DNA from: Geodermatophilus aquaeductus
GTDB lineage: Bacteria > Actinomycetota > Actinomycetes > Mycobacteriales > Geodermatophilaceae
Direction of reading: 5' to 3'
Assembly (NCBI RefSeq): GCF_900182545.1
Contig: NZ_FXTJ01000003.1
Location: forward strand, 310,001 to 374,000
Length of the DNA stretch: 64,000 nucleotides
Positions 1 through 64,000 of the stretch are shown here, piece after piece. Position 1 is the stretch's first letter. The number at the start of each line of letters is the position of its first letter. The notes below the pieces were generated by a model, which was not told the DNA's origin, did not search any database, and saw only the letters and a program-made list of their open reading frames with translations. A program made the translations under genes and the position numbers.

Positions 1-1022
1 AGCATCACCAGCGGCACCACGCGCGGGTCGCCCGCGGAGTCCGCGCCCGCCCGGCGCAGCAGCGGCGTCCAGCCGAGCAGCCAGCCGAGCAGGGCCACGG
101 CACCGGCCGCCCCGAGGGCGCCGATCAGCGTGCCGGTGAGGACGTCGTCGGTGGCCACGTGGCCGAGCTCGTGGGCGACGATCGACTCGATCTCGTCGTC
201 GGGGACGTCGCTGAGCAGCGTGTCGTACAGGACCACCCGCCGGGTGGAGCCGAACCCGGAGACGTAGGCGTTGAGCGCGGTCGTCCGGCGGGAGGCGTCG
301 GCCACGAGGACGTCCTCGACCGGTGTGCCGCTCTCCTCGGCGAGCTCGAGCAGGTCGGTGCGCAGCTGCCCGGCCGCCAGCGGGGTGAAGCTGTTGAACG
401 CCGGCTCGATGACCACCGGGTAGAGGAAGGAGCCCACCACCACCAGCGCGGCCGCGCCGCCGGCGGCCCAGGCCCACCAGGTGCGCGGCGCACGGCGGGC
501 GAGGGCCACCAGCGCGAGCAGGCCGAGCGCGGTGAGCCCGGCGTCGATGGCGGTGGAGACGGCGACGTCGCGCAGCCACAGCGGCCACGAGCGGGTCGAC
601 AGCCCGTAGCGGTGGCGCACCACCTCGCCGTAGGCCGAGATCGGCAGCGTCGCCAGCCGGCCGACGACGACCAACGCGACGGTGCCCAGCAGCACCGTGA
701 GCGGCCAGCGCTGCCCCACCGGGCGGCCGAGCGCCGCGACGAGCCGGCTGCCCAGCCGGGTGAGCCCGAACAGCGCCGACACGGCCAGCCCGAGCAGCAG
801 GTTGGCCAGCGACGCCGGGCGGATGTCGGCGGCGAGCGCCTCGGCCCGGGCGACGACGGCGGCGGGCAGGCCGGCGTCGTCGCTCACCGGGGCGGCTCCG
901 CCGGGCGGGGTGGGCAGCAGGCTCCACGGCGTGCGGACGGCGATGACCACCACGAGCGCCACGCCGAGCACGGCCGCGACCAGGAGGGCGGCGCGAGCAC
1001 TCCCCCGGCCCGCCGCGCTCAC
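1..1022 (-). CDS. M48-family (Ste24/CAAX-type) membrane zinc metalloprotease, C-terminus beyond the window
   Basis: About 340 residues are visible; the gene runs off the left edge. The N-terminal half holds a first membrane segment (about residues 8-25) and further hydrophobic stretches typical of the M48 N-terminal domain. It then reads into the catalytic region, where the zinc motif HELGH lies at about residues 284-288, followed by another hydrophobic segment. Family knowledge: such integral-membrane proteases cleave misfolded or prenylated-type substrates at the membrane; the bacterial substrate is not known. The third zinc ligand (a downstream Glu) is not visible because of the truncation. 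The GTG at 1020-1022 is chosen because a TAGGAT box (1030-1035) sits 7 nt upstream, the leaderless pattern seen repeatedly here. Confidence 0.88.
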   Translation of the reverse strand, partial: MSAAGRGSARAALLVAAVLGVALVVVIAVRTPWSLLPTPPGGAAPVSDDAGLPAAVVARAEALAADIRPASLANLLLGLAVSALFGLTRLGSRLVAALGRPVGQRWPLTVLLGTVALVVVGRLATLPISAYGEVVRHRYGLSTRSWPLWLRDVAVSTAIDAGLTALGLLALVALARRAPRTWWAWAAGGAAALVVVGSFLYPVVIEPAFNSFTPLAAGQLRTDLLELAEESGTPVEDVLVADASRRTTALNAYVSGFGSTRRVVLYDTLLSDVPDDEIESIVAHELGHVATDDVLTGTLIGALGAAGAVALLGWLLGWTPLLRRAGADSAGDPRVVPLVM

Positions 1023-1132
1023 CCGGCCGATCCTAGGCGGCCCGGTCCGGGCCCCGGCCGGCCGCCGAGGACGGGACGCAGCAGGGCCGGTGACCCGAGG
1101 GGTCACCGGCCCTGTCGCGCGGCCCTGTGGGG

Positions 1133-2350
1133 TCAGGCGATGCGGCGCATGGCGGTGACGCCGCCCATGGAGTCGACCGACACGACCTTGACCGGCTGGC
1201 CGGAGGTCGACGCGTGCACCATCTGGCCGTTGCCGATGTACATCGAGACGTGGCTGACCGGGCTGTAGTAGAAGATCAGGTCGCCCGGCTGCAGGTCCGC
1301 CCTCGAGACGGCGGTGCCCATCCGCGACTGCATGCTGCTGGAGTGCGGGAGGCTGATCCCGGCCGCCGCGTAGGCGTACTGGGTCAGGCCCGAGCAGTCG
1401 AAGGCGTTGGGTCCGCCGGCGCCCCACACGTAGGGGTCGCCGACCTGGGCCAGCGCCGTCTGCACGGCGGTCTGGGCCGCGCCGCTGCCACCGCTGCCGG
1501 CGGAGGGCGCCGGCGCCGGGGCGGGGGCCGCGGCGCGGGTGGCCGGGGGCGCGGGGGCGCTGGAGCCCGTCGGAGCCGTCGTCCCGGACGCCCCGGCGGC
1601 TGCCTCGGCCTCCGCGGCGGCGGCGGCCAGACCGGCCTCCTGCGCGGCCTGGGCCGCCTGCCGCTCGGCCTCGGTCAGCGCGGCGACCTGCGCCTGGTAG
1701 TCGGCGATGTCGCTCTCGAGCCGATCCTCCTGGGCGCTGAGGTCGTCGAGGGTGCGCTGCGCCTCGGCCTCGGCGGCGTCGGCGTCGGCCTGGGCCTGCT
1801 GCGCGGCGGCTGCCGCCTGCGAGACCTCGTCGAGCACGGAGGTGGTGTGTCCGGCGATCTGGTCGAGCGTGGCCAGCGAGCTGACGAAGTCCTCGGCGGA
1901 GTCGCTGCTCATCAGCAGGTCGAGCCCGGCGAAGGTGTCGCTGTGCCCGCCGGTGTAGGCGCTGCGAGCGACCTGGCGGATCTGGCCGTCGAGGTCCTGC
2001 AGCTGGGCCTGCTTCTCGGCGGCGGCCCGGTCGGCCTCGTCGGCGGCGGTCTGCTGCTGGGCCAGGACCTCGCGGGCCTCGTTGACCTGCTCGGTGACGA
2101 CCTCGAGCCGGTGACCGGCCTCGGCGGCGAGCTGGGCGGCCTGCTCGGAGGTGGTGGCCTGCTCCGGGTCGGCGGCCGCCGTGCCGGGCAGGAGCGTCAT
2201 CGTCAGCGCGGCGGTGGTGCCGACGACCGCGACGCGGCCGAGACGGCGGGCCCGCGACGGGCGGTGCGGCCCGGCGACACGGGCGGCGGAGCGGGTGGTG
2301 GCGGTGGACTGTGCGCGCGCATGCCCCAGGAGGGGGCGGGGGGTCGCCAC
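1133..2350 (-). CDS. Secreted NlpC/P60 peptidoglycan endopeptidase, RipA/RipC-like
   Basis: 405 residues. An Arg-rich N-terminus followed by a hydrophobic stretch ending in Ala-Ala-Ala-Asp (about residues 40-60) is a signal peptide. Residues about 60-240 are Ala/Gln/Glu-rich coiled coil, about 245-285 a Pro/Ala/Ser linker, and about 290-405 the NlpC/P60 domain with catalytic Cys319 (in FDCSGL), His367 (in SHVSMY) and His379. Family role: cleavage of stem-peptide bonds during cell separation or resuscitation. The gene is monocistronic with a long leader carrying a c-di-AMP riboswitch and a well-formed promoter, so expression should follow c-di-AMP level. The ATG is the only start consistent with the signal peptide. 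Confidence 0.93.
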   Translation of the reverse strand: MATPRPLLGHARAQSTATTRSAARVAGPHRPSRARRLGRVAVVGTTAALTMTLLPGTAAADPEQATTSEQAAQLAAEAGHRLEVVTEQVNEAREVLAQQQTAADEADRAAAEKQAQLQDLDGQIRQVARSAYTGGHSDTFAGLDLLMSSDSAEDFVSSLATLDQIAGHTTSVLDEVSQAAAAAQQAQADADAAEAEAQRTLDDLSAQEDRLESDIADYQAQVAALTEAERQAAQAAQEAGLAAAAAEAEAAAGASGTTAPTGSSAPAPPATRAAAPAPAPAPSAGSGGSGAAQTAVQTALAQVGDPYVWGAGGPNAFDCSGLTQYAYAAAGISLPHSSSMQSRMGTAVSRADLQPGDLIFYYSPVSHVSMYIGNGQMVHASTSGQPVKVVSVDSMGGVTAMRRIA

Positions 2351-2352
2351 GG

Positions 2353-2525
2353 GCGGCGGCTCTCCGTTTCTTCCTCAGCTACCGCCTACCGAGTTAGCTG
2401 ACGGGTTCGGGCTGGGAAGACGTGCCCTATCTCCGCACACCGGTCAGTGACCGGCGCACACGAGAACTCACCCCAGTGCTGCGGTGGGTCCCCGGCTCAC
2501 CTCGCGCACCCCCGGGAGGGGCGTT
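2353..2525 (-). promoter_or_regulatory. ydaO/yuaA-type c-di-AMP riboswitch in the leader of the NlpC/P60 gene
   Basis: Read on the minus strand, the leader contains the hallmark blocks of the ydaO class in order: GCCGGGGACCCA (about 2493-2504), TGGGGTGA (about 2470-2480), a GTAGGG-like AGATAGGGC (about 2430), then CCCGAACCCGTCAGCTAAC and GGTAGGCGG (about 2380-2415), just before the start codon. In actinobacteria this RNA class controls cell-wall hydrolase genes such as rpf and NlpC/P60, which is the gene found here. In known examples ligand binding turns expression off. The boundaries are approximate because the P1 stem was paired only by eye. Confidence 0.85.
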
Positions 2526-2594
2526 GCGGTGACTCGGCGGTGCCCGGCCGAGGTCACCTCGTGACGGGTGACGACCACCCGGTCGGACGCGGCC

Positions 2595-2623
2595 ACAGTA
2601 CGGACGTGATGCAGATGTGACAA
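2595..2623 (-). promoter_or_regulatory. Sigma70-like promoter for the riboswitch-controlled NlpC/P60 gene
   Basis: On the minus strand a TTGTCA -35 box (2618-2623) is separated by exactly 17 nt from a TACTGT -10 box (2595-2600). The predicted transcript starts near 2588, giving a leader of roughly 240 nt that contains the whole riboswitch. Confidence 0.7.
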
Positions 2624-2706
2624 ACGAGGGGTGCGTGGACTGTGAGGACACACACGGTCAGTATCCGCGCCACTCCGGGGCGTGCCCGGATCGGCATCCC
2701 CGCCGG

Positions 2707-2994
2707 TCAGCCCGTGCGCCGGCGCCCGTCGCCCGACGGCCGGTGCCGCAGCGGGGGCACCAGGCCGCCCTCGGCCAGCGCCCGCACCGCACGCCGCTCG
2801 ACGTCGTCGAGTTCCACCACCACGCCGGGCCGCGGGACGGCGGCGTCGGCCGTCCGGGCCGCCGGGACGGGGGGCACGGGCAGCAGCACGGGGCTGGTGT
2901 CCCGCTCCCCCGGCGGGGCGCCCAGCAGGGCGGTGACGACGCAGTCGGCGCAGCCGACACCGCGCGCGGTGCACGAGTCGCAGTCGATGAGCAT
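2707..2994 (-). CDS. Small conserved actinobacterial protein with four N-terminal cysteines
   Basis: 95 residues. The N-terminus has two CxxC-like pairs (Cys5/Cys8 and Cys15/Cys18), suggesting a small metal-binding knuckle. A Pro/Ala-rich middle is followed by an acidic/hydrophobic helix (ELDDVERRAVRALAEGG) and the segment LVPPL. I recognise this layout from small uncharacterised actinobacterial proteins, but no function is known to me. The ATG has a GGAGGGAC ribosome site just upstream. A TAGCGT box at 3075-3080 could be its promoter with a leader of about 80 nt. Confidence 0.75.
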   Translation of the reverse strand: MLIDCDSCTARGVGCADCVVTALLGAPPGERDTSPVLLPVPPVPAARTADAAVPRPGVVVELDDVERRAVRALAEGGLVPPLRHRPSGDGRRRTG

Positions 2995-3104
2995 GTCGTG
3001 TCCCTCCGTGCCCCGGCCGCTCCGCCCGGTGCCGGGCCGCGGTCGGGACGGGTCTCCCTGTCGGTTGCGTCCGCACGCTAGGGACGGCCACCGACAGTCC
3101 CGGC

Positions 3105-4847
3105 TCAGCTGCCCGCGTACTCCCAGTGCCAGGGCTCCTCGCGGCCGTTGCCCGGGTCGGCCCACGTCGGGTGCAGCCACCCGTAGCGGCCGGCGTTGGC
3201 CACCATCCAGGCGTACTGCGGGCTGCCGAAGCCGTCGATGCCGCCGCACAGGTCGACCGCCAGCCCCCAGCCGTGGTTGCTGGTGCCCGGGACGGCGGCC
3301 AGCGCCGGCTTCTCGCCGTAGAGGCGCACCTGGCCGGCGTAGGTCCGGTAGGAGTCGGTGATGCAGATCGGCTGGCCGAACGTCGCCGCGTAGGCGGCGC
3401 TCAGCGCCCGGTAGGCCGCGGCGGCGTCGCAGCGCAGGGAGTGCCCGCCGACCCCGATCGGGCAGAGCGCGCTCGGCGGGATGAGGCCGTTGGGGTAGCC
3501 GCCCCAGGAGCGGGCGCCGTCGAAGGTCGGCGGGTGGACGGGGTTGCCGCACTCGACCCGCAGCGCGCCGCCGGTCGGCCCGGGGGCGGGCTCCTCCGGG
3601 CGCGGGCCGAGGCTGGGCCGCCCGACGTGGACCACCTGGTCGGCGGGCAGCCGGCGGACGACGACCGCGCCGGCCCGCCCGTCGGCGGCCAGCATCGTCT
3701 GGCCGTCGAGCGCGATCCCGACGTGCCCCAGGCCCGACTCGGGGGTGCCCAGGAAGACCAGGTCACCGGGCAGGACGTCGGCCAGCTCGACCGGCGTGCT
3801 GACGGCGAAGAGGGCGGCCTGGTCGTCGGGCAGGTCGATGCCGGCCGCGCCGTAGGCCGTGGACACCAGCGAGCCGCAGTCCCACGAGTCGGGCCCGGCC
3901 GTCCCGGGCGCGTAGGGCCTGCCGAGGGCGTTCATCGCCGCGGTGACCGCCGCGACCGTCTCGGCGGGCAGCACGAGCAGCGACGTCGGCTCCCGCGGGA
4001 ACTGGGCCGCGCCCTGCTGCGCGCCGCCGGCGGCCGCGCCGATCGGCGTCAGCCCGGCGGGCAGGGCCGCGACCGGGTCGAGCAGCTCCGCCGCCGGCGG
4101 GAGGACGACCCCCGCCTCGCCCAGCTGGCCGACGTAGGCGCGCCAGTTGGCCGCGGTCTGCGTGTTGACGTCGACCTGCTGCTGCTGCAGGTCCGCCAGC
4201 TGCCGGTCGACGTCGCCGAGGGCCACGTCGAGCTCCGCGGTGACGGCGTCGGCCGAGGCCTCGAGGTCGGCCACCTCCGCGGCCAGCTCGTCGGCGCGCC
4301 GCTGCGCCTCGGCGAGCGCGGCGTCCGCGGTGACCTGCTGCCCGAGCGCGGCCTGCCGCTGCTCCTCGGCGGCGCCGACCACCGCGGCGGTGTGGGCGTC
4401 GACGGCCTCGAGGTAGCCCAGCGCCGCGACGACGTCGGCCGGGTCGCCGCCGCTCAGCAGGACGGTGAGCGGGGTGAGCGCGCCGCCGTCGCGGTAGACC
4501 GCCGAGGCGTACTGCGCCACGACCGCCCGGTTCTCCGCCAGCACCCCCTCGGCCGCGTCCACCACGGCCCGGGCGGCGTCGACGTCGGCCTGCGCGTCCG
4601 ACAGCTGCCGGCGCGCCGCGGCGACCTCCGTCTGGCGCAGCTGCAGGTCGGCCTGGACCTCCGCGGCGCGCTGCTGCAGCCGGTCGAGCGCCTCGCTGTC
4701 GAGGACGCCGCTCGTGCCGCCGGGCTGGTCGCTCGGCTCCGCGCCCGCCGGGCCCGCGAGCGGCACCGCGAGCAGGACCGCGGCCGCCACCGTGACCAGC
4801 ACCGACGCCGGGCCACGGCGGGTGCGCCACGGGGAGCGCGCGCGCAT
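3105..4847 (-). CDS. Secreted two-enzyme peptidoglycan hydrolase: NlpC/P60 domain fused to VanY-type D,D-carboxypeptidase (M15)
   Basis: 580 residues. A signal peptide (about residues 10-35) is followed by a long Ala/Gln/Asp-rich coiled coil (about 40-230) and an NlpC/P60 domain with Cys324 (in SWDCGSL) and His375 (in GLGHVG). The C-terminal M15B/VanY domain carries SYRTYAGQ, the zinc ligands His525 and Asp532 (SNHGWGLAVDL), Glu571 and His574 (EPWHWEY). One protein could therefore cut both the stem peptide and the terminal D-Ala-D-Ala. The usual DCSG around the NlpC nucleophile reads DCGS here. The start is chosen for the signal peptide and an upstream GAGGGAG ribosome site. No riboswitch like that of the neighbouring hydrolase was seen. 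Confidence 0.9.
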   Translation of the reverse strand: MRARSPWRTRRGPASVLVTVAAAVLLAVPLAGPAGAEPSDQPGGTSGVLDSEALDRLQQRAAEVQADLQLRQTEVAAARRQLSDAQADVDAARAVVDAAEGVLAENRAVVAQYASAVYRDGGALTPLTVLLSGGDPADVVAALGYLEAVDAHTAAVVGAAEEQRQAALGQQVTADAALAEAQRRADELAAEVADLEASADAVTAELDVALGDVDRQLADLQQQQVDVNTQTAANWRAYVGQLGEAGVVLPPAAELLDPVAALPAGLTPIGAAAGGAQQGAAQFPREPTSLLVLPAETVAAVTAAMNALGRPYAPGTAGPDSWDCGSLVSTAYGAAGIDLPDDQAALFAVSTPVELADVLPGDLVFLGTPESGLGHVGIALDGQTMLAADGRAGAVVVRRLPADQVVHVGRPSLGPRPEEPAPGPTGGALRVECGNPVHPPTFDGARSWGGYPNGLIPPSALCPIGVGGHSLRCDAAAAYRALSAAYAATFGQPICITDSYRTYAGQVRLYGEKPALAAVPGTSNHGWGLAVDLCGGIDGFGSPQYAWMVANAGRYGWLHPTWADPGNGREEPWHWEYAGS

Positions 4848-5024
4848 CGGACTCCCTCTGCTGATGCGGACCCCCCTGGTCCGCCGGGGGATCGTCGTCC
4901 GCCCGCGGGCGCTCCCGCAACCGGGTGCGGCGCCGTCGGTCCCCCGCCCGGGCGCGGCGTCCCCCGGGCGGGTCGCCGGGCGCGCGTCCCCGGGACTGTC
5001 CGACCCCCGGCCTACCGTCCCGCC

Positions 5025-6989
5025 GTGCTCTTCCCCGACACCGGCGCGGGCTCCGCGCTGCCGCGCCACGAGCAGGCCCCGGCCCACGGCGACCGGCCGC
5101 TCCCCCGCTCCCGCCGGGCTCCCGCCGCCCCGGCGCAGGGCTTCGTCCAGGCGAGCATCGACGACCTCGGGACGCCGCTGGCCGGCACCACGTTCGTCGT
5201 CGTCGACCTCGAGACCACGGGCGGATCGCCCAAGGACAGCGCGATCACCGAGATCGGGGCGGTGAAGATCCGCGGCGGCGAGGTGCTCGGGGAGTTCCAG
5301 ACGCTGGTCGACCCCGGCTGCGAGGTCCCGCCCTACATCAGCGTGCTCACCGGGATCACGACGGCGATGGTCGCCACCGCCCCGCGGATCGGCGCGGTGC
5401 TGCCGGCCTTCCTCGAGTTCGCCCGCGGCGCGGTGCTCGTGGCCCACAACGCCCCGTTCGACCTCGGCTTCCTGCGCGCGGCCTGCGAGCAGACCGGCAT
5501 CGCGTGGCCCGCGGCCGCCTCGGTCGACACCGCGGTGCTCGCCCGGCGGCTGCTGTCCCGCGACGAGGTGCCCAACTGCAAGCTGGCCACCCTGGCGCCG
5601 TACTTCTCCGCCACGACCTCGCCCTGCCACCGCGCCCTCGACGACGCCCGCGCCACCGTCGACGTCCTCCACGGCCTGTTCGAACGACTCGGGCCCCTCG
5701 GGGTGACGTCGCTGGAGGAACTGCACGGGCTGACCCGCCAGGTCGACCCCGTGCGCCGCAAGAAGCGGCACCTCGCCGACGGCGTCCCCTCCGGCCCCGG
5801 CGTCTACGTCTTCCGCGGCCCGCGCGACGAGCCGCTCTACGTCGGGACGTCGAACGACCTGCGCACCCGGGTCCGCAGCTACTTCTCCTCCGGCGAGCAG
5901 CGCAGCCGCATGACCGAGATGGTGGCGCTGGCCCAGCGCATCGAGTCGGTGTCCTGCGCGCACGACCTCGAGGCCGCCGTCCGGGAACTGCGGCTCATCG
6001 CCGAGCACAAGCCCCGCTACAACCGCCGCTCGCGCTTCCCCGAGCGTGCCCTGTGGCTGCGGCTCACCGACGAGCACTTCCCCCGGCTGTCCACGGTCCG
6101 CCGGGTGCGCCCCGGGCCGGGCGTCTTCCTCGGCCCCTTCGCCGACCGGCGGGCCGCCGAGATGGCCACCGCCGCCATCCACGAGGCGCTGCCGCTGCGG
6201 CAGTGCACCACCCGGCTGTCGCCGCGGGTGCCCACGAGCACCTGCGCCCTGTTCGGCATGGGCCGCTGCGGCGCGCCGTGCGCGGGCCACCAGTCCGTCG
6301 AGGAGTACGCGCGGATCGCCGCCGTGCTGCGCGCCGCCGTCGACGGCGACCCGAGCGCCCTCGTCGAGCCGCTGCTCGCCCGCGTCGACCGGCTGTCGGC
6401 CGAGCGCCGGTTCGAGGACGCCGGGGTGCTGCGCGACCGGATCGCGGTCCTCGTGCGCGCGGTGCGCCGGCGGCAGCGGCTGCAGTCGCTGGCCGCCGTC
6501 CCGGAGCTGGTGATCGCCCGGCCCGACGGCGAGGGCGGGTGGGCGCTGTCGATCGTGCGCCGGGGCCGACTGGTCGCCGCCGGGTGCGCCCCGCGCGGGA
6601 CGTCGGTGCGCGACACCCTCGCCGGCCTGCGCGCCACCGCCGAGACGACGCCCGACGACGGCGAGCTGGCGGCCACCGTCGACGAGACCGAGCTGGTGAT
6701 GCGCTGGATGGAGAAGCCCGGCACCCGCCTGGTCGAGGTCACCGGCACGCTCGCCTGCGTCGCCCCGGGCACCGGCGGGCTCAGCGGCTTCCTCTCCCGC
6801 GTGGAGGCCGGCCGCGCGCTGCGGGACCCCTTCGCCGACGGCCGCCAGCTCGGCACCCGCGCCCGCCCGGAGCGGGTCTCCGGCGGCCCGCCGGAGGTCG
6901 GCGGTGGAACGGTGACCACGGGGAGCGGCCCGGCTGCAGGGCCCCGCCGCGAGCGGAGCGAGTGGTGGGGGGCAGCCGGGTCCTTCTAG
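5025..6989 (+). CDS. DEDD (DnaQ-like) 3'-5' exonuclease fused to a UvrC/Cho-like GIY-YIG endonuclease
   Basis: 654 residues. The N-terminal exonuclease has ExoI VDLETTG (Asp61, Glu63), ExoII HNAPFDLGFL and ExoIII HRALDDARATVD, so all catalytic acids are present. The second half begins with a GIY-YIG core (PGVYVF, then LYVGTSNDLRTRVRSYF) and continues with UvrC-like sequence including a Cys cluster (CALFGMGRCGAPC). This fusion is widespread in actinobacteria and is annotated as a DEDD exonuclease domain protein; a DNA-repair role is inferred. The GTG lies 6 nt after a TACCGT box (5013-5018). Upstream in-frame sequence is non-coding in character. Confidence 0.9.
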   Translation: MLFPDTGAGSALPRHEQAPAHGDRPLPRSRRAPAAPAQGFVQASIDDLGTPLAGTTFVVVDLETTGGSPKDSAITEIGAVKIRGGEVLGEFQTLVDPGCEVPPYISVLTGITTAMVATAPRIGAVLPAFLEFARGAVLVAHNAPFDLGFLRAACEQTGIAWPAAASVDTAVLARRLLSRDEVPNCKLATLAPYFSATTSPCHRALDDARATVDVLHGLFERLGPLGVTSLEELHGLTRQVDPVRRKKRHLADGVPSGPGVYVFRGPRDEPLYVGTSNDLRTRVRSYFSSGEQRSRMTEMVALAQRIESVSCAHDLEAAVRELRLIAEHKPRYNRRSRFPERALWLRLTDEHFPRLSTVRRVRPGPGVFLGPFADRRAAEMATAAIHEALPLRQCTTRLSPRVPTSTCALFGMGRCGAPCAGHQSVEEYARIAAVLRAAVDGDPSALVEPLLARVDRLSAERRFEDAGVLRDRIAVLVRAVRRRQRLQSLAAVPELVIARPDGEGGWALSIVRRGRLVAAGCAPRGTSVRDTLAGLRATAETTPDDGELAATVDETELVMRWMEKPGTRLVEVTGTLACVAPGTGGLSGFLSRVEAGRALRDPFADGRQLGTRARPERVSGGPPEVGGGTVTTGSGPAAGPRRERSEWWGAAGSF

Positions 6990-6999
6990 CATCCCTGGC

Positions 7000-7293
7000 G
7001 TGATCACCGCCATCGTGATGGTCGACGCCGCCACCGACGCGATCCCCGAGGTGGCGGCCGCGATCGCCGACCTCGACGGCGTCAGCGAGGTGTACTCGAC
7101 CGCCGGCGAGGTCGACCTCATCGCGATCGTGCGGGTGCGCGAGTTCGACCAGGTCGCCGAGGTGATCGCCGGGCGCATCAACAAGGTGCCGGGCGTGCTC
7201 GAGACCGAGACGCACATCGCCTTCCGCGCCTACAGCCGGCACGACCTCGAGGCGGCCTTCTCCCTGGGCCTCGAGGGCCTCGAGTCCTCCTGA
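7000..7293 (+). CDS. Lrp/AsnC-type ligand-binding (RAM) domain protein without DNA-binding domain
   Basis: 97 residues forming one alpha/beta RAM domain: the strand AIVMVD, helix PEVAAAIADLDGV, then VYSTAGEVDLIAIVRV and a helix ending near KVPGVLETETHIAF. There is no helix-turn-helix, so it is a stand-alone amino-acid-sensing or oligomerisation module rather than a repressor. It starts 10 nt after the nuclease gene, but a TAGCAT box at 6987-6992 suggests its own leaderless transcript. It is convergent with trpD. Confidence 0.85.
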   Translation: MITAIVMVDAATDAIPEVAAAIADLDGVSEVYSTAGEVDLIAIVRVREFDQVAEVIAGRINKVPGVLETETHIAFRAYSRHDLEAAFSLGLEGLESS

Positions 7294-7318
7294 GCGACCC
7301 GGGTCCTCCCGAGCGGGC

Positions 7319-8377
7319 TCAGCGGCCGGCGGCCTCGCGGCTGACGGCCACCCACCGGTCGAGCAGCGCCGCGGCCCTGCCGTCGTCGACCGCGGCGGCG
7401 GCCCGCTGCAGGCCGGCGGCGAGGACGTCGTCGAGCTCCCCGCCGCGCTCGTCGAAGGCGGCCAGCGCGGCGGCGGCGTTGAGCAGGACGGCGTCGCGCA
7501 CCGGCCCGCGCTCGCCGTCGAGGACCCGCCGGAAGACCCCCGCGTTGTGCGCCGGGTCCCCGCCGCGCAGCGCGTCCGGACCGGCCGCGGCGATCCCGAG
7601 GGCGGCCGGGTCGACCTGCTCGGCGGTCACGGCGCCGTCGCGGGCCACCCACACCCGCGACGTCGTCGCGGTGGTGAGCTCGTCGAGGCCGTCGTCGCCG
7701 CGGAAGACCAGCGCGCGGGCACCGCGGCCGGCGACCACCGCGGCGAGCACCGGCGCCATCCGGGCGTCGGCGCAGCCGATCGCGGCGGCCACCGGCCGGG
7801 CGGGGTTGGTCAGCGGTCCGAGGAAGTTGAAGACGGTGCCGATGCCCATCTCCCGGCGCGGCGCCGCGGTGTGCCGGTAACCGGGGTGGAAGACCGGCGC
7901 GAAGAAGAAGCCGATGCCGGCCTCCTGCACGCAGCGGGCCACGGCCGGGGCGGGCAGGTCGATGACCACGCCGAGCGCCTCGAGCACGTCTGCCGCACCG
8001 GAGGACGACGACGCCGCCCGGTTGCCGTGCTTGGCCACCGGCGCGCCCGCGGCCGCGGTGACGACGGCGGCCATCGTGGAGATGTTCACCGTGTGCGCGC
8101 CGTCGCCGCCGGTGCCCACGATGTCGACGGTGGCCACGGGCAGCTCGACCGGCGTCGCCCGCTCGAGCATGGTGGCCGCGAGCCCCGCGACCTCCTCCGG
8201 CGCCTCGCCCTTGGCGCGCAGCGCGACGGCGAAGGCGGCCACCTGCGCCGGTGTCGCCTCGCCGGCCATCACCTCGCGCATGGCCCAGGCCGTGTCGGCG
8301 GCCGGGAGGTCCTCGCGGGCGAGCAGGCGCGTCAGCAGACCGGGCCACGTCGGCCCGGCGGTGGGGCCGGCGCTCAC
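7319..8377 (-). CDS. trpD: Anthranilate phosphoribosyltransferase
   Basis: 352 residues. The enzyme transfers a phosphoribosyl group to anthranilate in tryptophan synthesis. The signature [14 protein letters not shown] (PRPP/Mg binding) and [12 protein letters not shown] (anthranilate site) are both present, and the length is normal. It stands apart from other trp genes and overlaps the upstream receiver-like gene by GTGA (8374-8377), so the two are translationally coupled. The GTG start is fixed by that overlap and by family length; the long in-frame upstream extension is Arg/Pro-rich shadow sequence. Confidence 0.96.
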
Positions 8378-8793
8378 CGCGAGACGGGTCGGCGGCCCCG
8401 CGCCGCGTGCGCGCGCAGCAGGCCGGCGACGACCTGCGGGGCGATCAGCGGGTCGACCGGGAGCGCGAGTGTGGCGTCGGCCTGCGACCAGTGCGCCAGC
8501 CAGCGGTCGGGCTGCCGGGCGATGAGGACGCACAGGGCCGGGCGGTCGGCGACCTCGACGGTGATCTGGCGGGACAGCGCCAGGCCGCCGGTCGGCTGCG
8601 CCTCGCCGTCGAGGATGCACAGGTCCACGCCGCCGCCGTCGACGGTGTCGACGACGTCCTCACCGGTGGCGCACTCCACCCAGGTCAGGGGCCCGACGTC
8701 GGGCGCCGGACGGCGGCCGACGGCGGTGCGGACGGCCTCGCGGACCTCGGGCCGGGAGCTGTAGACCAGGACGGTCGCGGGCGCGTCGCTCAC
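8374..8793 (-). CDS. Degenerate response-regulator receiver-like protein coupled to trpD
   Basis: 139 residues resembling a stand-alone receiver domain: the first strand [15 protein letters not shown] and third strand [17 protein letters not shown] keep an Asp where the phosphoacceptor would be. The acidic pair normally found after strand 1 reads Ser-Ser here, and the conserved Lys before the final loop is replaced (LPVDP). Phosphorylation in the usual way is therefore doubtful. It is upstream of trpD with a 4-nt overlap and has a TAGGCT box (8801-8806) 7 nt before its GTG. Function unknown; a regulatory partner of trpD or of the divergent oxidase genes is only a guess. Confidence 0.78.
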
Positions 8794-8937
8794 GCCCGGC
8801 AGCCTAGTGCCCACGCGGCTCCCGACCGGGTGGACGCGGCCCCCCGACCGGGGGACTGTCTCGGCGCGGTCACGGTGCGGGCACGCCGTGCCACCCACGG
8901 TCGGTGCGCGTCGTCAGCCGGTGCCATGATGGGCGGC

Positions 8938-9552
8938 GTGACAACGGCCCCCGTGGCGAGCAGCACCTTCGACACCTCGCGGGTGCACTCGCTTACCCGA
9001 CCGAACATGGTCAGCGTCGGCACGATCATCTGGCTCTCGAGCGAGCTGATGTTCTTCGCCGGGCTCTTCGCGATGTACTTCACCGCGCGAGCCCGTGCGA
9101 CCGAGGGCTGGCCGCCGGAACCCACCGAGCTGAACCTGCCCTACGCGTTGGTCTTCACGCTGGTCCTCGTGGCCTCCTCGGTCACCTGCCAGATCGGTGT
9201 GTTCGCGGCGGAGAGCGGCAACGTCTACGGGCTGCGCCGGTGGTTCACGATCACCTTCGTCATGGGGCTGGTCTTCGTGCTCGCCCAGATGAACGAGTAC
9301 CGCGTGCTGGTCACCGAGCACGGGACCACCCTCTCGAGCAGCACCTACGGCTCGGTCTTCTACCTGACGACCGGCTTCCACGCCCTCCACGTCATCGGGG
9401 GCCTCGTGGCCTTCGTCTACGTGCTCATCCGGTCCACCATGGGCCGGTTCACGCCCGCGCAGGCGACCTCGGCCATCGTGGTCTCCTACTACTGGCACTT
9501 CGTCGACGTCGTGTGGGTCGGGCTCTTCGCCACGATCTACCTGATCCGCTAG
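8938..9552 (+). CDS. ctaE: Cytochrome c oxidase subunit III
   Basis: 204 residues with about five membrane helices. The N-terminal [13 protein letters not shown] segment and the C-terminal [17 protein letters not shown] are characteristic of actinobacterial subunit III of the aa3 oxidase. It is the first gene of ctaE-qcrC-qcrA-qcrB, so oxidase and bc1 subunits are co-expressed, in line with the bcc-aa3 supercomplex of actinobacteria. The GTG at 8938 is chosen by match to the usual VTTAPV-type N-terminus; ATGs at 8926 and 8929 are in frame and possible. Confidence 0.97.
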
Positions 9553-9559
9553 GGAACCG

Positions 9560-10438
9560 GTGTCCACCACGAACCCCCAGTCCGACACCCAGCCCGACGA
9601 GGGGCCGCGGCGGTCGCGCTGGTCGCGCCGCCCGGCCGAGGGCACCCCGGCCGCCGCCGCCCGCGCCCGCCGCCGCTCCAAGCAGCGCCGCCGGGTCGGC
9701 AACGTCGCGGCGCTCATGGCCGGCCTGGTCCTGACCGGTGCGCTGTACTCGACCCTCGCCCCGGGGGCCCAGGCCGCCGACGAGGGCAGCGAGTCCAGCG
9801 CCGAGGCCGCCGGCCGCGAGCTCTACGAGCGCAGCTGCATCAGCTGCCACGGCGAGAACCTCGAGGGCGTGCCCAACCGCGGTCCGTCGCTCATCGGCGT
9901 CGGCGAGGCGTCGGTCTACTTCCAGGTGCACACCGGCCGCATGCCGCTGGTGCGCCAGGGCGCCCAGGCGCCCGACAAGCCGGCGGTCTTCTCCGACGAG
10001 GAGATCGACCAGCTCATGGCCTACGTGCAGGCCAACGGCGGCGGCCCGGTGCTGCCCTCCGGTGACCTGCGCGACGGCGACCTCGCCCTCGGCGGGGAGC
10101 TGTTCCGGCTCAACTGCGCGCAGTGCCACAACTTCGTCGGCGAGGGCGGCGCCCTGTCCTCCGGCAAGTACGCGCCGAGCCTCGAGGACGCCAACGACCT
10201 CGAGATCTACTCCGCGATGCTGAGCGGGCCGGAGAACATGCCGGTCTTCGGGGACAACCAGCTCACCTCCGAGGAGAAGCGGGCGATCATCAACTACATC
10301 CAGACGATCACCGACATGCCGGACCCGGGTGGCGCGGGCATCGGCCGCATCGGCCCGGTCAGTGAGGGTGTCGTGATCTGGGTCGTCGGGATCTCCGCGC
10401 TGATGTTCGGGATCTTCTGGATGGGGAGCAAGGCGTGA
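9560..10438 (+). CDS. qcrC: Di-haem cytochrome c subunit of the cytochrome bc1 complex
   Basis: 292 residues. A basic N-terminus and one membrane segment (about 48-70) lead into two c-type domains with haem sites CISCH and CAQCH. A C-terminal membrane anchor (about 265-285, WVVGISALMFGIFWMG) holds the protein in the membrane. The fused di-haem CcC replaces a soluble cytochrome c and passes electrons directly to the aa3 oxidase in actinobacteria. It starts 8 nt after ctaE, with AGGGAA before the GTG, and overlaps qcrA by 4 nt. Confidence 0.97.
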   Translation: MSTTNPQSDTQPDEGPRRSRWSRRPAEGTPAAAARARRRSKQRRRVGNVAALMAGLVLTGALYSTLAPGAQAADEGSESSAEAAGRELYERSCISCHGENLEGVPNRGPSLIGVGEASVYFQVHTGRMPLVRQGAQAPDKPAVFSDEEIDQLMAYVQANGGGPVLPSGDLRDGDLALGGELFRLNCAQCHNFVGEGGALSSGKYAPSLEDANDLEIYSAMLSGPENMPVFGDNQLTSEEKRAIINYIQTITDMPDPGGAGIGRIGPVSEGVVIWVVGISALMFGIFWMGSKA

Positions 10439-11547
10439 CCACGCACGACACCCGCCCCGGCACGACCGGCGGAGCGGACACGCCGGGTCCGCTGCACGGC
10501 GGCCCGGACGACGACTACACGCCCGAGCAGCTCGCCGCCCTCCCCCGCGAGGAGCTCGACCGCCTCGGTGCCCGCTACGACGGCGTGGAGGTCCTGCACG
10601 TCGAGCCGGGCCCGGAGCCGGGCTCGGCGCTGGAGAAGCGCGCCGTCCGCCAGGTCGGCCTCCTGTTCGGCCTCGCCGGCCTGGCCGCCTTCGCCTTCTT
10701 CGTCGTCTACGCCGGTGCCGGCTGGTTCCTCCCGGACTGGCAGTGGGAGCTGGGCAGCAGCACCTTCAGCTCGCTGTACACCCCGATGCTCGGGCTGCTC
10801 ATGGCCCTGGCGTTCACCTTCTTCGGCGTGGGCCTCGTGCTCTACACGAAGAAGCTGCTGCCGCACGAGACGGCCGTGCAGGACAAGCACGACGGCTCGC
10901 ACTTCGACCGGGTCACCACCGGCGCGACCCTCGTGGGCGGCCTGCACAACAGCGGCCTGAAGCGCCGCAAGCTGATCACCCGCTCGCTGCTGTTCATGGG
11001 CGGCGGCCTGGGCCTCATGCTGGTCGCCCCGCTCGGCGGCCTCATCAAGAACCCCAGCCGCGGGAACCCGCTGGGCACCACCGAGTGGGCCGAGGGCGTG
11101 CGCCTCGTCCGTGACGACGGCACTCCGATCCGCCCCGGCGACCAGGAGCCCGGCTCGCTGGAGACCGTCTTCCCCGCCGTCCCCGGCGGCAACCGGCAGA
11201 CCGACGCCGCCACCATGCTCATCCGGCTGCGCCCGTCGCAGCAGGCGGCGGAGATCCCGCGTGAGGGTCAGGAGGGCTTCGGCTACGGCGACTACGTCGC
11301 GTTCTCGAAGATCTGCACGCACGCCGGCTGCCCGGTGTCGCTGTACGAGCAGGAGACCAGCCGGATCCTCTGCCCGTGCCACCAGTCGCAGTTCGACGTC
11401 ACGCAGGGCGCCAAGCCGATCTTCGGCCCCGCGACCCGCTCGCTCCCGCAGCTGCCCATCACGGTCGACGACGAGGGATTCTTCGTCGCGCGGAGCGACT
11501 ACATTGAGGCCGTGGGTCCCACCTACTGGAACCGGGAGCGCATCTGA
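10435..11547 (+). CDS. qcrA: Rieske iron-sulfur subunit of the cytochrome bc1 complex
   Basis: 370 residues. The N-terminal cytoplasmic region is acidic, followed by about three membrane helices (about residues 75-95, 115-140 and 185-205), the actinobacterial extended form. The C-terminal Rieske fold carries the [2Fe-2S] ligands CTHAGC and CPCHQSQF. It takes electrons from menaquinol and hands them to QcrC. The GTG overlaps the qcrC stop (GTGA), and its own TGA overlaps the qcrB ATG, so the operon is translationally coupled. Confidence 0.97.
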
Positions 11548-13265
11548 TGGCTCGCACCGCCACCGCGCCGGGCGCGCCGAAGACGGCCCTCGGCAAGGCC
11601 GCTCTCGAGGTCGACGACCGGCTCATCGTCGCCGGTCCGCTGCGCCGCACGCTGAACAAGGTCTTCCCCGACCACTGGTCGTTCCTGCTCGGGGAGATCG
11701 CGCTCTACTCGTTCATCATCCTGCTGCTGACCGGCACGTACCTGACGTTCTTCTTCCAGGCCGCGATGACCGAGGTCACCTACGACGGCTCGTACGCGCC
11801 GCTGCGCGGCGTCGACATGTCGATCGCCTACGCCTCGACGCTGGACCTCTCCTTCGACGTCCGCGGTGGACTGCTCATCCGGCAGATGCACCACTGGGCG
11901 GCTCTGCTCTTCGTCGCCTCGATCGTCGTCCACATGATGCGGATCTTCTTCACCGGCGCCTTCCGCCGGCCGCGGGAGACCAACTGGCTGATCGGTGTCG
12001 TACTGCTGGTGCTGGCCCTGGTCGAGGGCATGACCGGCTACACCATGCCCGACGACCTGCTCTCCGGCACCGGTCTCCGGATCATCAGCGCGATCATCCT
12101 GTCCATCCCGGTGATCGGGACCTGGGCGCACTGGGCCGTGTTCGGCGGCGACTACGTCGGTGAGCTGATCGTCGGCCGGTTCTACATCGTCCACGTGCTG
12201 CTGATACCGGCGATCCTGCTCGGGCTGATCGCGCTGCACCTGCTCATCCTGGTCAAGCAGAAGCACACGCAGTTCCCCGGCCCGGGCCGCACCGAGCACA
12301 ACGTGGTCGGCAACCGGCTCTTCCCGACGTTCGCCGGCAAGGCGACCGGGCTGCTGCTCGTGGTCTTCGGTGTCGTCGCCGCCCTGGGCGGGCTGGTGCA
12401 GATCAACCCGGTGTGGCTGTGGGGCCCGTACAACCCGGCGCAGGTCTCGGCTGCCTCCCAGCCCGACTGGTACGTCATGTTCCTCGACGGCTCGACACGT
12501 CTCTTCCCCGCCTGGGACATCTACCTGCCGGGCAACTACAACATCCCGGCGCTGTTCTGGCCGACGCTCGTCCTGCCGGGGATCCTCTTCACGCTGCTGC
12601 TGGCCTATCCCATGCTGGAGCGGAAGCTCACCGGCGACACCGCGTCGCACCACCTGCTGCAGCGGCCGCGCGACGTCCCCGTCCGCACCTCGCTGGGCGT
12701 CATGGCCATCACCTTCTACCTGGTGCTGATGCTGTCGGGTGGCAACGACGTCATCGCCGACAAGTTCGACATCAGCCTGAACGCGATGACCTGGATCGGT
12801 CGCATCGGGCTGCTCATCCTGCCCCCCATCGCCTACGTGATCACCTACCGGATCTGCCTCGGTCTGCAGCAGCACGACCGCGAGGTCCTCGAGCACGGCA
12901 TCGAGACCGGTGTCATCCGGCGGCTGCCGCACGGTGAGTTCATCGAGGTCCACCAGCCCCTGGGCCCGGTGGACGCTCACGGCCACGGCGAGCTGGCCTA
13001 CGGCGGCGCTCCGGTGCCCAAGAAGATGAACCAGGTCGGTGGCGCCCGTCGCGCCATCCGCGGGTTCTTCTCGCCGATCGAGGAGCCCACGGCGGTCGAG
13101 CTGGAGCAGCGCAGCGAGGAGCGGGGCCTGTCCTCGGCCGAGGCGCAGCGCGAGCTGACCAGCAGTGGCCGTCCCGCGGAGGGTGGCCGTCCCGCCGAGG
13201 GCGGTCGTCCGTCCGAGGGTGGTCGCCCCTCCGAGGGTGGCCGGCCGCAGGAGCCGCGCGACTGA
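11547..13265 (+). CDS. qcrB: Cytochrome b subunit of the cytochrome bc1 complex
   Basis: 572 residues. The N-terminal cytochrome b core has paired haem ligands ([18 protein letters not shown] and [19 protein letters not shown]) and a menaquinol-site PDWY. A C-terminal helical part and a hydrophilic tail of about 80 residues follow. The tail ends in five six-residue repeats of the GGRPxE type (from residue 540), absent from most homologues I know and probably disordered. It is the last gene of the operon and is followed directly by a strong terminator. Confidence 0.97.
13164..13253 (+). repeat. Five 18-bp tandem units encoding a GGRP(A/S/Q)E tail in QcrB
   Basis: Units begin at 13164, 13182, 13200, 13218 and 13236. 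They are in frame with qcrB and differ mainly at third codon positions and at the Ala/Ser/Gln codon, so the peptide repeat is kept while the DNA drifts. Confidence 0.85.
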
Positions 13266-13285
13266 CGGCTGGTACGAACCACGCA

Positions 13286-13319
13286 CAGGGCCCCGGTGGA
13301 GCACTCCACCGGGGCCCTG
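13286..13319 (+). terminator. Intrinsic-type terminator after qcrB
   Basis: A perfect 15-bp stem, CAGGGCCCCGGTGGA paired with its complement, with the four-base loop GCAC. It begins 20 nt after the qcrB stop. No long T-run follows, as is usual at this GC content. Confidence 0.85.
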
Positions 13320-13857
13320 CTGCGTCTCCGGTGTAGGTCCCCCAGCCGAGCACGGCCGGAGGTGGCGGCCGTCGGCTCGTCGACGGCCGGCCCCGGCGGC
13401 GGGCCGGACCGTGCCCCGGACACCGGCCGTCCCTCCCCCGCTGTGACGCCACCACGCGCCCGTCCCACCGGTGCCGGCCGGACCGGCTCCTGGTCGGGCC
13501 GGAGCGGCGTCGAGGCGCCCTGCTGAGGGCAGGCACGGCTGCTCGCATCCTGTGGCGGTCGGGCAGGTGGCGCCCAGCGGCTGGCTCAGGCGTACGCGGA
13601 CGGGGCTCGGTCCGCTCCTCCCCTGCTCGTCGGACGTCCGCCACCGTCACGAGGGTCACCACGACCGCGCGGGGCCGCTCCCCTGCAGCTGTCGCTACCG
13701 CGTCCTGCGGCGGCCCTGCCGGACCGCCAGCGCCGTGGAGCCCCTGGTGCAGGCGCGGGCCGCCCCTCACCGCCCCACAGGTGATTGAGGACGCGCCGGA
13801 CGCACCACGGCACGGCACGGGCCCGTCGTCGGCAGGCGGAGGCCGGCCGGGAACGCA
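13320..13857. other. Non-coding interval between the qcr operon and ctaF
   Basis: About 540 bases with no reading frame of credible composition on either strand; the open frames give Arg/Pro/Ala-rich shadow peptides without domains or ribosome sites. No RNA gene, promoter pair or repeat family was recognised. Confidence 0.6.
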
Positions 13858-13894
13858 CGAGGGCCCCTCCCGCGGGTGCGGGAGGGGCCCTCGT
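13858..13894. terminator. Terminator hairpin downstream of ctaF
   Basis: A perfect 17-bp stem, ACGAGGGCCCCTCCCGC with its complement, and a three-base GGG loop. It lies 14 nt beyond the ctaF stop on the minus strand. Confidence 0.82.
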
Positions 13895-13907
13895 CAGCTC
13901 GGGGACG

Positions 13908-14312
13908 TCAGCTCGACTGCGCGTTCTGCCCCGTGTAGTACTCGAACAGCAGGCCGCCGACGGTGATGAGGATCGAGACGACCCCGATGGCGATCAGCCA
14001 GTCGTACCAGAACGCCATCCCCAGGCCGGTGAGGGCGGCGGCCGAGGCCACGGCGAACGGCCAGTAGCTGGCCGGGCTGAAGAAGCCCAGCTCGCCGGCG
14101 CCCTCGGCGATCTCGGCGTCCTTGCGGTCCTCCGGTCGGGCGTCGATGCGGCGGGACACGAACCAGAAGAAGCCACCGATGAGGCCGCAGAGCCCCCCGG
14201 AGAGGATCAGCGCGGTCGTGCCGATCGGCTCACGGGACCAGATGCCGTACACGGCCGCCGTGACGATGCAGAAGACCGCGATGAGGTTGAAGATGAGCGC
14301 CTCGACCTTCAC
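13908..14312 (-). CDS. ctaF: Cytochrome c oxidase subunit IV (actinobacterial CtaF)
   Basis: 134 residues with four hydrophobic segments (about 5-25, 33-52, 83-100 and 105-125) and a basic/acidic loop RRIDARPEDRKDAE. This is the small actinobacterial subunit IV of the aa3 oxidase. It lies 54 nt downstream of ctaC and is presumably co-transcribed. ctaD, the catalytic subunit I, is not in the window. Confidence 0.94.
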   Translation of the reverse strand: MKVEALIFNLIAVFCIVTAAVYGIWSREPIGTTALILSGGLCGLIGGFFWFVSRRIDARPEDRKDAEIAEGAGELGFFSPASYWPFAVASAAALTGLGMAFWYDWLIAIGVVSILITVGGLLFEYYTGQNAQSS

Positions 14313-14366
14313 GGTCGTCCTCCCTGCGCGACGTCGGTGCGGTGGTGGGTGGTGCCGGTGGCCACG

Positions 14367-15239
14367 TCAGTCGGCCGCGCGCTGGTAGTAGCCGTCGCCG
14401 ACGCGGAACGGACGGGTCGTGGTGGCGTCGCCCGGCTGGCCGATGCTCTCGAGCGCCTCGAAGGTGCTCTGGCCCTCCTCGCGGGCCGCCAGGTAGGCGT
14501 CGTAGTCGTCGGCGCTGACCACGCGGACCTCGAAGTTCATGTACGCGTGGTAGCTGCCGCACAGCTCGGCGCAGCGGCCGACGTACGCGCCCTCCTCGTT
14601 CGCGTGCACCTCGAAGACGTTGTCCCGGCCGTTCTCGTTGCCCGGGATGACGTCGAGCTTGAAGAGGAACTCCGGCACCCAGAACGAGTGGATGACGTCG
14701 GCGGAGGCGACCTCGAACCGGACGTCCTGGTCCACCGGCATGACCAGGATCGGGATCTCGTCGGTGGCGCCGACGGTGTTCACCGGCTCGCCGTCGGGAC
14801 CGGTGGTCTCGGGGTAGACGAACTGCCAGTTCCACTTGAACGCGTTGACCGCGATCGTGGTGTCGGGGTCGTCGCTGCGCTCCTGCACGTCGTTCTGCAC
14901 CGTCACGGTGAAGAAGAACAGCAGGGCGATGATGATGAACGGGAAGATCGAGTACGCGATCTCCAGGGGCAGGTTGTAGGCCGTCTGCCGCGGGAGGTCG
15001 TCGCCCTTCTTCCGGTGGAAGACGACCGACCAGATGATCAGGCCCCACACGATGAAGCCGATGACCAGCGCCGCGATGACCGAGCCGGTCCACAGCTGGC
15101 GGACCTCGGTGGCCTCCTCGGTGACGCCCTCGGGGAAGCCGAAGCGCCAGAACTCGTTGTTCAGGTCGCACCCGGTGAGGGTGAGCACCCCCAGGAGACC
15201 GAGCGCGGCGACCCGCGCGAGCCTGCTGCGTCGAGCCAC
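14367..15239 (-). CDS. ctaC: Cytochrome c oxidase subunit II, CuA-binding lipoprotein
   Basis: 290 residues. The signal peptide ends in a lipobox (LTLTGC, Cys about 21), followed by two membrane helices (about residues 50-72 and 92-115) and a periplasmic cupredoxin domain. CuA ligands are all present: the upstream His in DVIHSFWVPEF and the CAELCGSYHAYM motif (two Cys, His, Met). The WNWQF aromatic patch for electron entry is also there. The GTG start follows a GGAGG 12 nt upstream; the first gene of the ctaC-ctaF pair. Confidence 0.96.
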   Translation of the reverse strand: MARRSRLARVAALGLLGVLTLTGCDLNNEFWRFGFPEGVTEEATEVRQLWTGSVIAALVIGFIVWGLIIWSVVFHRKKGDDLPRQTAYNLPLEIAYSIFPFIIIALLFFFTVTVQNDVQERSDDPDTTIAVNAFKWNWQFVYPETTGPDGEPVNTVGATDEIPILVMPVDQDVRFEVASADVIHSFWVPEFLFKLDVIPGNENGRDNVFEVHANEEGAYVGRCAELCGSYHAYMNFEVRVVSADDYDAYLAAREEGQSTFEALESIGQPGDATTTRPFRVGDGYYQRAAD

Positions 15240-15494
15240 TGCTCGCTGCCTCCTCGTCCTCCGTCCGGGGACTCCCGGACGGCTCTCCGGCGCGGCCGGC
15301 GGCGGGTGCCCCGCGCCGGCTCGTGCGCCGACCACAGTCTGAGCCGAGACTAGCCGACCCCGCACGGCGGCCGGGCACCGGAGAGCGGACAGCGGCGGGT
15401 CGGCCGGGACGGTCGGGACGCAGGTGACCGCGCGGCCCGTGGGGCTCCTCACCGTGACGCCTCCCCGTCCGCACGGGCGGTTAGAGTCGGAGGC

Positions 15495-15860
15495 GTGTGG
15501 ACGCGGCTGCTGACCCCCCGGTGGGTCCTGCTCCACCTGCTGGTGGCGGTCCTGTTCGTGGCCACGTTCTTCCTCGGCTACTGGCAGCTGACCAAGGCGG
15601 AGAACGGCGGCGGCGCGGTCAACTGGAGCTACGCGCTGCAGTGGCCGCTCTACGGGTTCATGGGCCTGTGGTTCTACGTCCGCATGGTGCGGGTCGAGCT
15701 CAACCGCGACCCGGACGAGGAGGAGCCGAGCTCCGCCGTCGTCCTGTACCAGCGGCCGCGGGTGGACACCACCGGGGACCCGGAGCTCGCCGCCTACAAC
15801 GCCTACCTCGCCGAGCTCAACGAGCGCGCGCTCGGTCAGCGGGGTCCCGGTGGCCGCTGA
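15495..15860 (+). CDS. Small conserved membrane protein beside ctaC
   Basis: 121 residues with two membrane segments (about 10-30 and 48-65). The first ends in GYWQL, reminiscent of the first helix of SURF1-type assembly factors, but the rest is too short for SURF1. The tail is acidic (NRDPDEEEPSS) and soluble. The GTG lies 7 nt after a TAGAGT box (15482-15487), implying a leaderless mRNA, and the gene is divergent from ctaC. A role in oxidase assembly is only suggested by position. Its end overlaps the next gene by 11 nt. Confidence 0.75.
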   Translation: MWTRLLTPRWVLLHLLVAVLFVATFFLGYWQLTKAENGGGAVNWSYALQWPLYGFMGLWFYVRMVRVELNRDPDEEEPSSAVVLYQRPRVDTTGDPELAAYNAYLAELNERALGQRGPGGR

Positions 15861-16194
15861 GCCCCAGGAGGTCGCGCTCCCGCCCCAGGTGGCCGGCGCC
15901 CTCACCCGCTACCGCGTCATGGCCTACGCCGTCGGCGTGATGCTGCTCGTGCTCGTGGCCGTCGCCATCCCCCTGCGGTACGCGGCCGGGGTGCCCGAGG
16001 TGTCGGCGGTGGTCTCGCCGATCCACGGGCTGGTCTACATCGTCTACCTCGTGACGGCCTTCGACCTGGCCCTCAAGGCGCGGTTCACCGCCAAGGGCAC
16101 CGTGCTGGTGCTCCTGGCCGGCGTCGTCCCGCTCGTGTCCTTCGTCGCCGAGCGCCGGGTGACCACCCGCGTCCGCTCCGGCCGCCCTCTCTGA
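15850..16194 (+). CDS. DUF3817 integral membrane protein
   Basis: 114 residues with three membrane segments (about residues 24-44, 55-75 and 82-98). The central PIHGLVYIVYLVTAFDLA is the DUF3817 signature, which in longer proteins is found next to transporters. Function unknown. The GTG overlaps the preceding gene in a different frame, so the two are likely coupled, and asnB follows 31 nt later. Confidence 0.85.
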   Translation: MAAEPQEVALPPQVAGALTRYRVMAYAVGVMLLVLVAVAIPLRYAAGVPEVSAVVSPIHGLVYIVYLVTAFDLALKARFTAKGTVLVLLAGVVPLVSFVAERRVTTRVRSGRPL

Positions 16195-16225
16195 CCGTCC
16201 TCCTCACTCCCCGGAGAGCTCCCGC

Positions 16226-18160
16226 ATGTGCGGCCTGCTGGCCTACCTGTCCACCGACGCGCCCCGGGTCGCCGAGGCGCACGTCGACGACGTCCGCGAG
16301 GCGCTGCACTGTCTGCACCACCGCGGTCCCGACGACACCGCGGTGTGGTCCGACGAGCACGTCGTCCTCGGCTTCAACCGGTTGTCGATCATCGACGTCG
16401 AGGGCAGCCCGCAGCCGCTCCCCTACGCCGCGGACCGCTACCGGATCCTGTTCAACGGCGAGATCTACAACTACGTCGAGCTGCGCGAGGAGCTGCAGGC
16501 CGCCGGCGCCCGGCTGGCCACGCACGGCGACACCGAGACGATCGTGGCGGGCTACCACCTGTGGGGCCAGGACGTCGTCCGGCGGCTGCGCGGGATGTTC
16601 TCCTTCGTCATCTGGGACACCCAGACGCGCACCGCCTTCGGCGCCCGCGACCCGTTCGGCATCAAGCCGCTGTTCACCGCGCGCCTGGCCGACGGCGGGC
16701 TGGTCTTCAGCTCGGAGAAGAAGGCGCTGCTGCAGCTGCTCGGCGGCAGCGCGGCCGCCGGCGGCGTCGACCCCGCCTCGCTGCAGCACTACCTGACGCT
16801 GCAGTACGTGCCCGAGCCCGCGACGCTGCACCGCGGCATCCGCCGGATCGAGAGCGGCACCAGCTTCACCGTCGTCGACGGCGAGCTGTCCACCGCCCGG
16901 TACTTCCACCCGGCGTGGAAGCCGCAGCCGGTGGCCGCCGGCGGGGAGCAGGAGCTCTACGACCGCATCGCCGACGTCCTCGACGAGTCGGTGGCCAAGC
17001 ACATGCGCGCCGACGTCACCGTCGGGTCGTTCCTCTCCAGCGGCATCGACTCCACCGCGATCGCCGCGCTCGCGCACCGCTACAACCCCGACCTGATGAC
17101 CTTCACCGTCGGCTTCCAGCGGCAGGCGCAGTCGGAGATCGAGATCGCCGCGGAGTCCGCCTCCATCCTGGGCGTCAAGCACGTGCCGGTGGAGGTGACC
17201 GCCGAGCAGTTCGCCGCGGCTATCCCCGAGGTGGTCTGGTACCTCGACGACCCGGTCGCCGACCCCGCGCTCGTGCCGCTGTACTTCGTGGCCCGCGAGG
17301 CGCGCAAGCACGTGAAGGTGGTGCTCTCCGGCGAGGGCGCCGACGAGCTGTTCGGCGGCTACACCATCTACCGCGAGCCGATCAGCCTGGCCTGGGCGTC
17401 GGCGCTGCCGCCGGCCGGCCGCCGGGCGATGGCCCGGATCGCCGACCTGCTGCCCGAGGGCGTGCGCGGCCAGGACCTGCTGCGCCGCGCCGCCACCCCG
17501 CTCGAGCAGCGCTACTACGGCAACGCCCGGAACATGCGCGACGACGAGCTCGCCGCGCTGCTGCCCGGCCGCGACCCCGACCTGTCGCACGTCACGGTCA
17601 CCGAGGACCTCTACCGGCGCACCCGCGAGGCCGGCTACGACGACGTGACGGCGATGCAGTACGTCGACCTGTTCACCTGGCTGCGCGGCGACATCCTGGT
17701 CAAGGCCGACAAGATGACGATGGCCAACTCGCTGGAGCTGCGGGTGCCCTTCCTCGATCCCGAGGTGTTCGCGATCGCGAGCTCCCTGCCGGTCGAGCAG
17801 CGGGTGCCGCGCCGCGGGGACGCGACGAAGTACGCGCTGCGCCAGGCGATGCGCCAGATCGTGCCGCCGCGGATCATGAACCGCCGCAAGCTCGGCTTCC
17901 CCGTGCCGACGGCGGACTTCCTCGCCGGCCCGCTGCACGACTGGGCCCGCGGGATCGTCACCGAGAGCCAGACGCAGCAGTGGCTCGACCGCGACGTCGT
18001 CCTCGGCCTGCTGGACCGGCTGCGTACCGAGGAGGTGCCGAGCAAGCGGATCGCCCGTCAGCTGTGGTCGGTGCTGGTCTTCATGGTGTGGCACGGGATC
18101 TTCGTCGAGGACCGGATCGTCGTCGACGTCCCGGAGACGGTGTACCCCGTCAAGCTCTGA
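16226..18160 (+). CDS. asnB: Asparagine synthase (glutamine-hydrolysing)
   Basis: 644 residues. The mature N-terminus MCGLLAYLS supplies the nucleophile Cys2 for the class-II glutaminase domain (about 1-200, with RLSIIDVEG and FNGEIYNY). The synthetase domain has the ATP-pyrophosphatase loop SSGIDST and GEGADELFGGY. The reaction is Asp + Gln + ATP to Asn + Glu. Full length. GGAGAG precedes the ATG; terminators follow. Confidence 0.96.
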   Translation: MCGLLAYLSTDAPRVAEAHVDDVREALHCLHHRGPDDTAVWSDEHVVLGFNRLSIIDVEGSPQPLPYAADRYRILFNGEIYNYVELREELQAAGARLATHGDTETIVAGYHLWGQDVVRRLRGMFSFVIWDTQTRTAFGARDPFGIKPLFTARLADGGLVFSSEKKALLQLLGGSAAAGGVDPASLQHYLTLQYVPEPATLHRGIRRIESGTSFTVVDGELSTARYFHPAWKPQPVAAGGEQELYDRIADVLDESVAKHMRADVTVGSFLSSGIDSTAIAALAHRYNPDLMTFTVGFQRQAQSEIEIAAESASILGVKHVPVEVTAEQFAAAIPEVVWYLDDPVADPALVPLYFVAREARKHVKVVLSGEGADELFGGYTIYREPISLAWASALPPAGRRAMARIADLLPEGVRGQDLLRRAATPLEQRYYGNARNMRDDELAALLPGRDPDLSHVTVTEDLYRRTREAGYDDVTAMQYVDLFTWLRGDILVKADKMTMANSLELRVPFLDPEVFAIASSLPVEQRVPRRGDATKYALRQAMRQIVPPRIMNRRKLGFPVPTADFLAGPLHDWARGIVTESQTQQWLDRDVVLGLLDRLRTEEVPSKRIARQLWSVLVFMVWHGIFVEDRIVVDVPETVYPVKL

Positions 18161-18167
18161 GAACGCG

Positions 18168-18205
18168 GAACGGCGCCCGTCCCCGGGAGGGGGCGGGCGC
18201 CGTTC
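18168..18205 (+). terminator. Terminator after asnB
   Basis: A 12-bp perfect stem (GAACGGCGCCCG with its complement at 18194-18205) extended by a further C/G-rich pairing, 8 nt after the asnB stop. Confidence 0.82.
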
Positions 18206-18211
18206 AGTCGG

Positions 18212-18263
18212 CCCCTCTGCAGGGTCCCGGCGCCGAGGTACGAGGTGCCGGGGGGCAGAGGGG
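18212..18263 (-). terminator. Candidate hairpin after erpA
   Basis: CCCCTCTGC (18212-18220) is complementary to GCAGAGGGG (18255-18263), with a second nested CCCGGC/GCCGGG pairing. It sits just beyond the erpA stop on the minus strand, so it probably ends that transcript. Confidence 0.55.
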
Positions 18264-18271
18264 TCCTTACA

Positions 18272-18628
18272 TCAGTGGAACGAGTCCCCGCAGGCGCAGG
18301 AGCCCTGCGCGTTCGGGTTGTCGATCGTGAAGCCCTGCTTCTCGATGGTGTCGACGAAGTCGATCACCGCGCCGCCCAGGTAGGGGCCGCTCATCCGGTC
18401 GACGATGACCTCGACGCCACCGAACTCGTAGGTCTGGTCGCCGTCGAGGAACCGCTCGTCGAAGAAGAGCTGGTAGCGCAGGCCGGAGCAGCCGCCGGGC
18501 TGGACGGCGATGCGCAGACGCAGGTCGTCGCGGCCCTCCTGGTCCAGCAGCGCCTTGACCTTCGAGGCGGCCGGGTCACTCAGCAGCACGCCGGTGCTGC
18601 CGGGGGTCTCGGTGTCCTGCACCGTCAT
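18272..18628 (-). CDS. erpA: Iron-sulfur cluster insertion protein of the A-type carrier family
   Basis: 118 residues. The HesB/IscA fold is marked by the three cluster-ligand cysteines, one in QPGGCSGLRY and two in GSCACGDSF near the C-terminus. It delivers Fe-S clusters to apo-proteins; nearby possible clients include LipA and QcrA. The ATG has GGAGG 9 nt upstream, and family length agrees. Convergent with asnB. Confidence 0.94.
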   Translation of the reverse strand: MTVQDTETPGSTGVLLSDPAASKVKALLDQEGRDDLRLRIAVQPGGCSGLRYQLFFDERFLDGDQTYEFGGVEVIVDRMSGPYLGGAVIDFVDTIEKQGFTIDNPNAQGSCACGDSFH

Positions 18629-18769
18629 GTTCTGTCCTCCCACATCCGAGGGCGTCCGTTGCGGCACTCCCTGCCGCTGCCAACACCGCCGTGGCGGAGC
18701 CTGTTCCACTGTACGGCGCGCAGCCGAGGAGACCAGTCCCCCGCGGGGACGCACGTAGACTCACCGGTC

Positions 18770-19381
18770 GTGAAGCTCCGCCTGCCCGGGCGCCGGACCC
18801 CCGCCGCCGAGACCGCCCCGGACACCGCCGCCGACCTGACCACCTCGCTGGTGAAGGCCGGCGGCAAGGGCCGCCCGACGCCCAAGCGCACCGAGGCGCA
18901 GGGCCGCCGTCCCGGCCCGCCCCCGCCGCCGCCCACCACGCGCAAGGAGGCCTACGCCCGCATGCGCGCCCAGCAGGCGGAGCGGCGGTCCGACACCCGC
19001 GCGGGCATGGCCCGTGGGGACGACTCCTACCTCCCGGCGCGCGACCGCGGCCCGGTGCGCAAGCTGGTGCGCGACCTCGTCGACACCCGCCGCAACGCCG
19101 GCAGCTTCTTCCTGCCGGTGGCCGCCCTCGTCCTGGTCGGGTACTTCATCCCGAGCCCGGCGGTGCAGAACTACACGGTCTTCGTCTGGTTCCTCTTCTT
19201 CCTGGTGATCATCGTCGACTCGGTGTTCCTCGGCCGGCGGATCTCGAGGACGGTGCGGCAGCGCTTCCCCGAGCAGCCCCACCGGATGAAGTCGCTGATC
19301 TGGTACGGCGTCAGCCGGGCCACGATGATCCGCCGCTGGCGCTTCCCGAAGCCCGAGGTCGCGATGGGCGCCCAGGTCTAG
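18770..19381 (+). CDS. DUF3043 membrane protein
   Basis: 203 residues. A long basic, Pro-rich cytoplasmic N-terminus (with a polyproline run near residue 50) leads to the DUF3043 core with two membrane segments (about residues 118-138 and 143-162). The tail contains the motif RFPEQPHRMKSLIWYG. Widespread in actinobacteria, function unknown. The GTG lies 8 nt after a TAGACT box (18756-18761). Confidence 0.88.
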   Translation: MKLRLPGRRTPAAETAPDTAADLTTSLVKAGGKGRPTPKRTEAQGRRPGPPPPPPTTRKEAYARMRAQQAERRSDTRAGMARGDDSYLPARDRGPVRKLVRDLVDTRRNAGSFFLPVAALVLVGYFIPSPAVQNYTVFVWFLFFLVIIVDSVFLGRRISRTVRQRFPEQPHRMKSLIWYGVSRATMIRRWRFPKPEVAMGAQV

Positions 19382-19402
19382 CCGACGCTAGCGTCGGAGC
19401 AC

Positions 19403-20386
19403 GTGGAGTACCGACGCCTCGGCCGTTCCGGCCTGACCATCTCCGAGATCGCCTACGGCAACTGGCTCACCCACGGTGGCCAGGTCGAGGAGGACGCCGC
19501 GCAGGCGTGCGTGCGCGCCGCCCTCGACGCCGGCATCACCACCTTCGACACCGCCGACGTCTACGCCGGCACCCGCGCCGAGTCCGTCCTCGGCCGCGCC
19601 CTGGCCGGGCAGCGCCGCGAGGGACTGGAGATCTTCACCAAGGTCTACTGGCCCACCGGCCCCGGCCCGAACGACCGCGGGCTGGGACGCAAGCACGTCA
19701 CCGAGAGCTGCGAGGCCTCGCTGCGGCGGCTGCAGACCGACCACATCGACCTCTACCAGGCCCACCGCTACGACGAGACGGTGCCGCTGGAGGAGACGAT
19801 GACCGCCTTCGCCGACCTCGTGCGGGCCGGCAAGGTGCTCTACATCGGCGTCTCGGAGTGGCGTGCCGACGAGATCGCCGCGGGCGCCGCCCTCGCCCGC
19901 GAGCTCGGCATCCAGCTCATCAGCAACCAGCCGCAGTACTCGATGCTGTGGCGGGTCATCGAGGACGAGATCGTGCCGACGTCCGAGCGCGAGGGCGTCT
20001 CGCAGATCGTGTGGTCGCCGCTGGCCCAGGGCGTGCTCACCGGCAAGTACCTCCCCGGCGAGCAGCCGCCGGCCGGCAGCCGCGCCACCGACCCGGAGGC
20101 CGGGCGCTTCATCCGCCGGTTCATGACCGACGACGTGCTGGCGCGCGTGCAGGACCTGCGGCCCGTCGCCGACGACCTCGGGCTGTCGATGGCGCAGCTC
20201 GCCGTCGCCTGGGTGCTGCGGAACGAGAACGTGGCCGCGGCGATCATCGGGGCCACCCGGCCCGAACAGGTGCACGACAACGTGAAGGCCGCGGGCGTCC
20301 GGCTCGACGACGACGTCATGGCACGCATCGACGAGGTGCTCGGCGACGTCGTCGAGCGCGACCCGGCGAAGACCGCGCGCGGCTGA
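19403..20386 (+). CDS. Aldo/keto reductase, KCNAB/YghZ-like subgroup
   Basis: 327 residues forming a TIM-barrel NADPH-dependent reductase. Catalytic residues of the family are visible: FDTADVYAGT (Asp, Tyr), a Lys in IFTKVYW and His in QAHRYD. The NADPH-binding end GATRPEQVHDNV is also present. Substrate unknown. The GTG is 8 nt after TAGCGT (19389-19394). A perfect hairpin follows. Confidence 0.92.
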   Translation: MEYRRLGRSGLTISEIAYGNWLTHGGQVEEDAAQACVRAALDAGITTFDTADVYAGTRAESVLGRALAGQRREGLEIFTKVYWPTGPGPNDRGLGRKHVTESCEASLRRLQTDHIDLYQAHRYDETVPLEETMTAFADLVRAGKVLYIGVSEWRADEIAAGAALARELGIQLISNQPQYSMLWRVIEDEIVPTSEREGVSQIVWSPLAQGVLTGKYLPGEQPPAGSRATDPEAGRFIRRFMTDDVLARVQDLRPVADDLGLSMAQLAVAWVLRNENVAAAIIGATRPEQVHDNVKAAGVRLDDDVMARIDEVLGDVVERDPAKTARG

Positions 20387-20402
20387 CGTCCACGCCGACC
20401 TG

Positions 20403-20435
20403 GTCTCGACCTCGACCTCTGGTCGAGGTCGAGAC
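20403..20435. terminator. Perfect 15-bp bidirectional hairpin between convergent genes
   Basis: GTCTCGACCTCGACC pairs perfectly with its complement across a TCT loop. It lies between the reductase stop (20386) and the stop of the minus-strand 70-residue gene (20446), so it can serve both. The stem is an alternating CTCGAC repeat, which differs from the GC-only terminators elsewhere. Confidence 0.78.
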
Positions 20436-20445
20436 GGGGGCGGGC

Positions 20446-20658
20446 TCAGGCGGGGGCGAGTCCCATCGGGCCGTACGCCTTGGTCTCGCCCTCGTACAGG
20501 CTCACGGTGGCCACGCCGCGGGCGAGCAGGTCGCGCCAGTTCTCGCCCAGCCACGACTCGGCGTCGCCCTGGTTGTCCGCCGGCGGCACCTCGACGCCGA
20601 GCGCGGCCGGGTCCAGCGTTCCGCCGTCGGGGTCCTCGAGCCGCCACGTCCAGGTCAT
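20446..20658 (-). CDS. Small conserved actinobacterial protein
   Basis: 70 residues, starting MTWTWRLEDPDG and containing DAESWLGENWRDLLARGV and SLYEGE..YGPM. I recognise this pattern from small uncharacterised actinobacterial proteins; no domain or function is known. Soluble and acidic, no signal. The ATG lies 7 nt after a TACCCT box (20666-20671), so it is probably leaderless. Confidence 0.75.
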   Translation of the reverse strand: MTWTWRLEDPDGGTLDPAALGVEVPPADNQGDAESWLGENWRDLLARGVATVSLYEGETKAYGPMGLAPA

Positions 20659-20784
20659 GGCCGCGAGGGTAGTGACGCCCGCCCCGCCCTGCGCCGTGTC
20701 CGCGGCGTGACCACCCGCCGGGTTACCGGGCGATCATCGGGGGCACAGGAGGTCAACGACCGTCTGCGATCCTCCGGAGGACCG

Positions 20785-21225
20785 ATGACCGTGCCCCACG
20801 CCGGGGGCGCCTCGCGCGCCACCCCACCTCCCCCGACCACCGAGGACTCCTCCACCGGGCAGCTGATCAGCCAGCTCACCGAGCAGGTCTCCCGCCTGGT
20901 CCGGGACGAGGCCCGCCTCGCGCAGGCCGAGATGACGCAGAAGGCCAAGCGTCTGGGCGTCGGCGCCGGCCTCTTCGGCGGCGCCGGCCTGTTCGGCTTC
21001 CTGGGCCTGTGCGTGCTGGTCGCCACCGCCGTCCTCGCCCTCGACGTCGTGCTGCCCGCGTGGCTGGCCGCGCTGATCGTGGCCGTCGTGCTGTTCGCCG
21101 TCGCCGGGATCCTCGCCCTGGTAGGCAAGAAGGACGTGCAGAAGGGGTCGCCGCCGGTGCCCAGCGAGGCGATCGCCAGCACGAAGGCCGACATCGCGAC
21201 CGTGAAGGAGAACGCGCGCCGATGA
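20785..21225 (+). CDS. Phage-holin-like/PspE-type membrane protein (actinobacterial holin superfamily III)
   Basis: 146 residues. A Thr/Pro N-terminus and an amphipathic helix (QLISQLTEQVSRLVRDEARL) precede two membrane helices (about 62-85 and 92-112), followed by a basic tail. This is the common phage holin family protein of actinobacterial chromosomes, not evidence of a phage. CCGGAGG is 4 nt before the ATG. It overlaps the next gene (ATGA) and forms an envelope cluster with DUF3618, DUF4235 and BrkB genes. Confidence 0.85.
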   Translation: MTVPHAGGASRATPPPPTTEDSSTGQLISQLTEQVSRLVRDEARLAQAEMTQKAKRLGVGAGLFGGAGLFGFLGLCVLVATAVLALDVVLPAWLAALIVAVVLFAVAGILALVGKKDVQKGSPPVPSEAIASTKADIATVKENARR

Positions 21226-21701
21226 CCACCCCCTCCGGGAGCTCCCGTCCCGACGACGCCGCCGGTACCGACGCCGCGAACGGGCCGACCGACCCCGACG
21301 CCATCAAGGCCGAGATCGAGGCGACCCGTGAGCAGCTCGGCCGCACCGTCGACGAGCTGAGCCACCGCCTCGACGTCCCGGCCCGGGCCAAGGAGGGCGC
21401 GGCCCGCGCCAAGGACACCGCGGTGGAGACCTACCGCGAGAGCCCACCGGCCGTCGTCGGCGTCGGCGCGGGGCTGGCCGGCCTCGTCGGCCTCGTGGTG
21501 TGGCGGCGCCGCCGCAAGCGCCGCCGGGCCGCGGCCGCCTCGACCGCGTCCGCCGCCGCTCTCGCGCAGGCACGGGCGGAGGCCCGGGTCGCGCGCAAGA
21601 AGGCCCAGCGGGAGGCGGCGCGGGCGCGCAAGGCGGTGGCGCGCAACGCCCAGCGGACCAAGCGGAAGACGCGCAAGGCCACGAGGAAGGTGCGGAAGTG
21701 A
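21222..21701 (+). CDS. DUF3618 membrane-anchored protein
   Basis: 159 residues. The DUF3618 core is PDAIKAEIEATREQLGRTVDEL (about residues 25-47). It is followed by a single membrane segment (about 78-93) and a very basic Ala/Arg/Lys-rich tail of about 60 residues that could bind nucleic acid or acidic lipids. Overlaps both neighbours by 4 nt, so it is coupled with the holin-like and DUF4235 genes. Function unknown. Confidence 0.88.
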   Translation: MTTPSGSSRPDDAAGTDAANGPTDPDAIKAEIEATREQLGRTVDELSHRLDVPARAKEGAARAKDTAVETYRESPPAVVGVGAGLAGLVGLVVWRRRRKRRRAAAASTASAAALAQARAEARVARKKAQREAARARKAVARNAQRTKRKTRKATRKVRK

Positions 21702-21973
21702 GCAGCAAGGGCGCGAAGCTGGTCTACCGCCCGGTCGGCCTGGCCGGCGGCATCCTCGCCGGTGTGGTGTCCGGCGCCATCTTCAAGCAGGTCTGGAAGC
21801 GGGTCGCCGGGGAGGAGGACGCCCCCGACGCGCTGCAGAGCGAGTACCGCATGCGGGAGGTGGTCCTCGCCGCGGCGATCCAGGGCGCGCTCTTCGCCGC
21901 GACGAAGGCGGCGATCGACCGGGCGGGCGCCCGGGGCTTCACCAAGCTGACCGGCAGCTGGCCGGGCGACTGA
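21698..21973 (+). CDS. DUF4235 small membrane protein
   Basis: 91 residues. An N-terminal membrane helix (GLAGGILAGVVSGAIFKQVW) and a second hydrophobic helix (VVLAAAIQGALFAATKAA) match DUF4235. The GTG overlaps the DUF3618 stop. Its 3' end runs directly into a 15-bp tandem repeat. Confidence 0.87.
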   Translation: MSSKGAKLVYRPVGLAGGILAGVVSGAIFKQVWKRVAGEEDAPDALQSEYRMREVVLAAAIQGALFAATKAAIDRAGARGFTKLTGSWPGD

Positions 21974-22095
21974 CGCCCGGCCGACGGACGCCCGGCCGAC
22001 GGACGCCCGGCCGACGGACGTCAGGGCCGCCGGACGCCGGGCCGGCCGGGGCTCGGCCGACGGTCGCTCGGCCGACGGTCGCTCGGCCGACGATT
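21972..22095. repeat. Two families of 15-bp tandem repeats between DUF4235 and BrkB genes
   Basis: Three exact copies of GACGCCCGGCCGACG begin at 21972, 21987 and 22002, the first overlapping the DUF4235 stop. After a degenerate stretch come GCTCGGCCGACGGTC copies at 22051 and 22066 and a diverged third at 22081. Both share the core CGGCCGACG. The BrkB gene starts 31 nt after the last unit. Confidence 0.88.
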
Positions 22096-22125
22096 GCGAG
22101 GACGACGTACAGAGGGGGGCCGGCC

Positions 22126-23262
22126 ATGTCCGGGACCAGGCAGCGCGACAGCGCGGTCGACCGGATCCGGGAACGGGTCGAGGAGAAGGCGGCCCGGCGG
22201 GCGGCCGCCCGGGAGGCGGCGGAGCGGGCCGAACGCGGGGAGCCCGCGCCCGACCCCGGCCGGGTGCCACCCGGCGGCCCGAGCCCGTCGCAGCTGCCCG
22301 GCGTGCACGCGGACGCGCCCACGCAGATCCCGATCCGCGGCTGGAAGCAGATCGTCAAGCGTGCGTGGGCGGAGAACAACGCCGACAACATGCCGATCAT
22401 CGCCGGCGGCGTCGCGTTCTTCGCCTTCCTCGCCATCTTCCCGGCACTGATCGCGACGATCTCCCTGTACGGCCTCGTCGCCTCGCCGGAGACGGTCGCG
22501 CGGCAGGTCGAGAGCCTCTCGGCGCAGCTCCCGGACAGCGCGGCGGAGCTGATCGGCGATCAGCTGACGGCGATCACGCAGAACAGCGGCGGCGCGCTGT
22601 CCCTGTCCCTGGTCATCTCGGTGCTCGCCGCGCTGTGGTCGGCCTCCGGCGGTACCGGCAACGTGATCACCGCGGTGAACATCGCCTACGACGAGGTCGA
22701 GACCCGCTCCTTCGTCAAGCGCAAGGCCCTGGCACTGGGGCTGACGCTAGGCGGGATCCTCTTCGTGCTGGTCACCTTCGCGCTGGTCGCGGTGGTGCCG
22801 GCCGTGCTCGACCAGCTGCCGCTGGGCGTCGTCGGGACGGTCCTCGCGCAGGTCGTGCGGTGGGTGCTGCTGCTCGGCGTCTTCGCCGGCTCGCTGGCCG
22901 TGCTCTACCGGGTGGCCCCCGACCGCGACGCCCCGCAGCTGAAGTGGGTCAGCCTCGGGGCGATCGTCGTCACCGTCATCTGGGCGCTGGTCAGCCTGGG
23001 CTTCAGCTTCTACGTCAACAACTTCGGGTCCTACGACAAGACCTACGGGGCCATCGCCGGCGTCATCGTCCTGATGCTGTGGCTCTACCTCACCTGCTAC
23101 CTGGTGCTGCTCGGCGCGGAGATCAACTCCGAGTCCGAGCACCAGACGGCCGAGGACACCACCGAGGGTCCCCCGGTCCCGATGGGCGACCGCAACGCCA
23201 CGATGGCCGACGAGCTGCCCGACCCGCCGGAGCCGACGAAGGAGTCCAAGCAGAAGGCCTGA
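22126..23262 (+). CDS. YihY/BrkB family inner-membrane protein
   Basis: 378 residues. A charged cytoplasmic N-terminus (about 1-80) and about six membrane helices make up the YihY/BrkB domain (NADNMPIIAGGVAFFAFLAIFPAL, shown here in part, through YLTCYLVLLGAEINSE). A hydrophilic acidic tail follows. Early annotations as RNase BN are incorrect for this family; a transport or envelope role is assumed. GAGGGGGG precedes the ATG. It lies at the end of the holin-DUF3618-DUF4235 cluster and is convergent with gcvT, 8 nt away. Confidence 0.9.
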   Translation: MSGTRQRDSAVDRIRERVEEKAARRAAAREAAERAERGEPAPDPGRVPPGGPSPSQLPGVHADAPTQIPIRGWKQIVKRAWAENNADNMPIIAGGVAFFAFLAIFPALIATISLYGLVASPETVARQVESLSAQLPDSAAELIGDQLTAITQNSGGALSLSLVISVLAALWSASGGTGNVITAVNIAYDEVETRSFVKRKALALGLTLGGILFVLVTFALVAVVPAVLDQLPLGVVGTVLAQVVRWVLLLGVFAGSLAVLYRVAPDRDAPQLKWVSLGAIVVTVIWALVSLGFSFYVNNFGSYDKTYGAIAGVIVLMLWLYLTCYLVLLGAEINSESEHQTAEDTTEGPPVPMGDRNATMADELPDPPEPTKESKQKA

Positions 23263-23270
23263 GACCGTGC

Positions 23271-24380
23271 TCAGCGCACGTGCGAGGGCACGAACGGCGG
23301 CTTGACCACCTCGACCGGCTGCGGGCGGCCCCGGACGTCGACGGCGAGCTCGGCGCCCTCGGCGACGCCGGCGGCGGTGTCGAGCAGGGCCAGGGCGATG
23401 CCGGTGCGCAGCGTCGGCGAGAAGGTGCCGCTGGTGACCTCGCCGACCCGCGCGCCGGCGCCGTCGAGGACGGCCATGCCCGGTCGCGGGATGCCCCGGC
23501 CGGGGGCGCGCAGGCCCCACAGCAGCCGCGCGGCGCCGGCCTCCTTCTCGGCCAGCAGCGCCTCGCGGCCCCAGAACGCGGGCTTGCGCCAGCCGACGGC
23601 CCAGCCGCTGCGCGCCTGGTTCGGCGTGATCTCGCGGGACAGCTCGTGGCCGTGCAGCGGATAGCCCATCTCGGTGCGCAGCGTGTCGCGGGCGCCGAGC
23701 CCGCAGGGCCGGATGCCGTCGGCCGCGCCGGCCTCCAGCAGCCGGTCCCACAGCACGCCGGCCCGCTCGGCGGCGACGAGGAGCTCGTAGCCGTGCTCGC
23801 CGGTGTAGCCGGTGCGGCAGACGGTGACCTCCTGCCCCTCCCCGCCGGCGAAGGCCATGTAGGACAGGTCGGCGGCGAGCCCGGCGGCCTCGAGGACGGC
23901 GGCCGAGCGGGGTCCCTGGACGGCGAGGACGGCGACCTCCTCGTGCCGGTCGGTGACCGTGACCTCCGCGGGCGCGGCGTCGGCCAGCCGGGCCAGGACC
24001 TCGGCGGCGTTGGCGGCGTTGGGCACGAGCAGCACGTCGTCGGGACCGTGCAGGTAGACGATCAGGTCGTCGACCACCCCGCCGGCGTCGGCCTCGCCGT
24101 CGGGGACGCAGCACAGCGTGTACTGCGCCTGGCCCGGGCCGATGCGGCCGAGGTCGTTGGTGAGCGCGGCGTCGACGAGGGCCGCGGCGCCCGGCCCGCG
24201 CACCGTTCCGGTGCCCAGGTGGGAGACGTCGAACAGGCCCACCGCCTCGCGCACGGCGGCGTGCTCGGCGAGCACCCCGCCCCCGGCGTACTCGATCGGC
24301 ATCGACCAGCCGCCGAAGTCGGCCAGCTTGGCGCCGGCCGCGACGTGGCGGTCGTGCAGGGGCGAGATCCGCGCGGTCAC
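23271..24380 (-). CDS. gcvT: Aminomethyltransferase, T-protein of the glycine cleavage system
   Basis: 369 residues. It transfers the methylene group from the aminomethyl-lipoyl H-protein to tetrahydrofolate. Family features: [11 protein letters not shown] near the N-terminus, [22 protein letters not shown] and [13 protein letters not shown], with the C-terminal barrel intact. gcvH and gcvP are not in the window. The GTG at 24378-24380 is preferred over 24389 because a TACGGT box ends exactly 7 nt upstream. Divergent from pepA. Confidence 0.94.
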
Positions 24381-24460
24381 ACCGGGCACCGTAGCGACGG
24401 CGCCCCCCGACCCTTCGCCGTCCTCAGGACCGCGGAGTGCCCGGCACCTAGGATCGAGCG

Positions 24461-25972
24461 GTGCCGCCGACGATCACCGCCACCGACCGCCCGCTCGAGA
24501 AGACGCCCGCCGACGCCGTCGTCGTCGGGATCGGGAAGGGCACCAACGGCCCGCTGCCCACGCCCGGCGCGGAGGCGGTGGACCGGCTGCTGGGCGGCCG
24601 GCTGCTGCCCGCGCTGGCCGACCTCGGCGCACGCGGCGGCCAGGACGAGGTGACCCGCGTGGCCACCCTCGGCCAGGGCCCGTTCCCCGTGGTCGCCGCC
24701 GTCGGGCTCGGCGCTCCCGCTGCCACCGGCGGGTACTCGACCGAGGCGGTCCGCCGCGCCGCGGGTGCCGCCAGCCGCGCGCTGACCGGCCGCGGCTCGG
24801 TCGTGACGCTGCTCGCCGCCGTCGGCGGGACGCCGGACGCCGAGCGGCTGCACGCCGTCGGCGAGGGCGCGCTGCTGGGCGCCTACGAGTTCACCGAGTA
24901 CAAGTCCGACCTGCCTGCCGACCGGCCCGCGCCGCCGCGCGAGTTCACCGTCGTCGTCCCCGACGCCGGCGCGGCGAAGGCCCCGCTGGCGCGGGTCCGC
25001 GCGGTCGCCGACGCCGTCACGCTGGTGCGCGACCTGGTCAACACCCCGCCCAACGACCTCTACCCCGCCGAGCTCGCCGCCCGCGGCGCCGCCGCGGGCA
25101 AGGCGGCCGGCCTGTCGGTCGAGGTGCTCGACGAGGACGACCTCGTGGCCGGCGGCTACGGAGGCATCCTGGCCGTCGGCAGCGGCTCGGCCCGCGGCCC
25201 GCGCCTGCTGCGGCTGAGCTACAGCGGCAAGAAGGCGCAGAAGAAGGTCGCGCTGGTCGGCAAGGGGATCACCTTCGACAGCGGCGGCCTGTCGATCAAG
25301 CCCGCCGCCAACATGCACCACATGACCAGCGACATGGCCGGCGCCGCCGCCGTGATCGCCACGGTCTGCCTGGTCGCCCGGCTCGGCCTGCCCGTCGAGG
25401 TGACCGCCACCGTGCCGATCGCGGAGAACCTCCCCAGCGGCACCGCCTACCGGCCGGCCGACGTGGTGACCTTCCGCAACGGCAAGAAGGCCGAGATCAC
25501 CAACACCGACGCCGAGGGCCGCGTGGTGCTCGCCGACGCGATCGCCCGCGCCGCCGAGGACTCCCCCGACGTGCTGCTCGAGACCTCGACGCTCACCGGC
25601 GCGCAGCTGGTCGCCCTCGGGTCGCGCACCGCCGGCGTGATGGGCAGCGACGACCTGCGCGACGCCGTCGTGGTGGCCAGCCGGCGCAGCGGTGAGCCGA
25701 TGTGGCCGATGCCGATGCCCGAGGAGCTGCGCCGGGGCATCGACTCCCCCGTCGCCGACTTCGTCAACGCCAACGCCGACCGCATGGGCGGGATGCTCGT
25801 CGGGGCGCACTTCCTCGCCGAGTTCGTGCCCGCGGGGCTGCCGTGGGCGCACGTCGACATCGCCGGCCCGAGCTACAACACCGGCGCACCCTGGGGTTAC
25901 ACGCCCAAGGGCGGCACTGGCGTGCCGGTGCGGACCCTGCTGGCGACCATCGAGGACCTGCTCGCCCGCTGA
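24461..25972 (+). CDS. pepA: Leucyl aminopeptidase (M17)
   Basis: 503 residues. The C-terminal catalytic domain has the di-zinc motifs KGITFDSGG and the family signature [10 protein letters not shown], plus MTSDMAGAA. The N-terminal macro-like domain is present. Broad removal of N-terminal residues in peptide turnover. The GTG follows TAGGAT (24449-24454) by 6 nt. A terminator hairpin lies just downstream. Confidence 0.95.
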
Positions 25973-25977
25973 CCGCC

Positions 25978-26004
25978 CGCGCGGCCGGGACACCCGGCCG
26001 CGCG
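25978..26004 (+). terminator. Terminator after pepA
   Basis: Perfect 12-bp stem CGCGCGGCCGGG with its complement around an ACA loop, 5 nt after the pepA stop. Confidence 0.8.
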
Positions 26005-26113
26005 CGGCGCACAGCCGCCCTCGGCTCCCCGAGATCCGCGGAGTGGCAGGATGGACGAGGACCATCCCCCACCCGTTCGGGTGGAGCAGGCCGAGAGCAT
26101 CGAGGAGCACGTC

Positions 26114-27493
26114 GTGAGCGCACCCACCACCCCCGCCGACCTGGTCATCCTCGGTGGTGGCTCGGGTGGCTACGCCGCCGCGCTGCGGGCCGCCGAGCTC
26201 GGGTTGTCCGTCGTCCTGATCGAGAAGGACAAGGTCGGCGGCACCTGCCTGCACCGCGGCTGCATCCCGACCAAGGCGCTGCTGCACAGCGGCGAGATCG
26301 CCGACCAGGCCCGCGAGGGCGAGCAGTTCGGCGTCAAGACCTCGCTGGCCGGCATCGACATGGACGGCGTCAACGCCTACAAGGACGGCGTCGTCTCGCG
26401 GCTGTACAAGGGCCTGCAGGGCCTCATCAAGAGCCGCAAGGTCAACTACGTCGAGGGCGAGGGCCGGCTGGTCTCCCCCACCGCGGTCGAGGTGAACGGC
26501 CAGACCTACGAGGGCCGCCACGTCCTGCTGGCCACCGGCTCCTACTCGCGCAGCATCCCGGGCGTCACGCTCGACGGCGTCCGCGTGATCGACAGCGAGC
26601 AGGCCCTGCAGCTCGACCGCGTCCCGACCTCGGCGATCATCCTGGGCGGCGGCGTCATCGGCTGCGAGTTCGCCAGCGCCTGGAAGTCCTTCGGCGTCGA
26701 TGTCACGATCATCGAGGGCCTCAAGCACCTCGTGCCGCTGGAGGACGAGTCCTCCTCCAAGCTCCTCGAGCGGGCGTTCCGCCGCCGGAAGATCAACTTC
26801 GAGCTCGGCAACCTGGTGTCGTCGGTCGAGAACACCGAGAACGGCGTCAAGGTCAGCCTGCAGAACGGCAAGGAGTTCGAGGCCGAGATCGTCCTCGTCG
26901 CCGTCGGCCGCGGCCCGGTCAGCCAGGGCCTCGGCTACGAGGAGGCCGGCGTCGCGATGGACCGCGGCTACGTGCTGGTCGACGAGTACTGCCAGACCAA
27001 CGTGCCGACCATCTCCGCCGTCGGCGACCTGATCCCGACCCTGCAGCTGGCCCACGTCGGCTTCGGCGAGGGCATCCTCGTGGCCGAGCGCCTGGCCGGC
27101 CTCCCGGTCGTCCCGATCGACTACGCCGGCGTCCCGCGCGTCACCTACTCCGAGCCCGAGGTCGCCTCCGTCGGGCTCACCGAGGTCCAGGCCCGCGAGA
27201 AGTACGGCGACGTCGAGACCCTCGTCTACGACCTCGGCGGCAACGGCCGCAGCCAGATCCTCAAGACGCAGGGCGCGGTCAAGCTGATCCGCCAGAAGGA
27301 CGGCCCCGTCGTCGGCGTGCACATGGTCGGCAGCCGGGTCGGCGAGCTCGTCGCCGAGGCGCAGCTGATCTTCAACTGGGAGGCGCTGCCCGACGAGGTG
27401 GCCGCCCTCATCCACCCGCACCCGACCCAGAGCGAGGCGATCGGCGAGGCCCACCTGGCCCTGGCCGGCAAGCCGCTGCACGCCCACAGCTGA
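26114..27493 (+). CDS. lpdA: Dihydrolipoyl dehydrogenase (E3)
   Basis: 459 residues. FAD-binding LVILGGGSGGY, redox-active disulfide Cys45/Cys50 in GGTCLHRGCIPTK, a second nucleotide site GGGVIGCEFAS, and the catalytic HPHPTQSE near residue 436. It reoxidises dihydrolipoyl groups of 2-oxoacid dehydrogenases and the glycine cleavage system. The GTG at 26114 is preferred because GAGGAG lies 6 nt upstream and the protein then starts right before the FAD fold; an in-frame ATG at 26051 would add 21 residues. sucB follows 54 nt later. Confidence 0.95.
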   Translation: MSAPTTPADLVILGGGSGGYAAALRAAELGLSVVLIEKDKVGGTCLHRGCIPTKALLHSGEIADQAREGEQFGVKTSLAGIDMDGVNAYKDGVVSRLYKGLQGLIKSRKVNYVEGEGRLVSPTAVEVNGQTYEGRHVLLATGSYSRSIPGVTLDGVRVIDSEQALQLDRVPTSAIILGGGVIGCEFASAWKSFGVDVTIIEGLKHLVPLEDESSSKLLERAFRRRKINFELGNLVSSVENTENGVKVSLQNGKEFEAEIVLVAVGRGPVSQGLGYEEAGVAMDRGYVLVDEYCQTNVPTISAVGDLIPTLQLAHVGFGEGILVAERLAGLPVVPIDYAGVPRVTYSEPEVASVGLTEVQAREKYGDVETLVYDLGGNGRSQILKTQGAVKLIRQKDGPVVGVHMVGSRVGELVAEAQLIFNWEALPDEVAALIHPHPTQSEAIGEAHLALAGKPLHAHS

Positions 27494-27547
27494 CCCTGCC
27501 CGGTCCGCTCTCCCCCACCCGCGCCACCACGAAGGAGCCCCGCCCCG

Positions 27548-29464
27548 ATGCCGACCTCCGTCACCATGCCCGCCCTGGGCGAGAGCGTCACCGAGGGCAC
27601 GGTCACCCGATGGTTGAAGCAGGAGGGTGAGCAGGTCGAGGTCGACGAGCCACTCCTCGAGGTCTCGACAGACAAGGTCGACACCGAGATCCCCTCGCCC
27701 GCCGCGGGTGTCCTCACCAAGATCCTCGTGTCCGAGGACGAGACCGTCGAGGTCGGCGCCGAGCTCGCGGTGATCGGCGGGGACGGCGACGGCGGGGGCG
27801 CGGGCGCACCCGCGTCGGCCGACGACGCCACCACCCCGCAGACGCCGGCCGAGCAGGTGGAGGACGCCGGCCCCGGCCCGTCCGAGGAGCCGGCGCCCGC
27901 GCCGGCCGCCGAGGCCCCCGCCCCGGCCTCCGACGGCCAGGGCGACGGCCAGGGCGGCGGCCAGGGCGGCGGCCAGGGTGGTGGCGAGGGGACGCCGGTG
28001 ACCATGCCGGCGCTCGGCGAGAGCGTCACCGAGGGCACCGTCACCCGCTGGCTCAAGGCGGTCGGCGACGAGGTGACCGCGGACGAGCCGCTGCTCGAGG
28101 TCTCGACCGACAAGGTCGACACCGAGATCCCGGCGCCGGTGTCGGGGACCCTGCTGTCGATCACCGTGAACGAGGACGAGACGGTCGAGGTCGGCGCGCA
28201 GCTGGCCGTGATCGGCAGCGGTGCGGCCGGCGGCGGTGCGCCCGCTCCGGCCCCGGCTCCGCAGCAGGCCCCCGCTCCCGAGCCGGCCCCGGCTCCCGCT
28301 CCGGCCCCGGCTCCGCGCCAGGAGCAGCCCGCGGCCCAGCCCCCCGGCGCCCCGCCGGCGGTGCCCGCGGGCGCCGACTACGGCTCCGGCGAGGCCGAGA
28401 CCGTCCGCGCGCAGCAGACCCAGCAGCCCTCCCAGCCCTCGCCGGCCCAGGCGTCCGCCCCGGCGCAGGCCCCGGCCCCGGCGCCGAGCGCCGCGCCGAC
28501 GGACGGCTCCGGCACCTACGTGACGCCGCTGGTCCGCCGCCTGGCCGCCGAGCACGGCGTCGACCTGTCGAGCGTCACCGGCACCGGGGTCGGCGGGCGG
28601 ATCCGCAAGCAGGACGTCCTCGCCGCCGCCGAGTCCGCCGCGCCGGCCGCCGCACCGGCTCCGGCCGCCGCTGCCGCACCGGCTGCGAGCGCCGGTCGTC
28701 CCGCGACGCCGTCGCCGGCTGCCCAGCCCGACACGTCGCTGCGCGGCCGCACGGAGAAGATGTCCCGCCTGCGCGGGGTCATCGCACGGCGGATGGTCGA
28801 GTCCCTGGCCATCAGCGCGCAGCTGACCACGGTGGTCGAGGTCGACGTCACCCGGATCGCCAAGCTGCGGGACCGGGCCAAGCGCGACTTCGAGGCCCGC
28901 GAGGGCGTCAAGCTGTCCTTCCTGCCGTTCTTCGCGAAGGCGGCCGTCGAGGCGCTCAAGGCCCACCCGGCCGTGAACTCCTCGGTGGACATGGAGGCCG
29001 GCACGGTCACCTACCACGACGCGGAGAACCTCGGCGTCGCGGTGGACACCGAGCGCGGCCTGCTCGTGCCGGTCATCCACGGCGCCGGTGACCTGAGCAT
29101 CGGCGGGCTGGCCCGCAAGATCTCCGACCTGGCCGAGCGCACGCGGCTGAACAAGGTGACGCCGGACGAGCTCGGCGGCGGCACCTTCACGCTGACCAAC
29201 ACCGGCAGCCGGGGCGCCCTGTTCGACACCCCGATCATCAACCAGCCGCAGGTGGCGATCCTGGGCACCGGCACGGTCGTCAAGCGGCCGGTCGTGGTCC
29301 AGGACCCCGACCTCGGCGAGGTCATCGCGGTGCGGTCGATGGTCTACCTGGCCCTCACCTACGACCACCGGATCGTCGACGGCGCCGACGCCGCGCGCTT
29401 CCTCGGCACGGTGAAGGAGCGGCTCGAGGCCGGACAGTTCGAGGGCGAGCTCGGCCTCGGCTGA
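27548..29464 (+). CDS. sucB: 2-oxoglutarate dehydrogenase E2, dihydrolipoamide acyltransferase with two lipoyl domains
   Basis: 638 residues. Two lipoyl domains (about 3-77 and 150-225) each carry STDKVDTE with the lipoylated Lys at 43 and 189. Pro/Ala/Gln linkers separate them; the first contains a run of GQGGG repeats. A peripheral-subunit-binding domain ([19 protein letters not shown], about 330-365) precedes the catalytic core with active-site HRIVDG (His607, Asp611). Actinobacteria use such an E2 in the pyruvate/2-oxoglutarate supercomplex. The neighbouring lpdA supplies E3, and lipA and lipB in this window make its cofactor. Confidence 0.94.
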
Positions 29465-29475
29465 CGTCCCCCGAT

Positions 29476-29503
29476 CGGGCCCCGGCGCGTGCGCCGGGGC
29501 CCG
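29476..29503 (+). terminator. Terminator after sucB
   Basis: CGGGCCCCGGCGC paired with its perfect complement around a GT loop, 12 nt after the sucB stop. Confidence 0.82.
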
Positions 29504-29536
29504 ACGTCGTACTGGGCAGGGGGAACGAGGAGGGTC

Positions 29537-30448
29537 ATGAAGATCGCGGTCACCGGGGCCTCCGGCCTCGTCGGGTCGACGCTGGTCCCGGCGCTGCAGG
29601 CCGACGGCCACGAGGTGATCCGGCTGGTCCGCCGCACCCCCCGCACCGCCGACGAGCACCGCTGGGATCCCCAGCACCGGCGGATCGACCCGACCCTGCT
29701 GCTCGACGTCGACGCGGTCGTGAACCTCGCCGGCACGCCGATCCGGCCGCGACCGTTCACCGAGGCCTACCGGCGCGACGTGCTGACCAGCCGGGTCGAC
29801 AGCACCACCACGATCAGCGAGGCCCTGGCCGCCGCGGCCGCCGCGGACCCCTCGCGCCGGCGGGTGCTGGTGTCGGCGTCGGCGGTCGGCTACTACGGCG
29901 ACACCGGCGACCGGGTCACCGAGGAGGACGCCCCGCCCGGGGACGACTTCCTGGCCCGTGTCTGCGTCCAGTGGGAGGAGGCCACCCGCCCCGCCTCCGC
30001 CGCCGGCATCCGGGTGGTCACCGTGCGGACCGGCCTGGTCATCGGCCGGGGCGCGATGCTGGTGCGGATCCTCGGCACGGTCTTCCGGTTCGGCCTCGGC
30101 GGCCGGATGGGGTCGGGGCGGCAGTTCTGGCCCTGGATCAGCCTGGCCGACGAGATCGGCGCCATCCGGTTCCTGCTGACCGCCGACGACGTGTCCGGCC
30201 CGGTGAACCTGACCGGGCCCGACCCGGTGCGCAACAGCGAGTTCGTGCGCGACCTCGCCCGCGCCGTCCGGCGCCCGGCGGTGCTGCCCGTGCCCGGTCC
30301 GGCGATCCGGCTGGCCCTCGGCGAGTTCGGGCGCTCCAGCGTCCTGGCCGGGCAGCGGGCCGTCCCGGCGCGGCTGCAGGCCGCGGGCTACCGGTTCCGT
30401 CACGGCGACCTCCCGTCCGCGCTGCAGGAGGCGCTGGGCCGCGGCTGA
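29537..30448 (+). CDS. TIGR01777-family NAD(P)-binding epimerase-like oxidoreductase
   Basis: 303 residues. Rossmann GASGLVGSTLV at the N-terminus, VVNLAGTPI, SASAVGYYGDTGD with the YxxxK-type region diverged as in this family, and PWISLADEIGAI in the middle, all typical of TIGR01777 (YfcH-like) proteins. Substrate unknown. GAGGAGGG precedes the ATG. It lies alone between sucB and the convergent kinase gene. Confidence 0.9.
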   Translation: MKIAVTGASGLVGSTLVPALQADGHEVIRLVRRTPRTADEHRWDPQHRRIDPTLLLDVDAVVNLAGTPIRPRPFTEAYRRDVLTSRVDSTTTISEALAAAAAADPSRRRVLVSASAVGYYGDTGDRVTEEDAPPGDDFLARVCVQWEEATRPASAAGIRVVTVRTGLVIGRGAMLVRILGTVFRFGLGGRMGSGRQFWPWISLADEIGAIRFLLTADDVSGPVNLTGPDPVRNSEFVRDLARAVRRPAVLPVPGPAIRLALGEFGRSSVLAGQRAVPARLQAAGYRFRHGDLPSALQEALGRG

Positions 30449-30461
30449 TCCCGCACCGGCC

Positions 30462-32123
30462 TCACGCCAGCCGTCCCGCGGTCCCGATCCGCCATCCGTC
30501 GGGCCCGGGCACGAGGACCATCGCCACCGCGACCTCGCCGCGGCCGGGCTCGGTGCGCAGCGGCGGGCCGTCCGGTGCCGACGCGGACACGACCGCGCAG
30601 TCCGGCCTGCTGTCGACCACCCGCAGCTGCACCGTCCCGTCGTCGGCCGGCCCGGCGGTCACCGTCACCCCGGACACGGACGGGGCGAAACCGCGCAGCA
30701 CCTCGCCGGCCGCGCCGAGGGCCTGCAGGTAGGCGCGGTCGGCGGCCAGCAGCGGACTGCCGGCCGCGTAGACCTCCTCGAGCAGCGCGGGGTCCCCGGT
30801 CGTGAAGGCGCTCGCACGCCGCGCGTAGAGCTCCGTGAGGACGGCGGTCCAGTCGACCTCAGCGGTCGGGGCAGCGGTCGGCGGGGCCGGCTGCGGCCGC
30901 GCGGTCGGGGTGGCCACGGGGTCCGCGGTCTCGGCGGGCGGCACGGAGGACGCGGGTGGCGCGGTCGCGGCTGCAGCGTCCGTCGCCGCCGGCACGGCTC
31001 CCCCGCCCGGACCGGAGCGCGTCAGCGCCAGCCCGAGCGCCACCGCGCCGAGCACCAGGGCCACCACCCCGATCGCCGCGGCGGCCCGCCGCGCCAGGAG
31101 CCCGGTCGGTCCCCACGACCGCTCACGGCGGGTGCGCACCTCGGGAGGCGCCTCGCGGCGGTGCCGCGCGGGCACCTGGTGGGTGAGCTCGGTCCGCGGT
31201 CCCCGGCCGGTCCGGGCGAGGTCGGCGTCGGGGATCCCCGCGGTGGGCAGCCGTACGGGCTCGGGCCGGCAGGCGTGCCGCAGGTCCAGGGCGAAGGCCG
31301 CGGCCGACCCCCGGGCGTGCGGATCGGCCGCCAGCCCCCGGGCGACCACCTCGAGCAACGCCGGCGGCGTGCCGGGCGCCAGCTCGGCGAGGTCGGGCAG
31401 CTCCCCCGTGGCGGCGACGGCGAGCGTGTCGGCCGGCGTCGCGGCGTTCCACGGCGGGACGCCGGTCAGCGCGTGGAAGGCCGCCGCCGCGACGCCGAAC
31501 ACGTCGGAGGCCGGACCCGGCGCGCCGCCACGCGCGACGGCGGGGTCGACGTAGGGGGGCGTCACCTCGCCGGCGGCGTCCTCGCCCAGCACCCGCGCGA
31601 CGCCGAGGTCGGTGAGCACGGGCCGGCCCTCGGCGGTGAAGACGACGTTGCCCGGCGAGAGGTCGCCGTGCACCACGCCCTGCTCGTGCGCGCACGCCAG
31701 GGCCGCGGCCACCGGGGCCAGCGCGGTCACCACCTCCCCGGGACGCAGCCGCCCGCGCCGGGCCAGCAGCGCCGCCAGGCTGCCGCCCTCGAGCAGGTCG
31801 AGCACGAGGGCGACGCGGGCCGGGCCGCCGCGCCGGGGCTGGTGCACCACCTCGTGCAGCCGGACGAGGTGGGGGTGGTCGAGGGCGCCGAGGAGGGCCG
31901 CCTCGCGCGCCTGCCGCTCGCCGTCCCCGGCGACGAGCACCTTGACGGCGACCGGCGGCCCGCCGTCGCGCGGCCGGGCCCGCCAGACCTCGCCGGACCC
32001 GCCGCGGCCGAGCAGCCGCTCGAGCCGGTAGCCGGGCACCGCGGGCGCCTCCGGGGCGACGACGGAGGAGGCGTCGGAGGAGTCGCCCGGAGGCGTGTCG
32101 CCGGGATCGGGAAGGGCAGCCAC
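30462..32123 (-). CDS. Membrane-anchored Ser/Thr protein kinase with extracytoplasmic domain
   Basis: 553 residues. Kinase domain about 31-290: glycine loop LGRGGSGEVWRA, Lys61 (AVKVL), Glu74, catalytic loop VHGDLSPGN (Asp154, Asn159) and Mg-binding DLG in place of DFG. The Arg of HRD is Gly, so control by activation-loop phosphorylation is probably unlike that of RD kinases. A juxtamembrane Arg-rich stretch, one membrane helix (about 333-355) and a Pro/Ala/Thr linker lead to an outside domain of about 120 residues that is not PASTA. The GTG is 7 nt after TACGGT (32131-32136). Divergent from the FAD oxidoreductase. Confidence 0.9.
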   Translation of the reverse strand: MAALPDPGDTPPGDSSDASSVVAPEAPAVPGYRLERLLGRGGSGEVWRARPRDGGPPVAVKVLVAGDGERQAREAALLGALDHPHLVRLHEVVHQPRRGGPARVALVLDLLEGGSLAALLARRGRLRPGEVVTALAPVAAALACAHEQGVVHGDLSPGNVVFTAEGRPVLTDLGVARVLGEDAAGEVTPPYVDPAVARGGAPGPASDVFGVAAAAFHALTGVPPWNAATPADTLAVAATGELPDLAELAPGTPPALLEVVARGLAADPHARGSAAAFALDLRHACRPEPVRLPTAGIPDADLARTGRGPRTELTHQVPARHRREAPPEVRTRRERSWGPTGLLARRAAAAIGVVALVLGAVALGLALTRSGPGGGAVPAATDAAAATAPPASSVPPAETADPVATPTARPQPAPPTAAPTAEVDWTAVLTELYARRASAFTTGDPALLEEVYAAGSPLLAADRAYLQALGAAGEVLRGFAPSVSGVTVTAGPADDGTVQLRVVDSRPDCAVVSASAPDGPPLRTEPGRGEVAVAMVLVPGPDGWRIGTAGRLA

Positions 32124-32242
32124 GGCGGGGACCGTAAGCGCGACGGCCCAATCGGCGCTCCGGCCGTCCACAGGCCCGGGAGGCGTCCACAGGCCGGATC
32201 CCGGACGGGTGAGCGCGGCCGTCTGCGCCTAGGTTCGGAGCC

Positions 32243-33502
32243 ATGCCGCTGCCCGCCCGTGCCGAGGTCGTCGTCGTCGGAGCGGGCTTGGCCGGGCTCT
32301 CGGTGGCCACCCGGCTGGTCGCCGCAGGGTGCGACGTGCACGTCCTGGAGGCCTCCGCGCACGCGGGCGGACGGCTGGCCACCGAGCGGGTCGACGGCTT
32401 CGTCGTCGACCGGGGCTTCCAGGTGTTCAACACCGGCTACCCGCGCGCCGCCGACCTCGACCTGCCCGCCCTCGACCTCGGGTTCTTCACGCCGGGAGCC
32501 GTGGTGCGGGTCGGGGACCGGGCCCACCGGGTAGCCGACCCCCGCCGCCGGCCCTCGGCGCTGGCGGACACCCTCCGCGCACCGCTCGGCTCCCTGCCGC
32601 ACAAGGTCGCGATCGCCGCCTTCTCGGCCCGGGCCGGTTACTGGCCGGTCTCCCGACTGCTGGACGCCCGCGAGACCTCGGCCGCCGTCCACCTGCAGCA
32701 GGCCGGCGTCGGGGAGGTGGCCCTGGAGCGCTTCTTCGGCCCGTTCCTCGCCGGCGTGCTGCTCGAGGACCGGCTCGAGACCTCCAGCCGCTACCTCGAC
32801 CTGCTCTGGCGCAGCTTCGCCCGCGGCGGGACGGCCCTGCCTGCGCGGGGCATCCAGGCGATCGGTGAGCAGCTGGCCGCGCGGGTCGGCGAGGACCGCG
32901 TCCACCACCACGTGCGCGTGACCGCGGTGTCCGGGACCTCGGTCGACAGCGACGCCGGCCGGATCCGCGCCGACGCCGTCGTCGTGGCCACCGATCCCGA
33001 CACGGCCGCCGGCCTCGTCCCCGCCGTCGAGGCCGCGGCTCCCCGGCAGGTGACGACGCACTACCACGTGCTGCCCGCCTCGCCCTGGACCGAGCCGCTC
33101 ATCGTCCTCGGGACGCCGGGCGGGCAGCTGGTCAACAGCGTGGTCCTCAGCGACGCCCAGCCGGCCTACTCCCCCGACGGCCGTGCCCTGGTCGCCAGCA
33201 ACACCCTCGCCCCGACGCGGGCGGCCGAGGTGCGCGACGAGGTGGCCCGGCTGCACGACGTCGCGGCGGGCGACCTCGAGCACCTGGCCACGGTGACCGT
33301 GACCGGCGCGCAACCGGCCGCGCTGCCCCCGCTGCGGCACCGCCGCCCGGTCGACCTCGGCGGAGGCCTCTACGTGTGCGGCGACCACCGGGACACCCCG
33401 TCGATCCAGGGGGCCATGGCCAGCGGCCGGCGGACCGCGGCGGCCGTGCTGGACGCGTTGCAGTCCACCGCCCAGCCCCACGGCCGGGCGGGCGCCGCCT
33501 GA
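32243..33502 (+). CDS. FAD-dependent amine-oxidase/phytoene-desaturase-like oxidoreductase
   Basis: 419 residues. N-terminal dinucleotide fold VVVVGAGLAGLSVA, then AHAGGRLATERVDGF, and a C-terminal FAD-contact GLYVCGDHRDTPSIQGAMASG. This is the NAD(P)/FAD-dependent oxidoreductase type with a protoporphyrinogen-oxidase-like layout; substrate unknown. The ATG is 7 nt after TAGGTT (32230-32235). Its stop overlaps the start of the peptidase E gene (TGATG). Confidence 0.88.
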   Translation: MPLPARAEVVVVGAGLAGLSVATRLVAAGCDVHVLEASAHAGGRLATERVDGFVVDRGFQVFNTGYPRAADLDLPALDLGFFTPGAVVRVGDRAHRVADPRRRPSALADTLRAPLGSLPHKVAIAAFSARAGYWPVSRLLDARETSAAVHLQQAGVGEVALERFFGPFLAGVLLEDRLETSSRYLDLLWRSFARGGTALPARGIQAIGEQLAARVGEDRVHHHVRVTAVSGTSVDSDAGRIRADAVVVATDPDTAAGLVPAVEAAAPRQVTTHYHVLPASPWTEPLIVLGTPGGQLVNSVVLSDAQPAYSPDGRALVASNTLAPTRAAEVRDEVARLHDVAAGDLEHLATVTVTGAQPAALPPLRHRRPVDLGGGLYVCGDHRDTPSIQGAMASGRRTAAAVLDALQSTAQPHGRAGAA

Positions 33503-34236
33503 TGCCCGCGACCGTGCCGACGATCCTCGCCACCAGCATCGGCTTCGACTCCCGGGGACGCGGCCCGTACGACTGGGCTCCGGGACCGGTGTTCGACCTC
33601 GCCGCCGAGCTCGCCGGAGCGCCCGCGGAGCCCCGGCTGTGCCACCTCGGCACCGCCACCGGTGACGACCCGGCCCGCATCGCCGGGGTCTACGGCGCGT
33701 TCGCGGGCAGCCGCGCGCGGGTCAGCCACCTGAGCCTGTTCCCGATGCCGACCGTCCCCGACGTGCGGGCCCACCTGCTCGCGCAGGACGTCATCTGGGT
33801 CGGCGGCGGGAGCGTCGCCAACCTGCTCGCCGTCTGGCGTGTGCACGGCCTCGACGAGGTCCTCGCCGAGTGCTGGCGCGCCGGGGTGGTGCTCGGCGGG
33901 GTGTCGGCCGGCTCGCTGTGCTGGCACGTCGGCGGCACCACCGACTCCTACGGCCCCGACCTGCGGCCGGTCACTAACGGGCTGGGGCTGATCCCCACCT
34001 CCAACGGCGTCCACCACGACTCCGAGGAACAGCGCCGGCCGCTCTACCAGCGCCTGGTCGCCGACGGCACGCTGCCCGCCGGTCACGCCACGGACGACGG
34101 CGTGGGCCTGGTCTACCGCGGCACCGCGCTGGCCGAGGTCGTCGCCGACCGGCCGGGCAAGGCGGCCTACCGCGTCGAGCGCGGTCCCGACGGCACCGCC
34201 GTCGAGACCCGCATCGAGCCCCGGCGGCTGCGGTGA
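33502..34236 (+). CDS. Peptidase E-like serine peptidase (S51)
   Basis: 244 residues. The nucleophile elbow [10 protein letters not shown] and the upstream [13 protein letters not shown] match the S51 family (dipeptidase E/cyanophycinase class I amidotransferase-like fold). The C-terminal part contains [13 protein letters not shown]. Cleaves Asp-X dipeptides in characterised members. Coupled to the oxidoreductase by a one-base stop/start overlap. Confidence 0.88.
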
Positions 34237-34258
34237 GGACCGGCCTAGGCTGGGCACC

Positions 34259-34918
34259 GTGACCGAGTTGCGCGTCGTCCGGGCCGGCACCGTCCCCTAC
34301 GAGGAGGCGTGGGCGCGCCAGCGGGAGATCCACGCCGCCCGCGTCGCCGGCGAGGGGCCGGACACCCTGCTGCTGCTCGAGCACCCGTCGGTCTACACCG
34401 CCGGCCGGCGCACCGAGCCGCACGAGCGCCCGTTCGACGGCACACCGGTCGTCGACGTCGACCGCGGCGGCAAGATCACCTGGCACGGGCCCGGGCAGCT
34501 GGTGGGCTACCCGATCGTCGCGTTGCCCGACCCGGTCGACGTCGTCGCGCACGTGCGCCGGCTCGAGGACGCGCTCATGCAGGTGTGCGGCTCGCTCGGC
34601 GTGGAGACGGTGCGCGTCGAGGGCCGCAGCGGCGTGTGGCTGCCCGCCGACGCCCCCGGACCGGACAGCCGGTTCCGGCCGGAGCGCAAGATCGCCGCCA
34701 TCGGCGTACGCGTCGCCCGCGGCGTGACGATGCACGGCTTCGCGCTCAACTGCGATCCCGACCTCGCTGCGTTCGGCGCGATCGTGCCCTGCGGCATCGT
34801 CGACGCCGGGGTCACCTCGCTGTCGGCGGAACTGGGCCGCGACGTCCCCGTCCCCGAGATTGTCGACGCGGTCGAGGCCGCGATGCGCCGCGTGCTCACC
34901 CTCACGCCGGCCGTCTGA
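34259..34918 (+). CDS. lipB: Octanoyl-[acyl carrier protein]:protein N-octanoyltransferase
   Basis: 219 residues. It moves octanoate from ACP to lipoyl domains, the first step of lipoate synthesis. [32 protein letters not shown] and the catalytic Cys in [13 protein letters not shown] with Lys in RKIAAIGVR are present. The GTG is 7 nt after TAGGCT (34246-34251). lipA, which inserts the sulfurs, is 7 kb downstream; SucB is a likely substrate. Confidence 0.95.
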
Positions 34919-34921
34919 TCC

Positions 34922-35305
34922 GTGGCCGACCTGCCGCACAGCACCTACGTCAGCCTGACCACCTTCCGCCGCACCGGGCAGCCGGTGCCCACGCCGGTGT
35001 GGGCCGCACCCGACGGCGAGGACCTCGTGGTGTGGACCCGCGCGGACTCCGGGAAGGTCAAGCGGCTGCGGCACACCGCGCGGGTCACCGTGGCGCCCTG
35101 CGACGTCCGCGGCCGGGTGCGGGGACCCGCCGTCGAGGCGACCGCCGGGTTCGTCGACCGCGCCGACCGGCCGCAGGCGCTGGCCGCACTCCGCCGCGCC
35201 TACGGGTGGCGCTTCCAGGCCGGCTACGTCACCTCGCGGCTGTGGACCCGCCTGACGGAGCCGGGCACCGAGCGCCACGAGCTGCTGCGGATCCGCCCCT
35301 CCTGA
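34922..35305 (+). CDS. PPOX-class F420-dependent oxidoreductase
   Basis: 127 residues, a split beta-barrel of the pyridoxamine-phosphate-oxidase-like type: YVSLTTFRRTGQPVPTPVW, VWTRADSGKVKRLRHTARVTVAPCDVRG (given in part) and a C-terminal helix. Members in actinobacteria use F420. The GTG starts 3 nt after the lipB stop, so it is probably co-transcribed. Convergent with leuS. Confidence 0.85.
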   Translation: MADLPHSTYVSLTTFRRTGQPVPTPVWAAPDGEDLVVWTRADSGKVKRLRHTARVTVAPCDVRGRVRGPAVEATAGFVDRADRPQALAALRRAYGWRFQAGYVTSRLWTRLTEPGTERHELLRIRPS

Positions 35306-35326
35306 CCCGCGGGGCCAGGAGGGGCG
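35294..35326. terminator. Bidirectional terminator between the PPOX gene and leuS
   Basis: CGCCCCTCCTG (35294-35304) pairs with CAGGAGGGGCG (35316-35326). The left arm overlaps the last codons of the PPOX gene; leuS ends 7 nt further on. Confidence 0.78.
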
Positions 35327-35332
35327 GCCGCG

Positions 35333-38224
35333 TCAGCCGACGACGAAGTTGACCAGCCGCCCGGGCACCGCGACGACGCGCCGCACCGTCTTGCCGGCCA
35401 GCTGCGCGGCGACCCGCTCGTCCTCGCGCGCCGCCGCCTCGAGGGCCGCGGCGTCGGCGTCGGCCGGCACGGTCACCTGCGCGCGCACCTTGCCGTTGAC
35501 CTGCACGGCGACCTGCACGGTGTCCTCGACCAGCCACCGCTCGTCGGCCACCGGGAACGGCGCCCACGCCACGGACTCCTCGTGCCCCAGCCGCGCCCAC
35601 AGCTCCTCGGCCAGGTGCGGGGCCAGCGGCGCCACCAGCAGCACCAGCGGCTCGGCCACCGACCGCGGCACGGGTGAGTCGGCGCCGTAGGCCGCGGTCA
35701 GCGCGTTGGTCAGCTCGGCGATCCGGGCGATCGCCACGTTGAACCGCAGCGTCGCCATGCCGTCGCGCACGCCGGCGATCGCCTTGTGCAGCGCCCGCTG
35801 GACGTCGTCGGACGGGGTGGCGTCGCCGGCGCGGACCGCGCCGGACTGCTCGTCGACGACGACCCGCCAGATCCGCTGCAGCAGCCGCTGCGAGCCGACC
35901 ACGGCCTTGGTGTCCCACGGCCGCGACTGCTCCAGCGGCCCGGTCGACATCTCGTAGACCCGGAAGGTGTCGGCCCCGTACGCGCCGATCATCTCGTCGG
36001 GCGTGACCATGTTCTTCAGGGACTTGCCGATCTTCCCGTACTCGCGGTTGACCGGCTTGCCCTCGTAGAGGAACCGCCCGTCCTCCTCGACCACGTCGGC
36101 GGCGGGCACGTAGAAGCCGCGCTCGTCGGTGTAGGCGTAGGCCGAGATGTAGCCCTGGTTGACCAGCCGCCGGAACGGCTCCTCGCTGGACACGTAGCCC
36201 AGGTCGTGCAGCACCTTGTGCCAGAACCGGGCGTAGAGCAGGTGCAGGACCGCGTGCTCCATGCCGCCGACGTAGAGGTCCACGCCGCCGACGTCGCCGG
36301 GCGTCCGCGGGCCCAGCCAGTAGCGCTCCAGCTCCGGGTCGACCAGCTGTGCGTCGTCGGCGGGGTCCAGGTAGCGCAGGTAGTACCAGCACGAGCCTGC
36401 CCAGTTGGGCATCGTGTTGGTCTCGCGGCGGTAGGGCTTCACGCCGTCGCCCAGGTCGAGCTCGACGGTCGTCCACTCGGCCACCCGCGACAGCGGCGGC
36501 TCGGGCGCGGACGTGGCGTCGTCGTCGGCGAAGGTCTTCGGCGAGTAGTCGTCGACGTCGGGCAGCAGCACCGGCAGCAGCGACTCGGGCACCGCACGCG
36601 GCAGGCCGTCGGCGTCGTACACGATCGGGAACGGCTCGCCCCAGTAGCGCTGCCGGCTGAACAGCCAGTCGCGCAGCTTGTAGGTGGTCGTGGCCTCGCC
36701 GTGCCCGCTGGCCACCAGCCACTCGGTCACCCGCGCGATGGCGGCGGCCTTGTCGGTCAGCCCGTCCAGCGACACGTGCTCGTTCGACGAGTTGATCATC
36801 GGGCCGCTGCCGGTGTACGCGCCGCCGTCGAAGTCGGCGGGCGGCTGCACGGTGCGCACCACCGGCAGGCCGAAGACCTGCGCGAACTCCCAATCGCGGG
36901 TGTCCTCGCCGGGGACGGCCATGATCGCGCCGGTGCCGTAGCCGGTCAGCACGTAGTCGGCGATGAACACCGGCAGCTCGACGCCGGTGACCGGGTTGGT
37001 GGCGGTGACGCCCAGCCAGACGCCGGTCTTCTCCCGGCTCTCGTTCTGCCGGTCGAGCTCCGAGCGCCGCGAGGCCTGCCGCTGGTAGGCCTCGACGGCC
37101 TCCCGCGGGGTCGTCGCGCCGGCGGTCCAGCGCGGGTCGGTGCCGTCGGGCCACACGTCGGCGGTCAACTCGGCGACCATCGGGTGCTCCGGCGCCAGCA
37201 CCATGTACGTGGCGCCGAACAGCGTGTCCGGGCGGGTGGTGAAGACCTCGATGGTCTCGTCGCCGCAGCTGAAGCCGATCCGCGCGCCGGTCGAGCGGCC
37301 GATCCAGTTGCGCTGCATCTGCTTGACCGAGTCCGACCAGTCCAGCCGGTCGAGGTCGGCCAGCAGCCGCTCGGAGTAGGCGGCGATCCGCATCATCCAC
37401 TGGGTCAGCGGGCGCCGGAACACCGGGAAGTTGCCGCGCTCGGAGCGGCCGTCGGGGGTGACCTCCTCGTTGGAGAGCACCGTGCCCAGGCCCGGGCACC
37501 AGTTGACCGGCGCCTCGTGCAGGTAGGCCAGCCGGTGGGCGTCGACGACCTTCCGCTTGTCGACGTCGGACAGCTCCGCCCACGGCCGCCCCGAGGGGTT
37601 GGTGCCCGGCGCGGGCTCGCGGGTTCCGGCGTCCAGCTCGGCCACCAGCTCCTCGACGGGGCGGGCGCGGCCGGACTCCTCGTCGAACCAGGCACCGAAG
37701 ATCTTCAGGAAGATCCACTGGGTCCACTTGTAGTAGCCCGGGTCGATCGTGGCGAAGGTGCGGCGCTCGTCGTGGTCCACGCCCAGCCGGCGCAGCTGCG
37801 CCCGGATCGCCGCGATGTTGGCCTCGGTGGTGATCCGCGGGTGCTGCCCGGTCTGCACGGCGTACTGCTCGGCGGGCAGGCCGAAGGCGTCGTAGCCCAT
37901 CGGGTGCAGCACGTTGTCGCCGTCCATGCGGCGGAACCGGCTGGTGACGTCGGTGCCCAGGTAGCCCAGGGGGTGCCCGACGTGCAGGCCCGCACCCGAG
38001 GGGTACGGGAACATGTCCATGATGAAGGTCTTGGGCCGGTCGGCGACCCGGTCGAAGCCGGCGGAGAGCCGGCCCACGGGGTTGGGCGTGTGGAAGGTCC
38101 CCTCGCGCTCCCACCGGTCCTGCCACTCCAGCTCGATCCGCTGGGCCAGGGCCGGGGTGTAGCGGTGCGGGGGGACGCCCTCCTCGGCCGGCTCGGTCGT
38201 GGGCTGGCTGGCCGTCTGGCTCAT
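35333..38224 (-). CDS. leuS: Leucyl-tRNA synthetase
   Basis: 963 residues. Class-I synthetase with the HIGH motif as HVGH (81-84, in [14 protein letters not shown]) and the KMSKS loop as IGKSLKN. The editing domain with [15 protein letters not shown] and the anticodon-binding and C-terminal domains are intact. The ATG is the first in frame after the attenuator-like leader (38260-38344), with GGGAGC upstream. Expression is likely set by leucyl-tRNA availability through that leader. Confidence 0.97.
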
Positions 38225-38259
38225 CGCGGTGCTCCCGGGGTCATCCGTCGGCGGACATG

Positions 38260-38285
38260 AAAAGACCCCTCACGCAGGAGGGGTC
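38260..38285 (-). terminator. Attenuator-type terminator in the leuS leader
   Basis: On the minus strand an 8-bp stem GACCCCTC/GAGGGGTC (38278-38285 with 38264-38271) and a six-base loop are followed directly by four Ts (38263-38260). It is 36 nt before the leuS ATG, so it must be read through for leuS to be expressed. Confidence 0.82.
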
Positions 38286-38318
38286 GCCGTGCTGCCTGAT
38301 CGGTCAGGTCAGCACGGC
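38286..38318 (-). promoter_or_regulatory. Strong RNA hairpin between the leader peptide and the attenuator terminator
   Basis: GCCGTGCTG (38310-38318 side on the RNA) pairs with CAGCACGGC, and the inner CCTGA/TCAGG pair closes a CCGA-type tetraloop, 14 bp in all with one bulge. It abuts the terminator stem without a gap and includes the leader stop codon. The 3' arm (CAGGCAGC) can also pair with the Leu-codon segment GCTGCTTCTG, so alternative folds exist. Confidence 0.7.
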
Positions 38319-38344
38319 CGCAGAAGCAGCTGTCCGCCGGTCAC
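38309..38344 (-). CDS. Leucine-rich leader peptide of leuS (11 residues)
   Basis: The peptide is MTGGQLLLRPC, with three consecutive Leu codons (CTG CTT CTG, 38329-38321), read from a GTG 6 nt after a TAGACT box, so its mRNA is probably leaderless. It is followed by a hairpin and a T-tailed terminator before leuS. By analogy with amino-acid biosynthetic attenuators, ribosome stalling at the Leu codons would decide terminator formation. The exact antiterminator is not clear by eye. Confidence 0.72.
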   Translation of the reverse strand: MTGGQLLLRPC

Positions 38345-38350
38345 ACCCCG

Positions 38351-38356
38351 AGTCTA
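38351..38356 (-). promoter_or_regulatory. -10 box of the leuS leader transcript
   Basis: TAGACT on the minus strand, 6 nt before the leader-peptide GTG. It places the transcription start at or next to that GTG. Confidence 0.65.
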
Positions 38357-38435
38357 GCGCCCGGCGGCTCACCCGGAGGGGTCGGTCACGGACGCCGGAC
38401 TGCACTTCGGGGCCGCATCTGCCGTTGTCGCATCC

Positions 38436-40712
38436 GTGCGACGCGGTCCGCAGTCCCCCCGGCGTGCCGGGACCGATCCCCGCGACCTCCTCCTGGTGGT
38501 CGCGGCCTTCGGCGTGACCGCCTTCGCCACCGGCGTGGGCCCACGGCCCGGCGGCGCGGTGTGGGACGTCCTCTACGACGTCGTCGTCTACCACGTGCCC
38601 TGGGTGGCGGCCGCCGCCGCGTGCTGGCTGACCGCCCGTCGTGCACCGCGCGAGGCGCTCGCCTGGCGGGCCCTGGCCACCACGCTCACCGTGGGCGCCG
38701 TCGGCAACGTCGCCCGCATCATCGAGACCGGCTCGGCCGGCACGACGCCGTCCGCGGTCGGCGACACCTGCGTCGCCGTCGCCTACGCCAGCCTCTACGT
38801 CGCGCTGTTCGTCCTCATCCGGGCCCGGGTCACCCGCTTCCTGCCGAGCATGTGGCTCGACGGCGTCGTGGGCGCCCTCGGCACCACGGCGGTCGGCACC
38901 GGTTTCCTGCTCGGCCCGTACATGACCGACGCCGCCAACGTCTCGGTGCTGCAGCTGGCCTGGCCGGCCGCCGACGTCCTGCTCCTGGCGCTCGTCGTCG
39001 GCGTCGGCGCGATCGTCGGCGTGCACCTCGACCGCACGCTGCTGCTGGCCGGCGCGTCGGTCGCCCTCTTCTGCGTCGCCGACGTCGCCCTGTTCGCGCT
39101 CAGCGCGGCGGGCCGCTACTCCGACGGCGGTCCCCTCGAGCTGATCTGGCTGGCCGGCGTCCTGTGCGCCGCGATCGCCGCGCAGCGCACCACCGGCGAC
39201 CCGCAGCCGCGCGACGCCGACCAGGGCGTCCGCATCACCTGGCGGCTCGTCGCGCTGCCGCTGGCCGGCACGCTCGCCGCCCTCGTCGTCCTCGCCGCCG
39301 GCTACGGCGACGACCTGCCCGACAGCGCCGGGTGGCTCGCCGTCGGCTGCGTCCTGGCCGCGCTGGCACGCACCGCGGTCACCTTCAGCGAGGTCCGGTC
39401 CTTCACGGTGGTCCGCCAGGAGGCGCGCACCGACGAGCTCACCGGGCTGCCCAACCGCCGCGCCCTGCTCGAGCGGGCCCGCGCCGTCGTCGCCGGGGCG
39501 AGCACCGCCTCCCCCGCCGCGCTGCTGCTGCTCGACCTCGACGGCTTCAAGGAGGTCAACGACAGCCTCGGGCACGGCGCCGGCGACCAGCTGCTGTGCC
39601 AGGTCGGACCGCGGCTGGCCCCGGCGCTGCGCCCCGGCGAGGTGCTCGCCCGCCTCGGTGGCGACGAGTTCGCCGTCCTGCTGCCCGACGTCGACCTCGA
39701 CGCCGCCGCCGAGCGCGCCGGCATCGTGCACGACCTTCTGCGGCAGCCCTTCGAGGTCGACGGCATCCGGCTGCACGTCGGCGTCAGCATCGGCGTCTCG
39801 ACCGCGCCGGTCCCCGCCGACGACGTCCAGGAGCTGCTGCGCTGCGCCGACGTCGCCATGTACGCGGCCAAGACCGAGCGCACCGGCGTGCACGTCTACG
39901 TCCCCGACCCGAACAGCGGCTCCGGCGAGCGGCTGCGCACGATGGAGGAGCTGCGCACCGCCCTGGTGTCGGACCAGCTCGACGTCCACCTGCAGCCGCA
40001 GGTCGCCATGGACGACGGCCGCGTGGTCGGCGTCGAGGCGCTGCTGCGCTGGCACCACCCCGAGCGCGGGCTGCTCTCGCCGGCGCACGTGCTGCCCGCC
40101 GCCGAGCAGGCCGGCCTGCTGCGCCCGCTCACCGACACCGTGCTCGAGCGCTCGCTCGACGCGGTGGCGCAGTGGTGGGACGAGCACCGGGTGCCGGTGT
40201 CGGTGAACCTGTCGGCGGCCAACGTGGCCGACATCGACCTGCCCGGCAAGGTCGCCGCGAAGCTCGCCCGGCGCGGGCTGCCCGCCGCCGCGCTCACCCT
40301 GGAACTGGTCGAGGACACCCTCATGGCCGATCCCGAGCGCGGCCGGTGCGTGCTCGGCGAGCTGCGCCGCCTCGGCGTGCGCACCTCCATCGACGACTAC
40401 GGCACCGGCTACAGCTCGCTGGCCTACCTGCGGCGGCTGCCCGCCGACGAGCTCAAGCTCGACCGCAGCCTCACCGCCGACGTCGACGTCGACGAGCGCG
40501 CCGCGGCGATCGTCCGGCACACGGTCGCGCTCGCCCACGACCTGGGCCTGAGCCTGGTGGCCGAGGGCGTCGAGGACGTCGCCACCGCCCGCCGCCTGGC
40601 GGCGCTGGGCTGCGACGTCGCGCAGGGCTACGCCGTCGCCCGGCCGATGCCGGTCGAGGACCTCCTGCACTGGCTGTCGGCCGAGCGCAGCGGGCTGCTC
40701 CGCTCGGTCTGA
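38436..40712 (+). CDS. Membrane-bound GGDEF-EAL protein (c-di-GMP synthesis/hydrolysis)
   Basis: 758 residues. About eight to nine N-terminal membrane helices (about 20-310, MASE-like) are followed by a GGDEF domain (about 325-490) with intact RLGGDEFAVLLP and an EAL domain (about 505-750) with GVEALLRW and the metal-binding ELVEDTLM and DDYGTGYSSLAYL. Both halves keep catalytic residues, so net activity cannot be predicted. An I-site RxxD was not evident upstream of GGDEF. The GTG start has no clear ribosome site. It is divergent from leuS. Confidence 0.92.
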   Translation: MRRGPQSPRRAGTDPRDLLLVVAAFGVTAFATGVGPRPGGAVWDVLYDVVVYHVPWVAAAAACWLTARRAPREALAWRALATTLTVGAVGNVARIIETGSAGTTPSAVGDTCVAVAYASLYVALFVLIRARVTRFLPSMWLDGVVGALGTTAVGTGFLLGPYMTDAANVSVLQLAWPAADVLLLALVVGVGAIVGVHLDRTLLLAGASVALFCVADVALFALSAAGRYSDGGPLELIWLAGVLCAAIAAQRTTGDPQPRDADQGVRITWRLVALPLAGTLAALVVLAAGYGDDLPDSAGWLAVGCVLAALARTAVTFSEVRSFTVVRQEARTDELTGLPNRRALLERARAVVAGASTASPAALLLLDLDGFKEVNDSLGHGAGDQLLCQVGPRLAPALRPGEVLARLGGDEFAVLLPDVDLDAAAERAGIVHDLLRQPFEVDGIRLHVGVSIGVSTAPVPADDVQELLRCADVAMYAAKTERTGVHVYVPDPNSGSGERLRTMEELRTALVSDQLDVHLQPQVAMDDGRVVGVEALLRWHHPERGLLSPAHVLPAAEQAGLLRPLTDTVLERSLDAVAQWWDEHRVPVSVNLSAANVADIDLPGKVAAKLARRGLPAAALTLELVEDTLMADPERGRCVLGELRRLGVRTSIDDYGTGYSSLAYLRRLPADELKLDRSLTADVDVDERAAAIVRHTVALAHDLGLSLVAEGVEDVATARRLAALGCDVAQGYAVARPMPVEDLLHWLSAERSGLLRSV

Positions 40713-40785
40713 GCGCCCGCGGGGGTGTGCCGGTCCGCCGGAGCGGGCAGGATGACCGGAGTCGATCAACCCGGAGGTGCATCCC

Positions 40786-41856
40786 GTGTTCCGCACACAG
40801 TCCCGCGGCCAGGTCATCCAGGCCGAGCTCCAGGAGGGGCTGAACCACCTCGGCGTCGCCGTCACCGAGGCCGGCCGAGCCGCCGCGGAGCAGCTCGGCC
40901 CGCGGATGGACGCCGCGTTCGAGGCGGCCGGACCGGTGCTCGACGCCGCCCGCGTGGCGGTCGCCCCCAAGGTGGCCGCCGCCGTCGCCGTGGCCGCGCC
41001 CGCCGTCGCCTCCGCCCGTGAGGCCCTGACGCCACGGGTGGACGCCGCCCGCGACGCCGCGAGCCCCGTCCTCGAGGCCGCCCGCGAGCGGGTCGACGCC
41101 GCCGTCGTGGCGCTGACCCCGCGCGTCGTCGCCGCCCGCGAGGCCGCCGCCCCCACCGTCACCTCGGCGCTGACCGCCGCCGGTGCCGCCGCCGCGAAGG
41201 CCGCCGCCGACCTCGCACCGCGCGTCGAGGCCGCCTCGGCCGCGACCCGCAAGGCGTTGGCCAGCGAGGTGGCGCCCCGCGTGGCCGCCGCCCGCGACAC
41301 CGTCGTCCCCGCGCTGGAGAACGCGCGCGGCACCCTGGTGGCCGGCGTCGGCACCGCGCTGGGCGAGCTGGAGAACCGCCGCGCCGAACTGGTGTCGGGG
41401 ACCCAGAAGGCGGGCAAGAAGACCAGGCGGAAGACCGCCAGGAAGGCCGCGCACGTGAAGCGGACGGTGGCCGTCGAGCAGGGGTCGCGGCGCTGGCCGT
41501 GGCTGCTGGTGGCACTCGCGGTCGGTGCGGCCGCGTTCGCGGTCCTCCGCCGCAGGAAGACGGACCCGTGGACGCCGGCCCCGGCCGGTGACGGGCCCGT
41601 GCCGAGCTACCGAGAGGACCCCGTGCCCAGCTCACCGAGCAACGACAACGCCGGCAAGACCGTCTCCGACGCCCAGTTCGTGGCGGGCGACTCCGCGCCC
41701 GCCGAGGACGACATGGGCATCCGCGACGCCCAGTTCGTCGCGGGCGACGGCGGGGCCGGCGAGACCGACCCCACGCAGACCGCCCCCGAGCCGTTCACCA
41801 GCGGCGGCGGGGCCGACGAGGGCCCGACCGCCGGTCCGGCGGCCGGCCAGGCCTGA
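40786..41856 (+). CDS. Ala-rich helical-repeat protein with one membrane segment
   Basis: 356 residues. Residues about 15-200 are an Ala/Val/Arg-rich run of amphipathic helices with a loose repeat (variants of TPRVxAAREAA), apolipoprotein-like. A Lys/Arg stretch ([10 protein letters not shown]) precedes one membrane helix (about 235-255), and the acidic C-terminal tail contains two copies of DAQFVAGD. No function recognised. Start 40786 has GGAGG 8 nt upstream; an in-frame GTG at 40777 overlaps that site. Terminator downstream. Confidence 0.82.
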
Positions 41857-41875
41857 GCCGACCCGCACTCCCGCA

Positions 41876-41913
41876 GACCGCCCCCGCCGCCTCCCGAGGC
41901 AGCGGGGGCGGTC
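41876..41913 (+). terminator. Terminator between the Ala-rich protein gene and lipA
   Basis: GACCGCCCCCGC (41876-41887) pairs with GCGGGGGCGGTC (41902-41913), 19 nt after the upstream stop and 13 nt before the lipA -10 box. Confidence 0.8.
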
Positions 41914-41938
41914 CGCGTCCGGGGGTACCGTGGGGATC

Positions 41939-42913
41939 ATGAGCGAGACGGTGACGACCAGTACCTCCGAGCCGTCCCCCACCGGCCCCGCCGGCCGCAA
42001 GCTCCTGCGCCTCGAGGTGCGCAACAGCCAGGTGCCGATCGAGCGCAAGCCCGAGTGGATCAAGACCCGGCTCAAGACCGGGCCGGAGTACACCGAGCTC
42101 AAGTCGCTGGTCCGCCGCGAGGGCCTGCACACCGTCTGCGAAGAGGCCGGCTGCCCCAACATCTACGAGTGCTGGGAGGACCGGGAGGCCACCTTCCTCA
42201 TCGGTGGCGACCAGTGCACCCGCCGCTGCGACTTCTGCCAGATCGACACCGGCAAGCCCGCCGACTTCGACGCCGACGAGCCGCGCCGCGTGGCCGAGAG
42301 CGTCGCGGCGATGCAGCTGCGCTACGCCACCGTCACCGGCGTCGCCCGCGACGACCTGCCCGACGGCGGTGCGTGGCTCTACGCCGAGACGGTCCGTCAG
42401 ATCCACGCCGCCGTCCCCGGCTGCGGCGTCGAGCTGCTCATCCCCGACTTCAACGCCGACCCCGCGCAGCTCGCCGAGGTCTTCTCCTCCCGGCCCGAGG
42501 TCCTCGCGCACAACGTCGAGACGGTGCCGCGGATCTTCAAGCGCATCCGGCCCGGCTTCCGCTTCGAGCGGTCCCTGTCGGTCATCACCGCCGCCCGCGA
42601 GGCCGGGCTGGTCACCAAGTCCAACCTCATCCTCGGGATGGGCGAGGAGCCGCACGAGGTCGTCGAGACCATGCGGGCGCTGCACGACGCCGGCTGCGAC
42701 CTGCTGACGATCACCCAGTACCTGCGGCCCTCGCCGCGGCACCACCCCGTCGTCCGCTGGGTCAAGCCCGACGAGTTCGTCGGCTTCCAGCAGCAGGCCG
42801 AGGAGATCGGCTTCCCGGGCGTCCTCGCCGGGCCGCTGGTGCGCAGCTCCTACCGCGCTGGCCGGCTCTACCAGCAGGCCGTCGAGGCCCGCGGTCTCAC
42901 CACTCGGGGCTGA
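41939..42913 (+). CDS. lipA: Lipoyl synthase
   Basis: 324 residues. Radical-SAM enzyme inserting two sulfurs into protein-bound octanoate. The auxiliary cluster cysteines ([13 protein letters not shown]) and the SAM-cluster motif CTRRCDFCQ are complete, and the C-terminal RSSYRAG is present. The ATG is 7 nt after TACCGT (41926-41931), pointing to a leaderless mRNA. Works after LipB; client proteins SucB and the glycine-cleavage system are partly encoded here. The DUF4191 gene follows, as in many actinobacteria. Confidence 0.97.
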
Positions 42914-42964
42914 CCGGCCCGCGGGCTCCCCGGGCCCGGCGCCGCACGCCCCTATCCTGGGGAC

Positions 42965-43807
42965 ATGGCACGCAGCAAGCCCACAGACTCCGCTCCCGCC
43001 GGCAACGCCGGGCGGGGCCCCGCCGCGGGACGCGGCCGGTCCTCGGGCGCTGGAGCCACCGCGGTCGGCAAGGGCAAGGCCGCCAAGCCCGCGAAGACCG
43101 GCAAGGACGGCGAGCCGAAGGTCGGCCGGCTGAAGAAGGTCGGCAACCAGGTCCGCCTGCTCAAGCAGGCCTACTCGCTCACCAGCAAGAACGACCCCAA
43201 GCTGCCGTGGCTGATGCTCATCGCCTTCGTGGTGGTGGCCGGCGTCGTCGAGCTGCTGGCGATCCTGTTCGGGGCGCCGTTCCTGTTCCTCCCGATCGCG
43301 ATCGTCTTCGGCGTGCTGGCCGCGATGATCGTGTTCGGCCGCCGGGCGCAGGGGTCGGCCTACCGTCAGGTCGAGGGTCAGCCCGGCGCCGCCGCGTGGG
43401 TGCTCGAGGGCATGCGCGGCGACTGGCGCGTCTCGGCCGGGGTCGCCGGCACCGCCCAGCTGGACTCGGTGCACCGGGTGCTCGGCCGCCCCGGCGTGAT
43501 CCTGGTCGCCGAGGGCTCCCCCGCCCGGGTCCGCGGCCTGCTCGCGCAGGAGAAGAAGCGGATCGCCCGCGTCGTCGGCGACACCCCCATCTACGACATC
43601 ACCGTCGGCGACGAGGAGGGGCAGGTGCCCCTGCGCCGGCTCAGCACCCACGTGATGAAGCTGCCGCGCAACCTCTCCGCCGGTGAGGTCAACACCCTCG
43701 GCCGGCGCCTGGCGGCCCTCGGCGGCGCGCGTCCCCCGGTCCCCGGCGGTCCGCTGCCCGGCGGCCGGCAGATGACGGTCAGCCAGCGGCAGGTCCGCCG
43801 GCGCTGA
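42965..43807 (+). CDS. DUF4191 membrane protein
   Basis: 280 residues. A Lys/Ala/Gly-rich cytoplasmic N-terminus (about 1-60) is followed by two membrane helices (about 78-100 and 103-122) and a conserved soluble domain with VLEGMRGDWRV and HVMKLPRNLSAGEVN. Typically next to lipA in actinobacteria; function unknown. A TATCCT box (42953-42958) is 6 nt before the ATG. Confidence 0.9.
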   Translation: MARSKPTDSAPAGNAGRGPAAGRGRSSGAGATAVGKGKAAKPAKTGKDGEPKVGRLKKVGNQVRLLKQAYSLTSKNDPKLPWLMLIAFVVVAGVVELLAILFGAPFLFLPIAIVFGVLAAMIVFGRRAQGSAYRQVEGQPGAAAWVLEGMRGDWRVSAGVAGTAQLDSVHRVLGRPGVILVAEGSPARVRGLLAQEKKRIARVVGDTPIYDITVGDEEGQVPLRRLSTHVMKLPRNLSAGEVNTLGRRLAALGGARPPVPGGPLPGGRQMTVSQRQVRRR

Positions 43808-43843
43808 CCTCCGACTCCCCGGCGGAGAGTCGCCACCGGGCCG

Positions 43844-45532
43844 TCAGCGGCTGATCCCGGGCGGCTGCTCGTCCTCCGGTGAGTACCGGCCCAGCATCGT
43901 GTCGACGCCCGTCTCCGCCTCCCGGGCGCTCGGCGTGTAGCCGAGGACGACCGGGAGGAAGTGGTCCGAGCTCAGCACCTGGAGCCGGAGCTCGCTCGCC
44001 GCCCGCACGGTCGCCGTCCGGCGGACGCTCCGGAGCAGTGCGATCTCCCCGAAGCCCTCCCCGCGGCCGAGGGCCGCGACGGCGTGCCCGTCGCCGATGA
44101 CGTCCGCTCGGCCGGACTCGATCAGGTAGTAGCGGTCGCCGGTGTCGCCCTGCTCGAAGACGACGTCGCCCGCGGGCACGGTGAGCGGTTCCAGGCGACG
44201 GGCGAGCTGCTCGACGGCGGGCAGGGGCAGCACGCTGAGCATCGGGACCGCCCGCAGCAGGCCGATGTCCCGGTCGCGGACGCCGAGGGACCGGTCCATG
44301 CGCCGCAGCCGCCGCCAGGACGCCGCGGCGGCGAGCGGGCACAGCAGGCCGACGGCGACCAGTGCCGGGCGGACGCCGATCTGCTCGACCAGCAGCGCGG
44401 CGCCGATCGCCCCGACGCCCATGGCCAGGGCGACCAGGCTCTCCAGCACGCCGAAGACCCGCGCCAGGACGTCGTCGGGGGCGCTCCGGGCGAGCAGCGT
44501 GAACCCGCCGACGTCGATCAGCGCGTTCCCGACGCCGACGCAGGCCAGCAGGACCAGCGCCGCCGCCTCCTGCGGGACGACGCCGACCAGCGTGACCGGC
44601 AGACCCCACAGCACCACGCCCAGGGCGAACCAGGCACCCAGCCGCCGCGTCCCGACCAGCAGCGACGCCGCCAGCGAGCCGAGGACCGCGCCCGCCCCGA
44701 TCGCGGCCGTGAGCGTGCCGACTCCCGGCTCGCCGGTGCCGAGAAGGTCGATGGCGACCACCACGGTCAGCACGGTCAGCGCGCCCTTGGTGAACGTCTG
44801 CGCCGCGGCGAGGCCCACGATGAGCGCCAGGTCGCGGTTGCCGGCGACGGCCCGCACGCCGTCGACCGCCTCACGCACCAGGTGGATCTCCGTCGAGGCG
44901 GACGGCCGCGGGGGTGCGTCGTAGCGCAGCCCGAGCAGGAGGGCGGCCGCCCAGAGGGACGCGCCCGCCGAGACGGCGAACACGACCGTCACACCGGAGA
45001 ACTGCAGCAGCACCGCGGCCAGGAGCGGCCCGGCCAGCGTGGCCACGGAGTCCAGGAACCCGCGGACCACGTTGGCGCTGGCCAGCTCGTACCCGGTGTG
45101 GCACAGCGACGGGAGCAGCGCCGAGTGCGCCGGCCGGAACAGCGTCGCGGCGACCGTCGACACCACGGCCAGCGCGTAGACGATCTGCGGCGGCCCGCCC
45201 ACGCCGACGACGACCGCGGCGGCGGCGGTGGCGGCGCCGCGCACCGCGGACACCAGGACCAGGACGCGCTCCCGGCGTCCCCGGTCGGCCAGCGGGGACA
45301 GCAGCGGGGTCAGCACCGCCGACGGCACCATCCGGAGCAGCCCGACCAGCCCGACGGCCGTCGCCCCGCCGTCCCGGTAGGCCACGATCCCGAGCCCCAC
45401 GGTGAACGCCCACTCGGCCGTCCACGCCCCGAGGAAGCTCAGCTGGGCCCGGCGGAGGGCGGGGTTGCGGGCGTTGCTGGTGAAGGCGGCTGTGGCGGCG
45501 GCGAGCCTGCCGCGCCCGCCCCCGTGCGCCAT
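43844..45532 (-). CDS. MFS-type transporter fused to a cyclic-nucleotide-binding domain
   Basis: 562 residues. Residues about 20-410 hold about 12 membrane helices of a major-facilitator protein; the loop LADRGRRERVLV is the MFS motif between helices 2 and 3. Residues about 430-545 are a cNMP-binding fold with the phosphate cassette GEGFGEIALLRSVRRTATV, in which Gly-Glu and Arg are preserved. The fusion suggests nucleotide-gated or regulated export. Substrate unknown. Start ATG is at a sensible N-terminus; no ribosome site stands out. Confidence 0.87.
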   Translation of the reverse strand: MAHGGGRGRLAAATAAFTSNARNPALRRAQLSFLGAWTAEWAFTVGLGIVAYRDGGATAVGLVGLLRMVPSAVLTPLLSPLADRGRRERVLVLVSAVRGAATAAAAVVVGVGGPPQIVYALAVVSTVAATLFRPAHSALLPSLCHTGYELASANVVRGFLDSVATLAGPLLAAVLLQFSGVTVVFAVSAGASLWAAALLLGLRYDAPPRPSASTEIHLVREAVDGVRAVAGNRDLALIVGLAAAQTFTKGALTVLTVVVAIDLLGTGEPGVGTLTAAIGAGAVLGSLAASLLVGTRRLGAWFALGVVLWGLPVTLVGVVPQEAAALVLLACVGVGNALIDVGGFTLLARSAPDDVLARVFGVLESLVALAMGVGAIGAALLVEQIGVRPALVAVGLLCPLAAAASWRRLRRMDRSLGVRDRDIGLLRAVPMLSVLPLPAVEQLARRLEPLTVPAGDVVFEQGDTGDRYYLIESGRADVIGDGHAVAALGRGEGFGEIALLRSVRRTATVRAASELRLQVLSSDHFLPVVLGYTPSAREAETGVDTMLGRYSPEDEQPPGISR

Positions 45533-45577
45533 CCGGCGACGCTACCGCCCTCCGGGCCGTGCGCGGGGGACGGCGGT

Positions 45578-46075
45578 TCAGAGGCGGTCGAAGGGCGCGG
45601 CGTAGCGGAAGGTGCCGCGCCCCTCCGGGCCGCCCAGCCGGCGGGCCTGGAAGTGGGCTCCCCACGCCGGGTCGGGCGGCTCGACGCCCAGTTCCGAGGC
45701 GCGCACGAAGCCCGCGCGCGAGTAGAAGGCCGGGTCCCCGAGCAGCGCGACCAGGGACTCCCCCGTGGCCTCGGCGACGGCGACCAGCGCGTGCACCAGC
45801 ACCGCCCCGATGCCCCTCCCCTGCCGGTCCGGCCGCACGCCGAGCGGCCCCAGCCCGACGGCCGGGACACCGTGCGGCTCGATGCGGCCGCGGGTGCCGA
45901 CGACGTGGCCGACCACGTCGTCCCCGTCGACGGCGACCAGCGACAGGTGCGGCAGGAAGCCGGCGTCCTCCCGGAGCTCGGCGAGCAGGCGGGCCTCGAC
46001 GTCGGTGGGGAACGCGGCGCGGTGCAGCGCGTCGACGGCGCCGACGTCGGCCGGCCGCTCGCGCCGGACGATCAC
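45578..46075 (-). CDS. GNAT-family N-acetyltransferase
   Basis: 165 residues. Acetyl-CoA-binding LGPLGVRPDRQGRGIGAVLV and strand VVGHVVGTRG identify the GNAT fold; the C-terminal SRAGFVRASELGVEPPD matches YhbS-like members. Substrate unknown. The GTG overlaps the RDD gene stop (GTGA at 46072-46075), so it is coupled to it. Confidence 0.9.
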   Translation of the reverse strand: MIVRRERPADVGAVDALHRAAFPTDVEARLLAELREDAGFLPHLSLVAVDGDDVVGHVVGTRGRIEPHGVPAVGLGPLGVRPDRQGRGIGAVLVHALVAVAEATGESLVALLGDPAFYSRAGFVRASELGVEPPDPAWGAHFQARRLGGPEGRGTFRYAAPFDRL

Positions 46076-46494
46076 CGGTCGTGTACGACGGCGGTGTCGG
46101 TGAGGCGGTCGTGCAGCCCGCGGCCGTCGGCGTCCACGACCAGCGCGGGCACGAGCAGCATCAGCAACCCGGTGCGGACGACGGCGCGCCACAGGGCCAG
46201 GCGGGCGGCCGGCCGCGGATGGGCCAGCCGCAGGCCGGTCAGCTTCATGCCCGGCGTCTGTCCGGCCACCACGAGGGAGACGACGTAGACCACCGCGAAC
46301 GACAGCAGGCTCCAGTTGCCCGGCAGGTCCGGCGCGGTGAAGAAGGCCGCGACGACGGCGGAGAGGAACGCGTCGACGAGGAAGGCGACCACCCGCGTGC
46401 CGAAGGACGCGAGTGATCCGGGGCCGCTCGAGGGCAGCCCCAGGGAGGCGCCCCGCCGTCGCTCCTGAGAGGGTGGCTGCGCGTCCCCGACCAT
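46072..46494 (-). CDS. RDD-family membrane protein
   Basis: 140 residues. The RDD motif region is FGTRVVAFLVDAFLS, with three membrane helices and the conserved QTPGMKLTGLRL. C-terminal GLHDRLTDTAVV is typical. Function uncertain (sodium/proton antiport is known for one RDD protein). The ATG at 46494 is 7 nt after TACGCT (46502-46507); a GTG at 46500 is also in frame. Divergent from glnA. Confidence 0.88.
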   Translation of the reverse strand: MVGDAQPPSQERRRGASLGLPSSGPGSLASFGTRVVAFLVDAFLSAVVAAFFTAPDLPGNWSLLSFAVVYVVSLVVAGQTPGMKLTGLRLAHPRPAARLALWRAVVRTGLLMLLVPALVVDADGRGLHDRLTDTAVVHDR

Positions 46495-46574
46495 GCCCAC
46501 CAGCGTAGGACCTGCCCGCTGCCGCCCCGTCCGACCAGCGGCGACGACGTCCGGCCCGACACGCCGGGGGCGTT

Positions 46575-46612
46575 GTTACCGCGCTGAAACAGACGGGACA
46601 CCCCGGGGCAAC
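46575..46612 (+). promoter_or_regulatory. Double GlnR-type box upstream of glnA
   Basis: The four half-sites GTTAC (46575), GAAAC (46586), GACAC (46597) and GCAAC (46608) are each separated by exactly 6 nt. This is the a-site/b-site arrangement of GlnR boxes known from actinobacterial glnA promoters. The first two match the consensus best. The site lies 51 nt before the ATG, consistent with nitrogen control. Confidence 0.8.
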
Positions 46613-46662
46613 CCCCCGGCCATAGGTTCGCAGACGGCTGTCCGCCCACTCCCGGAGGATCG

Positions 46663-48096
46663 ATGTTCACCAGTCCCGACGAGGTCGCCGCCTACATCCG
46701 CGACAACGACGTCGAGTTCGTCGACGTGCGCTTCTGCGACCTGCCCGGCGTCATGCAGCACTTCACCATCCCGGCGTCGACGTTCGGTGAGGACACCTTC
46801 TCCGACGGTCTCGGCTTCGACGGCTCGTCGATCCGCGGCTTCCAGGCGATCAACGAGTCGGACATGCTGCTGCTGCCCGACGCCAACAGCGCCTTCCTCG
46901 ACCCGTTCCGCAAGCACAAGACGCTGAACGTCAACTTCTTCATCCACGACCCGATCACGCGCGAGGCCTACAGCCGCGACCCGCGCAACGTGGCGAAGAA
47001 GGCCGAGGCGTACCTCGCCAGCAGCGGGATCGCCGACACCGCCTACTTCGGGCCGGAGGCGGAGTTCTACATCTTCGACTCCATCCGGCACTCGACCGGC
47101 ATCAACGAGGGCTACTACCACATCGACTCGGTCGAGGGCTCCTGGAACTCCGGGGCGCTGACCGGCGAGAACGGCGGTCCGAACCTCGGCTACAAGACCC
47201 GCGCCAAGGGCGGCTACTTCCCCGTCGAGCCCTTCGACCACTACAGCGACCTGCGCGCCACGATGATGGCCAACCTCGCCGGCGTGGGCCTCGAGCTCGA
47301 GCGCGGTCACCACGAGGTCGGCACCGGCGGCCAGGCCGAGATCAACTACAAGTTCGACACGCTGCTGCGTGCCGCCGACAGCCTGATGCTGTTCAAGTAC
47401 GTCATCAAGAACACGGCCTGGCAGGCGGGCAAGACCGTCACCTTCATGCCCAAGCCCCTCTTCGGTGACAACGGCTCGGGCATGCACTGCCACCAGAGCC
47501 TCTGGAAGGACGGGGACCCGCTCTTCCACGCCGAGACCGGTTACGCGGGCCTGTCCGACACCGCCCGCCACTACATCGGCGGCCTGCTGGCCCACGCGCC
47601 GTCGCTGCTGGCCTTCACCAACCCGACGGTCAACAGCTTCCACCGCCTGGTGCCCGGCTACGAGGCCCCGATCAACCTCGTCTACTCGGCCCGCAACCGC
47701 TCGGCCTGCTGCCGCATCCCGATCTCCGGCGACAACCCGAAGGCCAAGCGCATCGAGTTCCGCGTGCCCGACCCGTCGGCCAACCCCTACCTCGCCTTCT
47801 CGGCGATGCTGATGGCCGGCCTCGACGGCATCAAGAACAAGATCGAGCCGCCGGCGCCGGTGGACAAGGACCTCTACGAGCTGCCGCCCGAGGAGGCCCT
47901 GGGCATCGAGAAGGTGCCCGCGTCGCTGGACGCCGTCCTCGACCGGCTCGAGGTCGACCACGAGTACCTCATCGACGGCGGGGTGTTCACCCCCGACCTG
48001 ATCGAGACGTGGATCGAGTACAAGCGGGAGAACGAGATCGACCCGATCCGCCTCCGCCCGCACCCGCACGAGTTCGCGATGTACTACGACATCTGA
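46663..48096 (+). CDS. glnA: Glutamine synthetase type I (beta, adenylylated)
   Basis: 477 residues. The reaction is Glu + NH3 + ATP to Gln. Motifs: DGSSIRGF near the N-terminus, metal and glutamate site [13 protein letters not shown] site [16 protein letters not shown] and NRSACCRIP. Tyr405 in [10 protein letters not shown] is the adenylylation site, so activity is probably under GlnE control. CGGAGGATCG precedes the ATG. A double GlnR box lies upstream and a terminator follows. Confidence 0.97.
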
Positions 48097-48111
48097 TCCT
48101 CCGTAGGCGAC

Positions 48112-48147
48112 AGGGCCGGTGATCTGCGCGAGCAGGTCACCGGCCCT
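48112..48147 (+). terminator. Terminator after glnA
   Basis: AGGGCCGGTGA (48112-48122) pairs with TCACCGGCCCT (48137-48147), 15 nt after the glnA stop and followed by TCT. Confidence 0.83.
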
Positions 48148-48168
48148 TCTCGTGCTCTCGATCTGCTC

Positions 48169-48300
48169 TCAGCGCTGATGGTCTTCCGCGCTTGAGCGGG
48201 AGCGGAGCACCGCCTCGACGACTGACCTGGTGGCCCCGTCCCGGTCGGCCACAGGCGTCCGTAGGCGTTCAGCGTCGTGGTGGCCGAGCCGTGCCGGAGC
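48169..48300 (-). pseudogene. Remnant of a tyrosine-recombinase (integrase) C-terminus
   Basis: On the minus strand one frame reads LRHGSATTTLNAYGRLWP, which matches the box with the second catalytic His and the tyrosine (TTLNAYG) of actinobacterial phage-type integrases. The following frame continues DRDGATRSVVEAVLRSRSS to a stop at 48169-48171, the usual end of such proteins. The two halves need a one-base correction near 48245-48250, and no upstream catalytic domain is present, so this is a decayed end. It marks an old insertion between glnA and the sulfatase operon. Confidence 0.7.
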
Positions 48301-48402
48301 CCCTGGTGCCTGCGCTCATCCGTCGAGGGTGATCCCCGCAGGCGAGGCCCGAGGCACGGTCCCTCTCACAGCCGACAGCCGGTCGTGGAGTGGGGATCTC
48401 GC

Positions 48403-50205
48403 ATGGTGCTGGACCTTGCCGACAGGACGGACTTCGACAACGCCGACCGCGGCTTCATCGCGGCCCTCGACCCGGGAGTCGTGAAGGACGCCTCCGGTCG
48501 CGTCGTCTGGGACATCGACGCCCACACCCGTGCGTCGGCCGGTGACTGCCCGCCGACCGTGAACCCGAGCCTGTGGCGGCAGTTCCAGCTCACCTCCAAG
48601 CAGGGGCTGTACGAGGTCACCGACGGCATCTACCAGGTCCGCGGCGCCGACCTGTCGAACATGACGCTGGTCGAGTCCGACTCCGGGGTGATCGTCATCG
48701 ACCCGCTCATCTCCCAGGAGTGCGCGGCCGCGGCGATCGCCCTCTACCGGGCGCACCGGGGCGACCGCGCGGTCACCGCGGTGATCTACACGCACTCGCA
48801 CATCGACCACTTCGGCGGGGTCCTCGGCGTCGTCGACCCCGACACCGACGTTCCGATCGTGGCGCCCGAGGGCTTCCTCGAGCACACCGTGTCGGAGAAC
48901 GTCTACGCCGGGACGGCGATGCTGCGGCGCGGCATGTACCACGCCGGGCCACTCCTGGACGTGGGGCCGACCGGCATGGTCGGTGTCGGACTCGGCCCGG
49001 CCGCCTCGACCGGCACGGTCGGCCTGGTCGCCCCCACCGTCGACATCACGGCCACCGGGCAGGAGGCGGTCCTGGACGGTGTCCGGATCGTCTTCCAGCT
49101 CACGCCCGGCACCGAGGCGCCGGCCGAGATGAACTTCTCCTTCCCCGACCGCCGCGCGCTGTGCCTGGCCGAGAACGCCACGCACAACCTGCACAACCTG
49201 CTCACCCTGCGCGGCGCTGAGGTCCGCGACGCCCGCGGCTGGTCGCGCTACATCGCCGAGGCCATCGAACTGTTCGGCGACGACGCCGAGGTCGCATTCG
49301 CCTCCCACCACTGGCCCACCTGGGGCCGGGAGCAGATCGTCCGGTTCCTCACCGAACAGCGCGACCTCTACGCCTACCTGCACGACCAGACCCTGCGCAT
49401 GCTCAACCAGGGTCTGGTCGGCAGCGAGATCGCCGAACAGATCGAGATGCCCCCGGAGCTGGACCGCGCCTGGCACACCCACGGCTACTACGGCTCGGTC
49501 AGCCACAACGTCAAGGCCATCTACCAGCGCTACCTCGGCTGGTACGACGGCAACCCCGCGCACCTGTGGCAGCACCCGCCACAGGCCGCCGCCCAGCGGT
49601 ACGTCGAGGTCATCGGCGGCGTCGGGGCCACCGTCGACCGGGCACGGGAGTTCCTCGACCGCGGCGACCTCCGCTTCGCCGCGGAACTCGCCTCGCACGC
49701 CGTCTTCGCCGACCCCGATCACACCGACGCCCGGACCGTGCTGACCGAGGCGCTCCAGCGGCTCGGCTACGGGTCGGAGTGCGCGACCTGGCGGAACAAC
49801 TTCCTCACCGGCGCCCTCGAGCTGCAGCACGGCATCGCTCACACGGCGATCACCGCGAGCGCGGGGCTGGCCCCGGCGATGACGATCACCCAGCTCTTCG
49901 ACGCCCTGGCCATCCGCGTCGACGGGCCGAAGGCGTGGAACGAGCGGTTCGCCCTCACCTGGGAGATCACCGACAGCGGCGAGCGCTACCGGATGGAGCT
50001 GAGCAACGGCGCGCTGGTGCACCACCCCACCCGCCAGGACCGCGGCGCCGACCTCACGGTCAGCCTCACCCGCCAGCAATTGCTGGGCCTGCTGGCCGGC
50101 GCCGGACACGACGGGGTCGGCATGACCGGCGACAGCAGTGTCCTGCCCAAGCTGCTGTCGATGCTGGACAACCCCGATCCGGACTTCCCGATCGTCACGC
50201 CCTGA
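48403..50205 (+). CDS. Alkyl sulfatase of the SdsA1 type (metallo-beta-lactamase fold)
   Basis: 600 residues. Metal-binding THSHIDHFGG (His131, His133, Asp135, His136), downstream Glu in CLAENATHN and His in ASHHWPTWG complete the di-zinc site. The N-terminal LYEVTDGIYQVRGADLSN and middle dimerisation helices agree with SdsA1-like enzymes, and the last 120 residues form an SCP2-like sterol-carrier domain. It should release sulfate from primary alkyl sulfates. No signal peptide is seen, so a cytoplasmic location is likely. The ATG follows a GGAG-rich stretch. A GAP protein and a sulfate-type transporter follow. Confidence 0.92.
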   Translation: MVLDLADRTDFDNADRGFIAALDPGVVKDASGRVVWDIDAHTRASAGDCPPTVNPSLWRQFQLTSKQGLYEVTDGIYQVRGADLSNMTLVESDSGVIVIDPLISQECAAAAIALYRAHRGDRAVTAVIYTHSHIDHFGGVLGVVDPDTDVPIVAPEGFLEHTVSENVYAGTAMLRRGMYHAGPLLDVGPTGMVGVGLGPAASTGTVGLVAPTVDITATGQEAVLDGVRIVFQLTPGTEAPAEMNFSFPDRRALCLAENATHNLHNLLTLRGAEVRDARGWSRYIAEAIELFGDDAEVAFASHHWPTWGREQIVRFLTEQRDLYAYLHDQTLRMLNQGLVGSEIAEQIEMPPELDRAWHTHGYYGSVSHNVKAIYQRYLGWYDGNPAHLWQHPPQAAAQRYVEVIGGVGATVDRAREFLDRGDLRFAAELASHAVFADPDHTDARTVLTEALQRLGYGSECATWRNNFLTGALELQHGIAHTAITASAGLAPAMTITQLFDALAIRVDGPKAWNERFALTWEITDSGERYRMELSNGALVHHPTRQDRGADLTVSLTRQQLLGLLAGAGHDGVGMTGDSSVLPKLLSMLDNPDPDFPIVTP

Positions 50206-50223
50206 GACCGGGAAGAGCAGCCG

Positions 50224-50898
50224 ATGGGGCCCGTCCTCGGGGACCTCCTCCCGCTCGCGGTCGGGGTGGCGATCTCGCCGATCCCGATCATCGCGGTCAT
50301 CCTGATGCTGCTCGCCCCGAAGGCCGGCGGAACGAGCACCGGGTTCCTGCTCGGGTGGCTGGTGGGGATCGCCGGCGCGACGACCGTGTTCCTGCTGCTC
50401 GCCGGGACCCTGGACCAGGGCAGCAGCAGTGAGCCCTCCGCGGCGTCGTCGTGGATCAAGCTCGCTCTCGGTGGGCTGCTGCTCCTGCTGGCTGCCGGGC
50501 AGTGGCGCTCCCGGCCGAAGCCCGGCGAGGACCCGTCGATGCCGAAGTGGATGACGGCGATCGACCGGTTCACCGCCGGCAAGGCCCTCGGCCTGGGGGT
50601 GCTGCTGTCGGCGGTGAACCCGAAGAACCTGCTGATGTGCGTGGCCGCCGGGACGACGATCGCCGGCGGGAGTCTCCCCACCGGCCAGGCCATCGGGTCG
50701 GTGGCCGTCTTCACGGTCCTCGCGGCCAGCACGGTCGCGGTGCCCGTGGTCGGCTACGCCGTCGGCCGCAAGCGGATGGCCGGGCCACTGGAGTCGCTGC
50801 GGGGCTGGCTGACGACGCACAGCGGAGCCGTCATGGCCACGCTGCTGCTCGTCATCGGCGTCGTCCTGATCGGCAAGGGGCTGGGCGGCCTCGTGTGA
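50224..50898 (+). CDS. GAP-family (Sap-like) membrane protein
   Basis: 224 residues with six membrane helices. The start GDLLPLAVGVAISPIPIIAVILML and the central LSAVNPKNLLMCVAAG match the GAP/Sap family, mycobacterial members of which address glycolipids or sulfolipid to the surface. It starts 18 nt after the sulfatase gene and overlaps the transporter gene by 4 nt. A link to sulfated lipids is tempting but inferred. Confidence 0.88.
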   Translation: MGPVLGDLLPLAVGVAISPIPIIAVILMLLAPKAGGTSTGFLLGWLVGIAGATTVFLLLAGTLDQGSSSEPSAASSWIKLALGGLLLLLAAGQWRSRPKPGEDPSMPKWMTAIDRFTAGKALGLGVLLSAVNPKNLLMCVAAGTTIAGGSLPTGQAIGSVAVFTVLAASTVAVPVVGYAVGRKRMAGPLESLRGWLTTHSGAVMATLLLVIGVVLIGKGLGGLV

Positions 50899-52679
50899 GC
50901 GGCCGGCCCCGCACGCCGGTGCTGTTCGGCTCGCTGCGCGGCTACCACCTCGGCTGGCTGCGGGCCGACCTGGTGGCCGGGGTGACGGTCTGGGCCGTGC
51001 TGGTCCCCGAGTCGCTGGCCTACGCCACCATCGCCGGGGTCCCGCCGGTGGTCGGCCTGTACGCCGCGGTGCCGGCGCTGGTGCTCTACGCCGTCCTCGG
51101 GTCCTCGCGGCACCTGGTCGTGGCCTCCATGTCGGCGACCGCGGCACTGTCCGCCGGCATCGTCGGCGACCTGGCCGAGGGCGGCAGCGACCGGTACGTC
51201 GCGCTCACCACCGCGCTCGCCGTGGTCACCGGCCTGGTCGGCATCGGCGCCGGACTGGCCCGGATGGGGTTCCTCGCCGCGTTCATCTCCGAGCCGGTCC
51301 TCAAGGGCTTCATCGTCGGGCTCGCACTGACGATCATGGTCGGGCAGCTGCCGAAGCTGTTCGGCGTCCCGAAGGGCGAGGGCGACTTCTTCCGGCAGCT
51401 CGGCTCCCTGGTCGGCGACCTCGGCGACACCGTCGTCCCGACGCTGCTCGTCGGTGTGGCCAGCCTGCTGCTCGTCCTCCTGCTGCGCCGCTGGCTGCCG
51501 CTGGTCCCCGGCTCGCTGGTGGTCGTGCTGCTGGGGATCGCCGCGGTCGCCCTGCTCGACCTCGACGAGGAGGGCGTGGCGATCGTCGGCCCGATCGACG
51601 CGGGCCTCCCCCGCCTCGGCCTGCCACACGCCCAGGCCGGCGACTACCTCACCCTGGTCGGCGCGTCGGTCGGCGTGCTGCTCATCGGGTACGCCGAGGG
51701 CCTGGGCGCGGCCAAGACCTACGCGGCGAGGGCCGGCTACGACGTCGACCCCAACCGGGAGCTGCTCGGTCTCGGCGCGGCCAACCTGGGCTCCGGGCTG
51801 GCCTCGGGCATGGTGGTCAACGGCAGCCTGTCCAAGACCGCGGTCAACGGCGGCGCCGGCGCGAGGACCCAGCTGTCGGGCCTGACCGTCGCCGCACTGA
51901 CCGTCGTCACCCTGCTCTTCCTCACCGGGCTGTTCGAGCAGCTGCCCGAGGCCACCCTCGCCGCCGTCGTCATCGCGGCCGTCGTCGAGCTCGTCGACGT
52001 CCCGGCGCTGCGCCGCCTCTACCGGGTGTGGACGCCGCAGCTGGGCGGCATCTACGGCTGGGCGGCCCGCGCGGACTTCCTCGCCGCCCTCGCCGCGCTG
52101 CTCGGCGTCCTCGTCTTCGACACCCTGCCCGGCCTGTTCATCGGGATCGCGGTCTCCCTGGTGCTGCTGCTGTACCGGGCCTCCCGGCCGCATATCGCCC
52201 GGCTGGCCCGCGGCTCCGACCCCGACACGTGGCTGGATCTCGACCGCCATCCCGACCTGTCGGCGGATCCGGCGATTCTGGTCCTGCGGGTGGAGTCCGG
52301 GCTGTTCTTCGCCAACGCCGACCACGTCCGCGACCACGTCCGCAGCCGCCTGACCGACGACACCCGCGCCGTCGTGCTCGACGCCCAGACCGCCCCGTTC
52401 ATCGACGTCACCGCTGCCGGCATGCTCACCCAGCTCGCCCACGACCTCGCCCGCGCCCACGTGACCCTGGCCATCGCCCATCCTCTCGGCCAGACCCGCG
52501 ACGTGCTCCGACGCGCAGCGTCGAGCACCGCAGCCACGCTCAGCGTCCACCCCGACGTCGACGCGGCCGTCAGGGCGACCCGTGCTCACCAGGACGAGCC
52601 GACGTCCGCGCCCGGTCATCGCGCTCCGCCGGCGGGCTCACCGGGGGCAGGTGAGACAGCCGGTCGACCCGAGGACTGA
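50895..52679 (+). CDS. SulP-family anion (sulfate) transporter with STAS domain
   Basis: 594 residues. N-terminal GYHLGWLRADLVAGVTVWAV and PPVVGLYAAVPALVLYAVLGSS are SulP signatures. About 12-14 membrane helices precede a C-terminal STAS domain (about 455-560, with TRAVVLDAQTAPFIDVTAAG). Substrate sulfate or bicarbonate; the adjacent sulfatase suggests sulfate. The GTG overlaps the GAP gene stop. Confidence 0.92.
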   Translation: MSGRPRTPVLFGSLRGYHLGWLRADLVAGVTVWAVLVPESLAYATIAGVPPVVGLYAAVPALVLYAVLGSSRHLVVASMSATAALSAGIVGDLAEGGSDRYVALTTALAVVTGLVGIGAGLARMGFLAAFISEPVLKGFIVGLALTIMVGQLPKLFGVPKGEGDFFRQLGSLVGDLGDTVVPTLLVGVASLLLVLLLRRWLPLVPGSLVVVLLGIAAVALLDLDEEGVAIVGPIDAGLPRLGLPHAQAGDYLTLVGASVGVLLIGYAEGLGAAKTYAARAGYDVDPNRELLGLGAANLGSGLASGMVVNGSLSKTAVNGGAGARTQLSGLTVAALTVVTLLFLTGLFEQLPEATLAAVVIAAVVELVDVPALRRLYRVWTPQLGGIYGWAARADFLAALAALLGVLVFDTLPGLFIGIAVSLVLLLYRASRPHIARLARGSDPDTWLDLDRHPDLSADPAILVLRVESGLFFANADHVRDHVRSRLTDDTRAVVLDAQTAPFIDVTAAGMLTQLAHDLARAHVTLAIAHPLGQTRDVLRRAASSTAATLSVHPDVDAAVRATRAHQDEPTSAPGHRAPPAGSPGAGETAGRPED

Positions 52680-52709
52680 ACCGTGGTCCTCGACCCGCAG
52701 GGTCGACCG
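52661..52709 (+). terminator. Nested hairpin at the end of the SulP gene
   Basis: CGGTCGACCC (52661-52670) pairs with GGGTCGACCG (52700-52709) and, inside it, GAGGAC (52671-52676) pairs with GTCCTC (52686-52691). The left arm covers the SulP stop region. A smaller TCGACCC/GGGTCGA hairpin is an alternative. Confidence 0.55.
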
Positions 52710-52755
52710 CGGTCTGTGCTGTGGGCCCCCGTCTGGACCGGCGGACGGGGCGACG

Positions 52756-53361
52756 TCACGCAGGGGCGCCGAGCGGCGGGTGCTCGAGCACGCGCGGCTT
52801 GTACTCGACCAGCTGGATGCGGCCGTCGAAGGTGCGGTGCTCGATCATCTCGAGGGCGACGTCCGGATAGCCGTCGTAGATGCGTTCTTCGCCCGTGGCC
52901 CCGGTGATCACCGGGAAGATCCCGACCCGGAAGCGGTCGACGAGTCCGGCTCGGAGCAGGGACCGGCACAGGCTGAGGCTGCCGATCGTGCTGAGGAGCC
53001 CCGAGCCGTTCTCCTTCATGGCGCGGACCGCCTCGACGGCGTCGTCGCGGACGAGTGTGGAGTTGGCCCACGTCAGTGGCTCCTCGAGTGAGGAGGAGAA
53101 CACCACCTTGGACGCTCGCGTGAGCTCGTCGACCGACGCCTCTTCTTCGGGCCTGAACTCGTCCTGGCCGTCCGGGACCTCGCCGGCGGCGAAGCCCGAC
53201 ATCAGGCGGTAGGTGTTGGCTCCCATCAGGTAGGTGACCTCGGGCTGCTCGCCGAGCCATGCGAGGTACTCCGGGCCCTCGAGGCCCCAGAACCCGGGCC
53301 AGCCCTCGCCCGATGCGTAGCCGTCGAGGGAGGTGATGAAGTCGACGAGCAGCTCCGACAT
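52756..53361 (-). CDS. RibD C-terminal/dihydrofolate-reductase-fold protein
   Basis: 201 residues. DHFR-like fold: LLVDFITSLDGYASGEGWPG at the N-terminus, YLMGANTYRLM, KVVFSSSL, and the strand GSGLLSTIGSLSLCRSLL followed by DRFRVGIFPVITG. Such stand-alone proteins are predicted NADPH-dependent reductases with unknown substrate. A second member lies at 57140-57712. Convergent with the SulP gene. Confidence 0.88.
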   Translation of the reverse strand: MSELLVDFITSLDGYASGEGWPGFWGLEGPEYLAWLGEQPEVTYLMGANTYRLMSGFAAGEVPDGQDEFRPEEEASVDELTRASKVVFSSSLEEPLTWANSTLVRDDAVEAVRAMKENGSGLLSTIGSLSLCRSLLRAGLVDRFRVGIFPVITGATGEERIYDGYPDVALEMIEHRTFDGRIQLVEYKPRVLEHPPLGAPA

Positions 53362-53511
53362 GGCCGTGTCCTTTCCTCGGGTGTCACGAGCTCGGACCGG
53401 CCTGGAGCCACGAACTCATCGGCCGCCGCATGGCCGGCGTCAGGGCGCGGGAGGCTCGTGCATCACCGGCAGCGGCGAGGTCGTCGTCAGTCGCGACGGG
53501 CAGTGCTGGGA

Positions 53512-53531
53512 GTTCCCCGCCGGCGGGGAAC
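53512..53531. terminator. Perfect 20-bp palindrome downstream of the lipocalin-like gene
   Basis: GTTCCCCGCC followed by its exact complement (53522-53531), 11 nt beyond the minus-strand stop at 53543. It is compatible with a terminator, though it has no loop bases; an operator in this interval is an alternative. Confidence 0.55.
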
Positions 53532-53542
53532 GGGGTCGTGGA

Positions 53543-54046
53543 TCAGTCCGACACGTCGATCCGCTCGTAGGTCAGCTGCAGATCGTCCTCCCAGGGGCCG
53601 CCGTCGTGCGACATGGTCCCCTTGGCGTCGAGCCGGCTGCCGTCGCCGGCGATCGTGAGGACCATGCGTTGGGCGAACCCCGCCTCGTCGCGGTGCCACG
53701 ACACCTCGCCGTCGCCCACCTCGACGGTGTACCGGCGGGAGACGTCCCGTTCGTCGGAGTAGAGCATCGTGAGGGTGCCGGCGGCGTCGTCCGAGCCGAT
53801 CACCGCCACGGCGCTGGGGATCTCCGGCTCGTCGATCTCGGAGCGCATCAGGACGAAGGCGCCGCCCTCGTGGCGTGCGAACGACGTACGGCCGTGGAAG
53901 GTCGTCCCCGGCACGTGCGGATGCGTCGCGGTCGTGCGCCAGGTGCCCAGCACCTGCGCGAGCGGTTCGAGTGCGGGGTTGGGTCGCTGCGCTTCGGGGC
54001 CGATCGGTGTCGTCATCCACCGGATGCTCGCAGGCCTCCAAGGCAT
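53543..54046 (-). CDS. Conserved hypothetical protein, lipocalin-like beta barrel
   Basis: 167 residues from 54046 or 157 from the in-frame ATG at 54016. The body alternates short strands (VLGTWRTTA, FVLMRSEID, AGTLTMLYSDERDV, YTVEVGDGEVSWH, DLQLTYERID), suggesting a small lipocalin/DUF1579-like barrel. No catalytic motif is recognised. The 54046 start is preferred for a strong GGGGAGGT just upstream, although spacing is short. Confidence 0.75.
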   Translation of the reverse strand: MPWRPASIRWMTTPIGPEAQRPNPALEPLAQVLGTWRTTATHPHVPGTTFHGRTSFARHEGGAFVLMRSEIDEPEIPSAVAVIGSDDAAGTLTMLYSDERDVSRRYTVEVGDGEVSWHRDEAGFAQRMVLTIAGDGSRLDAKGTMSHDGGPWEDDLQLTYERIDVSD

Positions 54047-54137
54047 CCCACCTCCCCGAATCGCCCTGGCGGTGCCAGCCGACGTGACAGGTGGAGCGGG
54101 AGGGGCGGCGCCTGTGTTCGTGCACGCGGGGCGCGGG

Positions 54138-54593
54138 TCACCTCGGGCCGGCGTGCTGCAGCAGTGCAGGCAAGGCGGCAATGTATCTACGACGGAGGCG
54201 CGTCCTGGTCTCGTGATCGAGGAGCGCCATGCGGTCCGGGTCGGTGTTGGAGGCGATGTCGGCGAGCTCGACCGCGAGAGCCACCGGATCGGCACGAACC
54301 CGCGCGTAGTAGGTCACCCGAGCCTCGTGCGGCCGGAACGTGAGGGCATCGACAGCGGCCAGCACCTGCTCGCTGAAGTGACGTGCGGCGAGCTCCTCCA
54401 GCGACACGGCGGTGTCCTCGACGACGTCGTGCAGGTAGGCGACGGTCCGCAGCACCGGGTCGTCGCCCACGCGCCGAGCGACGTCGGCGACGTGTGCCCT
54501 GAAGTAGTCGAGTCCTGCCTCGTCGACCTGGCCGTGGTGTGCATGCACAGCCAGTTCGCGTGCTCGCAGCATCGCGGCCTCTGAGGGACTCAC
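54138..54593 (-). CDS. HD-domain protein, RelA/SpoT-hydrolase-like fragment
   Basis: 151 residues. The HD motif is VAYLHDVVEDTAVS, preceded by a His-containing helix (AVHAHHGQVDEAGLDYF) and followed by KVK-like DPVALAVELADIASN. This is the HD phosphohydrolase fold, small-alarmone-hydrolase-like in layout, but only the hydrolase part exists; substrate unproven. The GTG at 54593 has GAGGAGT 8 nt upstream and yields the compact domain; the longer in-frame upstream sequence looks non-coding. Confidence 0.82.
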   Translation of the reverse strand: MSPSEAAMLRARELAVHAHHGQVDEAGLDYFRAHVADVARRVGDDPVLRTVAYLHDVVEDTAVSLEELAARHFSEQVLAAVDALTFRPHEARVTYYARVRADPVALAVELADIASNTDPDRMALLDHETRTRLRRRYIAALPALLQHAGPR

Positions 54594-54933
54594 GGGCGCC
54601 ACTCCTCGCGGATTCCAGGTCTCGGATGAGAAGTCGAGGCATCGCGTCGGCTCACGCTCGCCCCCGTGCTCGCTGTTGTCCAGAGCTGTGACCGCAGTGA
54701 GCGTGGACGGGTTCGGCGCGAGCTGTCGAAGGGAGAGCGGGCGCCCTCGGCCGGCTCCGTACCGACGCCTGCCGCCCTCACGGACGTCGCTGCGCGGGCC
54801 CGCTCTCCATCGGCTCTCAGCAGGTCCGGGCGCGTCGGACCACGGAGGATGCGATTGCCGGCGGACTCGCGGGGGAACACCCTCCCGGCTGCCCGGAGAG
54901 GACTGCCGGGCCCGGTCCTCGCTGGAGTCCGCC
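54594..54933. other. Non-coding interval between HD-domain and GAF-ANTAR genes
   Basis: About 340 bases separating two divergent genes. It contains no credible frame of its own. Ribosome sites for the flanking genes are at its ends; no clear TAnnnT start box was found, so the promoters are not located. Confidence 0.55.
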
Positions 54934-55671
54934 GTGAGCATCCTGGAGCGCTTCTCCGTCGCACTGGCCGCCTCGGCGGTCGAGCTGCCCGGTCCTGAGC
55001 TCGTCCCCGAGCGGCTGGCGCGCACCGCGGCGCAGGTGCTGCCCGTCGACGGCGCCGGCCTGAGCCTGTTCTTCACCTCCGGCCGGCGGCTGCCGCTCGG
55101 GGCCAGCGACGACGACGCGGCGGTGGCCGAGCGGCTGCAGTTCACCGTCGGCGAGGGGCCGTGCCTGTCCGCCCACGCGACGGGACGGCCGGTCACCGCG
55201 GACGAGGCCACCATCCGGCTGCGCTGGCCGGCGTTCTACGAGGAGCTCAGCGCACGGACCGCGATCCGCGGTGTCATCTCGCTGCCGATGGAGGACGAGT
55301 TCCGCGGGTTCGGTGCCCTCGACCTCTACCTGGCCGAGCCCGGCGACGTCCGCGCGGTCAGCCTGGCCGACGCCCTGGACGTCGTCGCCGAGGTCGCGGG
55401 GGTGTTCCGGGCGACCAACCGCAGGGCCTCGCCGCAGGCGGACGGGCCGGCGTGGCTGGACGCGCCGTCGGCCGGGCGCCGGTCGCTGGTGTGGCAGGCG
55501 ATGGGGTTCGTCAACGCCGGCCTCGGGATCAGCAGCGCGGACGCCCTGGAGCTGCTGCGGGCACACGCCTACGGCGAGGGGGTGGACCTCGACGAGGTCG
55601 CCGCCCGCGTGGTGGCGCGGGAGCTCCCGCTGGAGGAACTGTCCCTGGACTCCGACGCCCCGCACGGGTGA
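54934..55671 (+). CDS. GAF-ANTAR RNA-binding regulator
   Basis: 245 residues. A GAF domain (about 15-165, with VDGAGLSLFFTSG and FTVGEGPCLSAHATGRPV) is followed by an ANTAR-like three-helix domain (about 180-240: WQAMGFVNAGLGISSADALELLRAHAY and the final ARVVAREL helix, shown in part). ANTAR domains bind tandem hexanucleotide hairpin RNAs to block termination. The GTG has TGGAG 6 nt before it. Target unknown; no ANTAR hairpin pair was seen nearby. Confidence 0.88.
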   Translation: MSILERFSVALAASAVELPGPELVPERLARTAAQVLPVDGAGLSLFFTSGRRLPLGASDDDAAVAERLQFTVGEGPCLSAHATGRPVTADEATIRLRWPAFYEELSARTAIRGVISLPMEDEFRGFGALDLYLAEPGDVRAVSLADALDVVAEVAGVFRATNRRASPQADGPAWLDAPSAGRRSLVWQAMGFVNAGLGISSADALELLRAHAYGEGVDLDEVAARVVARELPLEELSLDSDAPHG

Positions 55672-55675
55672 GCGG

Positions 55676-56380
55676 TCAGCCGGCGGCCCCGTCCGGCCGC
55701 CGGGTCAGCACCGCCTGCTGCCGGTAGCGCGGGATGCTCACCGTCCGGGCAGCCAGCCCCGAGGGCCGCTTCGTGGACTGGGGCAGGCGGAGCACCCGCC
55801 GGATCAGCAGGCCCGCCGCGGCCAGCGGATAGGACAGCGGCGTGAGGTCCTCCGCGACGACGGTGAGCCCGGCACCGACCAGCACCTCGTCGACGGCCGC
55901 GGCCGAGCGGTACTCCCGGACGTGGGTCTTGTCGAGGACCCAGCCGGCCTGCGGGTTGCGCCGGAAGTACCAGGCGCCGGGCAGCTTCACCGGCGTCTCG
56001 ACGTAGACGTACCCGCCGGGCCGGGTGATGCGGAGCAGTTCCCGGGCGAAGACGGAGTCGTCGGGGACGTGCTCGATCACGTGGCTCGCGGTCGCGACGT
56101 CGAAGGTGCCGTCCTCGACCGGCACGACGCCGTCGGGCGAGGTGAGCACGGTGTGGCCGTGGCTGCGGGCCAGTTCCGCACGCAGGTTCGACACCTCGTA
56201 GCCGGTCACCGTCCAGGAGTCCCCGTAGCCGCTGCGGAGCCGGTCCAGCAGCGCGCCCTCGCCGCACCCGACGTCGATCAGCGAGCCGCCGGACCCGTCC
56301 AGCACCCGCCGCAGCAGGTGCGGCACGGTCGCCTCGTCGTCGAGTTGCCGGTAGGTCTGCGCGTACGCGTCCCAGTCCAT
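55676..56380 (-). CDS. Class-I SAM-dependent methyltransferase
   Basis: 234 residues. The SAM site is LIDVGCGEGALLDRL (motif I), and DVATASHVIEHVPDD, LLRITRPGGYVYVETP follow in order. UbiE/COQ5-like fold with unknown substrate. GAGGGGA lies before the ATG. It is the last gene of a minus-strand set with the CPBP protease and DHFR-like genes, with a 50-nt gap, and is convergent with the GAF-ANTAR gene. Confidence 0.9.
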   Translation of the reverse strand: MDWDAYAQTYRQLDDEATVPHLLRRVLDGSGGSLIDVGCGEGALLDRLRSGYGDSWTVTGYEVSNLRAELARSHGHTVLTSPDGVVPVEDGTFDVATASHVIEHVPDDSVFARELLRITRPGGYVYVETPVKLPGAWYFRRNPQAGWVLDKTHVREYRSAAAVDEVLVGAGLTVVAEDLTPLSYPLAAAGLLIRRVLRLPQSTKRPSGLAARTVSIPRYRQQAVLTRRPDGAAG

Positions 56381-56430
56381 CTGTCCCCTCAGCGTGCGCT
56401 CGGGTCCCCCGTCCGGTCAGGTCGGGCAGC

Positions 56431-57132
56431 CTACTCACGATCACGGCGGCCGGCGGCCGCCGCGGCGACGGTCCCGAGGTCGTTGGCGGCCAGGTGGACC
56501 AGCGCCGGCGCCAGCAGGCTGCCGCTGCGCCGGCGCAGCCCGGTGAACAGGACGTCGACCGCGGCGGTGCCGAGGCAGGCGGCGACCAGCCCGGCCCGGC
56601 GCGCCGGACCCGTCCCGACGCCGTTGAGCGCGAGGCCCTCGAGCGTCGGCGCGACGTGCCACAGCCCGAACAGCGCCGCGGCCGCGGCGTCCGCCGCCCG
56701 CCGGGGCAGCACGCGGTGCAGCGCCGGCGGCAGGACCCCGCGGAAGGCGACCTCCTCCCACAGCACGGTCCCGACCGGGATCCGCACCAGCACCCGCTCC
56801 GCCAGTTCCCGCCGGCCCAGCCCGGTGACCCGCGCGTCGGCGAGCAGCGGCCGCAGCGCGGGCAGGGCGAGCGCCGCCGCGTACCCGGCGCCGACCACCG
56901 CGGCGCAGGTCCCGCCGTACCGGGCGCCGGAGGCCAGCCGCCGCGGGTCCAGGCCGAGCTCGGACCACGACGTCCCGCGGGCGCGGGCGGCCGCCAGCAG
57001 CGCCACGGCGGCCGTGGCGTTCGCGGGCGCGTACGCGCGCCGGGGCAGCCGCGGCACCAGCAGGTCGTTCCACGCCGCGAGCAGCAGCGTCAGTCCCGCG
57101 GCCCAGCCGACGTCGGAGCCCCGGGCTGACAC
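56431..57132 (-). CDS. CPBP-family intramembrane metalloprotease
   Basis: 233 residues, about six membrane helices. The two signature motifs are the EEVAFRG pair (TVLWEEVAFRGVLPP) and the following FGLWHVAP and VLFTGLRRRSGSLLAPALVH, giving Glu-Glu, His and His. Family members are Abi/CAAX-type proteases. The GTG lies 7 nt after the DHFR-like gene stop on this strand, so it is co-transcribed. Confidence 0.87.
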   Translation of the reverse strand: MSARGSDVGWAAGLTLLLAAWNDLLVPRLPRRAYAPANATAAVALLAAARARGTSWSELGLDPRRLASGARYGGTCAAVVGAGYAAALALPALRPLLADARVTGLGRRELAERVLVRIPVGTVLWEEVAFRGVLPPALHRVLPRRAADAAAAALFGLWHVAPTLEGLALNGVGTGPARRAGLVAACLGTAAVDVLFTGLRRRSGSLLAPALVHLAANDLGTVAAAAAGRRDRE

Positions 57133-57139
57133 GGGACGG

Positions 57140-57712
57140 TCAGCGCGCGCGGGAGTAGGTCAGCACCGCGGGACCGCCCGGGAAGGTCCGGACGTCGTCC
57201 AGGACGAAGCCGATCGGCGCGAACTGCGCCCCGAAGGCGCGGCGGCCGGCACCGGCGACGACCGGGTACTGCTTGACCACCAGCCGGTCGATCTCACCCA
57301 GCAGCTGTCCGGCCAGGTGCCCGCCGCCGGCGAGGTAGACGTCGAGCCCGTCCTCGGCCTTGAGGGCGCGCACGGCCGCCAGCGGGTCGTCCCGGACGAC
57401 GGTGACCTCGGGGCCGGGCGACTCCAGGGTCCGCGAGACCACGACCTGCCGCAGGTGGGAGTAGGGGCTGACGATCCCGGCGGCCAGGGCCGGGTCGTAG
57501 GTTCGCCGTCCCATGACGATCGTGTCGAAGCGCCGGTTGGGCGTGCCGTCGATCCCCATCGCGCGGCGCACGTGGGTGGGCAGGGCGTCGGCGTACTCGG
57601 CCGCCATCCACTGCGTGAACGGCTCGCCCAGGACGTAGAAGTCCACCTCGTCGTCGGGACCGGCGATGACCCCGTCGATCGAGACCCCGATGTAGTAGAC
57701 GAGATCGCGCAC
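57140..57712 (-). CDS. RibD C-terminal/dihydrofolate-reductase-fold protein
   Basis: 190 residues. YYIGVSIDGVIAGPDDEVDFY at the start, VMGRRTYDPAL, VVVSRTL and the GLDVYLAGGGHLAGQLLGEID segment (in part) match the family; the GGG before the helix is the nucleotide loop. It is not closely similar by eye to the other member at 52756. The GTG at 57710-57712 is preferred over an in-frame start at 57748, which adds only an Arg/Ala-rich stretch. Confidence 0.88.
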   Translation of the reverse strand: MRDLVYYIGVSIDGVIAGPDDEVDFYVLGEPFTQWMAAEYADALPTHVRRAMGIDGTPNRRFDTIVMGRRTYDPALAAGIVSPYSHLRQVVVSRTLESPGPEVTVVRDDPLAAVRALKAEDGLDVYLAGGGHLAGQLLGEIDRLVVKQYPVVAGAGRRAFGAQFAPIGFVLDDVRTFPGGPAVLTYSRAR

Positions 57713-57751
57713 GCGCGCCACGGTCCCGGCCGCGGGGAGGGCGCGCAACCG

Positions 57752-57795
57752 GCACCGGGCCGGCGACCTCCGCAGGGAGGCCGCCGGCCCGGTGC
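57752..57795. terminator. Long hairpin between the symporter and DHFR-like genes
   Basis: GCACCGGGCCGGCG (57752-57765) pairs perfectly with CGCCGGCCCGGTGC (57782-57795); the loop contains an inner CCTCC/GGAGG pair. It lies 14 nt beyond the symporter stop on the minus strand. Confidence 0.83.
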
Positions 57796-57809
57796 GGGAC
57801 CAGCCAGTG

Positions 57810-59150
57810 TCAGACGGCCGCGGGCTGCCGCAGGTCGGCGTCGATCCCGCCGGTCTCGGGGGCGACGGGAGCCGACGCGCGGCCCGAGCGGAACCGCTCG
57901 AGGTCGAGGATGCCCTCGCGCTTGGCGACGATCGTCGGGACCAGCGCCTGGCCGGCCACGTTCACCGCGGTGCGGCCCATGTCGAGGATCGGGTCGATCG
58001 CCAGCAGCAGGCCGACGCCGGCCAGGGGCAGGCCCAGGGTGGACAGCGTGAGCGTCAGCATGACCACCGCGCCGGTCACGCCGGCAGTGGCGGCCGAGCC
58101 GACCACGGAGACCAGCGCGATGAGCAGGTAGTCGGTGACCGACAGCGACACGTCGAAGAACTGCGCCACGAAGATCGCCGCGAGCGCCGGGTAGATCGCC
58201 GCGCAGCCGTCCATCTTCGTCGTCGCCCCCAGCGGGACGGCGAAGGAGGCGTAGGACCGCGGCACGCCGAGGCTCTGCTCGGTGACCCGCTCGGTCACCG
58301 GCAGGGTGCCGATCGAGGAGCGCGACACGAAGGCCAGCTGGATGGCCGGCCACGCACCGGCGAACCACCGCAGCGGCGAGAGGCCGTGCAGGCGCAGCAG
58401 CACCGGGTAGACGACGAAGAGCACCAGCGCGAGGCCGGCGTAGACCGAGCCGGCGAAGACGCCCAGCGAGCCGAGGGAGTCCCAGCCGTAGGTGGCCACG
58501 GCGTTGCCGATCAGGCCGACGGTGCCCAGCGGGGCCAGGAGGATGACCCACCACAGCACCTTCTGGACGACGGCCAGCGCGGAGCGGACCAGGCCGAGGA
58601 ACGGCTCGGCCGGCTCGCCGACCTTGAGCACGGCGACGCCGATCGCGACCGAGAGCACGATGAGCTGCAGGACGTTGAACGACAGGGAGCCGTCGGGCGA
58701 GCCCTGCAGGCCCAGGACGTTCTGCGGGACCAGGCCGGTGAGGAAGTCCCACCAGGAGCCGGTGGACTCGGGCAACTGCTGGGCGGCGGCGTCGACGGAG
58801 CTGTTGCGCCCGGGCTGGGTGAGCAGGCCCAGGCCGATGCCGATGGAGACCGCGATCAGCGCGGTGATCGCGAACCACAGCAGGGTCTGCCCGGCCAGCC
58901 GGGCGGCGTTGGAGACCTGCTTGAGGTTGGCGATGCTGACGATCACCGCGGTGACGATCAGCGGCGGGACCAGGACCTTCAGCAGCGTGACGAAGGTGCT
59001 GCCGATGGTCTGCAGGGTGCTGGTGAGCCAGTTCGGCGTGCCGTCGGCGACGGGACCGAGGTCGCGGGCCACGAGGCCGAGCGCGACGCCCACGACGAGG
59101 GCGAGGAGGACCTGCGCCGCGAACGGGACGCGGCGGAGACGGGCGAACAC
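57810..59150 (-). CDS. Dicarboxylate/amino-acid:cation symporter (DAACS)
   Basis: 446 residues. The family regions SRSSIGTLPVT (serine-rich loop), PLGATTKMDGCAAIYPALAA (in the HP/TM7 region) and VVMLTLTLSTLGLPLAGVGLLLAIDPILDMGRTAVNV (shown in part) identify the glutamate/C4-dicarboxylate symporter. Eight helices plus two re-entrant loops. DctA- or GltP-like substrates cannot be separated by eye. The GTG has only a weak GGAAGG at 12 nt. An inverted repeat (59239-59258) lies upstream. Confidence 0.9.
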   Translation of the reverse strand: MFARLRRVPFAAQVLLALVVGVALGLVARDLGPVADGTPNWLTSTLQTIGSTFVTLLKVLVPPLIVTAVIVSIANLKQVSNAARLAGQTLLWFAITALIAVSIGIGLGLLTQPGRNSSVDAAAQQLPESTGSWWDFLTGLVPQNVLGLQGSPDGSLSFNVLQLIVLSVAIGVAVLKVGEPAEPFLGLVRSALAVVQKVLWWVILLAPLGTVGLIGNAVATYGWDSLGSLGVFAGSVYAGLALVLFVVYPVLLRLHGLSPLRWFAGAWPAIQLAFVSRSSIGTLPVTERVTEQSLGVPRSYASFAVPLGATTKMDGCAAIYPALAAIFVAQFFDVSLSVTDYLLIALVSVVGSAATAGVTGAVVMLTLTLSTLGLPLAGVGLLLAIDPILDMGRTAVNVAGQALVPTIVAKREGILDLERFRSGRASAPVAPETGGIDADLRQPAAV

Positions 59151-59238
59151 GAGAGGAGGTGCCTTCCGGGGGTGCTGGAGGAGGGGGACGACGGCGTGCG
59201 GCGTCGTCAGCCGGCGGTCGTCACCCGGCCGAAGTCCA

Positions 59239-59258
59239 GCTCACGGCGCCGCGTGAGC
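59239..59258. repeat. Inverted repeat upstream of the symporter gene
   Basis: GCTCACG (59239-59245) and CGTGAGC (59252-59258) with a six-base spacer, 89 nt before the symporter start. It could be an operator for its regulation. Confidence 0.5.
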
Positions 59259-59379
59259 CCCCAGACGTTCTCCACGGAGCAGGTCAATGCGGCCGCGGCG
59301 CCGGTGCATCCCGGGTGTGCCCGTTCTCACCCGGCGGCCGGCGTGCGGTGCCCGGCCCCCGGGCACTGCACGGCCCGTC

Positions 59380-60906
59380 TCAGGGCCGCACCCGGGTGCC
59401 GTCGCTGGGCGCCGGGCGCGGCTCGGGGATCCGGACCCCGTCCGTCGGGGGCGGGGTGGTGGCGGCCCGGTGGACGCCCAGGACCACCAGCGCCGTGCCC
59501 CCGGCGGCCAGCACCACGCCGGCGAGCAGCAGCACGACCGCGATCCAGGTCAGGCCCGGCACCGGTGCCGCCACCGCGACCTCCGCGGCGACGCCGGCCC
59601 CGCCGTCGGCCCGCATGAGGACGAGCGTCCAGTCGCCGTCGGCCGGGCGCCAGTCCAGCTCCCGGGTGCCGGCACCGGCGGCCGAGGCCACCCAGATGCC
59701 CGCCTCGCCGGGTGCCGCGGCCGGGGCCTCGCCGGGGACGTCGCGGGTGGTGACGGTGTCGGAGGGGACGCCGTCGCCACCGATCTCGTCCAGCACGGAG
59801 TGCCCGACGCCGTCGAGGTAGCTGGCCACGTCGGCGGTGCGGCCGACGCCGACGAACAGCTCGTCGTCCGGACGGACCGGGGTGGCCTGCAGCCGGACGG
59901 TGCCCAGCAGGTCGTCGACGACCCAGTCCAGCCCCTCCCCGCCCAGGGCCAGGTCCCCGGTGGTGACGGCGTACCGGTCGCTGCTGACCTCGGCGTCGGC
60001 CGACCACAGCAGGCCGTCCTCGCGCTGGGTGGTGTCGGCCCACAGCAGCGCCCCGCCGGCCACCAGCGGCCCCGTGGACACGGCCAGCAGCGCTGCGCCC
60101 ACGACGACGGCGGTCACGCGACCGGCCGTCCACCGTCCGGGCACCGGGTACGGGCTCGGCGGTGCCGCCGCCGGCCCCGCCGACGTCGCGGTGAGCACCG
60201 CCGGGGCGGTCGCGGGCACCGCCGGCCCCGAGCCGGGGTCGGTGCCGCCGAGGTCGAGCCGGAACGGCGGGTAGACGTCGGTGAGCAGGCCGACGTACGC
60301 GGCCACGCGCAGGACCCAGCGGTCCATCCCCAGGACGAGGTCGAACAGCGGCTCGGGATAGCGCCCGGTGAACAGCAGCACCAGGGCCGACACGACGACG
60401 AGCAGGGGGACCAGCCCGCCGAACGCCCAGCCGTCGTCCCAGCCGTCACCGGCCCAGTCGGTGCTCCACGCCCAGACGCCACCGCCGACGAACAGCGCGA
60501 CGACGAGGTAGTGCGGCAGCGCGAGCAGCCACTTGACCAGGACCAGGCCCCGCGACATCCGCTCCGGGTAGGTGACGTGGAAGGAGGCCGGGTAGCCCGG
60601 GACCTCCGCGAGCGTGAACGGCGGGTACCGGTCGGTGCCCAGCGCGCTGTAGCCGTAGTACTGCACGCGCCAGGTCCAGCGCAGCACCCCGACGGAGAAG
60701 TCGAACAGCGACCGCGGGTACCGGCCGGTGACGAGGACGGCGAAGAACGCCGCGACGGTCACGAGCAGCCAGGCCAGCCACAGGAACGCCAGCACGACGA
60801 CGTGCGGCACCAGCAGCAGCCACTTGAGCAGCCACAGCCAGCGGGAGAGCGGGGCGTCGAGCACGCCGTCCACCCGCACCGGGTGGGACGTCCGGATCTC
60901 GGTCAC
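59380..60906 (-). CDS. DUF4389 membrane protein with two DUF4389 units
   Basis: 508 residues. Two copies of the DUF4389 unit (about 20-85 and 100-195): each starts with a WLLxLPH/VPH helix segment and ends in FTGRYPxxLFDFxxGxxRW. They are followed by a Pro/Ala linker, a membrane helix (about 270-290), an outside domain of about 190 residues with beta-like strands, and a final membrane helix (about 463-485). Function unknown. The GTG has a GGGGAGGGG region upstream. Divergent from the sensor kinase. Confidence 0.87.
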   Translation of the reverse strand: MTEIRTSHPVRVDGVLDAPLSRWLWLLKWLLLVPHVVVLAFLWLAWLLVTVAAFFAVLVTGRYPRSLFDFSVGVLRWTWRVQYYGYSALGTDRYPPFTLAEVPGYPASFHVTYPERMSRGLVLVKWLLALPHYLVVALFVGGGVWAWSTDWAGDGWDDGWAFGGLVPLLVVVSALVLLFTGRYPEPLFDLVLGMDRWVLRVAAYVGLLTDVYPPFRLDLGGTDPGSGPAVPATAPAVLTATSAGPAAAPPSPYPVPGRWTAGRVTAVVVGAALLAVSTGPLVAGGALLWADTTQREDGLLWSADAEVSSDRYAVTTGDLALGGEGLDWVVDDLLGTVRLQATPVRPDDELFVGVGRTADVASYLDGVGHSVLDEIGGDGVPSDTVTTRDVPGEAPAAAPGEAGIWVASAAGAGTRELDWRPADGDWTLVLMRADGGAGVAAEVAVAAPVPGLTWIAVVLLLAGVVLAAGGTALVVLGVHRAATTPPPTDGVRIPEPRPAPSDGTRVRP

Positions 60907-61137
60907 GGGGCTCCCCCTCCCCGCCGCACAGGGCCCGCGACCGGGTCGTCCCGGGTCGCCGGCGGACCTCCCCGACGCTGCTCGCGCCCGCGTCCGCGGG
61001 ACACCGACCAACGACCCGGGCCCACCGGGACCTCCGCCCCGGCCGCATCCGGGAAGACGGCGCGCCGACGGTGGGTTCCCGCCCGCCCGGTCGGGTGTCA
61101 CGCTGGGGGCAGCAGGGCTGACCGAGAGGAGGCGGCC

Positions 61138-61920
61138 GTGACCGTGTCGCGCATCGTGCCGGCTCCGCGCAGCGGCGACGACGTCGTACTGGACGAGGTG
61201 CGCGAGCGCCTCGCCGACGTCCACCGCAGCCAGGAGCGGGTCGCCGACCTCCTGGACGCCCTGCTCAGCACGGCTCCCTCCCCCGGCCCGGCCCTCCTCC
61301 CCGGCGACCCCGAGCCCTCCCCGGAGGAGCTCGCCGTCTCCGCCGACCGCGACCGCATCGCGCGGGACCTGCACGACCACGTCGTGCAGCAGGTCTATGC
61401 CGCGTGCCTGTCCCTGCAGGCGGTGCTGCCGCGGGTGGCCGACCCGGCGGCCCGCCGCCGCATCGCCGAGGTCGTCGAGCAGCTGGACGGGACGGTGCAC
61501 GACCTGCGGACGACGATCTTCGACCTGCACACCCGCGACGCCGCGGGCGCGGGCCTGCGCCGCCGGCTGCTCGACGTCGTCACGGCGACGGCCGGCTCGC
61601 TGTCGTCGACCGTGCGGGTGTCCGGGGTCGTCGACGACCTGGTCACCGGGTCGCTGGCCGCCGACGTCGAGGCGGTCGCGCGCGAGGCGGTGAGCAACTG
61701 CGTCCGCCACTCCGGGGGTCGGCAGGTCACCGTCACCCTCGACGTCACCGGCGAGGTGGTGCTCGAGGTGGTCGACGACGGCCGCGGCATCGACCCCCGC
61801 GCCGCGCGCAGCGGGCTGCGCGACCTGGCCGAGCGCGCGCAGCGGCGCGGGGGCGGGCTCACCGTCGCCCGCCGGCCCGGTGGCGGCACCTGCCTGCGCT
61901 GGTGGGCGCCGCTCGGCTGA
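61138..61920 (+). CDS. Soluble sensor histidine kinase, NarL/DevS-type core (HisKA_3 + HATPase)
   Basis: 260 residues. A short coiled N-terminus (about 18-45) precedes the dimerisation box DRDRIARDLHDHVVQQVYAA with phospho-acceptor His79. The ATPase domain has an N-box AREAVSNCVRHSGG and a G-box VVDDGRGIDP, GSGLRDLAERA-like. There is no transmembrane or sensor domain, so the input signal must come from another protein. GAGGAGG is 6 nt before the GTG. Convergent with its likely partner regulator (9 nt gap). Confidence 0.92.
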   Translation: MTVSRIVPAPRSGDDVVLDEVRERLADVHRSQERVADLLDALLSTAPSPGPALLPGDPEPSPEELAVSADRDRIARDLHDHVVQQVYAACLSLQAVLPRVADPAARRRIAEVVEQLDGTVHDLRTTIFDLHTRDAAGAGLRRRLLDVVTATAGSLSSTVRVSGVVDDLVTGSLAADVEAVAREAVSNCVRHSGGRQVTVTLDVTGEVVLEVVDDGRGIDPRAARSGLRDLAERAQRRGGGLTVARRPGGGTCLRWWAPLG

Positions 61921-61929
61921 GCGCCGGCC

Positions 61930-62598
61930 TCAGGGCGACTGGACGCCCGTGCGGATCTCGGTCGCGAGCACGGCCGCCTGGGTCCGCCGCTCGAGCCCGA
62001 GCTTGGCCAGCAGGTGCGAGACGTGGTTCTTCACGGTCTTCTCGGCGAGGAACATCCGCTGGCCGATCTGCCGGTTGGTCAGGCCCTCCCCGATCAGCTG
62101 CAGGACCGTGCGCTCCTGCGCGGACAGCCGGGTCACCGGTCCGGTCGGCTCGACCGTCCGGCGCAGGCGGGCGAAGACCGCCGCCGTCGCCGCCGGGTCC
62201 AGCAGCGACCCGCCGGCGGCGACCGTGCGCACGCCCTCGACGAGGTCCCGGCCGAGCACCTGCTTGAGCAGGTAGCCCGACGCGCCGGCGAGGATCGCGT
62301 CGACCATCGCCTCGTCGTCGCTGTAGCTGGTCAGCACGACCAGCGCGAGGCCGGGCACGCGCGAGCGCAGCTCACGGCCGATGGTGATGCCGTCCCCGTC
62401 GGGCAGCCGGACGTCGATGACGGCGACGTCGGGCCGCAGCGCCGGGACCCGCGCCAGCGCCTCCGCCGCGGTACCGGCCTCGCCCACGACGGTCAGGTCC
62501 GGGGCGGCCCCGAGGACGGCGGCCACGCCCCGCCGCACGACCTCGTGGTCGTCGAGCAGGAAGACGGTCGTCGTGCGGGGCCTCCGGTCGGTCTCCAC
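61930..62598 (-). CDS. NarL/DevR-type LuxR response regulator
   Basis: 222 residues. Receiver domain with acidic pair Asp16-Asp17, phospho-acceptor Asp62 ([11 protein letters not shown]) and Lys112 (LLKQ); the C-terminal LuxR helix-turn-helix has [22 protein letters not shown] and [17 protein letters not shown] (each shown in part). The GTG is chosen to remove an Arg/Ala-rich extension. It faces the histidine kinase and is presumably its partner; DosR-like in architecture, but no DosR target site was identified here. Confidence 0.92.
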
Positions 62599-62717
62599 CG
62601 GTCGCCTTCCGTCCCCCGCCGCAGCGGCGCCCGGCCACCGGCCCGCCCGGTGGCGTCCCGTGGGTCGCAGGCTAGGCGCCGGAGCCGCCCCGCACACGGG
62701 GTCGGAGGTCCCGGGTG

Positions 62718-63110
62718 TCAGGCGGCGTCGTCGACCGCGTCGTCGACCGCGTCGTCGACGGCCTCGTCCACCGCGTGGTCCGCGGCCGCGGCGTCCTGGA
62801 GGCCGACCATGACCTCGTTGGTCTGCAGGGTGACCAGCCAGGCCAGCGCGTGGTCCTCCACCGGCCGGCCGGTGACCTGCGCGATGGCGTCGAGCTGGGC
62901 GGCGACCAGCCCGCGGGCGGCCTGGTAGACGTCGGCCGCGGAGACGGCCATGTCGAGCTCGTCGAGCCAGAGCCGGCCGTCGGGCAGCACCCGGACGTCG
63001 GTCTGGCTGCCGACGCCGAGGTCGGCGGCGGCGCTGGTCAGGACGGACATGCCGGCGCGCAGCTCGGTCAGACGGCGGGAGCGGCGGTCGGGGGACGACG
63101 GCACGGACAT
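62718..63110 (-). CDS. Hypothetical protein with repeated VDDA tail
   Basis: 130 residues. An ANTAR-adjacent-like or GAF-linked fold is not recognised; the middle contains [34 protein letters not shown] (shown in part), predicted helical. The C-terminus is a repeat [19 protein letters not shown] encoded by a GTCGACCGC-type repeat. AGGAGA is 6 nt before the ATG. It is the gene after the regulator, possibly co-regulated. Function unknown. Confidence 0.7.
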
Positions 63111-63296
63111 GACGTCTCCTCTCGGACGGGCCCGATGAGCTCGGGACGTGCCCTCAGAGTCGGCACCCCGGCGGCCGGGGTGGAGCCCTCCTGGGGCGCC
63201 CGCCGACCCCTGTGACGGGAGGGACGAGACGTTGCGTGCCCGACCCGCGCGGCAGGCCCTTCCCCCGGAACGCGCCGACCTGCACGATCCCCCGCC

Positions 63297-63728
63297 GTGA
63301 CCAGCCGCCCCGGGTGCACCCGACGACGCCAGCGCTCCAAGCGGAAGGGCGCGAGCAGCGCCGACAGCTCCTGCGACGGCTGCGAGAGCGGCTGCGACGC
63401 CATCAGCCTGTTCTCCCTGCTGTGGCTGGCCCTGCCCGCGGCGTTCGCGACCCCGGCCCCGGCCGGCACCCCGTGGGCGGCGCGCGGGGCGGTCCGGCTC
63501 GTCGTCGCCTACCGCGAGCGCGTCAGCCCCACCCGGCCGCCGTGCTGCCCGTTCACCCCGACCTGCTCGACCTACGGTCTCGAGGCGCTGCGGACGCACG
63601 GCGCCCTGCGCGGGCTGCGGCTGACCCTCGCCCGGCTGCGCCGCTGCCGCCCCGGAGCGGGCGGCAGTGACCCGGTGCCGGCCCTGGCCGGGACTCAGGC
63701 CACGACTCAGGCCACGACTCAGGCATAG
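63297..63728 (+). CDS. YidD-like membrane-insertion efficiency factor with Cys-rich N-terminus
   Basis: 143 residues. The YidD core is YRERVSPTRPPCCPFTPTCS with YGLEALRTHGALRGLRLTLARL (in part) and a final RCRP. It is preceded by a basic N-terminus with the cysteine cluster CDGCESGCD and one hydrophobic segment. The tail has a TQATTQATTQA repeat. Classical yidD lies beside yidC and rnpA, which are not in the window, so this is a paralogue. Start GTG has no strong ribosome site. It overlaps the next gene's end by 10 bp in convergent orientation. Confidence 0.83.
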   Translation: MTSRPGCTRRRQRSKRKGASSADSSCDGCESGCDAISLFSLLWLALPAAFATPAPAGTPWAARGAVRLVVAYRERVSPTRPPCCPFTPTCSTYGLEALRTHGALRGLRLTLARLRRCRPGAGGSDPVPALAGTQATTQATTQA

Positions 63729-64000
63729 CCCCACACCTCCTGGGCGACCTCGACGACGAGCGCCAGCTTGGCCACCTGCTCGTCGCGGGTCAGCGCGTTG
63801 CCCTCCACGGTCGAGGAGAACCCGCACTGCGGCGAGATCGCCAGCTGCTCGAGCGGGACGTGCCGCGCCGCCTCCTCGATGCGGCGCTTGAGGTCGTCCC
63901 TGCTCTCCAGCCCCGGCCGCTTCGTCGTCACCAGGCCCAGCACGACCCGCTTGCCCGGCGGCACGAAGCGCAGCGGCTCGAACCCACCGGAGCGGGCGTC
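63719..64000 (-). CDS. C-terminal part of a cobalamin-independent methionine synthase (MetE-like) protein, cut by the right edge
   Basis: About 93 residues are visible; the start is outside the window. The sequence VVLGLVTTKRPGLESRDDLKRRI and QLAISPQCGFSS (zinc-ligand Cys) matches the end of MetE/UROD-like methyltransferases, including the short archaeal/actinobacterial paralogues. Full MetE or a short paralogue cannot be told apart here. Confidence 0.85.
   Translation of the reverse strand, partial: DARSGGFEPLRFVPPGKRVVLGLVTTKRPGLESRDDLKRRIEEAARHVPLEQLAISPQCGFSSTVEGNALTRDEQVAKLALVVEVAQEVWGYA

Follow-up and report, generated by a model that had tools for sequence, protein, structure and literature searches.

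The window analysed here is a stretch of 64,000 nucleotides from Geodermatophilus aquaeductus (assembly GCF_900182545.1, contig NZ_FXTJ01000003.1, positions 310,001–374,000), a soil bacterium of the class Actinomycetes, order Mycobacteriales and family Geodermatophilaceae. On its minus strand lies leuS, encoding leucine–tRNA ligase (877.6 bits against TIGR00396, cut-off 548.4), which adjoins a divergently oriented GGDEF/EAL gene (38436–40712). By reading of the frames, these two genes are flanked on the plus strand by a lipB-like (34259–34918) and a lipA-like frame (about 41525–42913). Elsewhere in the window, a c-di-AMP riboswitch (RF00379, 64.3 bits, 2368–2549, minus strand) precedes a 405-aa frame (1133–2350) that reads like an NlpC/P60-type cell-wall hydrolase. 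An initial annotation had placed before leuS, in this order, a TAGACT box, a Leu-rich open reading frame (ORF), a 14-bp hairpin and an 8-bp stem with TTTT, and all of these are indeed present on the minus strand:

38356–38351, minus strand: –10 box TAGACT (from the sequence), separated from the leader start codon by a 6-nt spacer, CGGGGT
38344–38309, minus strand: leader peptide MTGGQLLLRPC (from the sequence), with a GTG start at 38344 and a stop codon at 38311–38309, its codons being GTG ACC GGC GGA CAG CTG CTT CTG CGG CCG TGC TGA
38329–38321, minus strand: Leu control codons CTG CTT CTG, with the CTT ending 5 nt before P1
38318–38286, minus strand: hairpin P1, 9 + 5 = 14 bp with one bulged A and the leader stop codon within its 5′ arm (folds, covariation)
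38285–38264, minus strand: intrinsic terminator hairpin P2, 8 bp with a loop of 6, gap 0 to P1 (terminator scan, covariation)
38263–38260, minus strand: terminator U-run TTTT (from the sequence)
38224–35333, minus strand: leuS, leucine–tRNA ligase, with its ATG at 38224

The leader of the window folds to −49.1 kcal/mol (z −5.28), a value as low as that of none of 200 shuffled sequences, and a terminator scan returns two overlapping matches, both corresponding to the P2 terminator, against a mean of 0.1 in shuffles. No Rfam family matches the element at its gathering score, and across eight loci including the leuS of this genome no match – to the T-box or any other family – appears at E ≤ 1. 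The leader-peptide element upstream of leuS is real and not a product of chance. Of 75 leuS leaders, 49 have the motif TGYCYG (TGTCCG at 38257–38252 in the window) 7–8 nt past the first base of the U-run; its background rate is 2.3% of the 22-nt windows in leuS leaders and their upstream flank.

The initial annotation had named the loss of the Leu codons or of the terminator in related bacteria as grounds for abandoning its claim of a Leu-codon leader peptide and terminator before leuS; such loss did not occur, both being conserved across the order and outside it. At the DNA level, matches were found in 41 of the 61 genomes searched, including all 37 of the family (this genome counted), though in two family genomes (G029 and G034) the match amounts to no more than weak or short fragments. 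Each of the 30 family loci fetched, again with this one included, has the full set of –10 box, leader and terminator. A first covariance model, built from these 30 family leaders, has matches in 135 of 200 genomes of the order (E ≤ 0.1) and a single convincing match in the genome of G. aquaeductus itself, and a second, built from 59 leaders, has matches in 153 of 296 genomes of the class. A model match is not always a leuS site: a LeuS-coding frame lies downstream in 55 of the 60 order loci fetched and in 12 of 13 best-site class loci. The P1–P2 pattern – scored alone, leuS context aside – occurs in at least 117 stretches of named records, including Geodermatophilus, Blastococcus, Modestobacter, Klenkia, Amycolatopsis, Micromonospora, Nakamurella and Streptomyces. 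Among the 143 class genomes unmatched by the second model, the 20 listed all belong to one family of the order, referred to below as f8.

The leader set used for most counts below comprises 84 loci: the 30 of the family and 54 from the wider order. From the 60 order loci, five were dropped as not lying upstream of a LeuS frame (L118–L122), and one (L078) as having no clean short ORF by the rule applied, although its Leu run and P1 are present. For folding, two further leaders (L084 and L089) in which the rule used found no terminator were left out, giving a set of 82.

The spacings in these leaders are fixed. In all 84, a run of Leu codons – two in 20 leaders, three in 64 – stops exactly 5 nt short of P1, so counted that the window carries an extra CTG after its CTT, and the run begins 14 nt (64 leaders) or 11 nt (20, including the window) before P1. 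The codon that ends 5 nt before P1 is CTT in 76 leaders and CTC in the other 8. CTT makes up 37% of the leader Leu codons (90 of 243) as against 1.7% of those in LeuS coding frames (38 of 2252), and none of the 76 in the LeuS of the window. Rare control codons are known from other attenuators; the fixed position of CTT may reflect such a codon or a constraint on the RNA.

Relative to the first base of P1, the stop codon starts 7 nt downstream in 81 of the 84 leaders and 2 nt upstream in the other three. P1 itself has the consensus GCCG[C/T]GCTG...CAGC[G/A]CGGC among the 84, with a fifth pair that is C–G in 39 and T–A in 45, matching the Arg/Cys codon of the peptide tail, and it is kept in the three leaders whose ORF ends with TAG at its foot. 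Because the Arg/Cys codon covaries with the 3′ arm of P1, and because the TAG leaders keep P1 nonetheless, the peptide tail seems to be constrained as RNA rather than as peptide.

Covariation across relatives, the check proposed at the outset, bears out both stems: in an alignment of 59 leaders – one that had been fitted to the structure – 98.3% of cells in P1 and P2 are paired, 11 of 17 pairs have changed on both sides, and none of 500 shuffles scores as high, whereas sliding the partners of P1 and P2 lowers pairing to 41–52%. Among the family leaders alone the stems are nearly invariant, with no pair changed on both sides. The P1 loop can be as short as 6 nt or as long as 50 nt, yet the mean P1–P2 gap is 0.28 nt over the 82 leaders. 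P1 can be extended outwards by 0 bp in 75 of the 84 leaders, by 1 bp in seven, and by 2 and 3 bp in one each. The family consensus fold consists of P1 and P2 only, and the pairing of the 3′ arm of P1 with the Leu codons, which the initial annotation had pointed out, is accordingly not a conserved feature.

The initial annotation had also suggested that the leader peptide begins at the 5′ end of the transcript, and the promoter spacing points the same way. A count that takes only P1 and the Leu-codon frame as its starting points gives 83 of 84 leaders with an in-frame ATG or GTG preceded by TAnnnT at 6–7 nt; the two remaining frames, which serve as controls, give 0 of 84 each. Over all RTG triplets of 86 loci, both strands included, TAnnnT stands at this distance in 86 of 22315 cases. 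An earlier count, 81 of 84 at 6–7 nt, is partly circular, as 54 of the ORFs had first been picked with a loose –10-like filter and a minimum of two Leu residues. Judged by this spacing, the leuS leader of the window is predicted to be leaderless, its start codon lying at the predicted 5′ end of the RNA. The initial annotation had further named a transcript start beyond the terminator as a refutation; between P2 and the leuS ATG, no TAnnnT was found in any of 29 family leaders (a further one, L009, has a different start string and was left out); together with the divergent orientation of the neighbouring gene, this means that transcription of leuS seems obliged to pass P2.

Is this layout particular to leuS? 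Since covariance models themselves favour a zero gap, the case for such a gap rests on an independent scan, in which leuS, ilvB and citramalate synthase genes were located by protein family and not by RNA model, and P1–P2 gaps of 0–30 nt were allowed in the upstream regions. A leaderless Leu/Ile/Val leader with a terminator was found at 17 of 30 leuS, 28 of 30 ilvB and 15 of 26 citramalate synthase loci; the scan found no leader at the other 13, 2 and 11, respectively, and some of the negative leuS loci (in G045 and G060) do have one by covariance model. The gap is 0 or 1 nt in 14 of 17 leuS, 21 of 28 ilvB and 13 of 15 citramalate synthase leaders (48 of 60 in total), against 33 of 267 other terminators at the same loci (Fisher odds ratio 28, with a p value of 1.6e-24 that is only a guide because the sequences are related). 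The control codons end 5 nt before P1 in 12 of the 17 leuS leaders, 4 or 5 nt before it in 23 of the 28 ilvB leaders and 5 or 8 nt in 13 of the 15 citramalate synthase leaders – where a locus had several terminators, the one with a codon distance nearest 5 nt was taken, which slightly favours that value. The sequences of P1 differ among the three kinds of leader; it is the spacings that recur.

The genome of G. aquaeductus has both further leaders, before ilvB (L225) and citramalate synthase (L235), with the same abutting hairpins, on a contig (C5) outside the window. Weaker, secondary matches to the models precede leuA (L138 and L139, of which L138 exceeds the cut-off of an NCBIfam model for 2-isopropylmalate synthase), citramalate synthase (among them L142, a fragment scoring 375 bits where the family cut-off is 450) and, by reading of the frames, ilvB. 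The codons fit the pathway: Leu before leuS and leuA, Leu, Val and Ile before ilvB, and, before citramalate synthase, mainly Ile together with Val or Leu. Other secondary matches (L150–L153, L155 and L158) are, by reading of the loci, due to chance. At one locus (L141), a leader encoding MFTPRIIII with this layout stands before a frame of 103 aa that looks like an ACT domain by eye and has no NCBIfam match. In family f8, the independent scan finds no leader at leuS in two genomes, G043 and G056 (L185 and L200); the ilvB leader of G043, with LVVI codons (L209), has the layout, and none was found by the scan at the ilvB locus of G056 (L220). The zero-gap junction, the fixed 5-nt spacing, the rare CTT and the recurrence of the layout before ilvB, citramalate synthase and leuA all go beyond the initial annotation.

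In a classical attenuator, a competing antiterminator would be expected to capture P2. We used ensemble folding in four states – no ribosome, and a ribosome at the first control codon, at the last or at the stop codon – and asked whether the 5′ arm of P2 pairs upstream before its own partner has been made. The modelled ribosome is assumed to block 13 nt from the first base of the A-site codon. The leaders folded were 53 of the 60 from the scan (gap of at most 3 nt, codon distance 1–9 nt) and the set of 82 leuS leaders. When the ribosome is stalled at the first of the control codons, upstream engagement of the P2 5′ arm has a mean probability of 0.03 (leuS), 0.05 (ilvB) and 0.08 (citramalate synthase), and by folding no antiterminator pairing above 0.5 was predicted in any of the 53 leaders or of the 82. 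The corresponding values for E. coli leaders, used as controls, are 1.00 for thrL, 0.62 for trpL, 0.75 for leuL, 0.73 for hisL and 0.75 for ilvL, and at the stop codon they fall to 0.00–0.01 in four of these and stand at 0.72 in hisL. A control of high G+C content was sought at 30 trpE loci of the class, but none showed an upstream short ORF with a pair of neighbouring Trp codons, so that the positive controls are from E. coli only and of lower G+C content. The remark in the initial annotation that no clean antiterminator could be found in the window thus applies to both leader sets.

At the stop codon, the 5′ arm of P2 is engaged upstream with means of 0.37 (leuS), 0.33 (ilvB) and 0.19 (citramalate synthase), and outside the stall engagement exceeds 0.5 somewhere in 23 of the 82 leuS leaders; in the window leader it is 0.55 at the stop codon against 0.01 at the stall – the reverse of a classical attenuator. 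P2 is predicted in every state (means 0.96–0.98), dropping below 0.5 in some state in two of 82 leaders only (L003 and L097). The pairing of P1, by comparison, changes with the state of the ribosome: its mean over the 82 leaders is 0.96 in free RNA and falls to 0.92, 0.28 and 0.00 with a ribosome at the first Leu codon, the last one and the stop, respectively; in the window leader, whose first Leu codon lies 11 nt before P1, it is 0.78 at that codon. Other candidate structures were rejected: pairing of the leader ORF with the region past the U-run is absent from the family consensus fold; the upstream GGGGT, considered as an antiterminator partner, occurs by eye in only part of the sequences and precedes the predicted start; and an overlap of P1 with P2 is absent in 75 of 84 leaders. 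The leuS element has the control peptide and the terminator of a classical trp-type attenuator and, by folding, lacks its antiterminator.

We consider the element to be probably a leucine-responsive, ribosome-mediated transcription attenuator of leuS, and infer a start of transcription, a stalling site and a sign of response as follows. Transcription would begin at or within one nucleotide of the leader GTG, so that a ribosome could initiate directly at the 5′ end of the RNA. When charged tRNA-Leu is plentiful, the ribosome would reach the stop codon within the 5′ arm of P1 and hold this hairpin open, P2 would close behind RNA polymerase, and transcription would terminate at the U-run. Under a shortage of charged tRNA-Leu, the ribosome would stall on CTG CTT CTG, its leading edge reaching the foot of P1, and P1 would form; closed and flush with P2, it would keep the base of P2 from closing in the RNA exit channel, and the polymerase would read through into leuS. 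For this last, steric step – that P1 hinders the closure of P2 in the exit channel – we put the chances slightly below even. It is proposed because the last base of P1 is directly followed by P2, and 75 of the 84 leaders allow no extension of P1 into P2 at all (0 bp): the two hairpins abut with no free nucleotide between them, no pairing of P1 into P2 is predicted, and two helices joined without a spacer would be unable to be closed together in the exit channel.

Readthrough on starvation is supported by work on M. tuberculosis ilvB1, in which replacing the control residues LVVI by AAAA gave low expression and no induction (PMC13236596); the f8 ilvB leader with LVVI codons and abutting hairpins (L209) is probably the same element as that attenuator. 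Several points count against the mechanism. Equilibrium folding gives no off switch, as P2 is predicted in every state, and stacking end to end on P1 might even favour P2. Should stalling be mostly at CTT, the first base of which is 8 nt from P1, a ribosome covering 13 nt would extend over the lower half of this hairpin. We also count against it the 13 of 30 leuS loci at which the independent scan found no leader. Against the proposed sign stands a result for S. coelicolor ilvBNC, cited in PMC1262725, in which a change of the possible control codons was reported to have no effect on ilvB.

How do other explanations compare? The most serious, which we nevertheless regard as unlikely, is that P1 acts mainly as a pause hairpin for the polymerase, synchronising it with the ribosome, and that the decision to read through is kinetic and not steric. 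The sequence downstream of P1 resembles the pause consensus G-10 Y-1 G+1: 62 of the 84 leaders have a pyrimidine–G step 10–11 nt past P1, and in 68 a G directly follows the hairpin. That ribosomes can act on a terminator close by is known from E. coli, where a terminator was repressed by nearby ribosomes (PMC4824070). Yet the pyrimidine–G step is absent in 22 of the 84 and sits within the conserved P2 in any case, and a pause alone would leave the zero-gap contact of P1 with P2 unexplained. A classical trp-type arrangement, with the stalled ribosome allowing the 3′ arm of P1 or some other upstream stretch to form an antiterminator with the 5′ arm of P2, is improbable. It would need the same list of parts, and the Streptomyces leuS leaders are described as classical, with antiterminator and terminator hairpins, in PMC1262725; it is hard to reconcile with the mean engagement of 0.03–0.08 in the stalled state, with none of 53 and none of 82 leaders above 0.5, against 0.62–1.00 in the E. 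coli controls of lower G+C content, and with the lack of any outward extension of P1 in 75 of 84 leuS leaders.

Slightly less probable again is translational control in the readthrough RNA, through pairing of the Leu codons with the Shine–Dalgarno (SD) region of leuS, a mode of action proposed for the leuA LEU element. Over 29 leaders of the family, the region of the Leu codons pairs in this way with a mean of 0.26 (maximum 0.69), and the openness of the SD is 0.38 with the leader against 0.50 without it; in the window leader, however, the pairing is 0.00, and the accessibility of the SD hardly differs with the leader (0.42) and without (0.43). Finally, the hairpins might form a constitutive terminator or a site of transcript processing, next to a short ORF with no regulatory role. 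This we think very improbable: the prediction of P2 in all states would agree with it, but the excess of CTT (37% against 1.7%), the match of the codons to the downstream pathway and the fixed spacings would not.

The element belongs with the known leuS attenuators of Streptomyces, and to that extent the novelty that the initial annotation had implied does not hold: in 2005, attenuators of the classical type had been predicted before leuS in S. avermitilis and S. coelicolor (PMC1262725), and in 2021 a leaderless leuS leader with hairpin and U-run, leuL2 (MRAVRLLLSEPR), was mapped by RNA-seq in S. lividans TK24 (PMC8079986). One of the model matches (L125) encodes MRAVRLLLSEPR, identical to leuL2, with a P1 and a P2 of the leuS-element kind. 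What the Streptomyces leaders share with the window is a Leu-rich leader peptide, hairpin and U-run before leuS (PMC1262725, PMC8079986); the start is leaderless in S. lividans and predicted to be so in the window. The window has the Leu peptide, hairpin and terminator directly before leuS, and is related to them by the model and by the peptide consensus LLLxxP[RC] followed by the stop. The leuS leaders of PMC1262725 differ in being described with an antiterminator hairpin and in being reported there from Streptomyces only, and the zero-gap junction goes unmentioned in the accessible text of these papers.

Other systems resemble the element in part. In the M. tuberculosis ilvB1NC leader the control codons matter, and the structure masked by a ribosome at the stop codon is regarded as the antiterminator; it differs in its gene and codons, in two structures described as mutually exclusive, and in its leader of 166 nt (PMC13236596, 2026). 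The C. glutamicum ilvBNC leader is a 'fast attenuator' whose antiterminator and terminator hairpins have adjacent bases (PMC11857589, 2025), yet there the two hairpins overlap by, and compete for, a GCC, whereas P1 and P2 of leuS touch. Such a shared boundary trinucleotide is not found in the leuS leaders, where P1 extends by 0 bp in 75 of 84. Leaderless short ORFs rich in cysteine codons have reportedly been described in mycobacteria (Canestrari 2020). These polycysteine ORFs likewise encode a leaderless control peptide, but they precede cysteine genes and work by translation attenuation (PMC13236596). The LEU element of leuA, also a Leu-codon leader of Actinobacteria, differs in its pseudoknot and its pairing with the SD (PMC1262725), and the leuA leader of S. 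lividans is said to have no typical Rho-independent terminator (PMC8079986). Pairing of the Leu codons with the SD is absent from the window leader (0.00) and averages 0.26 in the 29 family leaders. An ilvB-II element with an antiterminator has been reported in Corynebacterium by Narunsky et al. (PMC10272879).

Within the literature searched, with few subscription journals included and many papers covered by title and abstract, we found no description of the zero-gap layout across leuS, ilvB and citramalate synthase, nor did it turn up in work on terminators influenced by a hairpin next to or ahead of them; on leader-peptide attenuation of citramalate synthase, the search yielded only work on a methanogen, without this layout. 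The kind of element, then, is already known. New is the layout in which P1 touches P2, with control codons about 5 nt before P1 and no predicted antiterminator pairing, and it suggests an unusual mode of action. We put forward tentatively, as somewhat less probable than its opposite, the wider claim that these leaders form a distinct class of attenuator, widespread in Actinobacteria before leuS, leuA, ilvB and citramalate synthase – one without antiterminator pairing, in which a sensor hairpin flush with the terminator blocks it by geometry alone, with control codons some 5 nt ahead and initiation at the 5′ end of the RNA.

If this is correct, termination in such leaders would be set by the spacing of P1 and P2 and not by alternative pairing, and a large set of actinobacterial amino-acid genes would be under a switch that searches for competing antiterminators would miss. 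It would also help to explain the leader peptides for which parts of an attenuator were missing in an earlier survey, as reported in PMC1262725. In G. aquaeductus itself, leuS, ilvB and citramalate synthase would then respond jointly to the branched-chain amino acids.
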